From positions 1 through 39,527 of the forward strand of contig JAQYWG010000005.1 of assembly GCA_030145085.1 (NCBI GenBank): 39,527 bases of DNA. The letters run 5' to 3'. This document shows positions 1 to 39,527 of the stretch, one piece after another. The notes beneath the pieces were generated by a model, which was not told where the DNA came from, searched no databases, and was given only the letters and a program-made list of their open reading frames with translations. Position 1 is the stretch's first letter, and every line of letters begins with the position of its first letter. Made by a program: the position numbers and the translations under genes. Source of the stretch: Thermodesulfobacteriota bacterium. Its GTDB lineage: Bacteria; Desulfobacterota; BSN033; WVXP01; G020346125.

Positions 1-99
1 GAACCTGGGAAACCTCCTCTTCTCGATTGAAACAACCCCTGATCTTTTGTTCAGATCTTCCCGATTTTTCTCTTTACTCATACTCAAGATTTTTCTCAT
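1..99 (-). CDS. N-terminus of a possible PilZ-domain protein (runs off the left edge)
   Basis: Reading leftward from an ATG at 99 gives 33 uninterrupted codons to the window edge. The peptide is charged and ends with Glu-Lys-Arg-Arg-Phe-Pro-Arg-Phe, which resembles the RxxxR arginine patch with which PilZ c-di-GMP-binding domains often begin. A G-rich stretch lies just upstream of the ATG. A second in-frame ATG at 81 is an alternative start. Only this short piece is visible, so the PilZ assignment is an inference from one motif. Confidence 0.4.
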   Translation of the reverse strand, partial: MRKILSMSKEKNREDLNKRSGVVSIEKRRFPRF

Positions 100-453
100 G
101 ACTCCCCCCCAACAAAAAAAAAGCCGGTCATCCAAGCTAACGTATCAATTGGACTCCCGGCCCTGTCTGCCGATACCAAGAGAATTTGAAATCCCTGTCC
201 TTTTCTCTTAATACTGCCGTTCCAGGCAATTGTCAAACTTTGTTTCCCACCGGAAGGGTTAAAATGCCCTTCGGGCTTTCATATTTGCGCTTTGCTGGAC
301 TTTTTTGAGAAGTGCTTATGATTGTGGAATGCAAGGAGGCCCCCGGACGAAGATTGCCGTCCTTGGTAACCTAGAAATTCAGCATCAACCACACCAATTC
401 TAACGATTAGCGTTTGAAACCTTGACCTTATGGCCATTAGGGGAAATTCGCGA
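100..453. other. Intergenic region with no recognised gene
   Basis: No convincing coding frame is present. A short hairpin (GAAGGG / CCCTTC) lies around 252-271 in front of a T-rich stretch. The right end leads into the repeat sequences at 440-684. Confidence 0.5.
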
Positions 454-476
454 ATACAGTTAGGAATCGTTTCCCC
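440..476. repeat. Stem-loop carrying the ATACAGTTAG core (dispersed repeat, copy at 0.45 kb)
   Basis: Perfect arms GGGGAAA (440-446) and TTTCCCC (470-476) enclose a loop with ATACAGTTAGGAATCG. The same loop core occurs at 10546-10555 and 21202-21211, where the flanking arm sequences are different but still pair. This indicates that the secondary structure, and not only the primary sequence, is shared between copies. Confidence 0.6.
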
Positions 477-514
477 GACGCTTCCCGAATCGCCTTAGGG
501 CGAATACAGCATCG

Positions 515-684
515 GGTGTCTGGCAAAAGAAGCCAGTACGGATAGAAGTTCGTTCGAGGCAAATAACAGCCTCACGTGACAGGAAGCCACTAGCTCGATT
601 GACGACTGAAGGAGTAACCGACATGTAAAATGGAAAAGGGGCTTGACAACAGGCGGCCTCATAGAAGAAGGAATCTGCTGTTCC
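515..684. repeat. Copy A of a ~170-bp structured repeat
   Basis: This stretch is clearly homologous to 21240-21411. Both contain GGTGTCTGGC, a block reading CGGATAGAAGTTCGTTCGAG, AGGAAGCC, ACTGAAGGA, TTGACAACAG and CCTCATA in the same order. Local hairpins (CTGGC/GCCAG and GAGGC/GCCTC) are kept in both copies. No protein is encoded in either. The order of motifs is reminiscent of domain I of bacterial group II introns, but I cannot confirm that, and no catalytic domain V or intron protein is visible. Confidence 0.7.
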
Positions 685-779
685 CCATTCAATTGAAACT
701 ATCTCATTGAGACGCCAATTACCCGTTGTTAAATGTTATAGATGATATACTTCGATAGCCTTCTTTTTTCCTGTCCACC

Positions 780-1766
780 TCAGGACGAGAGGATAACCGT
801 ATATTTTAGGGCATCTTCCATACTCCCAGGGTCAGCTATACCTTTCCCCGCGATATCGAATGCAGTTCCGTGAGCCGTGGTTCCACAGATCACCGGGAGG
901 TTCATGAAAATAGTCGCCCCTTTCCTCTTTGTGTGTAATTTTCGGGCGATGTTGGCCTGATCATGATACATACAGACCACGCCATTGAACTCTCCACCCA
1001 CAGCCCTAGCGAAAACTGTATCAGCGGGAAAAGGTCCCCGAACCTTAATGTTCGTTTTCTTAGCCTCCTCGATGGCAGGTTCAATTTCCTCAATTTCTTC
1101 ACGCCCAATAAGACCTCCCTCGCCGCCATGCACATTAAGCGCAGCTACTGCAATCCTGGGATCCACGAATCCAACTCTCTTCAGTGTCCGGTCCATGAGA
1201 TGAATGTGCTTCAATACCCTGTCCTTCTTTATGCTATCGGCAATATCCCTAAAGGGAATGTGGGATGTTACAGCTATGGTCCAGATTGAATCCATCACAC
1301 CTATGATAGATGTTTCAGGGCTATGAGTTATTTCCCGCATGTATTCCAATTCGTCGAGATACTGATAGCCAGCTCGGTGAAACGCCTCTTTGTTCAGAGG
1401 TGCGGAAACAATCCCATCAAGCTCCTTTTCCAGAGCCATATGAGAAGCTTTTTCCAGGCAGAGGGCAGCAGCTTTCCCCATGGCGGGATCGAGCTTTCCC
1501 CACCGTATCTTCTGAACATCAACACCTTCTGGACAGAAAACATCTAAGCGCGAAGGTGAAAACGTTGCCTCGGATATATCCCGGATTGCGTTGATACGCA
1601 GATCGCACCCAATTACTTCCGAGGCTTGCCTTATTACCTTGGGATCGCCGATGACGAAGGGATTACAGGATTCAAAAGTCCCTTTTTTAGAGAGAACTTT
1701 GATAATGAGTTCCGGACCGATTCCGGAAGGGTCCCCCATGGTGATTCCAATGGTCGGCTTCTTCAT
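780..1766 (-). CDS. pdxA2: PdxA2-family NAD-dependent 4-phospho-sugar-acid dehydrogenase
   Basis: The 328-residue protein has the PdxA family signature: the N-terminal ITMGDPSGIGPE, the nucleotide/metal segment ALNVHGGEGG, GPFPADTVF, MYHDQ, and the C-terminal AHGTAFDIAGKG followed by ADPGS. Three metal-ligand histidines are present (in TSHIPF, NVHGGEGG and MYHDQ). PdxA2 enzymes oxidise and decarboxylate 4-phospho-D-threonate or 4-phospho-D-erythronate to dihydroxyacetone phosphate; true PdxA acts in vitamin B6 synthesis. Its position at the end of a TRAP-transporter operon argues for the catabolic role. The DUF1537 kinase that normally supplies the substrate is not in the window. The ATG at 1766 is preferred to the GTG at 1784 because AAGGGGG sits eight bases upstream. 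Confidence 0.87.
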   Translation of the reverse strand: MKKPTIGITMGDPSGIGPELIIKVLSKKGTFESCNPFVIGDPKVIRQASEVIGCDLRINAIRDISEATFSPSRLDVFCPEGVDVQKIRWGKLDPAMGKAAALCLEKASHMALEKELDGIVSAPLNKEAFHRAGYQYLDELEYMREITHSPETSIIGVMDSIWTIAVTSHIPFRDIADSIKKDRVLKHIHLMDRTLKRVGFVDPRIAVAALNVHGGEGGLIGREEIEEIEPAIEEAKKTNIKVRGPFPADTVFARAVGGEFNGVVCMYHDQANIARKLHTKRKGATIFMNLPVICGTTAHGTAFDIAGKGIADPGSMEDALKYTVILSS

Positions 1767-1871
1767 CAACTCTACCCCCTTCACTATTTTCAGAGGTTAC
1801 AAGCAGCCCCTCTTCAAACCCTGTGTTAGGGACTTAAAATATGCCCGGAATCCAAAGCACGAACCAGGGAA

Positions 1872-2021
1872 TTACGTAACCAAAAAGAGTACAATGAGGA
1901 GCGCTGTAAAGAGAACAATCAATCCCTGGAGCGATCTCCCGATCACGTCAGCGTCTAGCGTGATCGACGGCGGAGACGCTCCTCCGTGGGCTCTGTGAGA
2001 GATAGAGACTAAGGATCCTTT
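1872..2021 (-). pseudogene. C-terminal relic of a probable sugar ABC-transporter permease
   Basis: About 49 codons before a stop at 1872-1874 read as a hydrophobic tail containing ITLDADVIGRSLQGLIVLFT. This resembles the last membrane helix of ribose/nucleoside-type ABC permeases, which typically have an xxxDVIQGLIVLF pattern there. Upstream in the same frame the sequence is proline- and arginine-rich and antisense-like, so the rest of the gene is absent. It lies in the gap between dctQ and pdxA2, on the same strand. The interpretation as a deletion remnant is an inference; a chance frame remains possible. Confidence 0.4.
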
Positions 2022-2125
2022 TAGGATCAGCTTCAAGCCACCCCTTCTAAGGGTGGTAATTGAATTCCATGCGATCCAGGCGAGATCTACCGGCCAGCGG
2101 CTGCGGGAACCTGTCTGGGAGCAGC

Positions 2126-2641
2126 TTATTCTGGCCGGTACCCAGCCGACCTTGCCTTCAGGAGGAGAATATGGTGTACGATGTTTCGGATTCCGTAGGC
2201 GATCATCAGGCCTCCGGCGATCGGAATGTCCAGATACAGGAGGCGCTTGGGAAGCTTGAGGATGGGGGTCCAATCATTGGCCAGCAGGGTCAATCTCAAT
2301 CCTTGATGGGTCATCACGGCCAGGAAGAAGAGCGAGATCAATTCAACAATGGCGCCGAGGACATGGCCGGCAGTGCGATTCTCCAGCTTGGAAGAGAGCC
2401 ACTCCACCCGGAAGTGGCTGTTCTCCCGCCAAAGGGCAGCCGACCCAATAAACACCAGCCAGGCGAAGAGCATCTCAACAATCTCATCGTACCAACCCAT
2501 AGACATGATGGGTACAAATCTGAAGAGCACATTGCCGGTTAAGAGCACCAAAAGCAGAACAATGCACACGACGCACAGGCTGCGCATGGCGAATGCCAAC
2601 GTTCGGTCCAGATTTGAAAGGCTATCCCTCACCCGGTTCAC
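2126..2641 (-). CDS. dctQ: TRAP transporter small membrane subunit (DctQ)
   Basis: The 171-residue protein has four predicted membrane helices and the DctQ hallmark segment WYDEIVEMLFAWLVFIGSA near residues 50-68, followed by the conserved RENSHFRVEWL. It would pair with the large DctM subunit in the inner membrane to drive sodium- or proton-coupled uptake of an organic acid delivered by DctP. The start is a GTG with GAGGG eight bases upstream. The gene begins ten bases after the dctM stop, so it is probably co-transcribed. The order P-M-Q is unusual, since Q normally precedes M. Confidence 0.92.
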   Translation of the reverse strand: MNRVRDSLSNLDRTLAFAMRSLCVVCIVLLLVLLTGNVLFRFVPIMSMGWYDEIVEMLFAWLVFIGSAALWRENSHFRVEWLSSKLENRTAGHVLGAIVELISLFFLAVMTHQGLRLTLLANDWTPILKLPKRLLYLDIPIAGGLMIAYGIRNIVHHILLLKARSAGYRPE

Positions 2642-2651
2642 AACGAGGCCC

Positions 2652-3944
2652 TCACATTCCGTGCCCCATGAGCAGCCTAGGCAGAATCAGAGAAATCCAC
2701 GGGATAAAGGTCACCGCGAGCAAAACGGCAAAAATTCCCAAAATATATGGCAACAGTTCCCTGCTCAAGGTGCCGATGGACACCTGGCTGATGCTCGAAA
2801 CGGAGTAAAGGCTCATGCCCACCGGCGGAGTCAGAAGCCCCAGCATCGAAGCAAGGGTCATGATAACCCCGAACTGTACCTCATCGATACCAAAGCGGGC
2901 GATCAGCGGCATGAACACCGGAATGGTGATCACAAATACAGCGATGCCTTCGATGAAGCAGCCCAGGATTAAAAGGATCGCGGTAATCATCGCCAGCAGG
3001 GTGAACTGTGAAGTCGTAAACGCGGTCAGGCCGGTAATAACTTGCTCGGGAATTTTCTGCCGGATCAACAACCAGCCAAAGAATCCTGCGGCCGAGATAA
3101 TAAACATGACCCGAATCGTGTAAACGATCGTCTCCCAGAATATCGTGGGCAGGTCTTTAAGCGTGAATCCCTTGTAGACCACCAGACCGAGAAACAGAGC
3201 GTACAGGGATGCGACAACCGCCGCTTCTGTGGGGGTAAACATCCCCCCCAGGATTCCGCCTATGATGATGACGGGTGTGCCAAGGGGCAAAGCGGCTTCC
3301 TTGGCGCTGGTCAGAAGCTCACCGAGGGAGGCCCGGTTTTCCTTTGGGTACCTTCGAAAGCGCGAGATGATGAACACGCCGATCATTAGGGCGATGCCCA
3401 TCAACGCACCAGGGATGAAGCCGGCGAGGAAGAGCTTGCCCACAGAGACCCCGGTCAGGCTACCATAGATGACGAAGGGGATGCTGGGCGGAACCACGGG
3501 GCCAATGGTTGATGAGGCAGCGGTGATAGCCGCCGAGAATTTACGCTCATAGCCGCTGTCGACCATTGCCTTCATCTCGATTAGGCCGAGTCCGGCCGCG
3601 TCCGCCACTGCGGACCCGGACATGCCTGAAAAGATCATGCTGGCTACCACATTTACCTGTCCCAGACCGCCCCAGATATGGCCCACCAGAGCCTTGGCGA
3701 AGCGGAAGACCCGGTGCGTAATTCCCCCGGTATTCATTAGATTGCCGGCCAGAATAAAAAAGGGGATGGCGAGGAGCGTAAAGGCCGTGGTGGAGGAGTA
3801 CATGCGCTGGGCTACCATGGTCAGGACATGGGCCTCCCCCATGAAGATGAAGGCCAGGACCGCTGTGAGGCCCATGGCAACGGCTATGGGGACGCCCAAC
3901 AAGATAAACCCGACCAAGCCCACAAAAATGATCAGGGTGGTCAT
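2652..3944 (-). CDS. dctM: TRAP transporter large permease subunit (DctM)
   Basis: A 430-residue polytopic membrane protein with the DctM pattern throughout: an N-terminal VGFILLGVPIAVAMGL helix, LLAIPFFILAGNLMNTGGI, SGSAVADAAGLGLIEMKAM, TAASSTIGPVVPPSIPFVIYG, and the C-terminal LGLLTPPVGMSLY. The length matches the family (about 425-435). It forms the translocation channel of a TRAP system for a carboxylate or sugar acid. It lies 23 bases after dctP and 10 bases before dctQ. The SD (GAGG) is close to the ATG. Confidence 0.95.
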   Translation of the reverse strand: MTTLIIFVGLVGFILLGVPIAVAMGLTAVLAFIFMGEAHVLTMVAQRMYSSTTAFTLLAIPFFILAGNLMNTGGITHRVFRFAKALVGHIWGGLGQVNVVASMIFSGMSGSAVADAAGLGLIEMKAMVDSGYERKFSAAITAASSTIGPVVPPSIPFVIYGSLTGVSVGKLFLAGFIPGALMGIALMIGVFIISRFRRYPKENRASLGELLTSAKEAALPLGTPVIIIGGILGGMFTPTEAAVVASLYALFLGLVVYKGFTLKDLPTIFWETIVYTIRVMFIISAAGFFGWLLIRQKIPEQVITGLTAFTTSQFTLLAMITAILLILGCFIEGIAVFVITIPVFMPLIARFGIDEVQFGVIMTLASMLGLLTPPVGMSLYSVSSISQVSIGTLSRELLPYILGIFAVLLAVTFIPWISLILPRLLMGHGM

Positions 3945-3967
3945 ACCCTCGCCATCCCATCCCGCGA

Positions 3968-4966
3968 TTATCTCACGGAGTCAACCATCTTCAGAAATTC
4001 TTCCACGTTCTCCTTGCCCGAATATCCGGCAATCCGGTCCCAGGCCGGCTTCATCAGCGCCCTGAACTTCGCGACATCCGGATTGGTAACCACCATGCCG
4101 GCACCTTTGAGCTTCTGCAGGAGCGTTTCGTCTTCCTTCTGCAGGGTTTTGCGCATGAAATCCCCCGCTTTCTTGCTCTCTTCCCGGATGATGCTCTGCT
4201 GTTTTGGGGGGAGCTTGTCCCAGGTGGCCTTGCTGATCACGTGTACCATGGAGTTGTACACATGGCGAGTGATGGCCAGGTACTTCTGCACCTCATAGAG
4301 CTTGAAGTGGTAGATCACTGAGAGGGGATTGTCCTGCCCGTCCGCCACCCCCTGCTTCAGGGACATGTATAGTTCGGGAAAGGCGATCTTGGTGGTCACG
4401 GCGCCCAATGCCTCCATGGTGGCCTGGAGCTGGATCTCGGGGGGAACGCGCATCTTCAAACCCTTCATGTCATCCGGTGAGTTGATTGCCCGCACGTTGT
4501 TCGTGATGTTTCGGAACCCCCACTCCCAGTTGGACAGATGCACCATCCCTTGTTTTTGGATATCCGGTCCAGCCCAACCCATAAAGGGACCGTCCAGAAC
4601 TCGGTAGGCGTGAGCATAGTCGTTATATACGAAGGGGAGCATCACCACGCCAAACCTCTTGGAATACTTGTCCAGCTGACCCTGGGTCGGCAAGCCCATG
4701 TCGATGGCGCCCAACTTAATCTGCTCGAGCTGCTCCGGAGGAGAGCCCAACTCATTGGCGGGATATACCGTCACCTTGATCTTCCCGCCGGTTCGCTTCT
4801 GAACCGCCTTGGCGAACATCTCGGCGGCCAGGTCCCCGGGATGGCTGTCCGCTGCGAAGTGTGCGAACCTCAACTCAACGGCCTTTGCCCCTTCCAGCGA
4901 GCCGGCGAATACGACCAGGCCCGCTCCGAGAAAGAGAACCAGAAAAAATAGACTTGTTCTTTTCAT
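3968..4966 (-). CDS. dctP: TRAP transporter periplasmic solute-binding protein (DctP)
   Basis: The 332-residue protein starts with a Sec signal peptide (about residues 1-29: MKRTS, a hydrophobic core, then AKA). The mature part begins with VELRFAHFAADSHPGD and includes ELGSPPEQLEQIKLGAIDMG and GLKMRVPP. The arginine of the last motif usually binds the ligand carboxylate in DctP proteins. The start at 4966 is favoured by a strong AGGAGGT eight bases upstream; a further-upstream frame start would bury the signal peptide. The ligand cannot be read from the sequence, but downstream pdxA2 and upstream sugar-isomerase genes suggest an aldonate or a related sugar acid. Confidence 0.94.
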   Translation of the reverse strand: MKRTSLFFLVLFLGAGLVVFAGSLEGAKAVELRFAHFAADSHPGDLAAEMFAKAVQKRTGGKIKVTVYPANELGSPPEQLEQIKLGAIDMGLPTQGQLDKYSKRFGVVMLPFVYNDYAHAYRVLDGPFMGWAGPDIQKQGMVHLSNWEWGFRNITNNVRAINSPDDMKGLKMRVPPEIQLQATMEALGAVTTKIAFPELYMSLKQGVADGQDNPLSVIYHFKLYEVQKYLAITRHVYNSMVHVISKATWDKLPPKQQSIIREESKKAGDFMRKTLQKEDETLLQKLKGAGMVVTNPDVAKFRALMKPAWDRIAGYSGKENVEEFLKMVDSVR

Positions 4967-5080
4967 GACCAATACCTCCTTTTTTTGGGTTCTCAATTTC
5001 CACCGGGAAACTCGACTTCAAGCTTCGCCGAGTGGAAGCCAGCCAATCACAAAAAACGGTAAACATGCCAGCCGTTTTCT

Positions 5081-5941
5081 TCAATCTTGATTCAGTTCCC
5101 GATTGATATAATCTAGGGATCCTCTCAGCACATTCCGTATTTCCGCAAGCGGCACCGCAGCAGCGCCAGGGTCAAGTCTGATTTGATATTCCGTATCACG
5201 CTTGAAACGGAGGGGGAGTTCAATGCTCATGGGAGGGACCCACTTCTCCTGGGCTAGGGCTTTGAAGATCGCCCCGTAATCGGTCACTCCCTTGCCGATC
5301 TCCACAAATACCCACTCGGCTCCGGCTGGTTTGATCTCCTTGAGATGAAAATGAGCCGAAAAGGGTAGGGCATAACGGAAATCATCCTCCGGTTTGACCG
5401 TCCCTTTTGAATAGGAAAAAACATTTGAGAAATCGTAGTTCAGTCGCACCCATTGCGATCCGATGCGCTCAATCAGAGCCGCTCCAGTCTTTCCAGTGCT
5501 GACCATGTTTTCCGTGCCGTCTCCTGGGTTCTCGAGGGTTATGATTAGATCGAGATCCTCCGCCACAGAAATCAGTGCCTCGATATTCTTCAGGAAAAAA
5601 GCTTCCTCACTGACTCGGGCCGTATTGGTATGAACGAATTTGGCGCCGAGGGCTTTGGCGAACTCCATTCTCCTCTTGAAGGCATCGGGCGAGCCGGCCT
5701 GCCCGAGATCCATGTGGGCCCCCAGCGCAACCACCTTGAGGCCGTTTTCGCTCACGGACCGGCAGAGCTGATTGGCATTTCCCGGGGTGAAATATTCTTC
5801 AGCGAACTCTTCGTAGTACGACGCGATTAGAGCTGGTTCAACATACGTTGCCCCCAATTCAGAGATTTCCCTGAGGGCCGTTTTGAAATCATGCCCGTGG
5901 TAGGCAAGGGTGTTCACTGCAATAATCGGTTCGGTGTTCAC
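5081..5941 (-). CDS. Sugar phosphate isomerase/epimerase (TIM-barrel, AP-endonuclease-2-like)
   Basis: The 286-residue protein follows the xylose-isomerase-like TIM-barrel pattern. It opens with IIAVNTLAYHGHDFKTALRE and has LGAKFVHTNT, a predicted metal-ligand glutamate in TLENPGDG, an aspartate in RLNYDFSNV, HFHLKE, and a C-terminal SIELPLRF. Such enzymes isomerise or epimerise keto sugars or sugar acids. The GTG at 5941 overlaps the stop of the upstream cupin gene (GTGA), implying translational coupling; the longer frame back to 5986 would run far into the cupin gene. The exact substrate is unknown. Confidence 0.82.
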   Translation of the reverse strand: MNTEPIIAVNTLAYHGHDFKTALREISELGATYVEPALIASYYEEFAEEYFTPGNANQLCRSVSENGLKVVALGAHMDLGQAGSPDAFKRRMEFAKALGAKFVHTNTARVSEEAFFLKNIEALISVAEDLDLIITLENPGDGTENMVSTGKTGAALIERIGSQWVRLNYDFSNVFSYSKGTVKPEDDFRYALPFSAHFHLKEIKPAGAEWVFVEIGKGVTDYGAIFKALAQEKWVPPMSIELPLRFKRDTEYQIRLDPGAAAVPLAEIRNVLRGSLDYINRELNQD

Positions 5942-6345
5942 GGCTGGCCCTGTTCCTCGCTTGCCCCCTCGGCAGCCCGGACGCACCGCTCAAGGTTCTC
6001 CCGGGCGGTATATCCAGGGACAAAAACGGTGGCCAGTTTGATGGATTCAACGCCGGTATTGATGATCTGATGCATCTCTCCAGCTCTTACCCACAGCGCC
6101 ATGTCAGGCTCGATGGGTATCTCCTTGCCCTCACAGACCGAGATGCCCCGACCCGAAAGGATCTGAATCAGTTCGGGCCGGTCGTGCTTGTGATAATCCG
6201 TCTTGCTCCCAGGGTCAATAATCGCATGGCTGTACGTGATTTCAGGAACGTCTCTGGTATCCGGCGCCAGCATCACCTTGATGTGCCGCTTATAGGGTTC
6301 CTTAATGGTCATACTTCTTTCTTCCCAGCATTTAATGACTTCCAT
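5938..6345 (-). CDS. Single-domain cupin protein
   Basis: A small protein of about 135 residues with both cupin motifs: PGSKTDYHKHDRPELIQILSG (metal ligands His52, His54, Glu58) and PDMALWVRAGEMHQIINTG (a further histidine). This fold binds a divalent metal and is often a sugar isomerase, lyase or sensor. It is the first gene of the leftward operon, about 95 bp from the promoter at 6439-6468, and overlaps the isomerase gene by four bases. The start is uncertain: AAGGAG precedes an ATG at 6357 too closely and one at 6345 at 12 bases; an ATG at 6312 is also possible. Confidence 0.8.
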   Translation of the reverse strand: MEVIKCWEERSMTIKEPYKRHIKVMLAPDTRDVPEITYSHAIIDPGSKTDYHKHDRPELIQILSGRGISVCEGKEIPIEPDMALWVRAGEMHQIINTGVESIKLATVFVPGYTARENLERCVRAAEGASEEQGQP

Positions 6346-6438
6346 TTTATTTCTCATCTCCTTGGTTTATAGCATTCCGATTGCGGGACTCTATCCAGAA
6401 TGAGAGGGATCCCCAGAACTCGGTTTTATGATGGGGCG

Positions 6439-6468
6439 AGTATAGCGCAAAGCGGGCTTGTGTGTCAA
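6439..6468 (-). promoter_or_regulatory. Sigma-70-type promoter of the cupin-isomerase-TRAP-pdxA2 operon
   Basis: On the minus strand TTGACA (6463-6468) is followed after 18 bases by TATACT (6439-6444). The predicted start point is about 85 bases upstream of the cupin ATG. A T-rich run directly upstream of the -35 could end transcription from the truncated dehydrogenase gene. Confidence 0.7.
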
Positions 6469-6610
6469 GAAAAAAGCCTCGCAACATATGGTGATTCGAG
6501 ATCGGTGGGTTGAGTGGGTGCCCCTCAAGGGATGTCAGGGAATAGGGAGGCAGGGCCTTGGAGATCACCCATCGATTCTCCTGACGAGGCCTCTTCTCTC
6601 CAAGATCCCC

Positions 6611-6893
6611 CTACATACTGAGCCAGCCTCCATCTACAAAGATCGTCTGTCCGGTGATGTAGTCTGACGCATCGGAGGCCAGGATAACTGCAGCCCCGGC
6701 CAAATCCTCCGGATCGGCCCATCTGCCCAAGGGGATACGGTCCGATATCTCGGCGAACCGCTCCTTGTCCTTGAGAAGTGCTTCGGTGAGCTCCGTGTTT
6801 ACCCAACCCGGTCCAATGGCGTTCACCAGGATGTTATAGTGCGCCCAATCATTCGCCATAGATTTGGTCACCTTTGCCAGCCCTGCCTTCATA
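6611..6893 (-). pseudogene. C-terminal fragment of a short-chain dehydrogenase/reductase
   Basis: About 94 codons match the second half of classical SDR enzymes. KAGLAKVTKSMANDWA follows where the catalytic YxxxK should be, then come ILVNAIGPGWVNTEL, IPLGRWADPEDLAGAAVILASDAS, and the terminal YITGQTIFVDGGW. The first half, with the GxxxGxG cofactor loop and the catalytic Ser, Tyr and Lys, is missing. The sequence upstream of about 6893 is unrelated and AT-rich. The closest subfamily by eye is gluconate 5-dehydrogenase / 2-deoxygluconate 3-dehydrogenase, fitting the sugar-acid operon. Without the catalytic half it cannot be active. Confidence 0.8.
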
Positions 6894-7007
6894 ATTGGGG
6901 GAGTTAATGTGATCAAAATCAAAGTAATTACATTGGCCAACGGAGAGGGGACGGCTGCATGGAATATGTATATCGGAAATCTCAATTCTTCCTACCCGGG
7001 ACCGAGT

Positions 7008-7050
7008 ATGTTACTCTATCGCGAGGAACAACTTTAACATTAAGTAACAT
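7008..7050. promoter_or_regulatory. Inverted repeat, possible operator in front of the sugar kinase
   Basis: ATGTTACT at 7008-7015 and its perfect complement AGTAACAT at 7043-7050 flank 27 bases, ending immediately before the AGGAGG ribosome-binding site of the kinase gene. This position suits a repressor site. No regulator gene is in the window, so the role is a guess. Confidence 0.35.
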
Positions 7051-7062
7051 AGGAGGCCTCAA

Positions 7063-8700
7063 ATGAATCAATTCTTAGGACTGGATCTCAGCACCCAGAG
7101 CCTGACGGCTGTTGTCATAGATCCGTCAGACGGTGAGGTTCACCGGTATTCAATTGATTTCGATGAACGATATCCGGCATATAAAACCCAAAAAGGTGTT
7201 CTGGTTGAGGGTGAATCGAAAGTTGTGCATGCTGACCCCCGAATGTGGGTTGAGGCAGTGGATGACATTTTGAATGTATTAAGAGAGAAACGGCTATCAC
7301 CACGTATTGGTTGTATTGGTGTGTCGGCACAGCAGCATGGGACCGTATATCTTAACAGGAAGGCAGAATACGTTTTGTCTAGACTCGATTCCTCTCAGCC
7401 CTTGCTTCAGCAGATTAATAATATTTTCTCCAGACCGACCTCTCCAGTTTGGATGGATTCAAGTACACACCAGGAATGTTTAGAGATTACAGCAGCCCTA
7501 GGCGGCGAGGCAAATGTTGTGCGACTCACCGGATCAAGAGCGACCGAGAGATTCTCTGGTCCTCAAATCCGAAAATTCTGGAAAGAAGATCCATCGAGTT
7601 ATCGAAAGACCGAACACATCGGGCTGATCAGCTCGTTTATCACTTCTCTTTTGATAGGGCGAGTAGCTCCCGTGGACTCCGGGGATGGTTTTGGTACGAA
7701 TTTAGCCGATATCCGTAAAGGTAAATGGAGTAAAGAGGCTCTTATTGCGACATCACCGGACCTGGAAAGTCGATTACCGAAATTGCTCGGAAAAGACGAA
7801 TCTCTTGGCACTGTGGCACAATATCTTGTGGAAAGATATGGTTTTACCCCCACGACAGAAGTTATCGTCGGTTCCGGAGACAATCCGAACAGCTTGGTTG
7901 GGCTTGGGCTTATTGGAGAGACCGAAAGAAGGGCAATCAGCCTTGGGACGAGCGATACATACTTCGGTTACATGCGTAAATTGTCAGATGGCGAACGATC
8001 TGAAGGGCACATCTTCGGCACAGCCGATGGAAACTATATGTTTTTGTTGTGCTTTAAAAATGGGAGTCTGGCTAGAGAACATATCAAAAACATGTATAAC
8101 TTGTCATGGAATGATTTCTCAGAAATTCTGCTCACGACTTCACCGGGCAATGACGGCAGAATCATGCTGCCCTTTTTCTCGTCCGAGATTACACCATTGG
8201 TATTAAATCCTAAAGTTTGGAGGTTTGGAGGGCTCGCCGAAGAAGATGTGAAAGGGAACGTTCGAGGGATTGCCGAAGCTCAAATTATGTCTATGTATCT
8301 ACACTCCGCTTGGGCAGGTAAGCGGCCTAAGACAATTTTGGTGACCGGTGGAGGATCCGATAATCCCGGGCTATTAAAGCTCATTTCACAAGTTTTCAAT
8401 GCTGTTGTTCAAACATTTGAGGTAAAAGATAGTGCGGCTCTAGGAGCAGCAATCAGGGCTGCCCATTGGTCATTAAACAAAAAAGGAATTGCAAAGAGCT
8501 GGAACGAGCTGTGGGACTTATTTACAAAAGAAAAAGCTGCTGAAACTGTATCCCCATATGAAGAAGAAGTTCAGATATACCATGCCAAAGATGGATTGCT
8601 GAGTGTATATGACTCTTGTGAGAAATTTGCATTAGGATTCGGCGAGAACCCAGACGGGAAACTACGTAGATTTAGGAGAATCTTTGTTAGAAATACGTAG
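7063..8700 (+). CDS. xylB: FGGY-family xylulokinase of the animal XYLB type
   Basis: The 545-residue kinase has the FGGY architecture: the phosphate-1 motif LGLDLSTQSLTAVVID, CIGVSAQQHGTVYL, SPVWMDSSTHQECLE, LTGSRATERFSGPQI, VDSGDGFGTNL, GSGDNPNSLVGL, ISLGTSDTYF, the LLCFKNGSLAREHI block, and the C-terminal adenosine motif ILVTGGGSDNPGLL. The WMDSST, LTGSRAxERF and CFKNGSLxRE blocks are characteristic of the eukaryotic-type D-xylulokinase and differ from E. coli XylB. It would phosphorylate D-xylulose or a related ketose. The start has AGGAGG seven bases upstream. Parts are visibly more AT-rich than the neighbouring TRAP genes, which could mean separate acquisition. It diverges from the cupin operon. 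Confidence 0.87.
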   Translation: MNQFLGLDLSTQSLTAVVIDPSDGEVHRYSIDFDERYPAYKTQKGVLVEGESKVVHADPRMWVEAVDDILNVLREKRLSPRIGCIGVSAQQHGTVYLNRKAEYVLSRLDSSQPLLQQINNIFSRPTSPVWMDSSTHQECLEITAALGGEANVVRLTGSRATERFSGPQIRKFWKEDPSSYRKTEHIGLISSFITSLLIGRVAPVDSGDGFGTNLADIRKGKWSKEALIATSPDLESRLPKLLGKDESLGTVAQYLVERYGFTPTTEVIVGSGDNPNSLVGLGLIGETERRAISLGTSDTYFGYMRKLSDGERSEGHIFGTADGNYMFLLCFKNGSLAREHIKNMYNLSWNDFSEILLTTSPGNDGRIMLPFFSSEITPLVLNPKVWRFGGLAEEDVKGNVRGIAEAQIMSMYLHSAWAGKRPKTILVTGGGSDNPGLLKLISQVFNAVVQTFEVKDSAALGAAIRAAHWSLNKKGIAKSWNELWDLFTKEKAAETVSPYEEEVQIYHAKDGLLSVYDSCEKFALGFGENPDGKLRRFRRIFVRNT

Positions 8701-8716
8701 CTTTACTAGTAAATAT

Positions 8717-8831
8717 TTCAAGATGAACTCGTGCATGAAAAGATGATGGAAAAGTGTTGATTTGCGTTTGTATTATGGTAAACACCGGGACCTGGATAAT
8801 CTGAGCAGTTCAGTTAGGAATCGATACCTGG
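8717..8831. repeat. Dispersed intergenic repeat (copy at 8.7 kb)
   Basis: It starts with TTCAAGATGAACTCG, identical to the copy at 10454. It ends with CAGTTAGGAATCGATACCTGG, whose last ten bases would complement the CAGGTATCG arm of the copy at 24296-24304. The middle has diverged. The remainder of the gap up to 8932 has no gene. Confidence 0.55.
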
Positions 8832-8932
8832 CAATCTCCTTCCTTATCCCAACCCGGAGAGTAAAAGGGAAAGGGCAGTAGATGACCGTTAATTATGCCA
8901 GAGGTCTGGAGGGTAACAGGAGCACTTCGAAA

Positions 8933-10084
8933 TTACGGTTTCATGGTAGCTCGCATGCATTTCCAGCTCTTAGCAACTCTCAGGGCACCCATTACTCCTT
9001 CCTCGGTCAAATCAAACCAATGGGTTTGAATTTTCCGCCAGGGGTATTTAGTGAGAGTTCTATCAATGAGGGATATAGCATCGGATACGGTATTTGGAGG
9101 ATAACCTTTGCTTCCCAGGATTGTTAGGTCCTTTCGAAGGATGTGGTGCCAGTTGGTCTCAACTGGACCTGCGTCAGTAAAAACTCCCATTTCTACATAG
9201 GTTCCTCCGCTTCGAACCATCTCCAGCCCTTCCGGAATAGCGGAAGGCAATCCAGTACAGTCTATAACAAGGTCTGCGCCTCTAGCATCGGTTAGCTCTT
9301 TTACTTTTTGGATTCTCTCCTGAGGAGCCCTCACTTCGTCAATGTTAATGGTGTAGTCTGCTCCAAACTCCCGACATAGACGATTCCTTGGCTCTTCTGG
9401 TGATCCAATGACTATGGTTTTCCCCGCCCCAGATTCCCTGGCCACTATCATACAAAGAAGCCCAATAGCGCCTGATCCCTGAATTACTACACTTTGTCCT
9501 AGTCCAAATCCTTCTCTGGCAAAGGGCATACCTCCTAGAAAAGAGCGCTCTATTGCCCTGATAGCAGATGATAGAGGCTCCACCAATGCCCCTATATCCA
9601 CTTCCCAGTGATCTGGAAGTTTGAAGATATTAGTGTTGGGATAGATGTCAAAGTCGAAGTACAATTTTTCGCTCCAGGAGCCCCAAAGATGAGGAGGGTT
9701 AGCTACCCCTATGCGAGCATACTGAATCTGCTTATCGCATATATTTTCCCTGGCTCTAGCTATCTTGCAATTGTAACAGCTCCCACAGGGGATAAGAGGG
9801 GGTATGGTAACCAAATCTCCTTCCCTTAATTTCTTTCCGGTTCGGTCCTCTTTTACTTCAGCTCCGAGCTTGGATATTACCCCGGAGAATTCGTGCCCCA
9901 GTATTAGCGGCCATTCAAGAGGTGTTGGCCACTTACCATCCCATATGCCTATGTCTGTACCGCATATTCCGGAGGCCTTAATCTCAATCAAGCCTGACCT
10001 TCTATGAACCTCTGGTTCTTTAAACTCCCTTATCTCGACGGGTGATCCAGGCCCCTCAAAGACGGCTGCTCTTACTTTGTTCAT
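8933..10084 (-). CDS. Zinc-dependent medium-chain alcohol/polyol dehydrogenase
   Basis: The 383-residue protein is a medium-chain dehydrogenase. The catalytic zinc site is Cys41 (GICGTD), His64-Glu65 (LGHEFSG) and the glutamate in LVEPLSSA. The structural zinc cysteines are at 100, 103, 106 and 116, with a slightly stretched last gap. The cofactor loop reads VVIQGSGAIGLL. It resembles threonine/sorbitol dehydrogenases, so a sugar alcohol or 2-keto-acid-related substrate near the kinase and sugar-acid genes is plausible. It is transcribed leftward and convergent with the kinase gene, with a repeat in between. No obvious promoter was found in the 100 bases upstream. Confidence 0.88.
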   Translation of the reverse strand: MNKVRAAVFEGPGSPVEIREFKEPEVHRRSGLIEIKASGICGTDIGIWDGKWPTPLEWPLILGHEFSGVISKLGAEVKEDRTGKKLREGDLVTIPPLIPCGSCYNCKIARARENICDKQIQYARIGVANPPHLWGSWSEKLYFDFDIYPNTNIFKLPDHWEVDIGALVEPLSSAIRAIERSFLGGMPFAREGFGLGQSVVIQGSGAIGLLCMIVARESGAGKTIVIGSPEEPRNRLCREFGADYTINIDEVRAPQERIQKVKELTDARGADLVIDCTGLPSAIPEGLEMVRSGGTYVEMGVFTDAGPVETNWHHILRKDLTILGSKGYPPNTVSDAISLIDRTLTKYPWRKIQTHWFDLTEEGVMGALRVAKSWKCMRATMKP

Positions 10085-10453
10085 GGCAATATCTCTAGAT
10101 CTTAAATGGTTATGATAGACTCTCGATGAAAAAGGGAAGGACGGTTAGAGACCAACATCATTCTTACCGTATTGAATTTTGTTGATAGGAAATTGCTTTT
10201 TGAACCTACAGGGCATTTAACACAAAAATCAGGAAAAGGTCAACCTTTTTTCCTGTTTTTGATCCGAGATTGATCTTTGGAAGCCGATGTAACGGTAGGA
10301 GTTGAGATAGGATTGAGATTTTGCAGCTAATTGCCGGCTTTTGGGTAATGAGCCGGCAGGAGATGAGTAGAGCTTCCCTCTAGCCCTCATGACAGCGACA
10401 ATTTGGGGTAACTCATTCTGGCCTGCTTTCCCGATATTGCCAGGGGTGAAGAA
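10085..10453. other. Intergenic region with one strong hairpin
   Basis: No coding frame is supported. A perfect 8-bp stem (TGCCGGCT 10332-10339, AGCCGGCA 10351-10358) stands out. It is not followed by a T run on either strand, so a terminator role is not evident. Confidence 0.45.
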
Positions 10454-10570
10454 TTCAAGATGAACTCGATAATCCAGCCCGGGTCCAGATTATGCCATAA
10501 TTCAATCGCAATTCGATAGTTTTCGGTTGGGGTGCTGAGTATCGAATACAGTTAGAAATAGATACTTGGG
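10454..10570. repeat. Dispersed intergenic repeat (copy at 10.5 kb)
   Basis: The unit runs from TTCAAGATGAACTCG through CCAGCCCGGGTCC, GATTATG and GATAGTTTTCGG to GAATACAGTTAG. AGTATC (10538-10543) pairs with GATACT (10561-10566) around the conserved ATACAGTTAG loop. It aligns along most of its length with 24214-24312. It abuts the 3' end of the sulfite-oxidase-like pseudogene. Confidence 0.7.
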
Positions 10571-10593
10571 AAGCTCCGTTGGTAGGGGCAAGT

Positions 10594-11098
10594 TCGGAAT
10601 ATCCCCGCAGTTCCCAAAAGCCGGAGATATAACGGTCCATAAATTCTACCTTAACAACACTCTTAGCGGACTTGTAGCCCCACAGATAAGGGAAAAATCC
10701 CCTGACAGGGCCTCCGTAATCCTCTTCCAGGTATTCGCCATCGAACTCGTAAGCGAGAAGGGTTCTATCACGAAGGGCACCTCGATAGGAATGGTGGTAT
10801 CGTAAATCATTCTATAAGACCAGAAACGAACTTACTTGGTGGTAGTATCAACCTGGACCTCATCGAACAGGTCGGCAGCCTTCACGCCTCCCCACCTCCC
10901 TCGCATTTAGAATCTGGTGACGCTCGTTAGGCGTGCGTCGGCAATCGATTTCGGTAATGCGGTCAGTTCCTGCCATGTGAATGTTTTTGGGTTCGCGCAG
11001 AGGCCGCTCACCTCGATGCCCCAAGCCTCCCGGTTGAGTTCGCCCGGATGGCCTTCCGCCCAGAAAACTGGCGTACGCAACTCTTTCAGCCTGCTCAT
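10594..11098 (-). pseudogene. Sulfite-oxidase-like molybdopterin oxidoreductase, broken by two stops and a frameshift
   Basis: The reading starts at an ATG with AGGAGGTGATGT upstream and gives the family N-terminus (HPGELNREAWGIEVSGL, then FTWQELTALP). TAA at 10907-10909 interrupts TSVTRF-stop-MRGRWGGVKAADLFDEV. A second TAA at 10832-10834 stands in front of VRFWSYRMIYDTTIPIEV. Near 10775 one base is missing; after the shift the protein continues RDRTLLAYEFDGEYLEED, GGPVRGFFPYLWGYKSAKS and GFWELRGYS, the usual C-terminus. Repairing the three lesions would give about 168 residues, a compact single-domain member of the oxidoreductase molybdopterin-binding (SUOX/YedY-like) fold. The clean homology on both sides of each lesion indicates recent inactivation. 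Confidence 0.85.
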
Positions 11099-11235
11099 AC
11101 ATCACCTCCTGAGTTCGGATCTCCTTTTTCAAAGTATAGGAGGTCTGCGGAAGTCTGGCAAGCGCCTCACCTTCGCCTTCCTCTATACGGCATCCATTTT
11201 AAAGGATTATCTTCTCACCTTATTTTAAATCATGT

Positions 11236-11241
11236 TATAAT
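11236..11241 (+). promoter_or_regulatory. Possible -10 element of the DUF1295 operon
   Basis: A perfect TATAAT lies 42 bases before the first gene of the rightward lipid operon, within an AT-rich stretch. No good -35 hexamer is at the expected distance, so it may need an activator or be incidental. Confidence 0.35.
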
Positions 11242-11282
11242 TAGGTTTAATGTTAGGGATCACTTGATAAAAGGAGATGACA

Positions 11283-12053
11283 GTGACGACGTTGTTTGCG
11301 CTAGAGACAGCGGTCATTGGGGTTTACATGACGATATGGTTCCTGATCGCCCTCCGGCTGAGACGAAATGACGTGGCAGATATTGCCTGGGGGGGAGGGT
11401 TTATCATTGCCGCCTTCATCGCTCTATTCGCTGCAGGAACAGTAACGCTGCGCTCGGCTATCGTAACGCTACTAGTTTTGATCTGGGGCGTGAGGCTGGC
11501 CATACACATCGGTCTCAGGAGCTCACGCAAAGGGGAAGACCCTCGCTACCGCGCATGGCGCGAGTCGTGGGGGAGATTCTTTATTGTCCGCTCTTTTTTC
11601 CAGATTTTTATGCTCCAAGGCCTTCTGCTCCTTGTCATCTCTTTCCCCGTGATCCAGATTAATGTGGCGCCAACTAGCCCCCTTACCCTCCTGGATGGCC
11701 TGGGAATCGCCGTGTGGCTCACGGGCTTCTTTTTCGAAGTGACAGGAGACTGGCAACTGAAGCAGTTCGTCCAGAACCCCGCAAATAGAGGAAAACTCAT
11801 TAATACCGGACTTTGGCGCTACAGCCGGCACCCTAACTACTTCGGCGAGGTGACGCAGTGGTGGGGAATTTACCTCATCGCCCTTTCCACGCCTCGGGGA
11901 TGGATAACCATCCTCGGGCCGATCACGATAACGGTCTTGATCCTTTTTGTCTCCGGAATTCCGATGCTGGAGAAAAAATACCATGGCAGACCGGAGTTTG
12001 AGGCCTACAAACGGCGGACCAGTGCGTTCTTCCCGCTGCCGCCAAAGCAATGA
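11283..12053 (+). CDS. DUF1295 membrane protein (steroid 5-alpha-reductase-like)
   Basis: The protein of about 256 residues has five to seven membrane helices and the DUF1295 signature: ADIAWGGGFI, IWGVRLAIHIGLR, EDPRYRAWRESWG, and the C-terminal GLWRYSRHPNYFGEVTQWWG with GIPMLEKKY. The last block resembles the NADPH-binding part of steroid reductases and isoprenylcysteine methyltransferases. Members often reside beside CFA synthase and DUF1365 genes and are thought to reduce or modify lipid double bonds; the reaction is unproved. AAAGGAG touches the ATG at 11277 but lies six bases from the GTG at 11283, so GTG is preferred. It heads an operon of six genes. Confidence 0.88.
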   Translation: MTTLFALETAVIGVYMTIWFLIALRLRRNDVADIAWGGGFIIAAFIALFAAGTVTLRSAIVTLLVLIWGVRLAIHIGLRSSRKGEDPRYRAWRESWGRFFIVRSFFQIFMLQGLLLLVISFPVIQINVAPTSPLTLLDGLGIAVWLTGFFFEVTGDWQLKQFVQNPANRGKLINTGLWRYSRHPNYFGEVTQWWGIYLIALSTPRGWITILGPITITVLILFVSGIPMLEKKYHGRPEFEAYKRRTSAFFPLPPKQ

Positions 12054-12064
12054 AGGAGACGCTT

Positions 12065-12481
12065 ATGTGGCATACCCTAAAGGTTTATCTTTTGCTGCTT
12101 CCGGTCCTTTTTGTTCTCGATTTTCTCTGGCTGGGGGTCCTGATGTCCGGTTTCTATAAAAGGGAACTGGGCCCATTCCTGAGGCTCTCGGGTGACGCCC
12201 TAAAGCCCATCCCCTGGGCAGCCATCGTGGTTTATCTCGCAATTCCGTTGGGGGTGGTTCTGTTCGCGCTTCCGCGGGTTTCAAGGGAGAACCTCTTGGC
12301 CTCGTCCCTCTTCTGGGGTTTTCTCTATGGTGTTGTTCTTTATGCTGTCTATGACATGACGAATTATTCGCTGCTAAAAGGCTGGCCCCTCAAGGTCTCC
12401 ATGGTTGATATATGCTGGGGGGGATTGTTGAACGCATCTGCCACATACGCTGCGGCCCTGCTCGACCGTTGGATGAAGTAG
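12065..12481 (+). CDS. DUF2177 family membrane protein
   Basis: A 138-residue protein of four helices with the family pattern VLDFLWLGVLMSGFY, an IPLGVVLFALPR helix, LFWGFLYGVVLYAVYDMTNYSLLKGWPL and a C-terminal VDICWGGLLNA. Its function is unknown; the family recurs in clusters with CFA synthase and DUF1295. The ATG at 12065 has AAGGAG six bases upstream, whereas the frame start at 12050 overlaps the previous stop with no ribosome-binding site of its own. Confidence 0.85.
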   Translation: MWHTLKVYLLLLPVLFVLDFLWLGVLMSGFYKRELGPFLRLSGDALKPIPWAAIVVYLAIPLGVVLFALPRVSRENLLASSLFWGFLYGVVLYAVYDMTNYSLLKGWPLKVSMVDICWGGLLNASATYAAALLDRWMK

Positions 12482-12517
12482 ACGAAACTCATTTGATACC
12501 CTGATAGGGGCAGCTCC

Positions 12518-13762
12518 ATGAAGATCGCTATTATCGGAGGGGGCATTTCCGGGATGGTTGCTGCCTATCTCCTGAACCAGGACCATGGCATCACGCTTTT
12601 CGAGGCCAATGATTACATTGGCGGGCATACGCATACGATTGACGCACCGGCGAATGGTAGGACCTATGCCGTGGACACGGGCTTCATCGTTTTTAATGAG
12701 ACGACTTACCCGAATTTCTGTGACCTGTTGAATAGGCTTGACGTTGCCTCTCAGCCCTCGTCCATGACGTTTAGTGTCAAGTGTGAAAAGACCGGCCTGG
12801 AATACGGTCCACATTCACTTAATACCCTCTTTGCCCAGAGAAAGAATTTGTTCTCCCCGTCTTTCTATCGTATGATTTTAGATATTTTCCGTTTCAGGCG
12901 GGATTTCGATCGCCTCCTCTCCGATGATCAGGGTGAGCAGGAACTCGGACCCTATCTGACCGGGAAGGGTTATTCCCGTCGATTCATCGATCATTTCCTT
13001 ATCCCTCTGGGGTCGTCGCTCTGGTCGGCGGACCCGAGGGACGTTCACAATTTTCCCCTCCAGACTTTTGTCCGCTTTTTTAAGAATCACGGCTTTCTCA
13101 AGGTGCGGCATTCCATCCGTTGGAGGGTCATCCAGGGGGGCTCCCGGGAATATGTTAAAAGGCTTACAGCCTCCTATAAAGAAAAGATCCGGCTGAAAAC
13201 GCCTATCCGAGGAGTGACCCGTCATCCCGATTACGTGGACGTGCTTCCGGCAAATGACGATCCCGTACGGTTTGATCATGTGTTGATAGCAACCCATAGC
13301 GACCAGGCGTTAGAATTGCTCACGGATCCTTCCCCGGCTGAAAGGGAGATCCTCGGGTCCATCCCGTACCAGGAAAACCTGACGGTCCTGCATACGGACA
13401 GTTCTATCCTCCCCAAGCACTCCTCTCTCTGGTCGAGCTGGAATTACCTCATCCCGGATGAGGAAGTTCGAAGGGCTGCCCTCACTTACGATATGAACAT
13501 CCTCCAGACGATCAGCGCGCAGGTTGAATTTTGCGTCACCCTGAACCGACCGGAAGCGATCGCCCCGGAAAAGGTCATCGGAACTTTTGTCTATCATCAT
13601 CCCATCTATCGGAAGGATGCTCCTCAGGCACAGCAGAGGCATGGAGAGATCAGCGGCAAGAACCGGACGCATTACTGCGGAGCATACTGGGGCTATGGGT
13701 TTCACGAGGACGGCGTGAAGGCCGCCCTGACCGCGTGCCGGTTCTTTGGAAAGGGACTTTAA
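12518..13762 (+). CDS. FAD-dependent flavin amine oxidase-like oxidoreductase
   Basis: The 414-residue protein begins with the dinucleotide-binding motif IAIIGGGISGMVAAYLL, followed by FEANDYIGGHTHT and the substrate-side VDTGFIVFNETTYPN. Near the C-terminus CGAYWGYGFHEDGVKAAL closes the FAD fold. This is the NAD/FAD-binding protein that commonly precedes DUF1365 and a CFA synthase. In Rhodobacter such gene families have been tied to furan fatty acid formation, so desaturation or oxidation of a membrane acyl chain is a reasonable guess. A weak GGGG ribosome-binding site is present. The gene ends one base before the DUF1365 start. Confidence 0.88.
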   Translation: MKIAIIGGGISGMVAAYLLNQDHGITLFEANDYIGGHTHTIDAPANGRTYAVDTGFIVFNETTYPNFCDLLNRLDVASQPSSMTFSVKCEKTGLEYGPHSLNTLFAQRKNLFSPSFYRMILDIFRFRRDFDRLLSDDQGEQELGPYLTGKGYSRRFIDHFLIPLGSSLWSADPRDVHNFPLQTFVRFFKNHGFLKVRHSIRWRVIQGGSREYVKRLTASYKEKIRLKTPIRGVTRHPDYVDVLPANDDPVRFDHVLIATHSDQALELLTDPSPAEREILGSIPYQENLTVLHTDSSILPKHSSLWSSWNYLIPDEEVRRAALTYDMNILQTISAQVEFCVTLNRPEAIAPEKVIGTFVYHHPIYRKDAPQAQQRHGEISGKNRTHYCGAYWGYGFHEDGVKAALTACRFFGKGL

Positions 13763-13763
13763 T

Positions 13764-14543
13764 ATGGAGAGCTGTCTCTACGAGGGGCATGTACGTCACG
13801 TGCGGCACAACCCCGTTCACAATGCCTTCCGCTACTCGGTCTTTTTCCTTTACCTGGATTTCGATGAACTCGGCAGGGTGTTTAAAGGCAGGTGGTTCTG
13901 GTCCATTGACCGATTCAACATTGCCTATCTCCGGAGGAACGACCATTTTGGCGATCCCTCCTTACCGCTGGAACAGGCGGTCCGCGACCTCGTTGAACGG
14001 AAGACCGGCAGACGGCCCTCTGGCCCCATTTGTATGCTGGCACACCTACGGTACTTCGGCTATAACTTCAACCCAGCAAGTATCTATTTCTGCTATGGCA
14101 AGGGTAAGGTGTCCGTCGAAACGATTGTGGTCGAGATTCACAATACGCCCTGGGGAGAAGTCTTCTGCTATGTCCTCGACGAGGCCAATAACGAGGGTAC
14201 AGTTAAAGACAAACGGTTTCGGTTCCCCAAGGCTTTCCACGTATCGCCTTTTATGGACATGGACCTTGATTATGATTGGCGATTCACGGAGCCCGGTAAT
14301 TCCCTGAACGTGAGTATGATTAACTTCGAACAAGGGAAAGAGATCTTCAAGGCCGACCTCACCCTGGAACGCCGTGAGATCACAGGTCGGAGTCTCGCCC
14401 GCGTTCTGACCCAGTATCCGCTCATGACCCTAAAGGTGATCGCGGCCATCTACTGGCAGGCGTTCAGGCTTTGGATCAAGGGAGCCCCTCTTTATACCCA
14501 TCCGGCCAAGCGCGGGACCATAACAGAGGCAACGAAACCATGA
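13764..14543 (+). CDS. DUF1365 family protein
   Basis: The 259-residue protein has the DUF1365 features: ESCLYEGHVRHVRHNPVHNAFRY, FFLYLDFDEL, HLRYFGYNFNPASIYFCY, EIHNTPWGEVFCYVL, KAFHVSPFMDMDLDYDW, and a C-terminal AIYWQAFRLWIKG. The many conserved histidines suggest a metal site but no structure is inferred here. The ATG at 13764 follows GGAAAGGGA; an upstream frame start at 13746 would overlap the FAD gene. Its TGA overlaps the ATG of the CFA synthase, which implies coupled translation and a shared pathway acting on membrane lipids. Confidence 0.9.
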   Translation: MESCLYEGHVRHVRHNPVHNAFRYSVFFLYLDFDELGRVFKGRWFWSIDRFNIAYLRRNDHFGDPSLPLEQAVRDLVERKTGRRPSGPICMLAHLRYFGYNFNPASIYFCYGKGKVSVETIVVEIHNTPWGEVFCYVLDEANNEGTVKDKRFRFPKAFHVSPFMDMDLDYDWRFTEPGNSLNVSMINFEQGKEIFKADLTLERREITGRSLARVLTQYPLMTLKVIAAIYWQAFRLWIKGAPLYTHPAKRGTITEATKP

Positions 14544-15895
14544 AAAAGAGCATCATCCCTTCAAGCCCCAGACCAGGCATTAGTATCGTCCCTTCCGGAC
14601 TGACCGGCATACTGGGCACAATAGCTAAGAAAACCATCGATTCCCATCTCACGAAAATTAGACGGGGACAGATCACCCTCATTGACAATGGGAAGCGCCA
14701 AGTATACGGAGAAACAGGCCCCTCGGTAAAGCTCCGCGCCACGGTTACAGTCCACGATCCGGCATTTTACACCGACATGGCCTTTGGCGGGAGTATCGGG
14801 GCTGCCGAAGCCTACATGGCCGGGTTCTGGTCCGCTGACAATCTCACTGCCCTCATCAGGATCATGGTCCTGAACCGAGAGGTACTCATGGGCATAGAGG
14901 GAGGGTTTGCACGGCTCACAGCACCTCTCCACAAGTTGATCTATGCCTTCCAGAAAAATACGAGGGATGGGAGCAGGAAGAACATCGCGGCCCACTATGA
15001 TCTAGGGAACGACTTCTACGCCCTTTTCCTGGACCAAACCATGACATACTCCTGCAACATCTTCGAACGCGAGGACACAACCCTTGAGGAGGCGGCGATC
15101 GCCAAGTACGATCGTATCTGCAGGAAACTCCGCCTCGGACCCCACAATCACGTGCTCGAAATCGGGAGTGGCTGGGGTGGATTTGCTATCCACGCAGCCA
15201 AAAAATACGGATGTCTGATCACGACCACGACAATCTCTAGGGATCAGTACGACCTTGCGTCGGAACGTGTCGAGAAGGCGGGGCTAAGGAACAGGATTGA
15301 GCTCCTGTTTGAGGATTACCGAGACCTTAAGGGGAAGTTTGATAGACTCGTCTCTATCGAGATGATCGAGGCCGTTGGTCATCACTTTCTCGATACCTTC
15401 TTCAAGGCCTGCAGCAACCTCCTGACGGACGACGGAATGATGGCCCTCCAGGCCATCACCATCACCGACCAGGCCTACGACGGGCAAGTCCGATCTCCAG
15501 ACTTCATCAAGCGCTACATCTTTCCCGGAAGCTTTATCCCCTCTGTAAGTGTCATAACCAGCTCCGTCGCGAGGGGCACGGACATGAAGCTTTTCCATCT
15601 TGAAGACCTCACTCCCCACTATGCGCAGACCCTCCGGGCCTGGCGAGAACGCTTCTTCAACCACATCGACGAGGTGAGGAAACTGGGTTATCCCGAGAGC
15701 TTCATCAGAATGTGGGAGTACTACCTCTGCTACTGTGAGGGGGGATTCTTGGAGCGGTATATTGGAGATGTACAGATGATCTTCACCAAACCGGACTGTA
15801 GACAGGATCCCATCCTGCCAATCCTTGGCAGGAATAACACATCAAGAATGTTAAACAAGGCTGTCGCCGCTACTCCGGAGCTCAAATCGGGCTAA
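14540..15895 (+). CDS. cfa: Cyclopropane-fatty-acyl-phospholipid synthase (first copy)
   Basis: A 451-residue SAM-dependent enzyme of full CFA length. The N-terminal lipid-binding region (residues about 30-140, with FGGSIGAAEAYMAGFW) is followed by HYDLGNDFYALFLDQTMTYSC near residue 152, the SAM motif VLEIGSGWGGFA near 204, SIEMIEAVGHH near 273, and the C-terminal YYLCYCEGGF active-site segment. It would methylenate or methylate the double bond of unsaturated acyl chains in phospholipids at the inner membrane. In this neighbourhood a related methylation, not cyclopropanation, is also possible. It overlaps DUF1365 by ATGA and is followed after seven bases by DUF2878. Confidence 0.92.
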   Translation: MKKSIIPSSPRPGISIVPSGLTGILGTIAKKTIDSHLTKIRRGQITLIDNGKRQVYGETGPSVKLRATVTVHDPAFYTDMAFGGSIGAAEAYMAGFWSADNLTALIRIMVLNREVLMGIEGGFARLTAPLHKLIYAFQKNTRDGSRKNIAAHYDLGNDFYALFLDQTMTYSCNIFEREDTTLEEAAIAKYDRICRKLRLGPHNHVLEIGSGWGGFAIHAAKKYGCLITTTTISRDQYDLASERVEKAGLRNRIELLFEDYRDLKGKFDRLVSIEMIEAVGHHFLDTFFKACSNLLTDDGMMALQAITITDQAYDGQVRSPDFIKRYIFPGSFIPSVSVITSSVARGTDMKLFHLEDLTPHYAQTLRAWRERFFNHIDEVRKLGYPESFIRMWEYYLCYCEGGFLERYIGDVQMIFTKPDCRQDPILPILGRNNTSRMLNKAVAATPELKSG

Positions 15896-15902
15896 TCATC
15901 GT

Positions 15903-16421
15903 ATGCGTAAGTTCATTAACGTTTTGTCCTTCCAGGTTGGCTGGTTTGCAGCAGTACTGGGTGTAGCCCACAACATGCCGTGGCTGAGTGTGGTTATTGT
16001 CCCGCTCGTACTCCTAATACATCTTGCAATGGCACCTGAGTGGCAGTCAGAGCTGCTTCTTGCCCTGGGGGCGGCAGTGACGGGGTTCGTTTTCGACACG
16101 GTGCTTATTTCGGCCGGTGTCTACTCCCCGGTGCCCTTTCTGTTTCCTCCTCACCTGAGCCCTCTATGGATGGTATTGCTGTGGGTCAACTTTTCGACAA
16201 CGCTCAACGTATCGCTCGGCTTCCTCAGGGGAAGATACTTACTCTCGACGGTCTTCGGCGCCATCGGTGGCCCCATGGCCTATTACAGCGGTGCCCGCCT
16301 GGGCGCCATGACTGTGATCCCTGCAACAGTCAACCTCATGATCCTCGGAATCGCATGGGCGGTTGCAGTGCCATTTCTGGTTTTCCTTTCATCAAAGATC
16401 ACCCCACAGCCGAAACGATGA
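15903..16421 (+). CDS. DUF2878 integral membrane protein
   Basis: The 172-residue hydrophobic protein has five or six helices and the DUF2878 pattern NVLSFQVGWFAAVLG, VTGFVFDTVLISAGVY, HLSPLWMVLLWVNFSTTLN, and GGPMAYYSGARLGA. The family is found downstream of CFA synthase in many Proteobacteria; the role is unknown but localisation with lipid enzymes suggests acyl-chain metabolism or membrane sensing. It closes the rightward operon and meets the DUF1499 gene tail-to-tail with only nine bases in between, leaving no room for a conventional terminator. Confidence 0.88.
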   Translation: MRKFINVLSFQVGWFAAVLGVAHNMPWLSVVIVPLVLLIHLAMAPEWQSELLLALGAAVTGFVFDTVLISAGVYSPVPFLFPPHLSPLWMVLLWVNFSTTLNVSLGFLRGRYLLSTVFGAIGGPMAYYSGARLGAMTVIPATVNLMILGIAWAVAVPFLVFLSSKITPQPKR

Positions 16422-16430
16422 CGGGCTTTC

Positions 16431-16871
16431 TCAGCGTTGCTCCCATGCCTTACGGATCTTTTCCACCCGCCTTCTGTTTACACCAAGATCCGAGTATCCG
16501 ATTCTCGACGCAGATCGAATATGAATAAGTTTCGCGGCATCGTCTAAACAAAATTCAACATCATCGACAAAACGGAATAATGCGCTCTCGAACTCCACAT
16601 GGAGATATGTGAGTGATTCCTGGATGATCGAGGCCCTTTTCATAGAACCGACGATTCTCTTGAGGTCGGCGATGGCATTGCTTGCGGTCGACTTGAAGGT
16701 TAAGGGTGCGATGGCATGGGCCTTGTCGGCGCTTTGGCTGGAGACACAGTTGGGCCTATCAGGGCATGGTGCCAGCATTCCGTCTCGTACGCCAAGATTC
16801 GATGGACGGATGCCGGAGCATGCGGACAGAAGACTTCCCAAGAAACCAATGATGATGACCTTTCCGTTCAT
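16431..16871 (-). CDS. DUF1499 lipoprotein
   Basis: The 146-residue protein carries a lipoprotein signal with lipobox LLSAC (Cys18). The DUF1499 core follows: LAPCPDRPNCVSSQS, then a central ALFRFVDDVEFCLDD and IHIRSASRIGYSDLGVNRRRVEKIR. The RVGYSDLGVNRxRVE block is the family hallmark. Function is unknown; members are often adjacent to CFA-type genes. It is the last gene of the leftward operon, 21 bases after the second methyltransferase. Confidence 0.9.
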   Translation of the reverse strand: MNGKVIIIGFLGSLLSACSGIRPSNLGVRDGMLAPCPDRPNCVSSQSADKAHAIAPLTFKSTASNAIADLKRIVGSMKRASIIQESLTYLHVEFESALFRFVDDVEFCLDDAAKLIHIRSASRIGYSDLGVNRRRVEKIRKAWEQR

Positions 16872-16892
16872 ATTCTCATGCCGGTTTGTTCT

Positions 16893-17939
16893 TTATTCTT
16901 TTCGGGTGTACCGGGGCCGAAAAAGGTAGTGCGCCACCCACCATTCCTGTCCGTTCCGGAATCCCCAGAGCTCGGCACAGGCCATGAAAAAGATCCTCCA
17001 CCTTTGGAACCATAGGGCCGCTTCTTTTCTGCCATAGGTTTTTTCGAAAATCCCCAATACTTGATCCTTGCGCACGTCAAGGTTTCGGAACCAGTGCTCC
17101 GATGTCCGTTTATAGTGCATGCCGCTCACCCGCCAATGGTGTTCCAGGACAACGTCGTCCTGGAAGTAGAGGAAAAGATCATCAGAGGGCATGATCCCGC
17201 CACTGAAGAAATATCTGCCCATCCAATTGTCCTCTCCCTCGGTCTCAAAGGTGTAGGCGTACTCCCTGTGGCAGAAGATATGGACGAAGAGCCGTCCGTC
17301 CGGCTTCATCCACTCCGCGATCCTCCGGAGAAGCTGTTTGTAGTTGCGCATGTGTTCGAACATCTCGACGGAGACGATCCGGTCGAACCGCTCAGCTGTG
17401 GTGAAATCGTTCATGTCCGATGTGATTACCGTAACGTTTCCAATCCCTTGATTCATGGCCTCGGTATGGATGAACTCGCGCTGTAGAGTGGAGTTCGAAA
17501 CAGCGGTGATCCGGCTTTTCGGGTAATGCTTCCCCATCCAGAGGGTGAGCGACCCCCAACCACATCCGAGTTCCAGGATATCCATCCCGTCCTTCAACCG
17601 CGCCCGCTCGCACGTGAGGTCGAGCATCTTTTCCTCGGCATCGTTCAGGCATTCTGTCCCATCGGAATAAAGACAGCAGCTGTATTTACGATGTTTTCCG
17701 AGCACCAGGCCAAAGAACTCGGGCGGGAGCTCGTAGTGTTGCCTGTTTGCTGCGTCGGTCAGTGCGGCAATGGGGCTCTGACACAGCCGCGCAATAAAGG
17801 CCTGCTTTTGATCGCAACGCGTCTCGGTGTTTCCCCAGTTTTCAATGCAGAGTCGTTTTCTATTTAAGGCCCGGATCCCGGCACGAATCAAGATGTCAGG
17901 AACCAAACCGGATTCGATGAGATGGATGAGAGTTTTCAT
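16893..17939 (-). CDS. CFA-synthase-like SAM methyltransferase (coclaurine N-methyltransferase-like, second copy)
   Basis: The 348-residue protein has [14 protein letters not shown] at 68-81, the SAM motif [16 protein letters not shown] at 121-136, [12 protein letters not shown] at 189-200, [14 protein letters not shown], and the C-terminal [30 protein letters not shown]. The MFEHMRNY and [11 protein letters not shown] blocks are those of the plant coclaurine N-methyltransferase branch and not of classical CFA synthase, so its substrate may differ from that of the first copy. It also lacks the long N-terminal lipid-binding region. It lies 18 bases after the radical SAM gene, in a three-gene operon. 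Confidence 0.88.
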
Positions 17940-17957
17940 CTTTATAATTGTTCTTTT

Positions 17958-19589
17958 TCAGACGGATGTGCTCTTCCGGTGTTGAATTCTTAAAAGTGTA
18001 GGTTGTTGGAAAAGATTGAGATAATTTGCAAACCCGGTCCAGAGGGATAAAGGGACTGTGGCCCAGCAGAGCAGCCGCTCTTTGACTGTAAGGTTGCCCA
18101 TATCTCGCTCAATCTCCCGGAGGAAGGCGTGGACCTCGGCCCTACGTTCCCTATTCGGACCAAAGAGAATGGCCGGGTAAATTCCCGCGACAGCACTTCG
18201 CACCTCAGCGGCCAGGCGGTCTGCCCTCCCCTGGAGGAGGTGATTTGAAGAACCCTTTAGATTTCGATACCCCTCGAACCATGTTCGGATAACACGCATC
18301 AACGACGGGCCTAGGATCTCGAAGCTCTTCCGGTACAGGTCGCGCTGGAGCTGTTCTATTTCGTCTGGACTGAAATGGGGGTGTCTGAAGTGCATGGAGA
18401 AGCCGTCAAAAGTCCGGTAATCGGGGTCCTCTCGGTATTCGGGGAGGTAGAGGTTCTCGGCAATGGCCCGACGGTAAAAGGGCGTGCGTGGGAATGCGAA
18501 ATAGATGAGGATCTGCCAGAGAGCGGGTCCGAGCTCTGTAAACCTGCGAAACTCCTTCAATACCTGCTCCCGATCCTGATAGGGGAACCCTATGATCATG
18601 GACGTAAGGATGGCAACGCCCCGGGACTTGAGGGATGTATAGAGCTCGGAGACCGGTTTGCCTCTGAGTTTATTATAACCCGATTCAGTGCCTTCGACGG
18701 CTGTCCAGACAACGTCAAAGCCCATTTCGGCTATCTCGTCTGCCGTGAATTGGGAGAGGCTCCGTACACTGCCAAAGCCCATGATGGAGAGCTGTTTGCC
18801 GTTTTCGCGAACGCACTTTAGGAATTCCCGGGCCCGCTTGGTTTGCGTGAAGAAGTCCTCGTCGATGATTATGAAGCCGTTGAGATTGTCTCCAGCCCTT
18901 TTTGACTCCTGCTCCATATGCAGAATGACATCGTACAGTTCACTGCCGCTTTGAATGAAGGGAACGTATTGCCGATTGAAGAAGTGGGAGGTGCAGCAGA
19001 AGTCGCAGCCATTGGGACATCCCAGACCGCCAGTAATATGCGCAACTTTTGTTCCGCGTGCATAGGAATACAGGCGGGGGGATTCAATCGGTGCATACGG
19101 GTGGTGAATCGGTTGGGTCACGTCCTCGCCCAGGAGCCTGCGCATGAAACCCACACCTTCCTCCCGGCAGATGTGGTCACCTAAAGGATAAAGCTGTTCG
19201 TCATTTAAGACAGTGCCGTACCCACCGAGGATGATCTTTGCCTTTGGGGAGTGTCTGCGGATGAGTCCTGCCATCCGCTTGACCTTGTGAAACGTGGCAA
19301 CGACGAAGTTGATACCGACGTAATCGTACGGGTGAGACTTCAGTTCACGGACAAATTCCCGCTCTGAGGGATAGTGGAGCACAACCGTTGGCGCTTGGAT
19401 GTTCTCAGCGATATAGTCCAGCCCCCAGCAGCGAATGACCTGGCGGTAGCTGAAAATCCCCTGTTCTCTTGTGACCTGAGCGTGGAAAAGTTCCGCTCCA
19501 ACGGAATCCCCTTCGCCTGGACCACCGAAAGGACGACAGACGGTTGTAAGCAAAATATTCGGCAATCCTCGTTCCTCCTGTGGAGGCAT
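17958..19589 (-). CDS. Radical SAM protein (B12-binding-radical-SAM type without a cobalamin histidine)
   Basis: About 543 residues. The N-terminal Rossmann-like part has DYVGINFVVATF and AKIILGGYGTVL as in B12-binding radical SAM enzymes, but no DxHxxG cobalamin motif is visible. The 4Fe-4S cysteines are at 191, 195 and 198 (CPNGCDFC). GFIIIDEDFF, TAVEGTESGYNKLRGK and MIIGFPYQDREQV are typical of the barrel. The C-terminal 150 residues are helical and have no assignment. Substrate unknown; operon partners point to lipids. The start is uncertain: ATG at 19655 or 19589, or a TTG at 19565, which uniquely has AGGAGG at eight bases and would give LPNILLTTV as the start. Confidence 0.85.
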   Translation of the reverse strand: MPPQEERGLPNILLTTVCRPFGGPGEGDSVGAELFHAQVTREQGIFSYRQVIRCWGLDYIAENIQAPTVVLHYPSEREFVRELKSHPYDYVGINFVVATFHKVKRMAGLIRRHSPKAKIILGGYGTVLNDEQLYPLGDHICREEGVGFMRRLLGEDVTQPIHHPYAPIESPRLYSYARGTKVAHITGGLGCPNGCDFCCTSHFFNRQYVPFIQSGSELYDVILHMEQESKRAGDNLNGFIIIDEDFFTQTKRAREFLKCVRENGKQLSIMGFGSVRSLSQFTADEIAEMGFDVVWTAVEGTESGYNKLRGKPVSELYTSLKSRGVAILTSMIIGFPYQDREQVLKEFRRFTELGPALWQILIYFAFPRTPFYRRAIAENLYLPEYREDPDYRTFDGFSMHFRHPHFSPDEIEQLQRDLYRKSFEILGPSLMRVIRTWFEGYRNLKGSSNHLLQGRADRLAAEVRSAVAGIYPAILFGPNRERRAEVHAFLREIERDMGNLTVKERLLCWATVPLSLWTGFANYLNLFQQPTLLRIQHRKSTSV

Positions 19590-19848
19590 CCTAAATGCCG
19601 CTAAGTTTTTAGAAAGCCTATCCTGGAACTTAAAGACTGCGAACAATAATATCATACCCTCAAAATGATATCAAAAGAGATTAAAGGGCCATGAGGAATG
19701 ATGAACCGATTGGTGTTATTGGCGCCAGAGGTATAAAGGGAAGCGACACGGGGAGGAGGCGCAGCGGAATTTTGAGTTCAAACTTTCAGCTTTTTAGCTC
19801 TTCAAGGGACGAGCAATGGGGACGTAGTTCAAAATATTCAAACTTAAC

Positions 19849-20271
19849 ATGCTTTTATCCTGGCGCCATTCGGGTTTCAATGTTTTTTGTGGGCCAAGAA
19901 TCCATCCCAGAGAGGGGGATGCAATGGAAACCCTCACTCGCTATATTATCCGGGCATCTTTCTCACAGGAGCGGATGACCTACATCCGAGAGGAATCCAA
20001 AGTCATATACAAATCAAAATACGGCAGGCAACAGAAGGCCTTTGATGCCCTAGAATGGCTGGCTGCTATGTCTTTTCATATACCTGATAAAGGAGGGCAG
20101 ATGGTCCGCTATTATGGCTACTGCAGTGACGTCTGCCGTGGGAGACGGCAAAAGGAAAACCAGGATGGGGTGATACCTTGTATTATTGAACTGGGTGAGA
20201 CCTCAAAAGAATATCACAAGAACTGGGCCAGGCTGATTCATAAGATTTATGAGGTGTACCCTCTTACCTGA
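19849..20271 (+). pseudogene. IS91-family transposase fragment (C-terminal half)
   Basis: The frame LLSWRHSGFNVFCGPRIHP, LTRYIIRASFSQERMTY, AFDALEWLAAMSFHIPD, MVRYYGYCSDVCRGRR and KNWARLIHKIYEVYPLT matches the C-terminal half of IS91/IS801-type Y2 transposases. Intact proteins normally continue with a zinc-ribbon-like CPKCxGxMRII. Here a TGA stands where the cysteine codon would be and no further homology follows. The N-terminal catalytic half (HUH and tyrosines) is absent upstream. It is a dead remnant and marks past insertion of a rolling-circle transposon. Confidence 0.85.
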
Positions 20272-20274
20272 CTC

Positions 20275-20662
20275 ACTTCGCTGCGGCATTGTCTTTCCCT
20301 CCAATGCACTATCGCACCCGCCCTTCCCAAATAGTGAGATCCCGTTCTTAACAAGACCATGACCGCCTGGATAGGATCATCGCAGTGGAGAAATCGTTCT
20401 CCGTCAGGAGCATTGGTATCAGTTTTTCTTCTGATGCTATCTGTTGAATTCAAGATGCAATCGTGCGCCGGAAGGGACCCAAAAAGTGTCGATTTCCGAT
20501 TGAATTACTCACCATGTAGGATATCCATCCAGCGGATGGCCTCTGAACCGCTTACACTCAGCCTGCTTTTTTTCTTGTAAATGGGGGGTTGCTCTGCTAT
20601 GATGGGGCAACACCTCCAAAACCAAAGAATCAGTGAAATTCAAACGAAAGGGGGAACAGGCT
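20275..20662. other. Intergenic region with a partial dispersed repeat
   Basis: No gene is recognised. GAATTCAAGATGCAATCGTGC at about 20446-20466 is the 5' end of the dispersed repeat family; the rest of the unit is missing. A small hairpin (ATCAG / CTGAT) lies just before it at about 20418-20435. Confidence 0.5.
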
Positions 20663-21025
20663 ATGCATGTACATCGTCTCGCTCTTGTGGTAAGTTTCAT
20701 ACTCATCTTTACTTTGATTGGATGCGCCTGCGATCTTAAAATAACAAGCCCTCCGGGAAATGGGCAGCCTATCACAACGCCCTATGATCTCAAGGCAGAG
20801 GTCACAGGTTGTACTTATTGTGAAATACATTGGTTCAGGGCTTATCTTGACGGTCAAGATATAACTTCTGCATTTACTTTTGGTTCCAAAAAATGCACCG
20901 CATCTTCTTATCCGTTACCTTTGGGTAGTCATACACTTCGCGTTGAGGCTGAGGTTTACGGTTCGTCCTTCTGCCGTGACGCAGACGTGGAGGTTGAACG
21001 CCAATTTGATGTTCAGGCGCCTTGA
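20663..21025 (+). CDS. Small putative lipoprotein, Ig-like, unknown function
   Basis: A 120-residue protein with a lipoprotein signal (hydrophobic VVSFILIFTLIGC lipobox). The mature part reads ITSPPGNGQPITTPYDLKAEVTGC, WFRAYLDGQDITSAFTFGSKKC, then PLPLGSHTLRVEAEV. The pattern of strands and GSHTLRVEA resembles an Ig-like or bacterial repeat domain of the kind that binds surfaces. Five cysteines occur after the lipidated one. I do not recognise a family. An alternative GTG start lies at 20633, but the ATG at 20663 leaves a normal-length signal peptide. A hairpin follows at 21074. Confidence 0.6.
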   Translation: MHVHRLALVVSFILIFTLIGCACDLKITSPPGNGQPITTPYDLKAEVTGCTYCEIHWFRAYLDGQDITSAFTFGSKKCTASSYPLPLGSHTLRVEAEVYGSSFCRDADVEVERQFDVQAP

Positions 21026-21073
21026 AGTTTATTTGTCTTAAACAGGAGAATTGTTAGAAGAAGGGAATTCAAT

Positions 21074-21095
21074 GCAGGGTCAGCAATGGCCCTGC
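21074..21095 (+). terminator. Hairpin after the small lipoprotein gene
   Basis: GCAGGG pairs with CCCTGC around the loop TCAGCAATGG and is followed by TCTGTTTTC, as in an intrinsic terminator. The same ten-base loop occurs in the hairpin at 24835-24864 with a different stem. Confidence 0.65.
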
Positions 21096-21111
21096 TCTGT
21101 TTTCATCTAAT

Positions 21112-21216
21112 ACAAGATGATATCGATCATCGTGGGGCGAGCCAAAATTATCGATATGCGAAAGAAATCTTGCATTTATGTGGGTCTGCGGAAATACAAG
21201 GATACAGTTAGTTATC
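21112..21216. repeat. Dispersed intergenic repeat (divergent copy at 21.1 kb)
   Basis: It begins with ACAAGATG right after a terminator hairpin and ends with GATACAGTTAGTTATC, thus sharing both ends of the repeat family, though the interior has diverged. Outer TGCGG (about 21187) and CCGCA (about 21223) can pair around the core. It continues directly into copy B of the 170-bp repeat. Confidence 0.5.
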
Positions 21217-21239
21217 GCTCACCCCGCAAGTTCGAGATA

Positions 21240-21411
21240 GGTGTCTGGCGAAAAAAGGCCAGCACGGATAGAAGTTCGTTCGAGGCAGACAGAAGCCTAA
21301 CGTTTAAGGAAGCCGCTATCTCGATTCAAGACTGAAGGAATAACCCATGTTGTAAGTGAAAAAAGGAGTTTGACAACAGACGACCTCATAAAAGAAATAC
21401 ACATCTGTCAT
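21240..21411. repeat. Copy B of the ~170-bp structured repeat
   Basis: Homologous to 515-684 in the same orientation. The hairpin GTG-CTGGC / GCCAG-CAC replaces the GTG-CTGGC / GCCAG-TAC of copy A, and CGTT..GGC / GCC..AACG replaces the paired region that follows. These are differences that preserve pairing. Non-coding. Confidence 0.7.
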
Positions 21412-21587
21412 TTGCTCCGATCTTCAGAATAATCGATAATCGGCCACACCGGGATCAATTTTTCCTTGATTTTTGGGGAAAAATTATGAAACTATGGTTT
21501 CTGGTCTTCGGGCGAGGAGGAGGCACGCTTTTTGCTTCTGTACATTGGGCAAAAATGTATTCTTTGATCGAAGGAGCGAAATCTGAC

Positions 21588-22169
21588 ATGTCTTTGCTTA
21601 AGAGAACCCTGGGGATAAATGGAAAAGAACTCAGTCGCCGTTGCTTTCTCAAAGTGGGTGCCTTAGCCGCACTGGCTTGCGCATCACCACGGCTTGGTTT
21701 TGCGGCCGCGGGTGAATGCCTACAACTCGAAAGGTCTCTCTCCTTCTGCAACACCCACACAGGAGAGCACCTTGAGGCTGTTTACTGGAGTGGTGGAGAA
21801 TACGTCCCCACAACTTTGGCCGATATAAATTACATACTGCGAGATCACCGCACAGGCGAGGTTAAACCCATTAACACCCGGGTTTTAGATCTCCTCTTCG
21901 CCATGCGGGTGAAACTCAAACCCCTATGTCCCTTCCACGTCATTTCTGGCTATCGCTCGCCAAGGACAAACGCATTTCTGCGCAACTTTGGTAGAGGCGT
22001 TGGCAAAAAGAGCCTCCACATGTGCGGCAAAGCTATAGACATTCGCCTGCCCGGACTTTCCCTCTCCCTGGTGCATCGCGTAGCAATGGATCTGAAAGCC
22101 GGCGGGGTAGGGTACTATCCGCGTTCGAACTTCATCCATGTTGATGTCGGAAGGGTCCGTTACTGGTAA
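21588..22169 (+). CDS. mepK: DUF882/M15A murein endopeptidase (MepK/YcbK-like), Tat-exported
   Basis: The 193-residue protein starts with a twin-arginine signal (SRRCFLKVG, Arg17-Arg18, then a hydrophobic stretch and an AAA cleavage region). The catalytic part has HVISGYRSPRTN, LHMCGKAIDIR (His144, Asp151) and FIHVDVG (His184, Asp186), the M15 zinc ligands and base. E. coli MepK cuts 3-3 meso-DAP cross-links in peptidoglycan. Next door, tail to tail, is an L,D-transpeptidase that makes those cross-links. The ATG at 21588 is chosen because it puts the Tat motif at a normal distance; GGAG lies 12 bases upstream. Confidence 0.9.
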   Translation: MSLLKRTLGINGKELSRRCFLKVGALAALACASPRLGFAAAGECLQLERSLSFCNTHTGEHLEAVYWSGGEYVPTTLADINYILRDHRTGEVKPINTRVLDLLFAMRVKLKPLCPFHVISGYRSPRTNAFLRNFGRGVGKKSLHMCGKAIDIRLPGLSLSLVHRVAMDLKAGGVGYYPRSNFIHVDVGRVRYW

Positions 22170-22242
22170 ATCCACCTTTAAAATTGGTTCAAGGATCGAA
22201 TCTGCAGGGGGGTGCTCTGTATAGCATTTCCCACAAGGCTTT

Positions 22243-23934
22243 TTAACGGGTTGGAGGTGGTTCGTTGAGTGCCTCATCCAGCGGCTTATCGCGCCCGTAG
22301 ATGTCTTCCCGGTAATGGACCTTTCCACTTTCATCGACCCATGCCGTCCAGTAGAGCAGATGAACGGGGATCGGCTCCGGTAGCGGAACGATTTGCGTTT
22401 CCCGGCTATTGATCGCCGCGATTATTTTTTCCCGCGTCCATCTGGGATCGCTTCGTAATAGGTACGCTAATAATTCAAAGGGTTTTTCGATGCGGATACA
22501 GCCTGCGCTGAAATCGCGCCTAAGCCTTTGAAATAGTCCTTTGGCTGGCGTGTCGTGGATGTATACGCCGAACTTATTGGGAAACATGAATTTCACACGG
22601 CCAAGGGCATTCTTAGGCCCGGGTTCTTGGCGGAGTTTGAAGAAAAGATTTTCCTCCGTGATCTGTGTCCAGTCGACGGATTCGGGCTGGATTTCCGGAG
22701 CCCGGGCTTCCCAACTTTGGAAAACCCGGATGTTTTGCCTGGTTAAGTAATTGGGGTCTTCTTTTATCTTCGGTAATAGGTCCATACTGGCGATTTTCTG
22801 GGGAACATGCCAGTAAGGGTTCAGCTCCAGATACGTCATTTGGCCGCTGAAAACTGGGGTGTGCCAAAATCTTCTTCCCACGACAACCCGCATAGTCATT
22901 ATTATCCGGCCGTTTTCCACGACATCTAATTTGAAATTGGCAGCATTGACCAGTATATAGCGATGCCCGAAGTCATGGGGGAGCCAGCGCCATCGTTCCA
23001 AATTCAATTCAATTTGCCGCACCCGCTCTTCCATCGGCACATTCAGTGCCTTCAGCGTAGCAGGGCCAACAATTCCATCGACCCTTAGTCCGTGTCTCCT
23101 TTGGAATCCGTGAACTGCCAATTCCAGGATTTCATTAAAAAGATCTTCATCATCCATCGCGAGTATTCCGTCGAGATCGCCCGAGGCAGTCAGTCGGGAG
23201 CGCAGTGAGGCAACCCGCATTCCCTGATCGCCTCTTTGCAATGTTGGTCCCCTGGGCAACGCTGCCAACCCCCCCTTTTGCAGGATATCCCGGTACTGCA
23301 TGAGAGCCCGTTTCAATCGGATATAACCAGTGCGCTGTGGCCGTAAACTCTCCAGGGCCCTGTTGATTTGGTCTGCATCAAGCGCGCTTTGAAGAACCTG
23401 AGGCAAATCCGCGTCTCGATTTTTGACAAACCACTCTGAGTGAATTGTCTCAGGGTTTACGCGCCCCTTAAGCAAATGGGAGCCGTAAATGAGAAAAGCG
23501 TCCGTCAGGAGAAAATCGAGATCGGCTAGGTCATTAGGCTCGAGCGGCATGCCCCTTGCTTTGTTGTAGCGAATTTGGGCAACCAAAGCCTCAATGGTAC
23601 CCAAATGGTAGTCTGCAGGCCTCAGCCCTTCGGAGCGGGCCTCATGGATTGCGTTTACCAAAATCATTGCTTGGGACAACCAGCCATCGTCTGTGATCCA
23701 GGCTGGTTGAAATCCTCGACGGTAGTAGAAACGCGGTAGCACGTCCGATCCGCACAATAACTCCGCTCTGCAAACGATGTGTTGAGATTCCCTCGGGATC
23801 GTGATCCTATTTCGCAGTATCTCAGTTACTTGCTTGGACAAACTCCGGGCTAAAACGCCTTCACAAAGAATGGATACGGAGCCCCACACGAATATCAGTA
23901 CTATTAACGCGACTCTGTACATAAAAGGCCTCAC
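22243..23934 (-). CDS. ldtD: L,D-transpeptidase of the YcbB/LdtD type
   Basis: A 563-residue periplasmic enzyme. An N-terminal signal or membrane anchor spans about residues 5-30. A helical scaffold domain is followed by a peptidoglycan-binding domain near residues 230-300 (LQRGDQGMRVASLRSRL and GFQRRHGLRVDGIVGPATLKALNV), and then the YkuD catalytic domain with His460 (IHDTPAKGLF) and Cys479 (DFSAGCIR). The order matches E. coli LdtD. It forms 3-3 DAP-DAP cross-links that the convergent MepK-like enzyme could open. The tail-to-tail spacing is 73 bp. Confidence 0.92.
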   Translation of the reverse strand: MRPFMYRVALIVLIFVWGSVSILCEGVLARSLSKQVTEILRNRITIPRESQHIVCRAELLCGSDVLPRFYYRRGFQPAWITDDGWLSQAMILVNAIHEARSEGLRPADYHLGTIEALVAQIRYNKARGMPLEPNDLADLDFLLTDAFLIYGSHLLKGRVNPETIHSEWFVKNRDADLPQVLQSALDADQINRALESLRPQRTGYIRLKRALMQYRDILQKGGLAALPRGPTLQRGDQGMRVASLRSRLTASGDLDGILAMDDEDLFNEILELAVHGFQRRHGLRVDGIVGPATLKALNVPMEERVRQIELNLERWRWLPHDFGHRYILVNAANFKLDVVENGRIIMTMRVVVGRRFWHTPVFSGQMTYLELNPYWHVPQKIASMDLLPKIKEDPNYLTRQNIRVFQSWEARAPEIQPESVDWTQITEENLFFKLRQEPGPKNALGRVKFMFPNKFGVYIHDTPAKGLFQRLRRDFSAGCIRIEKPFELLAYLLRSDPRWTREKIIAAINSRETQIVPLPEPIPVHLLYWTAWVDESGKVHYREDIYGRDKPLDEALNEPPPTR

Positions 23935-24213
23935 CGGGACACTGAATTCCGCTCAATCCAGCTGCTTCACAGGCATGGACTTCCTCTTGCACCGTAAAAA
24001 TACGACTATCCCTGGGGCGAATCCATGGGGTGAACTATGTATTTTTATCGGGGAAGTGCTGTATTTCTTGGGGCAGGATACCCGCACCGCAGGCCTGATG
24101 TTGGCCAAACCTTGGACTTGAATGGGTCAGGATCGGGTCATTTTGTCTTGGGTGGAGGAAATATCAGCAGGAAGCGAAAAGGCCACTAAATGGTGGCCGC
24201 TTATTTTGTTGAA
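23935..24213. other. Intergenic region upstream of ldtD
   Basis: No gene is supported. AAAAATAC (23996-24003) and GTATTTTT (24039-24046) form an inverted repeat about 60-110 bp upstream of the ldtD start, a possible regulatory site. GGCCAC/GTGGCC (24181-24198), followed by a T-rich stretch, forms a terminator-like hairpin just before the repeat at 24214. Confidence 0.45.
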
Positions 24214-24312
24214 TTCAAGATGGATTCGTTCATCCAGGCCCTCATCCCGATTATGCAATATTTCTTCCGCAAATCGTTAGTTTTGGCCAGGGTGGCAGGT
24301 ATCGAATACAGT
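24214..24312. repeat. Dispersed intergenic repeat (copy at 24.2 kb)
   Basis: It aligns along most of its length with 10454-10555 (TTCAAGATGxATTCG, ATCCAGxCC, CCxGATTATGC, TTAGTTTTGG, GGTATCGAATACAGT). The CAGGTATCG arm (24296-24304) lacks its right partner because a palindromic element begins at 24313. Confidence 0.7.
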
Positions 24313-24431
24313 GAGACTGTCGAAAAACCCTAATATTTGCGTTATCGTAGCCTCGCATGACTTGTAAGTATTTGATTTTACAGAGGACGCAAACAGGCAA
24401 AAATCCAGATTTGGACTTTTTCGACAGTCTC
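24313..24431. mobile_element. MITE-like palindromic element, 119 bp
   Basis: Perfect 15-bp terminal inverted repeats GAGACTGTCGAAAAA (24313-24327) and TTTTTCGACAGTCTC (24417-24431). Inner inverted repeats TTTGCGT/ACGCAAA and TGTAA/TTACA make the whole element foldable. It sits after ATACAGT and before GTTAG, i.e. within what would be the repeat core ATACAGTTAG, flanked by GT on both sides. It encodes no protein and must be mobilised, if at all, by a transposase elsewhere. Confidence 0.75.
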
Positions 24432-24505
24432 GTTAGCATCATATATTTTTTATTCCCCTTTCAGTGTTTTTTTGTTTTATTCACTAAAACATCTTTAAAT
24501 TTCTC

Positions 24506-24534
24506 TTGACAAAATTTCTTCAGTTCGATAATTA
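24506..24534 (+). promoter_or_regulatory. Sigma-70 promoter of the DUF1059 gene
   Basis: TTGACA (24506-24511), a 17-base spacer, then TAATTA (24529-24534). The start of transcription would be about 70 bases before the ATG at 24612. It is one of the best consensus promoters in the window. Confidence 0.75.
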
Positions 24535-24611
24535 GGACGTATGGTATCTGAGATAACCTTCCGTGAGGGTAAGATTGAAAGCCCTTAGGGGATGACGAAA
24601 GGAGGTGCGAA

Positions 24612-24788
24612 ATGGCAAAAGTACTTCGATGCAGAGATGTCGGCATGGACTGCGACTTTGAGGCACGGGCTGAAACTGAGGAAGAGATTTTGAAGAAAGC
24701 TGCTGAACATGCTGGTGCGGCACACGACATGAAGGAGATTCCGGAAGAGGTCCTTGCGAAAGTACGTGCAGCTATTCGGGACGAGTAA
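24612..24788 (+). CDS. DUF1059 small protein
   Basis: A 58-residue protein starting MAKVLRCRDVGMDC, with DFEARAETEEEILKKAAEHA and a C-terminal helix. This matches DUF1059, a family of about 55-65 residues with a CxxxGxDC segment and HxxxxHxM-like spacing, found in bacteria and archaea and of unknown function; the two cysteines could bind a metal. The gene has its own promoter, a GGAGGT ribosome-binding site six bases before the ATG, and two hairpins behind it, so it looks like an independent, well-expressed unit. Confidence 0.85.
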   Translation: MAKVLRCRDVGMDCDFEARAETEEEILKKAAEHAGAAHDMKEIPEEVLAKVRAAIRDE

Positions 24789-24805
24789 CGAGGCTGGAAA
24801 CACCT

Positions 24806-24864
24806 GAGAGATGGTTCCCAACGATCTCTCCATTAAAGGCAGAGTCAGCAATGGCTCTGCCTTT
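24806..24864 (+). terminator. Tandem hairpins after the DUF1059 gene
   Basis: Hairpin one is GAGAGAT (24806-24812) with ATCTCTC (24824-24830). Hairpin two is AAAGGCAGAG (24835-24844) with CTCTGCCTTT (24855-24864) around the loop TCAGCAATGG. The second is a perfect 10-bp stem with a T-rich trailer and probably ends the transcript. Confidence 0.75.
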
Positions 24865-24873
24865 ATGTTTGAT

Positions 24874-24924
24874 ACAAGATGAATTCATCACTTCAGCCCG
24901 AGTCCCGACCATGCAATATTTCTA
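24874..24924. repeat. Dispersed intergenic repeat (5' half, 24.9 kb)
   Basis: ACAAGATGAATTC, CAGCCCGAGTCCCGACCATGCAATATTTCT matches the first half of the repeat at 24214. It directly follows a terminator hairpin. The rest of the gap up to 25182 is AT-rich without a gene, with one perfect 7-bp hairpin (GATATGA/TCATATC) at about 25052-25068. Confidence 0.6.
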
Positions 24925-25182
24925 ACGCCAATCAACAGAAGCATAAGGAGGGAGATCCGTTTGGTTCGGTTAAAGACACCTACCGCCTTCGGGGCATCAA
25001 TTACAGATATCTGCTATTTATCCTAAATTTACAGGTTTCCACGAATGTTTTGATATGATTTTCATATCTTTAACTTTATCTATCGCTATCATTCAGCCTG
25101 GAGTAAGGTAACTGTCAGATTGGATCTAGGTTTTAGGTAATTCATTGTCGAACGTAATCCCGGTCACTGGAATTTTGATGGA

Positions 25183-25980
25183 TTACTGATGGACCGTCTT
25201 GACCCCCGGGGGTACATCGAGCTTGAAGGTACCCGGTTCGATGGGACCATTGGTTCTTACGCTCTGGAATTCGAAGGACATGAATGCCTCTTTCATGGGT
25301 TCGCCGAATTCAATGCGGAATGGCCACCATTGTCCATCTGTCTTTTTGTATTCCGCGTAACTGGTGATGAGGTAGGGTTGCTCGCCCGGTCCAAGAAGGG
25401 TTTCCCTCTTGATAAAAAGGGATCGGGAATCGATCTCGGTGCTCTTCACCAACCTCCCCTCCTTCAGGTGATTCAGCACGATATCGCCCTGCGAGCCCTG
25501 AGAAAGGGAGAGTTCCTCGGACTCATCAATGTCCATCTGGAGAATCCCCTTCATTAAATCCAGAGGCGTTAGGCCAGATCCCTGCTTTTTCGTTCCCTCA
25601 CCTAAATCGGCCTTGAAAACTGTATTCTTATTGGGTATATAGGCTTCAATGAGGTTTCCTTTCATCACGAGATCGGAAAGGGTAGGGCCGAAGGTTTGGA
25701 ATACCTTAAGCCTCAATTGGCTCGGCTTCTTGAAGAAAAGAAGCGCCTTATATCTTCCCGCGTATGGTTTTTTCTTAGATATAATGGTTACCTGGGCTTC
25801 AACGGTCCGGATCGATCTGACCCTATCATTTATGATTCGCTTTACCCGTTTTGGAGATCGCTCCCCTTTCACCTCGGGTGGATAAAGGGGTTTTACGGAA
25901 GGGCCTTTACAAGATAACAATAGAGCCAATGATGAAAATACCAGGAGTACCCATAAGACGGAGAGCTTCAAGGCGTTCAT
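25183..25980 (-). CDS. DUF4292 (LolA/LolB-like) lipoprotein
   Basis: The 265-residue protein has a lipoprotein signal with lipobox LLSC (near residue 24 from the ATG at 25980). The mature sequence follows the LolA-like half-barrel pattern of DUF4292: VRSIRTVEAQVTIISKK, YKALLFFKKPSQLRLKVFQTFGPTLSDLVMKGNLIEAYIPNKN, SRSLFIKRETL, then PFRIEFGEPMKEAFMSFEFQSV and a C-terminal PIEPGTFKLDVPPGV. Such proteins probably shuttle or accept lipoproteins or lipids at the outer membrane. The start at 25980 is chosen because GGGGGA precedes it and the signal peptide begins there. Divergent from the PHP gene. Confidence 0.82.
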   Translation of the reverse strand: MNALKLSVLWVLLVFSSLALLLSCKGPSVKPLYPPEVKGERSPKRVKRIINDRVRSIRTVEAQVTIISKKKPYAGRYKALLFFKKPSQLRLKVFQTFGPTLSDLVMKGNLIEAYIPNKNTVFKADLGEGTKKQGSGLTPLDLMKGILQMDIDESEELSLSQGSQGDIVLNHLKEGRLVKSTEIDSRSLFIKRETLLGPGEQPYLITSYAEYKKTDGQWWPFRIEFGEPMKEAFMSFEFQSVRTNGPIEPGTFKLDVPPGVKTVHQ

Positions 25981-26123
25981 TTCATCCCCCGAATCCGTGT
26001 CTTTACATCTTATGTAAAACAAAAGCAGGGAATTGTCTACCCCTTTGTGGAGCAGGCCATCCTTTGAGAATGAGGAAACCGTATTGATACGCCTTCGGGT
26101 TTTGGAGCAGGAAACGAGGGTTA

Positions 26124-26978
26124 ATGGGCTGGATTGACCTCCATCTCCATACTACCGCATCCGATGGAGTACTTTCCCCTTCCGAGATTGTGCGATATGC
26201 GAGGGAGCAAGGGCTACAAGCCGTCGCTATCACCGATCACGATACCATTGATGGAAATGCGGAGGCCTTGGATGAAGGGGCAAAATCGGGTCTCGAGGTC
26301 ATCTCGGGGGTTGAAATCAGCGCGCAATTCGATTTGGGAAGCATGCATATCTTAGGGTTCTTCATCGATATAGGGAATACAGCCCTGAAGGAGAGGTTGT
26401 CATTGCTCCAGGAAACGAGGGCCCAACGAAATCCCAAGATGGTGGAGAAGCTCAGGGAATTGGGCGTGGAACTCAGCTATGATGAGATCCTCCATGCCTC
26501 TGGGGGAGGGCAGGTCGGGAGGCCCCATTTCGCGCAAGTGTTGTTGAGAAAGGGATACGTAAATACCGTACAAGAAGCGTTTGATCGATATCTCGGAAAG
26601 GGAGCCCCTGCCTATGTTAACAAATTTCGTTTCGACCCTGAGGAGGCCATGAAACTGATACGGGAAGCGGGGGGAATTCCCGTATTGGCCCACCCATTCA
26701 CCCTACATATCCCATCCCCACACCAACTGGACGCCTTATTTGGTGAACTGGTCCCATTGGGGCTGATGGGGATTGAAGTCTTTTATCCCGAACATACCAA
26801 GGATCAAATCTCCCTCTATAAGGGCCTCACTCAAAAGCATGACCTTCTGGTCACAGGGGGTTCCGATTATCACGGCATCGAGGCCGATAAGGTAGAGATC
26901 GGAATAAGGTCGAGGGATATGAAACTCTCCTACTCCATGGTTGAGGCCATGAAGGAAGTCCTCGATTTGAATTCCTAG
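26124..26978 (+). CDS. PHP-domain phosphoesterase (RNase AM/TrpH-like)
   Basis: A 284-residue protein with the four PHP metal motifs: DLHLHTTASDG (residues 5-15), AITDHDTIDG, a glutamate in VISGVEIS, VLAHPF and GGSDYHG near the C-terminus. The insertion with GGGQVGRPHFAQVLLRKGYV is typical of the YciV/TrpH group, which acts as 3',5'-nucleotide bisphosphatase and 5'-to-3' exoribonuclease trimming RNA ends. Metal-dependent, cytosolic. The ATG follows GAGG. It diverges from the DUF4292 gene and is followed by resB in the same direction. Confidence 0.9.
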   Translation: MGWIDLHLHTTASDGVLSPSEIVRYAREQGLQAVAITDHDTIDGNAEALDEGAKSGLEVISGVEISAQFDLGSMHILGFFIDIGNTALKERLSLLQETRAQRNPKMVEKLRELGVELSYDEILHASGGGQVGRPHFAQVLLRKGYVNTVQEAFDRYLGKGAPAYVNKFRFDPEEAMKLIREAGGIPVLAHPFTLHIPSPHQLDALFGELVPLGLMGIEVFYPEHTKDQISLYKGLTQKHDLLVTGGSDYHGIEADKVEIGIRSRDMKLSYSMVEAMKEVLDLNS

Positions 26979-27073
26979 TCATCTCACTCCTTTTTCCTTG
27001 ACACCATAACGTCGAGTATGGTAAAAAATTCAAGCAGTTGCGAATCTTTGAGCCAAAGGGTGGGGAGATAGAA

Positions 27074-28426
27074 ATGAAAAAAGGAAACAGGAGGACGAGG
27101 CGAAGAGCCCCCCTTTGGGACCTTCTTTGCTCTGTAAGATTGAGTATATCTCTCCTTATCCTCTTGGCGTTGACCTCCATTGTTGGGACCCTCATCAAAC
27201 AGAATGCGCCCACTATGGAATATATGCAACACTTCGGCCCTGGACTTTATCGATTTCTGAATTTCTTGGGCCTCTTCGACATGTACCACTCCTGGTGGTT
27301 CAGGGGAATCCTGGCCCTTCTGGCCGTGAACATCTTCTCGTGTTCTTCGAGTCGATTCCCCCGTATTTGGAGCAAAATCACCCGTCCACGGGGTGAAATC
27401 GACAAGGTTCAGATTGCGAACCTTCCCTATACTAAGCATTTCAAAAGGTCCTTATCACCCGAAGAGGTGACGGAGAAGGTGTCTTCTATTACGAGAGGGG
27501 TTTTCGGTAGGCCTCTCGTTTCCGAAACAACCGAAGCCATTGTCATCTTCGCCGAAAGGGGTAGGATGTCGAGGTTAGGGGTTTACATAACCCACCTCAG
27601 CATCCTCATCATTCTCCTGGGCGCTCTCATCGGTTCGCTTTTTGGGTTCAAAGGCTTCGTAAATATCCTGGAAGGGGAGACCGTTGATCGGATCTTCACC
27701 CGACAGCGCCACGGAACGACGCCAAAGCCCTTGGAATTTATGGTGAGGTGCGATGACTTCAGGATCACCTATTACGATATGAAGACTCAAGAAAGGCTTG
27801 TCAGGGAATACATCAGCACCTTAACCTTCTTGGAAGATGGGAAGGAAGTCATGAAAAAGGAGGTTCGGGTGAACCATCCCCTTACCTTCAACGGGTTGCG
27901 TTTTTATCAATCCAGCTATGGGGGTATCCCCGAAATCACCGTAGGTGTTGAAAGCAAAAATCAAGGGGAAAATTTCTCCCTTGTTGCCCATGAGGGGGAA
28001 AAAGTGGAGATACCGGAGTCGAAGGCTTTTTTCCAGATTTTGAAGTTTCACCCGCAAATCCATAATTTCGGGGAGGGCGTTGCCATGGCCCTCTTTCAAC
28101 CCGCGGCAGTGCCCCAAAGGTTTTGGCTATTGAAGGCTAGACCGAAGCTCGTCGATGGTTATCAATTTACCTTAAAAGGGGTGATGGAAAGGGAATATAC
28201 GGGGTTACAGGTAACCAAGGACCCCGGTGTATGGGTGGTCTGGGTGGGGTGTATTCTCCTGGTTTGGGGCTTAATAGTGGCTTTCTTCTTCTCCCACCAG
28301 AGGATGTGGATTCTTATCCCAAGGGGGAAAGCTACCATTGTGGTCTCGGGAACGACCAACAAAAACCGAATGGCCTTCGAGAGGAGGTTCCAAAAGACAC
28401 TAGGCGCATTAGAGCGTGAGGTATGA
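27074..28426 (+). CDS. resB: ResB/Ccs1 cytochrome c biogenesis protein
   Basis: The 450-residue membrane protein has three N-terminal helices (LLCSVRLSISLLILLALTSI at about residue 18, a second around WWFRGILALLAVNIF, a third in VYITHLSILIILLGALIG with the conserved histidine), a large periplasmic domain with VNHPLTFNGLRFYQSSYG, and a last helix GCILLVWGLIVAFFF. ResB works with ResC/CcsA to deliver haem to apocytochromes c outside the membrane (System II). resC is not adjacent. The ATG at 27074 has GGGGAG eight bases upstream; the frame start at 27038 is less likely. Confidence 0.92.
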   Translation: MKKGNRRTRRRAPLWDLLCSVRLSISLLILLALTSIVGTLIKQNAPTMEYMQHFGPGLYRFLNFLGLFDMYHSWWFRGILALLAVNIFSCSSSRFPRIWSKITRPRGEIDKVQIANLPYTKHFKRSLSPEEVTEKVSSITRGVFGRPLVSETTEAIVIFAERGRMSRLGVYITHLSILIILLGALIGSLFGFKGFVNILEGETVDRIFTRQRHGTTPKPLEFMVRCDDFRITYYDMKTQERLVREYISTLTFLEDGKEVMKKEVRVNHPLTFNGLRFYQSSYGGIPEITVGVESKNQGENFSLVAHEGEKVEIPESKAFFQILKFHPQIHNFGEGVAMALFQPAAVPQRFWLLKARPKLVDGYQFTLKGVMEREYTGLQVTKDPGVWVVWVGCILLVWGLIVAFFFSHQRMWILIPRGKATIVVSGTTNKNRMAFERRFQKTLGALEREV

Positions 28427-28451
28427 AGGAGTGCATTCCCTCGGGGGTGGT

Positions 28452-29288
28452 ATGGTGCCCAGGAAACAACGGGTAAAGGCCATTGTCCTCTATGGATATG
28501 GCATCAATTGCGAGACGGAGATGGCTCATGGATGCAGGTTGGCGGAGGCCGATGTGGTCGATATCGTCCATATGAATGAAATCCTTCAAGGAGAGGTTAC
28601 GCTGGACCAGTATCATCTTCTGAACCTACCCGGTGGTTTTTTGGATGGCGATGATCTGGGTGCTGCCAAAGCGGCGGCGAACCGGCTCAGATATGCGAGG
28701 GTGGGGGCAAGAGGGGAAAGATTTCAGGATCAACTTCTTCGCTTCATAAAAGAGGGGAAGCTCATCTTCGGCGGTTGTAACGGCTTTCAGTTGATGGTTA
28801 AGCTTGGGTTGATCCCGGCGTTTGATGGCAGCTATGACACCCAACAGGTTACGTTAACCTTTAACGACTCCGGTAGGTTTGAGGATAGATGGGTCTACCT
28901 GAAGATCGATGAGAAATCACCGTGTATATTTACGAGGGGGATCAAGGGAGTCTATCTCCCAGTAAGACACGGGGAGGGGAAGTTCATCCCCGGCGGGGAA
29001 GAGATAAGAAAAAAATTGAAGCAGCGGAATCTCATCGTGGCCCAATACAGTGATCCGTCCTTTACCCACGAGGTGATGGATTATCCATTAAACCCAAACG
29101 GATCGATAGATGCTGTCGCTGGCATCTGTGATGAGAGTGGTAGGCTTTTTGGCATGATGCCTCATCCGGAGGCTTACCTCCATTTTACCAACCATCCCAG
29201 ATGGACCAGAGAGGATCTGCCTGAGGAGGGAATGGGGTTAGCCTTCTTCAGAAATGCAGTGGAGTACATTCGGGAGGAGTTACTCTGA
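28452..29288 (+). CDS. purQ: Phosphoribosylformylglycinamidine synthase, glutaminase subunit PurQ
   Basis: The 278-residue class I amidotransferase has LYGYGINCETE, LLNLPGGFLDGDDLG, the nucleophile Cys109 in GGCNGFQLM, and the His-Glu of MMPHPEAY near the C-terminus. PurQ releases ammonia from glutamine for PurL in the fourth step of purine synthesis. It resembles the longer PurQ (about 270 residues) of Deltaproteobacteria and archaea more than the 225-residue Bacillus form. purL and purS are not in the window. Starts at 28416 (GTG) and 28431 (GTG) are also open; the ATG at 28452 follows GGGGGT. Confidence 0.9.
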   Translation: MVPRKQRVKAIVLYGYGINCETEMAHGCRLAEADVVDIVHMNEILQGEVTLDQYHLLNLPGGFLDGDDLGAAKAAANRLRYARVGARGERFQDQLLRFIKEGKLIFGGCNGFQLMVKLGLIPAFDGSYDTQQVTLTFNDSGRFEDRWVYLKIDEKSPCIFTRGIKGVYLPVRHGEGKFIPGGEEIRKKLKQRNLIVAQYSDPSFTHEVMDYPLNPNGSIDAVAGICDESGRLFGMMPHPEAYLHFTNHPRWTREDLPEEGMGLAFFRNAVEYIREELL

Positions 29289-29329
29289 GGGTTATTAAGG
29301 AACCATTGATCTCATATGGGGGAAAAGAG

Positions 29330-29605
29330 ATGAATAAGGCTGAGCTTGTACTAAGGGTCGCTGAAAGGGCGAATGTAACCCAGAAAGTGGCAAAGGTCAT
29401 CGTGGATACGATCTTCGAAGGGATGAGGGATTCCCTCGCCAAAGGAGAAAGGATCGAGATACGGGGGTTTGGCAGCTTCGTAGTGAAGAATTATGAGGGG
29501 TACAGAGGGAGAAATCCCAAAACAGGGGCATTGGTAGATGTAAGCGGAAAGAGGCTTCCCTTTTTTAAGGTGGGAAAGGAGCTTAAAGAGAGGGTGAACT
29601 CCTGA
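29330..29605 (+). CDS. HU/IHF-family DNA-binding protein
   Basis: The 91-residue protein is a full-length DNABII protein: MNKAELVLRVAERANVTQKVAKVIVDTIFEGM dimer helices, GERIEIRGFGSFVVKNYEGYRGRNPKTG with the DNA-intercalating arm containing RNPKTG, and the final strand-helix LPFFKVGKELKERV. It bends DNA as a nucleoid protein. The sequence is closer to IHF-alpha than to HU in the RGFGSF region, but this cannot be settled by eye. The ATG at 29330 follows GGGGGA, 41 bases behind purQ, so it may be read with that gene. Confidence 0.93.
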   Translation: MNKAELVLRVAERANVTQKVAKVIVDTIFEGMRDSLAKGERIEIRGFGSFVVKNYEGYRGRNPKTGALVDVSGKRLPFFKVGKELKERVNS

Positions 29606-29642
29606 TCCTCTCCATCTCCCTTGGGATGGTCACATGAGGAAA

Positions 29643-30698
29643 TCACAGCTTTTCCCAATGCCTCTTGTGATATCCCTTTAGTTTCCCTAATTCACCCTCT
29701 ATCTTTCCGTATCCGTTCCTCTCATTTCTTTGGCATTCGGCAATGTCAATTACCGAGTCCCCCCTGAGTTCCCGCAGTACGGCCTTGACGGAAGTGGCCA
29801 GGCCATCCAAATCGTATCCTCCCTCCAAAGCGATAATGATCTTCCCACCACAGGTCGTTTGGGCAATGTCCATGGTGATATTGATTAGACGGGCATACCC
29901 TTTCTCCGTCATGCTCATTCCCCCCAGGGGATCACGGGAATAAGTATCAAAGCCCGCGGAAACGAGAATGAGCTGGGGCTTATACGATAACGCAATGGGT
30001 TTTAGAACATGGAGGAAGATATTTCCATATTCTGCATCACCGCATCCAAGAGACATCGGGACGTTCACGGTGAACCCCTCACCCTTTCCCGTCCCCGCTT
30101 CCGCAGGAGCCCCAGTACCCGGGTAAAAGAAGCCATAACGATGGGTTGAGAAGTATAATACCTCAGGGGCCTCATAAAATGTGTTTTGTGTTCCATTTCC
30201 GTGGTGGACATCCCAATCGATAATGAGGACCCTTTCGAGTCCGTGAGTCTGAATGGCATATTTCGCACCTACAGCGATATTGTTAAATATACAGAACCCC
30301 ATGGCGCGATTCCTTTCGGCGTGATGGCCCGGGGGTCTGACGAGGGCGAAGGCATTATCCAACTTTCCCTGGAGGACTGCTTCGATGGCCTCCAATACCC
30401 CTCCCACTGCTAAGCAGGCAGCTTCATATGATTTGGGAGAAGTCACCGTATCAGGGTCCAACCTGCGAGCGGGTTGACCCGCGGTGGAAGCGATCAGATC
30501 AATATAAGAGGGAAGGTGGACCATCTCCAGTTCTTCCCTGGTGGCAAGCCGCGGCGGAATCTCCGTATAGAAACCCTCCATATCCCCCCCTTGGAGCATG
30601 CCATAGATTGACCTGAGTCTATTTGGGTTTTCCGGGTGATAATCGTCGGTAATATGGTCGATATACCTTTCATCCCTGACGATCCCTGTCCTGTTCAT
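29643..30698 (-). CDS. Histone deacetylase family (acetoin utilisation AcuC-like) hydrolase
   Basis: The 351-residue zinc hydrolase has YHPENPNRL at residue 20, LVRPPGHHA, the zinc ligands in DWDVHHGNGTQ, the second Asp in SAGFDTYSRDPLGG, and EGGYDLDGL. The His-His and the Asp-x-His pattern are intact so it should be active. Bacterial relatives deacetylate small acetylated amines (polyamines) or acetyl-lysine. The ATG has AAGGAGG a few bases upstream. It is convergent with the HU/IHF gene (37 bases apart) and divergent from larB. Confidence 0.93.
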   Translation of the reverse strand: MNRTGIVRDERYIDHITDDYHPENPNRLRSIYGMLQGGDMEGFYTEIPPRLATREELEMVHLPSYIDLIASTAGQPARRLDPDTVTSPKSYEAACLAVGGVLEAIEAVLQGKLDNAFALVRPPGHHAERNRAMGFCIFNNIAVGAKYAIQTHGLERVLIIDWDVHHGNGTQNTFYEAPEVLYFSTHRYGFFYPGTGAPAEAGTGKGEGFTVNVPMSLGCGDAEYGNIFLHVLKPIALSYKPQLILVSAGFDTYSRDPLGGMSMTEKGYARLINITMDIAQTTCGGKIIIALEGGYDLDGLATSVKAVLRELRGDSVIDIAECQRNERNGYGKIEGELGKLKGYHKRHWEKL

Positions 30699-30806
30699 TG
30701 CACTCCCTCCTTTACAAAAGGTCCCGGCTCATGCCAAGGCTACCCCCTTTAACCCCCCTTGTCAAGGACAAGGGCTATGGGAGAGGCTCAGCTCTACTGA
30801 TAGAGC

Positions 30807-30836
30807 TTGACTTTTACGGAATAGATTGCTTACAAT
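30807..30836 (+). promoter_or_regulatory. Promoter of larB with a near-zero leader
   Basis: TTGACT (30807-30812), 18 bases, TACAAT (30831-30836). The larB ATG at 30846 is only nine bases after the -10, so transcription starting at the usual distance would begin within a few bases of the start codon. Confidence 0.65.
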
Positions 30837-30845
30837 TCACTAAAG

Positions 30846-31610
30846 ATGAATGTGAGGCGATTGGAGAAATTGCTCGAGGACGTCAAGACGGGGAGGATTG
30901 AAATCCGTGATGCCCTGGTTACACTGAGAGACCTTCCCTTCGAGGATATCGGTCATGCCACCATCGATCATCACCGTGCGCTTCGGAAGGGGTTTCCTGA
31001 GGTAATCTTCGGCGAAGGCAAATCGAGCGCACAAATCATATCTATCATCCAGCGGATGAGACAACAGGGAGATAATGTCCTCGTAACCAGGGTGCGCAAA
31101 AGAAAGGGATTGGCCATTAAGAAGGCTATCCCAGAGGCAAACTATTACCCTATCCCCGGGATCATTACCGTAATGAATCATGAGGTCGAGCGGGTGGGGA
31201 AAGGGCTCATTCTGGTAATCAGTGCGGGAACCTCTGATGCTCCTGTAGCTGAAGAGGCTATTCTTACCGCGGAGATGATGGGCAATCGAGTGGAACGACT
31301 CTACGATGTGGGCATTTCCGGGATCCATCGGTTGTTTAGCAAGGCTGAATTGATCCAATCGGCCAATGTGATCATCGTCGTCGCGGGAATGGAGGGGGCC
31401 CTACCAAGCGTTGTTGGTGGATTAGTGGATCGGCCCGTCATCGCCGTTCCCACCCGCGTGGGCTATGGAGCCAGTTTCGGAGGGGTTGCAGCCTTACTTG
31501 CCATGCTCAACTCCTGTGCTTCGGGGGTTTCCGTGGTCAACATCGATAACGGGTTCGGGGCTGGATACGTGGCCAGCCTCATCAACAGGGACCAGGAAGG
31601 GACTGTTTAG
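30846..31610 (+). CDS. larB: Nickel-pincer cofactor biosynthesis protein LarB
   Basis: The 254-residue protein begins with the short helical LarB N-terminus (LEDVKTGRIEIRDALVTLRDLPFEDIGHATIDHHRALRK, split over two motifs) and continues with an AIRC/PurE-like domain: VISAGTSDAPVAEEAILTAEMMG, YDVGISGIHRL, VIIVVAGMEGALPSVVGGLVDRPVIAVPTRVGYGASFGG and NIDNGFGAGYVAS. LarB carboxylates nicotinic acid adenine dinucleotide at C5, the first step to the nickel pincer nucleotide used by LarA racemases. No Shine-Dalgarno is visible; see the promoter entry. larC is 1.4 kb downstream; larE and larA are not in the window. Confidence 0.95.
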   Translation: MNVRRLEKLLEDVKTGRIEIRDALVTLRDLPFEDIGHATIDHHRALRKGFPEVIFGEGKSSAQIISIIQRMRQQGDNVLVTRVRKRKGLAIKKAIPEANYYPIPGIITVMNHEVERVGKGLILVISAGTSDAPVAEEAILTAEMMGNRVERLYDVGISGIHRLFSKAELIQSANVIIVVAGMEGALPSVVGGLVDRPVIAVPTRVGYGASFGGVAALLAMLNSCASGVSVVNIDNGFGAGYVASLINRDQEGTV

Positions 31611-31646
31611 GAGATGGGAGTGATAGGTCAAAGGATCTTTTCAAGG

Positions 31647-31818
31647 TTGACGGCTTCGTAAAAAGTCCATCTGCCATTCGACAGGCCGTTCGACAAGCTC
31701 ACGGTCCTGAGCAAGGTCGAAGGACTCATGGCCCTGAGTAAAGCCGAAGGGCTGCGTTGCCTTGCATCTGGATCTTTTTTCTTTGCCGTCTGATTTAAAC
31801 TTTTCAGAATGACGTCAA
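31647..31818. mobile_element. Short palindromic interspersed element between larB and the next gene
   Basis: The left end TTGACGGCTTCGTAAAAAGT and the right end, read in reverse complement, TTGACGTCATTCTGAAAAGT, form imperfect terminal inverted repeats over 172 bp. Between them lie internal repeated words (GGTCCTGAGCAAGGTCGAAGG, CCCTGAGTAAAGCCGAAGGG, the two being near copies). Similar sequences (GACTTTTTACGAAG) are familiar to me from intergenic regions of Deltaproteobacteria. No coding capacity. Confidence 0.6.
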
Positions 31819-31839
31819 GTTTATCTTTGTAGGCATAAA

Positions 31840-32523
31840 ATGATCGGATCCCCTTCTGGACATTGGCTTATTTCATACCTCCAGCCTATCAGGCCGTTGT
31901 TGTTCAGCCTCTTGGGACTGGACAGGTGGATTTACCTTGTGGTGGTTGGCCTTATGGCCTTTTTTATCTACAGGAATGTGAGGAATTACGATTCGATAAC
32001 CCAGGAAATGGATGCCCTCTTTCGGAGATATCTCCTCTTTCGAAGCGATAAACAGATAACCCTCAAAATGCATGAGCAGGATGTGAATGTCCGCAATGAA
32101 ATCCTCAGATCCATTTCCAAGAGTTGGAAACATTTCAGGGGAATCTACGGGGAGCTGGTGGGCACATTGCTCGGGAATATTCGGAAAACGCTCTTGGCCT
32201 ATTATGTTATCCTCGGGATTTTATGTATCAATACCCTAAGGGTCTTCCTCACGGATTGGTTCAAGACCGGGGCAATTTCGGTCCCCCTTGGGGTAGCCGT
32301 AAAGGAGGTTCCAGGCTATTTTCTGCTTGCCTTGGGCTTTCTCTTAATTCGGATCCAAACCGGGCGAAGAAGGGGGGGAAGGGGGAGACCCTTCGAAATC
32401 GAGCTGGAAGAAATCCTCCCCGATATCGGGGTTCAGGATCGAAGCCTTTACGATGAATTTGAACCCATCGATGAAGGGGAAGGAGGTGGAGAAAATGATT
32501 CCGAAAAGGCAGGCAGGCCTTAG
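31840..32523 (+). CDS. Membrane protein of unknown function
   Basis: The 227-residue protein has one hydrophobic segment near residues 28-44 (IYLVVVGLMAFFIY), a charged middle (YDSITQEMDALFRRYLLFRSDKQITLKMHEQD), two further helices at about 119-137 and 157-172, an arginine/glycine patch (GRRRGGRGRP), and an acidic tail ending EGGGENDSEKAG. I do not recognise a family. It is in line with larB and larC and may be in the same operon. No clear ribosome-binding site precedes the ATG. Confidence 0.65.
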   Translation: MIGSPSGHWLISYLQPIRPLLFSLLGLDRWIYLVVVGLMAFFIYRNVRNYDSITQEMDALFRRYLLFRSDKQITLKMHEQDVNVRNEILRSISKSWKHFRGIYGELVGTLLGNIRKTLLAYYVILGILCINTLRVFLTDWFKTGAISVPLGVAVKEVPGYFLLALGFLLIRIQTGRRRGGRGRPFEIELEEILPDIGVQDRSLYDEFEPIDEGEGGGENDSEKAGRP

Positions 32524-32552
32524 GGCAGAAATGAGGTCCAAAAGGAGAGACG

Positions 32553-32930
32553 ATGGGTAGAAGGATTAAGGTTACGGTGGGCGAAGTGGAGGTATATGGT
32601 GAATTGAATGAGACGGGGACAGCCGATCTCATCTGGAGGGGTCTTCCCTTTGAATCCAAGGTCAATACCTGGGGGGATGAGATCTATTTCTCCATTCCAG
32701 TCCAGGCGGAATTGGACGATTCGGCCCGGGAGGCTGTAGAGCTGGGGGATATGGGGTATTGGCCTCCCGGTAACGCATTCTGCATTTTCTTCGGCCCAAC
32801 GCCAAACAGTCGAGGGGATGAAATCAGGCCGGCCAGCTCGGTGAACGTCTTCGGAAAGGTGGTCGGAGATCCCAAGGTGCTGCAGGCCGTAAGAACAGGG
32901 GCGTCCGTCCGCATAGAGGCTGAGGCTTAA
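32553..32930 (+). CDS. Cyclophilin-like (TM1367-type) protein
   Basis: The 125-residue protein resembles the TM1367/DUF3830 cyclophilin-like fold: a beta-rich sequence with IKVTVGEVEVYGELNETGTAD, WGDEIYFSIPV, DMGYWPPGNAFCIFFGPTP, and SSVNVFGKVVGDPKVL. The GDMGYWPPGxAFCIFFGPTP block is the family hallmark. Function is unknown and peptidyl-prolyl isomerase activity is not established. AAAGGAG lies seven bases upstream. It is placed between a membrane protein and larC on the same strand, which suggests co-expression. Confidence 0.85.
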   Translation: MGRRIKVTVGEVEVYGELNETGTADLIWRGLPFESKVNTWGDEIYFSIPVQAELDDSAREAVELGDMGYWPPGNAFCIFFGPTPNSRGDEIRPASSVNVFGKVVGDPKVLQAVRTGASVRIEAEA

Positions 32931-32973
32931 TGTCCATGAAAACCATCGGCACTCAAGGGAAAGACGGTTTGGC

Positions 32974-34155
32974 ATGAGGGTGTGCTATCTCGATTGCTTC
33001 TCAGGCATCAGCGGGAACATGGTCCTCGGGGCCTTGATCGATATCGGTTTGCCGGAATCCATCCTCCTCGAAGAGGTTGCCAAGTTGGGGGTTGAACCAT
33101 TCAACATAGAGGTAAAACGGAATGAAAGGATGAGGATTTATGGGACCCATGTGAAGGTGAGGAGCAAAGGGGATGAAGGCCCTCAGCGTTCCTATCGCGA
33201 AATCAAACAGATGATCGAAGTAAGCCCATTGGATCTGCAGGTAAAGGACAGGAGCCTGGATATATTCCGTCGATTGGCCTCAGCCGAGGCTAAGATTCAC
33301 GGCGAAAAGATCGATGAGGTTCACTTTCACGAAATTGGCGCCCTTGACTCAATCGTAGATGTGGTGGGAGCTGCTGTTGGAATGAACCACCTGGCGATTG
33401 AGCGGGTATTTGCCTCCAGAATTCCCGTGGGGTCTGGGTTCGTTCTTGGGCAACATGGGAGATTACCCGTTCCAGCACCGGCCACCCTCGAGATATTGAA
33501 GGGGATTCCCATCTACTCTTCCTCCCTGAATGAAGAGCTGGTTACACCTACAGGGGCAGCCATTTTAACCTCCTTGTCCTCCGGCTTCGGTAACATTCCC
33601 GAAATGAGGATCGAAAAGGTGGGGTATGGATTGGGCGATAGGGTATTTGAGGGCATCCCTAACGTATTGAGGATTATTTTAGGAAAGGGTGATGGATCAC
33701 GAGAGGCGGACTGGGTTTGGGTAGTAGAGACTGATATTGACGATATGTCCCCCGAAATTTATGGCTATCTTATGGAAAAGCTTCCCGAGGCGGGAGCGCT
33801 AGACGTGACTTTCACTCCCATCCAGATGAAAAAGAACCGCCCCGGTATTACTATCAAAGTCCTCTGCTATGAAGCGGAGGTTGATATGATCATCGATACC
33901 CTCTTCAGGGAATCGACCTCCATCGGGGTGCGCCTCTATTCCGTCCGAAGGGCAAAACTGAGTCGAAGAACCGAGGAGGTGGAGACCAAATATGGCACGG
34001 TGAGGCTCAAGGTTTCCACTGACCATAGGGGTCGGGCAATTAACATAATGCCCGAGTATGAGGACTGCAAGAGAATTGCCGAGGCCATGGGAATTCCCCT
34101 CAAAGAAATCTATCGAGAAATCCCATCGGCGATGAAGGGTGCACCGGACAGGTGA
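32974..34155 (+). CDS. larC: Nickel insertion protein LarC
   Basis: The 393-residue protein has the LarC outline: YLDCFSGISGNMVLGALIDIGL at the start, RIYGTHVKV, AEAKIHGEKIDEVHFHEIGALDSIVDVVGAA with its metal-ligand histidines, ELVTPTGAAILTSL, then the C-terminal ferredoxin-like domain with VVETDIDDMSPEIYGYLMEKL and FTPIQMKKNRPGITIKVLC. LarC uses CTP to insert nickel into the pincer cofactor made by LarB and LarE. In Lactiplantibacillus plantarum the gene is read through a programmed frameshift; here it is one uninterrupted frame. It ends three bases before the DUF721 gene on the opposite strand. Confidence 0.95.
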   Translation: MRVCYLDCFSGISGNMVLGALIDIGLPESILLEEVAKLGVEPFNIEVKRNERMRIYGTHVKVRSKGDEGPQRSYREIKQMIEVSPLDLQVKDRSLDIFRRLASAEAKIHGEKIDEVHFHEIGALDSIVDVVGAAVGMNHLAIERVFASRIPVGSGFVLGQHGRLPVPAPATLEILKGIPIYSSSLNEELVTPTGAAILTSLSSGFGNIPEMRIEKVGYGLGDRVFEGIPNVLRIILGKGDGSREADWVWVVETDIDDMSPEIYGYLMEKLPEAGALDVTFTPIQMKKNRPGITIKVLCYEAEVDMIIDTLFRESTSIGVRLYSVRRAKLSRRTEEVETKYGTVRLKVSTDHRGRAINIMPEYEDCKRIAEAMGIPLKEIYREIPSAMKGAPDR

Positions 34156-34158
34156 TGA

Positions 34159-34650
34159 TCAGGGAGTTTTCTCCTTCCGCCTCCCCAGATCCTTGCGCAT
34201 TACCCTTCCGAGAATCTTTTTCATTTGCACATCCTTGATAAGGGAGAGGGTTTTTCGAATCTCCTTGGGGATGCCCTTCCCCGGCGATGGAGTCGGATTT
34301 GGGGATTGCGGAGGAGTTGTGGATGGTTTCCATTGAGGATCGACCTTTCCCAATTTGAAACGGATCTCCTCGATAATATGGGTGCCCAATCTCTTATTGA
34401 GTGCCTCGGTGATTCCCTCGCCCATGTAATGAAGTTGCTGCATCCAGGGAGAACTCGAAACCTTTACGAAGAGGATTCTGTTTCTGATGAAATCGGGCTG
34501 AGCATGCCGAGAGACATGTTCTCCCACTACACTGTCCCAAACATTCCAGGTCTCATGCTCCTTCAATTTCCTATCCAATGACATCTTCTTCAGGGTCTTC
34601 TCCAATATCGACCCGACCCGTTGTGGATTTCTCCTTGCCTTGGCTTTCAT
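34159..34650 (-). CDS. DUF721/DciA-like protein
   Basis: A 163-residue protein with the DUF721 core: ILEKTLKKMSLDRKLKEHETWNVWDSVVGEHVSRHAQPDFIRNRILFVKVSSSPWMQQLHYM, split here by no gap, and IIEEIRFKLG. In most bacteria this family is DciA, the loader of the replicative DnaB helicase. A proline-rich linker and a basic C-terminal tail (IRKTLSLIKDVQMKKILGR) follow. It overlaps metG by four bases (ATGA) and is the last gene of the five-gene leftward operon. Confidence 0.85.
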   Translation of the reverse strand: MKAKARRNPQRVGSILEKTLKKMSLDRKLKEHETWNVWDSVVGEHVSRHAQPDFIRNRILFVKVSSSPWMQQLHYMGEGITEALNKRLGTHIIEEIRFKLGKVDPQWKPSTTPPQSPNPTPSPGKGIPKEIRKTLSLIKDVQMKKILGRVMRKDLGRRKEKTP

Positions 34651-36206
34651 CCATCCATCCCCTGCGCTTTAGGAGTGTCGACCCTGGGAAAGAGAGTCCT
34701 TGCCCTTTCCACAATGGAGCCAACTCTATATTGGCCCCAGATCTTGGCCTGGCTAAATTCTTGTTCTGGAAGCTGAGCCCCCAGGTCGATCTGACGCCAT
34801 ATTTCAACTCCCGTTCGGGGCATAACAGGGTAGATCAGGATGGCGATAATCCTCAAGGATTCAAGGGCGTTATATAATACGGTAGCCAGTCTCCTTTGCT
34901 GTTTCTTTTCCTTGGCCAGGGACCAAGGTGCCGTCTGATCGAGATATTGATTGACCTTGGCGATCAGTTTCCAGGTGGAGCTGAAAGCTTTGTTGAAAGC
35001 CATTTCCCTCATGAAAACCTCCACCTCCTCAACAACGGACGAGGCGGTTTCTCTGAGGGCCTCATCGATGGTTTCTACAGGGCCTGGCGATTGAACCTTT
35101 CCCTCGAAGTATTTGATTACCATGGCCACCGTTCGGTTGAGGAGATTTCCCAAGTCATTGGCGAGGTCTGAGTTGATGCGCTGAACCAGCGCATCTTCGC
35201 TGAAATTCGAATCGAGGCCAAAAGCCATCTCCCTCAAGAGAAAATAGCGAAAGGAATCCAACCCGTATTTCTCTTTAACCTCTAAGGGTCTGATGATGTT
35301 TCCCAGGCTTTTCGACATCTTGCTTTCCTTGATATTCCAGTACCCATGGACGTTGAGCCTTTTGTATGGGGGAATGCCCGCGGCTCGGAGCATGGTTGGC
35401 CAATAAATCCCATGCGGGATGAGAATATCCTTTGCTATGAGATGTTCGGCCACTGGCCAGAATTTTTTGAAGGCGCTCCCCGAGGGGTAATCCAAGGCCG
35501 AGATATAGTTGATAAGGGCATCGAACCAGACATAAGTCACATAGCGTGAATCGAAGGGAAGGGAGATTCCCCAGGAAAGCCTGTTGTTGGGACGGGAAAT
35601 ACAGAGATCCTCCAACGGTTCCTGAAGGAAGGAAAGGACCTTATTTCGGTAGATCTCAGGCCGAATAAAATCCTCATGCTCCTCGATGTGGTGGATCAGC
35701 CAATTTTGATATTTGCTCATCTTAAAGAAATAATTCTTCTCCTTAATGAATTGAGGCTCCTTCTGGTGATCCGGGCATTTTCCATCCACCAGTTCTCTCT
35801 GGGTATAGAAGCGTTCGCAACCGAAGCAGTAATGTCCACCGTATTCTCCGAAATAGATGTCCCCGTTCTCATGGACTTTCTTCAGGATGAGTTGAACTAC
35901 CTTCTTGTGTTTTTCAGCGGTGGTGCGAATGAAGTAGTCGTTGGAGATATCCAATTGGGGCCAGAGGTCTTTGAATAGGGCGCTGATTTGATCCGCATAC
36001 GCCTCAGGAGTTTTGCCCGCCGCCTCCGCCGCCTGGAGTACCTTGTTACCATGCTCATCAGTTCCCGTCAGGAAAAAGGTCTCAAAACCCGATTGTCGAT
36101 GGAACCGGCTCAGCACATCGGCCACGATGGTAGTATATGCATGCCCGATGTGGGGAACATCATTCACATAGTAGATTGGCGTGGTAATGTAAAACCTCTT
36201 TGCCAT
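34647..36206 (-). CDS. metG: Methionyl-tRNA synthetase
   Basis: The 519-residue class I synthetase has the HIGH motif at residues 19-22 (PHIGHAYTT), a zinc knuckle with CFGCERFYT and CPDHQKEP, WFDALINYISAL, the KMSKSLGNIIRP motif near residue 300, and the helical anticodon-binding C-terminus. No C-terminal tRNA-binding (EMAP-like) domain is present, which defines the shorter MetG form. It charges tRNA-Met in the cytosol. Thirteen bases separate it from ricT; coupled to DUF721 by overlap. Confidence 0.97.
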   Translation of the reverse strand: MAKRFYITTPIYYVNDVPHIGHAYTTIVADVLSRFHRQSGFETFFLTGTDEHGNKVLQAAEAAGKTPEAYADQISALFKDLWPQLDISNDYFIRTTAEKHKKVVQLILKKVHENGDIYFGEYGGHYCFGCERFYTQRELVDGKCPDHQKEPQFIKEKNYFFKMSKYQNWLIHHIEEHEDFIRPEIYRNKVLSFLQEPLEDLCISRPNNRLSWGISLPFDSRYVTYVWFDALINYISALDYPSGSAFKKFWPVAEHLIAKDILIPHGIYWPTMLRAAGIPPYKRLNVHGYWNIKESKMSKSLGNIIRPLEVKEKYGLDSFRYFLLREMAFGLDSNFSEDALVQRINSDLANDLGNLLNRTVAMVIKYFEGKVQSPGPVETIDEALRETASSVVEEVEVFMREMAFNKAFSSTWKLIAKVNQYLDQTAPWSLAKEKKQQRRLATVLYNALESLRIIAILIYPVMPRTGVEIWRQIDLGAQLPEQEFSQAKIWGQYRVGSIVERARTLFPRVDTPKAQGMDG

Positions 36207-36218
36207 CTCCCTCGCCTC

Positions 36219-37004
36219 TTAAAGGTCGTATACATTTAGGGTCATCTCGGTTCCGTTCTCCAATTGGAGGGTCACTGTCTGCGCGAGGATGTTTTGCCGA
36301 ATGACCTTTCCTTGCCCGAATTTTGTCTTGATCCGCTTGCCAAGTTTGGGGAGGTTCTTCCCGAGCTGGGAATAGATTTCATGTTCAAAGGCCAGGCAGC
36401 ACATAAGACGACCACATGCGCCTGAAATTTTTTCGGGATTGAGGGTGAGGTTCTGTTCCTTGGCCATGCGAACGGATACCAGATCAAAGGTGTTGAGAAA
36501 ACGGCAACAACAGAGCTCGCGGCCACAGCTCCCCGTCCCTCCGACCATCTTGGCCTCATCTCTGACGCCAACCTGTCTCATTTCAATTCTGGTATGGTAT
36601 TTGGAGGCTAAGTCCTTTACCAGTTCCCTGAAATCAACCCTCTTTTCCGCGGTAAAATAGAAGATGGCCTTGCTCCGATCGAATAGAAATTCGACGCGGA
36701 CGAGTTTCATGAGTAGCTCCCTATCCCTTATCCTTTGGAGACAGAAAGCGAAGGCTTCCCTCTGCATTTCAACATTCATCTCCTCCTGTTTCAAGTCCTC
36801 ATCGGTTGCCTTCCGAAGGATTGGTGGGGGAATTTTTAGGAGGGACTGCTTCTCCTTTTCCCTAGGCTCAACGGCCACCTTTCCCAGAAATCGACCCTTT
36901 TCCGTTTCCACTAATACGTTGTCGCCCAATTTGAATTCCTTATCCCCGGCGTCAAACTCATAAATTTTGGCGTCACAAAGCTTCACGCCGACAATCCTAA
37001 CCAT
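36219..37004 (-). CDS. ricT: PSP1-domain protein RicT (YaaT)
   Basis: The 261-residue protein has LGDNVLVETEKGRFLGKV at the N-terminus, IFYFTAEKRVDFRELVKDLA, and the cysteine clusters GSCGRELCCCRF and SGACGRLMCCLAFE typical of RicT. In Bacillus these bind 4Fe-4S clusters in the RicAFT complex that helps RNase Y process RNA. In this phylum its partners RicA and RicF are often missing. The ATG at 37004 with GGAG nine bases upstream is preferred over the ATG at 37028, which would overlap holB by 20 bases. Confidence 0.92.
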   Translation of the reverse strand: MVRIVGVKLCDAKIYEFDAGDKEFKLGDNVLVETEKGRFLGKVAVEPREKEKQSLLKIPPPILRKATDEDLKQEEMNVEMQREAFAFCLQRIRDRELLMKLVRVEFLFDRSKAIFYFTAEKRVDFRELVKDLASKYHTRIEMRQVGVRDEAKMVGGTGSCGRELCCCRFLNTFDLVSVRMAKEQNLTLNPEKISGACGRLMCCLAFEHEIYSQLGKNLPKLGKRIKTKFGQGKVIRQNILAQTVTLQLENGTEMTLNVYDL

Positions 37005-37008
37005 CTCG

Positions 37009-38013
37009 TCAACTCCATGTATCGCCATGGAAGCCTCTGGTTCTGGCCAAATCCAGGAGCATTGCCTCCAGGGTTATCTGTCGATTGGCATTTCGCTCCA
37101 GGTTCCATAAGGCTCCCTGGATGACCTCCATTCGATGAATCAGGGATGGAGTATCCGTCCCTGGGGCCGCCTTATGGATGTCGTGCGATAGGTCGATGTT
37201 AATCAATTGAGCACCGTTTCCCCTCTCCTTATAGGACAAAAGGTCTCTATACCATGTATGGATCATCGTTAGAAGCATGGGTAGATCATCATTCCCCTTG
37301 GCCATTTCCTCGGCCAAACCCAATATTTGCTCAGGCCCATAGGAGGGAAGGTCGATGATCTTTCCGATAATCTCCCTTCTCCCCCGATGGACAAAATCCA
37401 AATCCGTCTGCAAGGCATTCCCAAGGCTCCCATCGGCAAGGGAGGCCAGAATGTGGGCCTCTTCTCTTTCCAGTCCCAATCTTGAACGAACGACCTCCGC
37501 TATTCGTTCAGAGGGCAACGGATTGAAAGTAATCCTTTGGCAACGAGAGGTAATGGTGGGAAGCATGAAATCTACATTGGCGGCAAGGAGGATCAGCACG
37601 GTATGAAGGGGAGGTTCTTCCAAAATTCGTAGCAGAGCATTGGCCGCCTCCTGTCTCATTCGATCCCCGCCCGTGAGAATACAGATTCTCCTCTTTCCCT
37701 CATAAGGTCTGTGACTCAACTCCCTCTGCAGGTCCCTGATTTGGTCGATTCGAATCCATTGGCCGTGAGGCTCTACCAAAAGGACGTCGGGATGATGAAG
37801 GTGATCTATCTTCAGACAAGACCGGCATTCATCACAAGGTTCTTCATCGCCACGAAGACAATTGAGGGCTTTGGCTATGTTTAGGGCAACCAATCTTTTC
37901 CCAATCCCCTCCTTTCCCAGAAAAAGATAGGCGTGGGCGACCCGCCGATTCCTCATGGCATTTCGGAGATGTTCTATCTGCCTATCATGTCCGATAATCT
38001 TCTTGAAAGACAT
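37009..38013 (-). CDS. holB: DNA polymerase III delta-prime subunit
   Basis: The 334-residue AAA+ clamp-loader protein has FKKIIGHDRQIEHLRNAM, a degenerate Walker A LGKEGIGKRLVA (the usual Thr/Ser replaced by Arg, as in delta-prime proteins that do not hydrolyse ATP), the zinc cysteines CLRGDEEPCDECRSCLK, and SRCQRITFNPL. It opens and closes the sliding clamp in the loader with DnaX and HolA. The ATG at 38013 is chosen; a GTG lies at 38022. It is 16 bases behind tmk and five bases before ricT. Confidence 0.93.
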   Translation of the reverse strand: MSFKKIIGHDRQIEHLRNAMRNRRVAHAYLFLGKEGIGKRLVALNIAKALNCLRGDEEPCDECRSCLKIDHLHHPDVLLVEPHGQWIRIDQIRDLQRELSHRPYEGKRRICILTGGDRMRQEAANALLRILEEPPLHTVLILLAANVDFMLPTITSRCQRITFNPLPSERIAEVVRSRLGLEREEAHILASLADGSLGNALQTDLDFVHRGRREIIGKIIDLPSYGPEQILGLAEEMAKGNDDLPMLLTMIHTWYRDLLSYKERGNGAQLINIDLSHDIHKAAPGTDTPSLIHRMEVIQGALWNLERNANRQITLEAMLLDLARTRGFHGDTWS

Positions 38014-38029
38014 CTTACTCACCGATGAG

Positions 38030-38668
38030 TCACTTCAAAAAGGGATTAACGAGATGTCGGATTTCCCGCTCAACGGTATGCTCGCCCTTTAATCCATCCA
38101 CGACCTTAATGCGGCGGGATTCAGCTTTGGCGATTGTGAGATAAGCATCCCTCACCCTCTGATGGAAATCCTCTTGTTCCCCTTCGAACCTGCCCTCTTT
38201 CCATGATAAGTTCCCGGCCTCCATTCTTCCCCTGGCCCTCTCTAACCCCACTTCGACAGGACAATCCAGTAAAATCGTCAGATCGGGGTTCAGCCCTTTG
38301 GTAACCGTTTGGTTGAGCCTTTCGATCAAATCGAGGGCCATTCCTCGTGCAAACCCTTGATAGGCCACCGTCGCATCGTGAAACCGATCACAGATTAGAA
38401 CGTTTTGATTCTTCAGAGCGGGTTCGATTACCTCCACAACGTGCTGTCCCCTATTCGCCATGATGAGGTATAATTCGCTGAGGGGCGTCAAATTTTCGTT
38501 ATTCGTATCCATAAGAATATCCCTGATTTTATCCCCAATTCTGCAACCGCCGGGTTCACGGGTAATGCGGCATCGACATCCCTTTCGTTCCAAATAACCC
38601 CTCAGCAGTTGAATCTGTGTCGTCTTACCGCTTCCTTCTATGCCCTCGAAGGTAATGAATAATCTCAC
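38030..38668 (-). CDS. tmk: Thymidylate kinase
   Basis: The 212-residue kinase has the P-loop FEGIEGSGKTTQ at residues 7-18, TREPGG, the DRF motif (CDRFHDATVAYQGFARG) and a LID region with the arginine-rich GLERARGR. It phosphorylates dTMP to dTDP for DNA synthesis. It is the first gene of the tmk-holB-ricT-metG-DUF721 operon and is preceded by a consensus promoter at 38744-38773. Confidence 0.96.
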   Translation of the reverse strand: MRLFITFEGIEGSGKTTQIQLLRGYLERKGCRCRITREPGGCRIGDKIRDILMDTNNENLTPLSELYLIMANRGQHVVEVIEPALKNQNVLICDRFHDATVAYQGFARGMALDLIERLNQTVTKGLNPDLTILLDCPVEVGLERARGRMEAGNLSWKEGRFEGEQEDFHQRVRDAYLTIAKAESRRIKVVDGLKGEHTVEREIRHLVNPFLK

Positions 38669-38743
38669 GCTGACCTTCCATCTCTTAATGTGGAGGGCTC
38701 ATTTTACCGTAAAAAAACATAACTATTTAAATTTTTAGGTGAA

Positions 38744-38773
38744 ATTATAGGATATACCTCCATTCATTGTCAA
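38744..38773 (-). promoter_or_regulatory. Consensus sigma-70 promoter of the tmk operon
   Basis: On the minus strand TTGACA (38768-38773), an 18-base spacer, then TATAAT (38744-38749). Both hexamers are perfect. Transcription would start near 38737, about 70 bases before the tmk ATG. Confidence 0.8.
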
Positions 38774-38894
38774 GGAGATGAGCCCCTTCCAGATGCAGGA
38801 GGGATTTCTCCTTGAGGAAATCCATTTCTGTGATAAGATGAAGTTCCAAAGCCCTTTGGCGGTTACAAAACGGGAAGATCGAAATAAGAGGAAT

Positions 38895-39527
38895 ATGGCA
38901 CCTATTCAATGGGGGGAGGTCAGGGTTACCGTTCCGAAGGAGGCCCAGGAGGCCTTGGCCAACTTCCTTATGGAAAGGGGTTCCAGCGGGATTGTTATTG
39001 AAGATGCGGAGGGGAAGGAGGGGTTCGAAATAATTAAGGCCTATTTCCCCCATCCGCTTATGATTGAGGCCCAATCCATTTCCCGCTATTTGGGGGCTAT
39101 AAGGGGATTTTTCCCCGAGATTTATCCGCCTGGCGTTGAAATTCGCTCCATCGCTGATAGAGATTGGATGACGGGATGGAGGGCCTTCTTCAAGGCTTCC
39201 CAGCCAGGACTGCGGATCGTCGTGAAACCCCCTTGGATCAGACTAAGGCCAAGGAAGATGATTGTCATCGATATCGAGCCAGGAATGGCCTTTGGAACGG
39301 GGACGCATTCGACGACGAGGCTTTGCATCCGGGCGTTGGAGAAGGCCTTAACCGGCGTATATGACCCCCCACGAAGAGGTGGGAGAACACCCCACTCGGT
39401 CTTGGATGTGGGCATGGGATCGGGTATTCTCAGTATTGCGGCGGCCAAATTGGGTGCCCGGCATGTCTTGGGTATCGACATTGACCAAAAGGCTATTGAT
39501 AATGCGAGGGAAAATGTTCGTATTAAT
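38895..39527 (+). CDS. prmA: Ribosomal protein L11 methyltransferase, partial (runs off the right edge)
   Basis: 211 codons are visible. The N-terminal domain (QWGEVRVTVPKEAQEALANFLMERGSSGIVIED, in two pieces) precedes the SAM fold with EPGMAFGTGTHSTTRLCIRAL, LDVGMGSGILSIAAAKLGA and IDIDQKAIDNARENV. PrmA trimethylates ribosomal protein L11. The first glycine-rich motif reads GMGSGIL where most PrmA have GTGSGIL/GCGSGIL. The ATG has only AGAGGA very close upstream, so the exact start is somewhat uncertain; an in-frame TTG at 38856 is the only visible alternative. Divergent from tmk. Confidence 0.92.
   Translation, partial: MAPIQWGEVRVTVPKEAQEALANFLMERGSSGIVIEDAEGKEGFEIIKAYFPHPLMIEAQSISRYLGAIRGFFPEIYPPGVEIRSIADRDWMTGWRAFFKASQPGLRIVVKPPWIRLRPRKMIVIDIEPGMAFGTGTHSTTRLCIRALEKALTGVYDPPRRGGRTPHSVLDVGMGSGILSIAAAKLGARHVLGIDIDQKAIDNARENVRIN

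Follow-up and report, generated by a model that had tools for sequence, protein, structure and literature searches.

Furan fatty acids are membrane lipids with antioxidant properties, and the bacterial route to them was solved only recently. In R. sphaeroides and R. palustris, methylated furan fatty acids are formed on phospholipids through UfaM (of the CFA family), UfaD (RSP1091) and UfaO (RSP1090, a DUF1365 protein) (PMC7380195). The furan oxygen derives from O2, and the activity of UfaO and UfaD is O2-dependent in R. sphaeroides (PMC7380195). The second methyl group is added by FufM, a distant relative of UfaM (26% identity) that R. palustris carries in addition to a ufaM-ufaO-ufaD set (PMC7380195). 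LIME1 is a plant homologue of FufM (PMC10940516). In Chlamydomonas, singlet oxygen induces CFA1, CFA2, DUF1365, DUF2177 and DUF1295, each in a SAK1-dependent manner, and CFA2 is also listed as the coclaurine N-methyltransferase CPLD27 (PMC4067076). We found six of these and related families together on a Legionella plasmid, in the order FAD-DUF1365-CFA-DUF2878-DUF1295-DUF2177, and a PhrR-type version of the cassette on a Salinivibrio plasmid.

We identified nine open reading frames over positions 11277-19655 of the window (the whole 39,527-nucleotide stretch of Thermodesulfobacteriota DNA analysed here). The original prediction had described nine genes on two convergent strands with nine bases between them, and our ORF and Pfam checks agree with it in every strand and family. 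The rightward genes encode a steroid-reductase/PEMT-like DUF1295 membrane protein (11277-12053, +; PF06966, E=4e-79), a DUF2177 membrane protein starting at ATG 12050 or 12065 (12050-12481, +; PF09945, E=4e-34), an FAD oxidoreductase that is a candidate UfaD-type acyl desaturase (12518-13762, +; PF01593/PF13450, positioned as in UfaD-UfaO-UfaM), a candidate UfaO-type DUF1365 protein (13764-14543, +; PF07103, E=2e-81), a CFA/UfaM-type acyl methyltransferase (14540-15895, +; PF02353, E=1e-87; CFA structures 5z9o, 7qos and 6bqc) and a DUF2878 membrane protein (15903-16421, +; PF11086, E=6e-38). They are separated by a possible 4-base overlap (if ATG 12050 is used), 36 bases, 1 base, a 4-base overlap and 7 bases. 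The leftward genes, spaced by 18 and 21 bases, encode a radical SAM protein with a B12-like N-terminal domain lacking DxHxxG (17958-19655, -; weak PF02310 and PF04055 matches), a coclaurine-N-methyltransferase-like relative of CFA synthases that is a candidate FufM-type furan methylase (16893-17939, -; PF02353) and a DUF1499 protein with a signal-peptide-like start in its sequence (16431-16871, -; PF07386, E=1e-40). The two strands meet between the DUF2878 stop at 16421 and the leftward end of DUF1499 at 16431, with positions 16422-16430 between them.

A consensus scan placed a promoter-like site (TTCTCA-18-TATAAT, extended TG; 11212-11241, +) 35 bases 5' of the DUF1295 ATG; the scan returned as many such sites as are expected by chance, so this one is weak. 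The Rfam scan gave zero matches. The cluster has a GC content of 52-53% and its base composition is not distinct. Misassignment of the contig was rejected, as a congener has a PurQ 98% identical to the one encoded on this contig and the flanking DNA is 94-99% identical, over a congener contig that stops at window position 26987. Elsewhere in the window, TRAP transporter genes DctM and DctP lie near sugar-isomerase-like and FGGY-kinase genes (2652-4996), apparently a carbohydrate-acid uptake locus. A DUF882/M15 peptidase gene adjoins a convergent L,D-transpeptidase-like gene (21486-23934; peptidoglycan modification), and a nickel insertion protein of the LarC family is encoded at 32974-34152 (+; PF01969).

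Eight of the nine genes are of a known kind, namely the UfaD (FAD)-UfaO (DUF1365)-UfaM/CFA cassette with the accessories DUF1295, DUF2177, DUF2878 and DUF1499. The FAD oxidoreductase, DUF1365 protein and CFA-type methylase by which the furan pathway is recognized lie in one operon, and both the grouping of these families and the parallel to furan fatty acids, as originally proposed, are supported by the described pathway (PMC7380195). The pathway is also defined by an O2-dependent conversion of vaccenate into a methyl-furan acyl chain. We ourselves assign UfaD to the FAD oxidoreductase, from operon position and family. In a structure alignment, the CFA/UfaM-type protein has Gln at the position of the bicarbonate-site His. 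Plant cyclopropane synthases reportedly share this Gln; it is therefore not diagnostic of UfaM, and we dropped the residue as a discriminator between UfaM and ordinary CFA synthases.

The coclaurine-type protein retains the FEHM motif, and its best solved relative is the plant coclaurine N-methyltransferase 6gkv (E=1e-83). This relationship makes a role like that of FufM the simplest interpretation, with a FufM-type ring methylase as the most probable identity of the enzyme. We take LIME1 to be of the coclaurine-methyltransferase type. The cassettes compared, which came from Nitrospirota, Phycisphaerae, Acidobacteria and the window's own phylum, have the same parts, often with a coclaurine-type gene convergent on or beside them, so the convergent layout with two CFA-type enzymes is ordinary. 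Two CFA-type enzymes and convergent operons, as pointed out in the original prediction, are thus common elsewhere and not special, and the coclaurine-type enzyme fits a role already described for FufM (PMC7380195, PMC10940516). Two neighbours of cassettes in other genomes are a membrane fatty acid desaturase gene (PF00487; L036:11803-12765, -) directly 5' of FAD-DUF1365-CFA genes and a gene for a chalcone-isomerase-like protein (PF16036; L041:13682-14284, -) ahead of DUF1295 in a Nitrospirota cassette.

The ninth gene product belongs to the radical SAM superfamily, as indicated by a CxxxCxxC motif (C213-PNG-C217-DF-C220), whose three cysteines are invariant across 19 aligned sequences, and by fold matches to a partial TIM barrel. 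The AlphaFold (AF2) model (mean pLDDT 87.8) consists of a B12-like Rossmann domain, a partial TIM barrel and a C-terminal helical domain. The alignment with homologues starts only around residue 31, residues 1-28 lack a reliable model (pLDDT < 50), and a promoter-like -10 box at 19646-19674, of a kind no commoner than chance, overlaps the first ATG. For these reasons, M23 at 19589 is a likelier start than 19655.

The nearest solved relative of the radical SAM protein is AprD4 (6fd2; fold E=5e-15, profile E=6e-9). AprD4 is a radical SAM diol dehydratase and has the reductase AprD3 as its partner (PMC5461906). DxHxxG, the motif of class B cobalamin-dependent radical SAM methylases, is absent after the first strand in the window protein and in every aligned homologue. 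Given this absence and the relationship to AprD4, the sequence and the model make a non-methylating hydrogen-abstraction enzyme likelier than a B12 methylase. DxHxxG is not absolutely required for cobalamin-dependent methylation in TsrM. A TsrM-like cobalamin-dependent methylase adding an extra methyl group to the chain would agree with the B12-like N-terminal domain (the PF02310 match sits at its cut-off), with weak NCBIfam matches to PhpK-type P-methyltransferases and with the presence of TsrM and CysS among the fold matches; we consider it improbable, however, as DxHxxG occurs in no aligned member of the family and a dehydratase is the best match by both sequence and fold.

A scan of the genome collection with the radical SAM protein recovered eight close relatives (61-72% identity), whose records carry the labels Phycisphaerae, Nitrospirota, Deltaproteobacteria and Acidobacteria, as well as distant ones at 31-41%. 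Searching phyla added a ninth close relative (G623), and three relatives at 47-48% identity came from the window's own phylum. Members of the close family are rare: three group searches gave 2/296, 1/231 and 1/193, with the centre genome counted each time. DUF1365 is present in eight of the ten close-family genomes (G000, G400-G402, G405-G407 and G623) and was not found in the other two (G403 and G404); it occurs in 0/10 genomes with distant (31-48%) radical SAM relatives (Fisher p=0.0007) and in 27/296 and 29/395 genomes as background (7-9%). The close-family gene faces the cassette 3' end in five of the six loci whose downstream flank is visible (the window, L009, L010, L015 and L041); four other close-family contigs, which end <400 bases from the radical SAM gene, were left out of this count. 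The gene is directly convergent on the cassette in L010, L015 and L041; a cytochrome-type gene intervenes in L009, and DUF1499 and the coclaurine-type gene intervene in the window. In the Phycisphaerae record, the radical SAM gene and the cassette share a 28.5-kb contig, with about 16 kb between them. The association with the cassette is statistically non-random and spans several phyla. Hence the link to DUF1365/CFA neighbourhoods put forward in the original prediction held up in this survey, recurring in other genomes.

The radical SAM gene might instead be a passenger that shares a neighbourhood or niche with the cassette and does not act on its lipids. Of 26 sampled Nitrospirota-group genomes with DUF1365, 24 are without the close family, the gene is not cotranscribed with the cassette and is not adjacent to it in L013 (the one visible-flank locus where it lies away from the cassette), and part of the co-occurrence stems from four related Nitrospirota genomes. 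We nevertheless regard this explanation as rather unlikely. The association covers several phyla and persists when the four Nitrospirota are counted once (DUF1365 in 5/7 against a 9% background, p=1e-4); DUF2177 lies directly 5' of the radical SAM gene in L011; and a different radical SAM subfamily also converges on CFA in L058, a locus from a different genus within the same phylum as the window. The L058 protein (593 residues; 4484-6265, +) is 32% identical to that of the window and groups with L003, outside the close family; its gene ends 12 bases from the CFA end of a furan-type cassette. This occurrence of two radical SAM subfamilies at the same cassette spot is the strongest hint of a functional link. 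Given the 24/26 genomes without it, we regard the radical SAM protein as an accessory confined to certain lineages and not a core part of the cassette.

In the cassette tree, the window groups with L054, a Nitrospirota cassette whose genome has no close-family radical SAM gene, and the pair stands next to four Nitrospirota cassettes accompanied by such a gene (support 0.95). This placement, at a distance from the majority of cassettes in the window's phylum, suggests horizontal exchange. The genomes of the closest cassettes, L054 and L061 (the latter 76% complete), are without the close family, and therefore the enzyme is dispensable.

The host genome (G000, 99% complete) has no match to COX1 of heme-copper oxidases or to cytochrome bd, which is awkward for an O2-requiring furan step; such a step might proceed solely with incidental O2, or a different product might be made. 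The Phycisphaerae close-family genome likewise has neither oxidase, yet keeps DUF1365. An anaerobic host could make only cyclopropane, methyl-branched or methyl-diene chains with the oxygen step silent, in keeping with the absence of both oxidases and with the O2 dependence of UfaO and UfaD noted above. We find this doubtful, given that DUF1365, the oxygen inserter, is retained, that COX1 occurs in six of the nine other close-family genomes and that short exposure to O2 may be enough. Because COX1 is thus present in 6/10 close-family genomes, the radical SAM enzyme is not simply an anaerobic substitute for O2, an idea that is unsupported as a general rule.

Considering the above, we propose, with a probability of about 0.55, that the region encodes membrane acyl-chain tailoring of the methylated-furan-fatty-acid type with a non-methylating, AprD4-like radical SAM accessory. 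Against this reading stand the missing oxidases of the host, the lack of the enzyme in the L054 and L061 genomes, the separate position of its gene in L013 and the two close-family genomes that show no DUF1365. By analogy with the named homologues, the CFA/UfaM-type enzyme would methylate an unsaturated phospholipid acyl chain, the UfaD-type FAD enzyme would convert the methylated chain to a methylated diene, the UfaO-type DUF1365 protein would oxygenate the diene to a furan, given O2, and the FufM-type coclaurine enzyme would add a second methyl group. DUF1295, DUF2177, DUF2878 and DUF1499 would serve as accessories. We speculate that the radical SAM protein probably abstracts hydrogen from the chain or an intermediate, in a dehydration, dehydrogenation or rearrangement. 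A new membrane lipid as end product is plausible but unproven. We offer more tentatively the idea that a cobalamin-free radical SAM family, with subfamilies recruited more than once, carries out C-H activation on methylated or furan membrane acyl chains independently of O2 and yields an undescribed lipid. The pathway type is known, and the newly recognized part is the non-random radical SAM accessory. If true, the link to the furan pathway would add unexpected chemistry and could help to explain why an O2-dependent pathway is kept in genomes without terminal oxidases. In the literature searched, radical SAM enzymes and furan fatty acids are not mentioned together, and the link appears unreported there.

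Compared with AprD4, the radical SAM 1,2-diol dehydratase nearest to it by profile and fold, the window protein is about 14% identical and has an extra C-terminal helical domain. None of the nine cluster genes, nor any other in the window, encodes an AprD3-type NAD(P)H reductase, and we rejected a direct partner of this kind in the cluster. The tetraether/membrane-spanning lipid synthases Tes and GDGT-MAS likewise belong to the radical SAM enzymes and have lipid tails as substrates; a Tes-like tail-coupling identity was rejected, as GDGT-MAS is found neither among profile matches to E=10 nor among the best 50 fold matches listed. The PhrR/ChrR-type operons of Vibrio, Salinivibrio, Aeromonas and Legionella (FAD-DUF1365-CFA-DUF2878) share their core gene order with the window; unlike it, they carry photolyase and SDR genes and no radical SAM gene, and no ChrR-type regulator was identified near the window cassette. 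As in organisms with FufM (RPA0924) or plant LIME1, the window has a second, divergent CFA-superfamily methylase; this protein falls with plant coclaurine-type N-methyltransferases, and its proposed likeness to FufM runs through LIME1. With the UfaM-UfaD-UfaO pathway (RSP2144/1091/1090 in R. sphaeroides, RPA2569-2571 in R. palustris), the locus shares the same three adjacent families, FAD, DUF1365 and CFA, to which it adds, in a host without known terminal oxidases, DUF1295, DUF2177, DUF1499 and the radical SAM protein.
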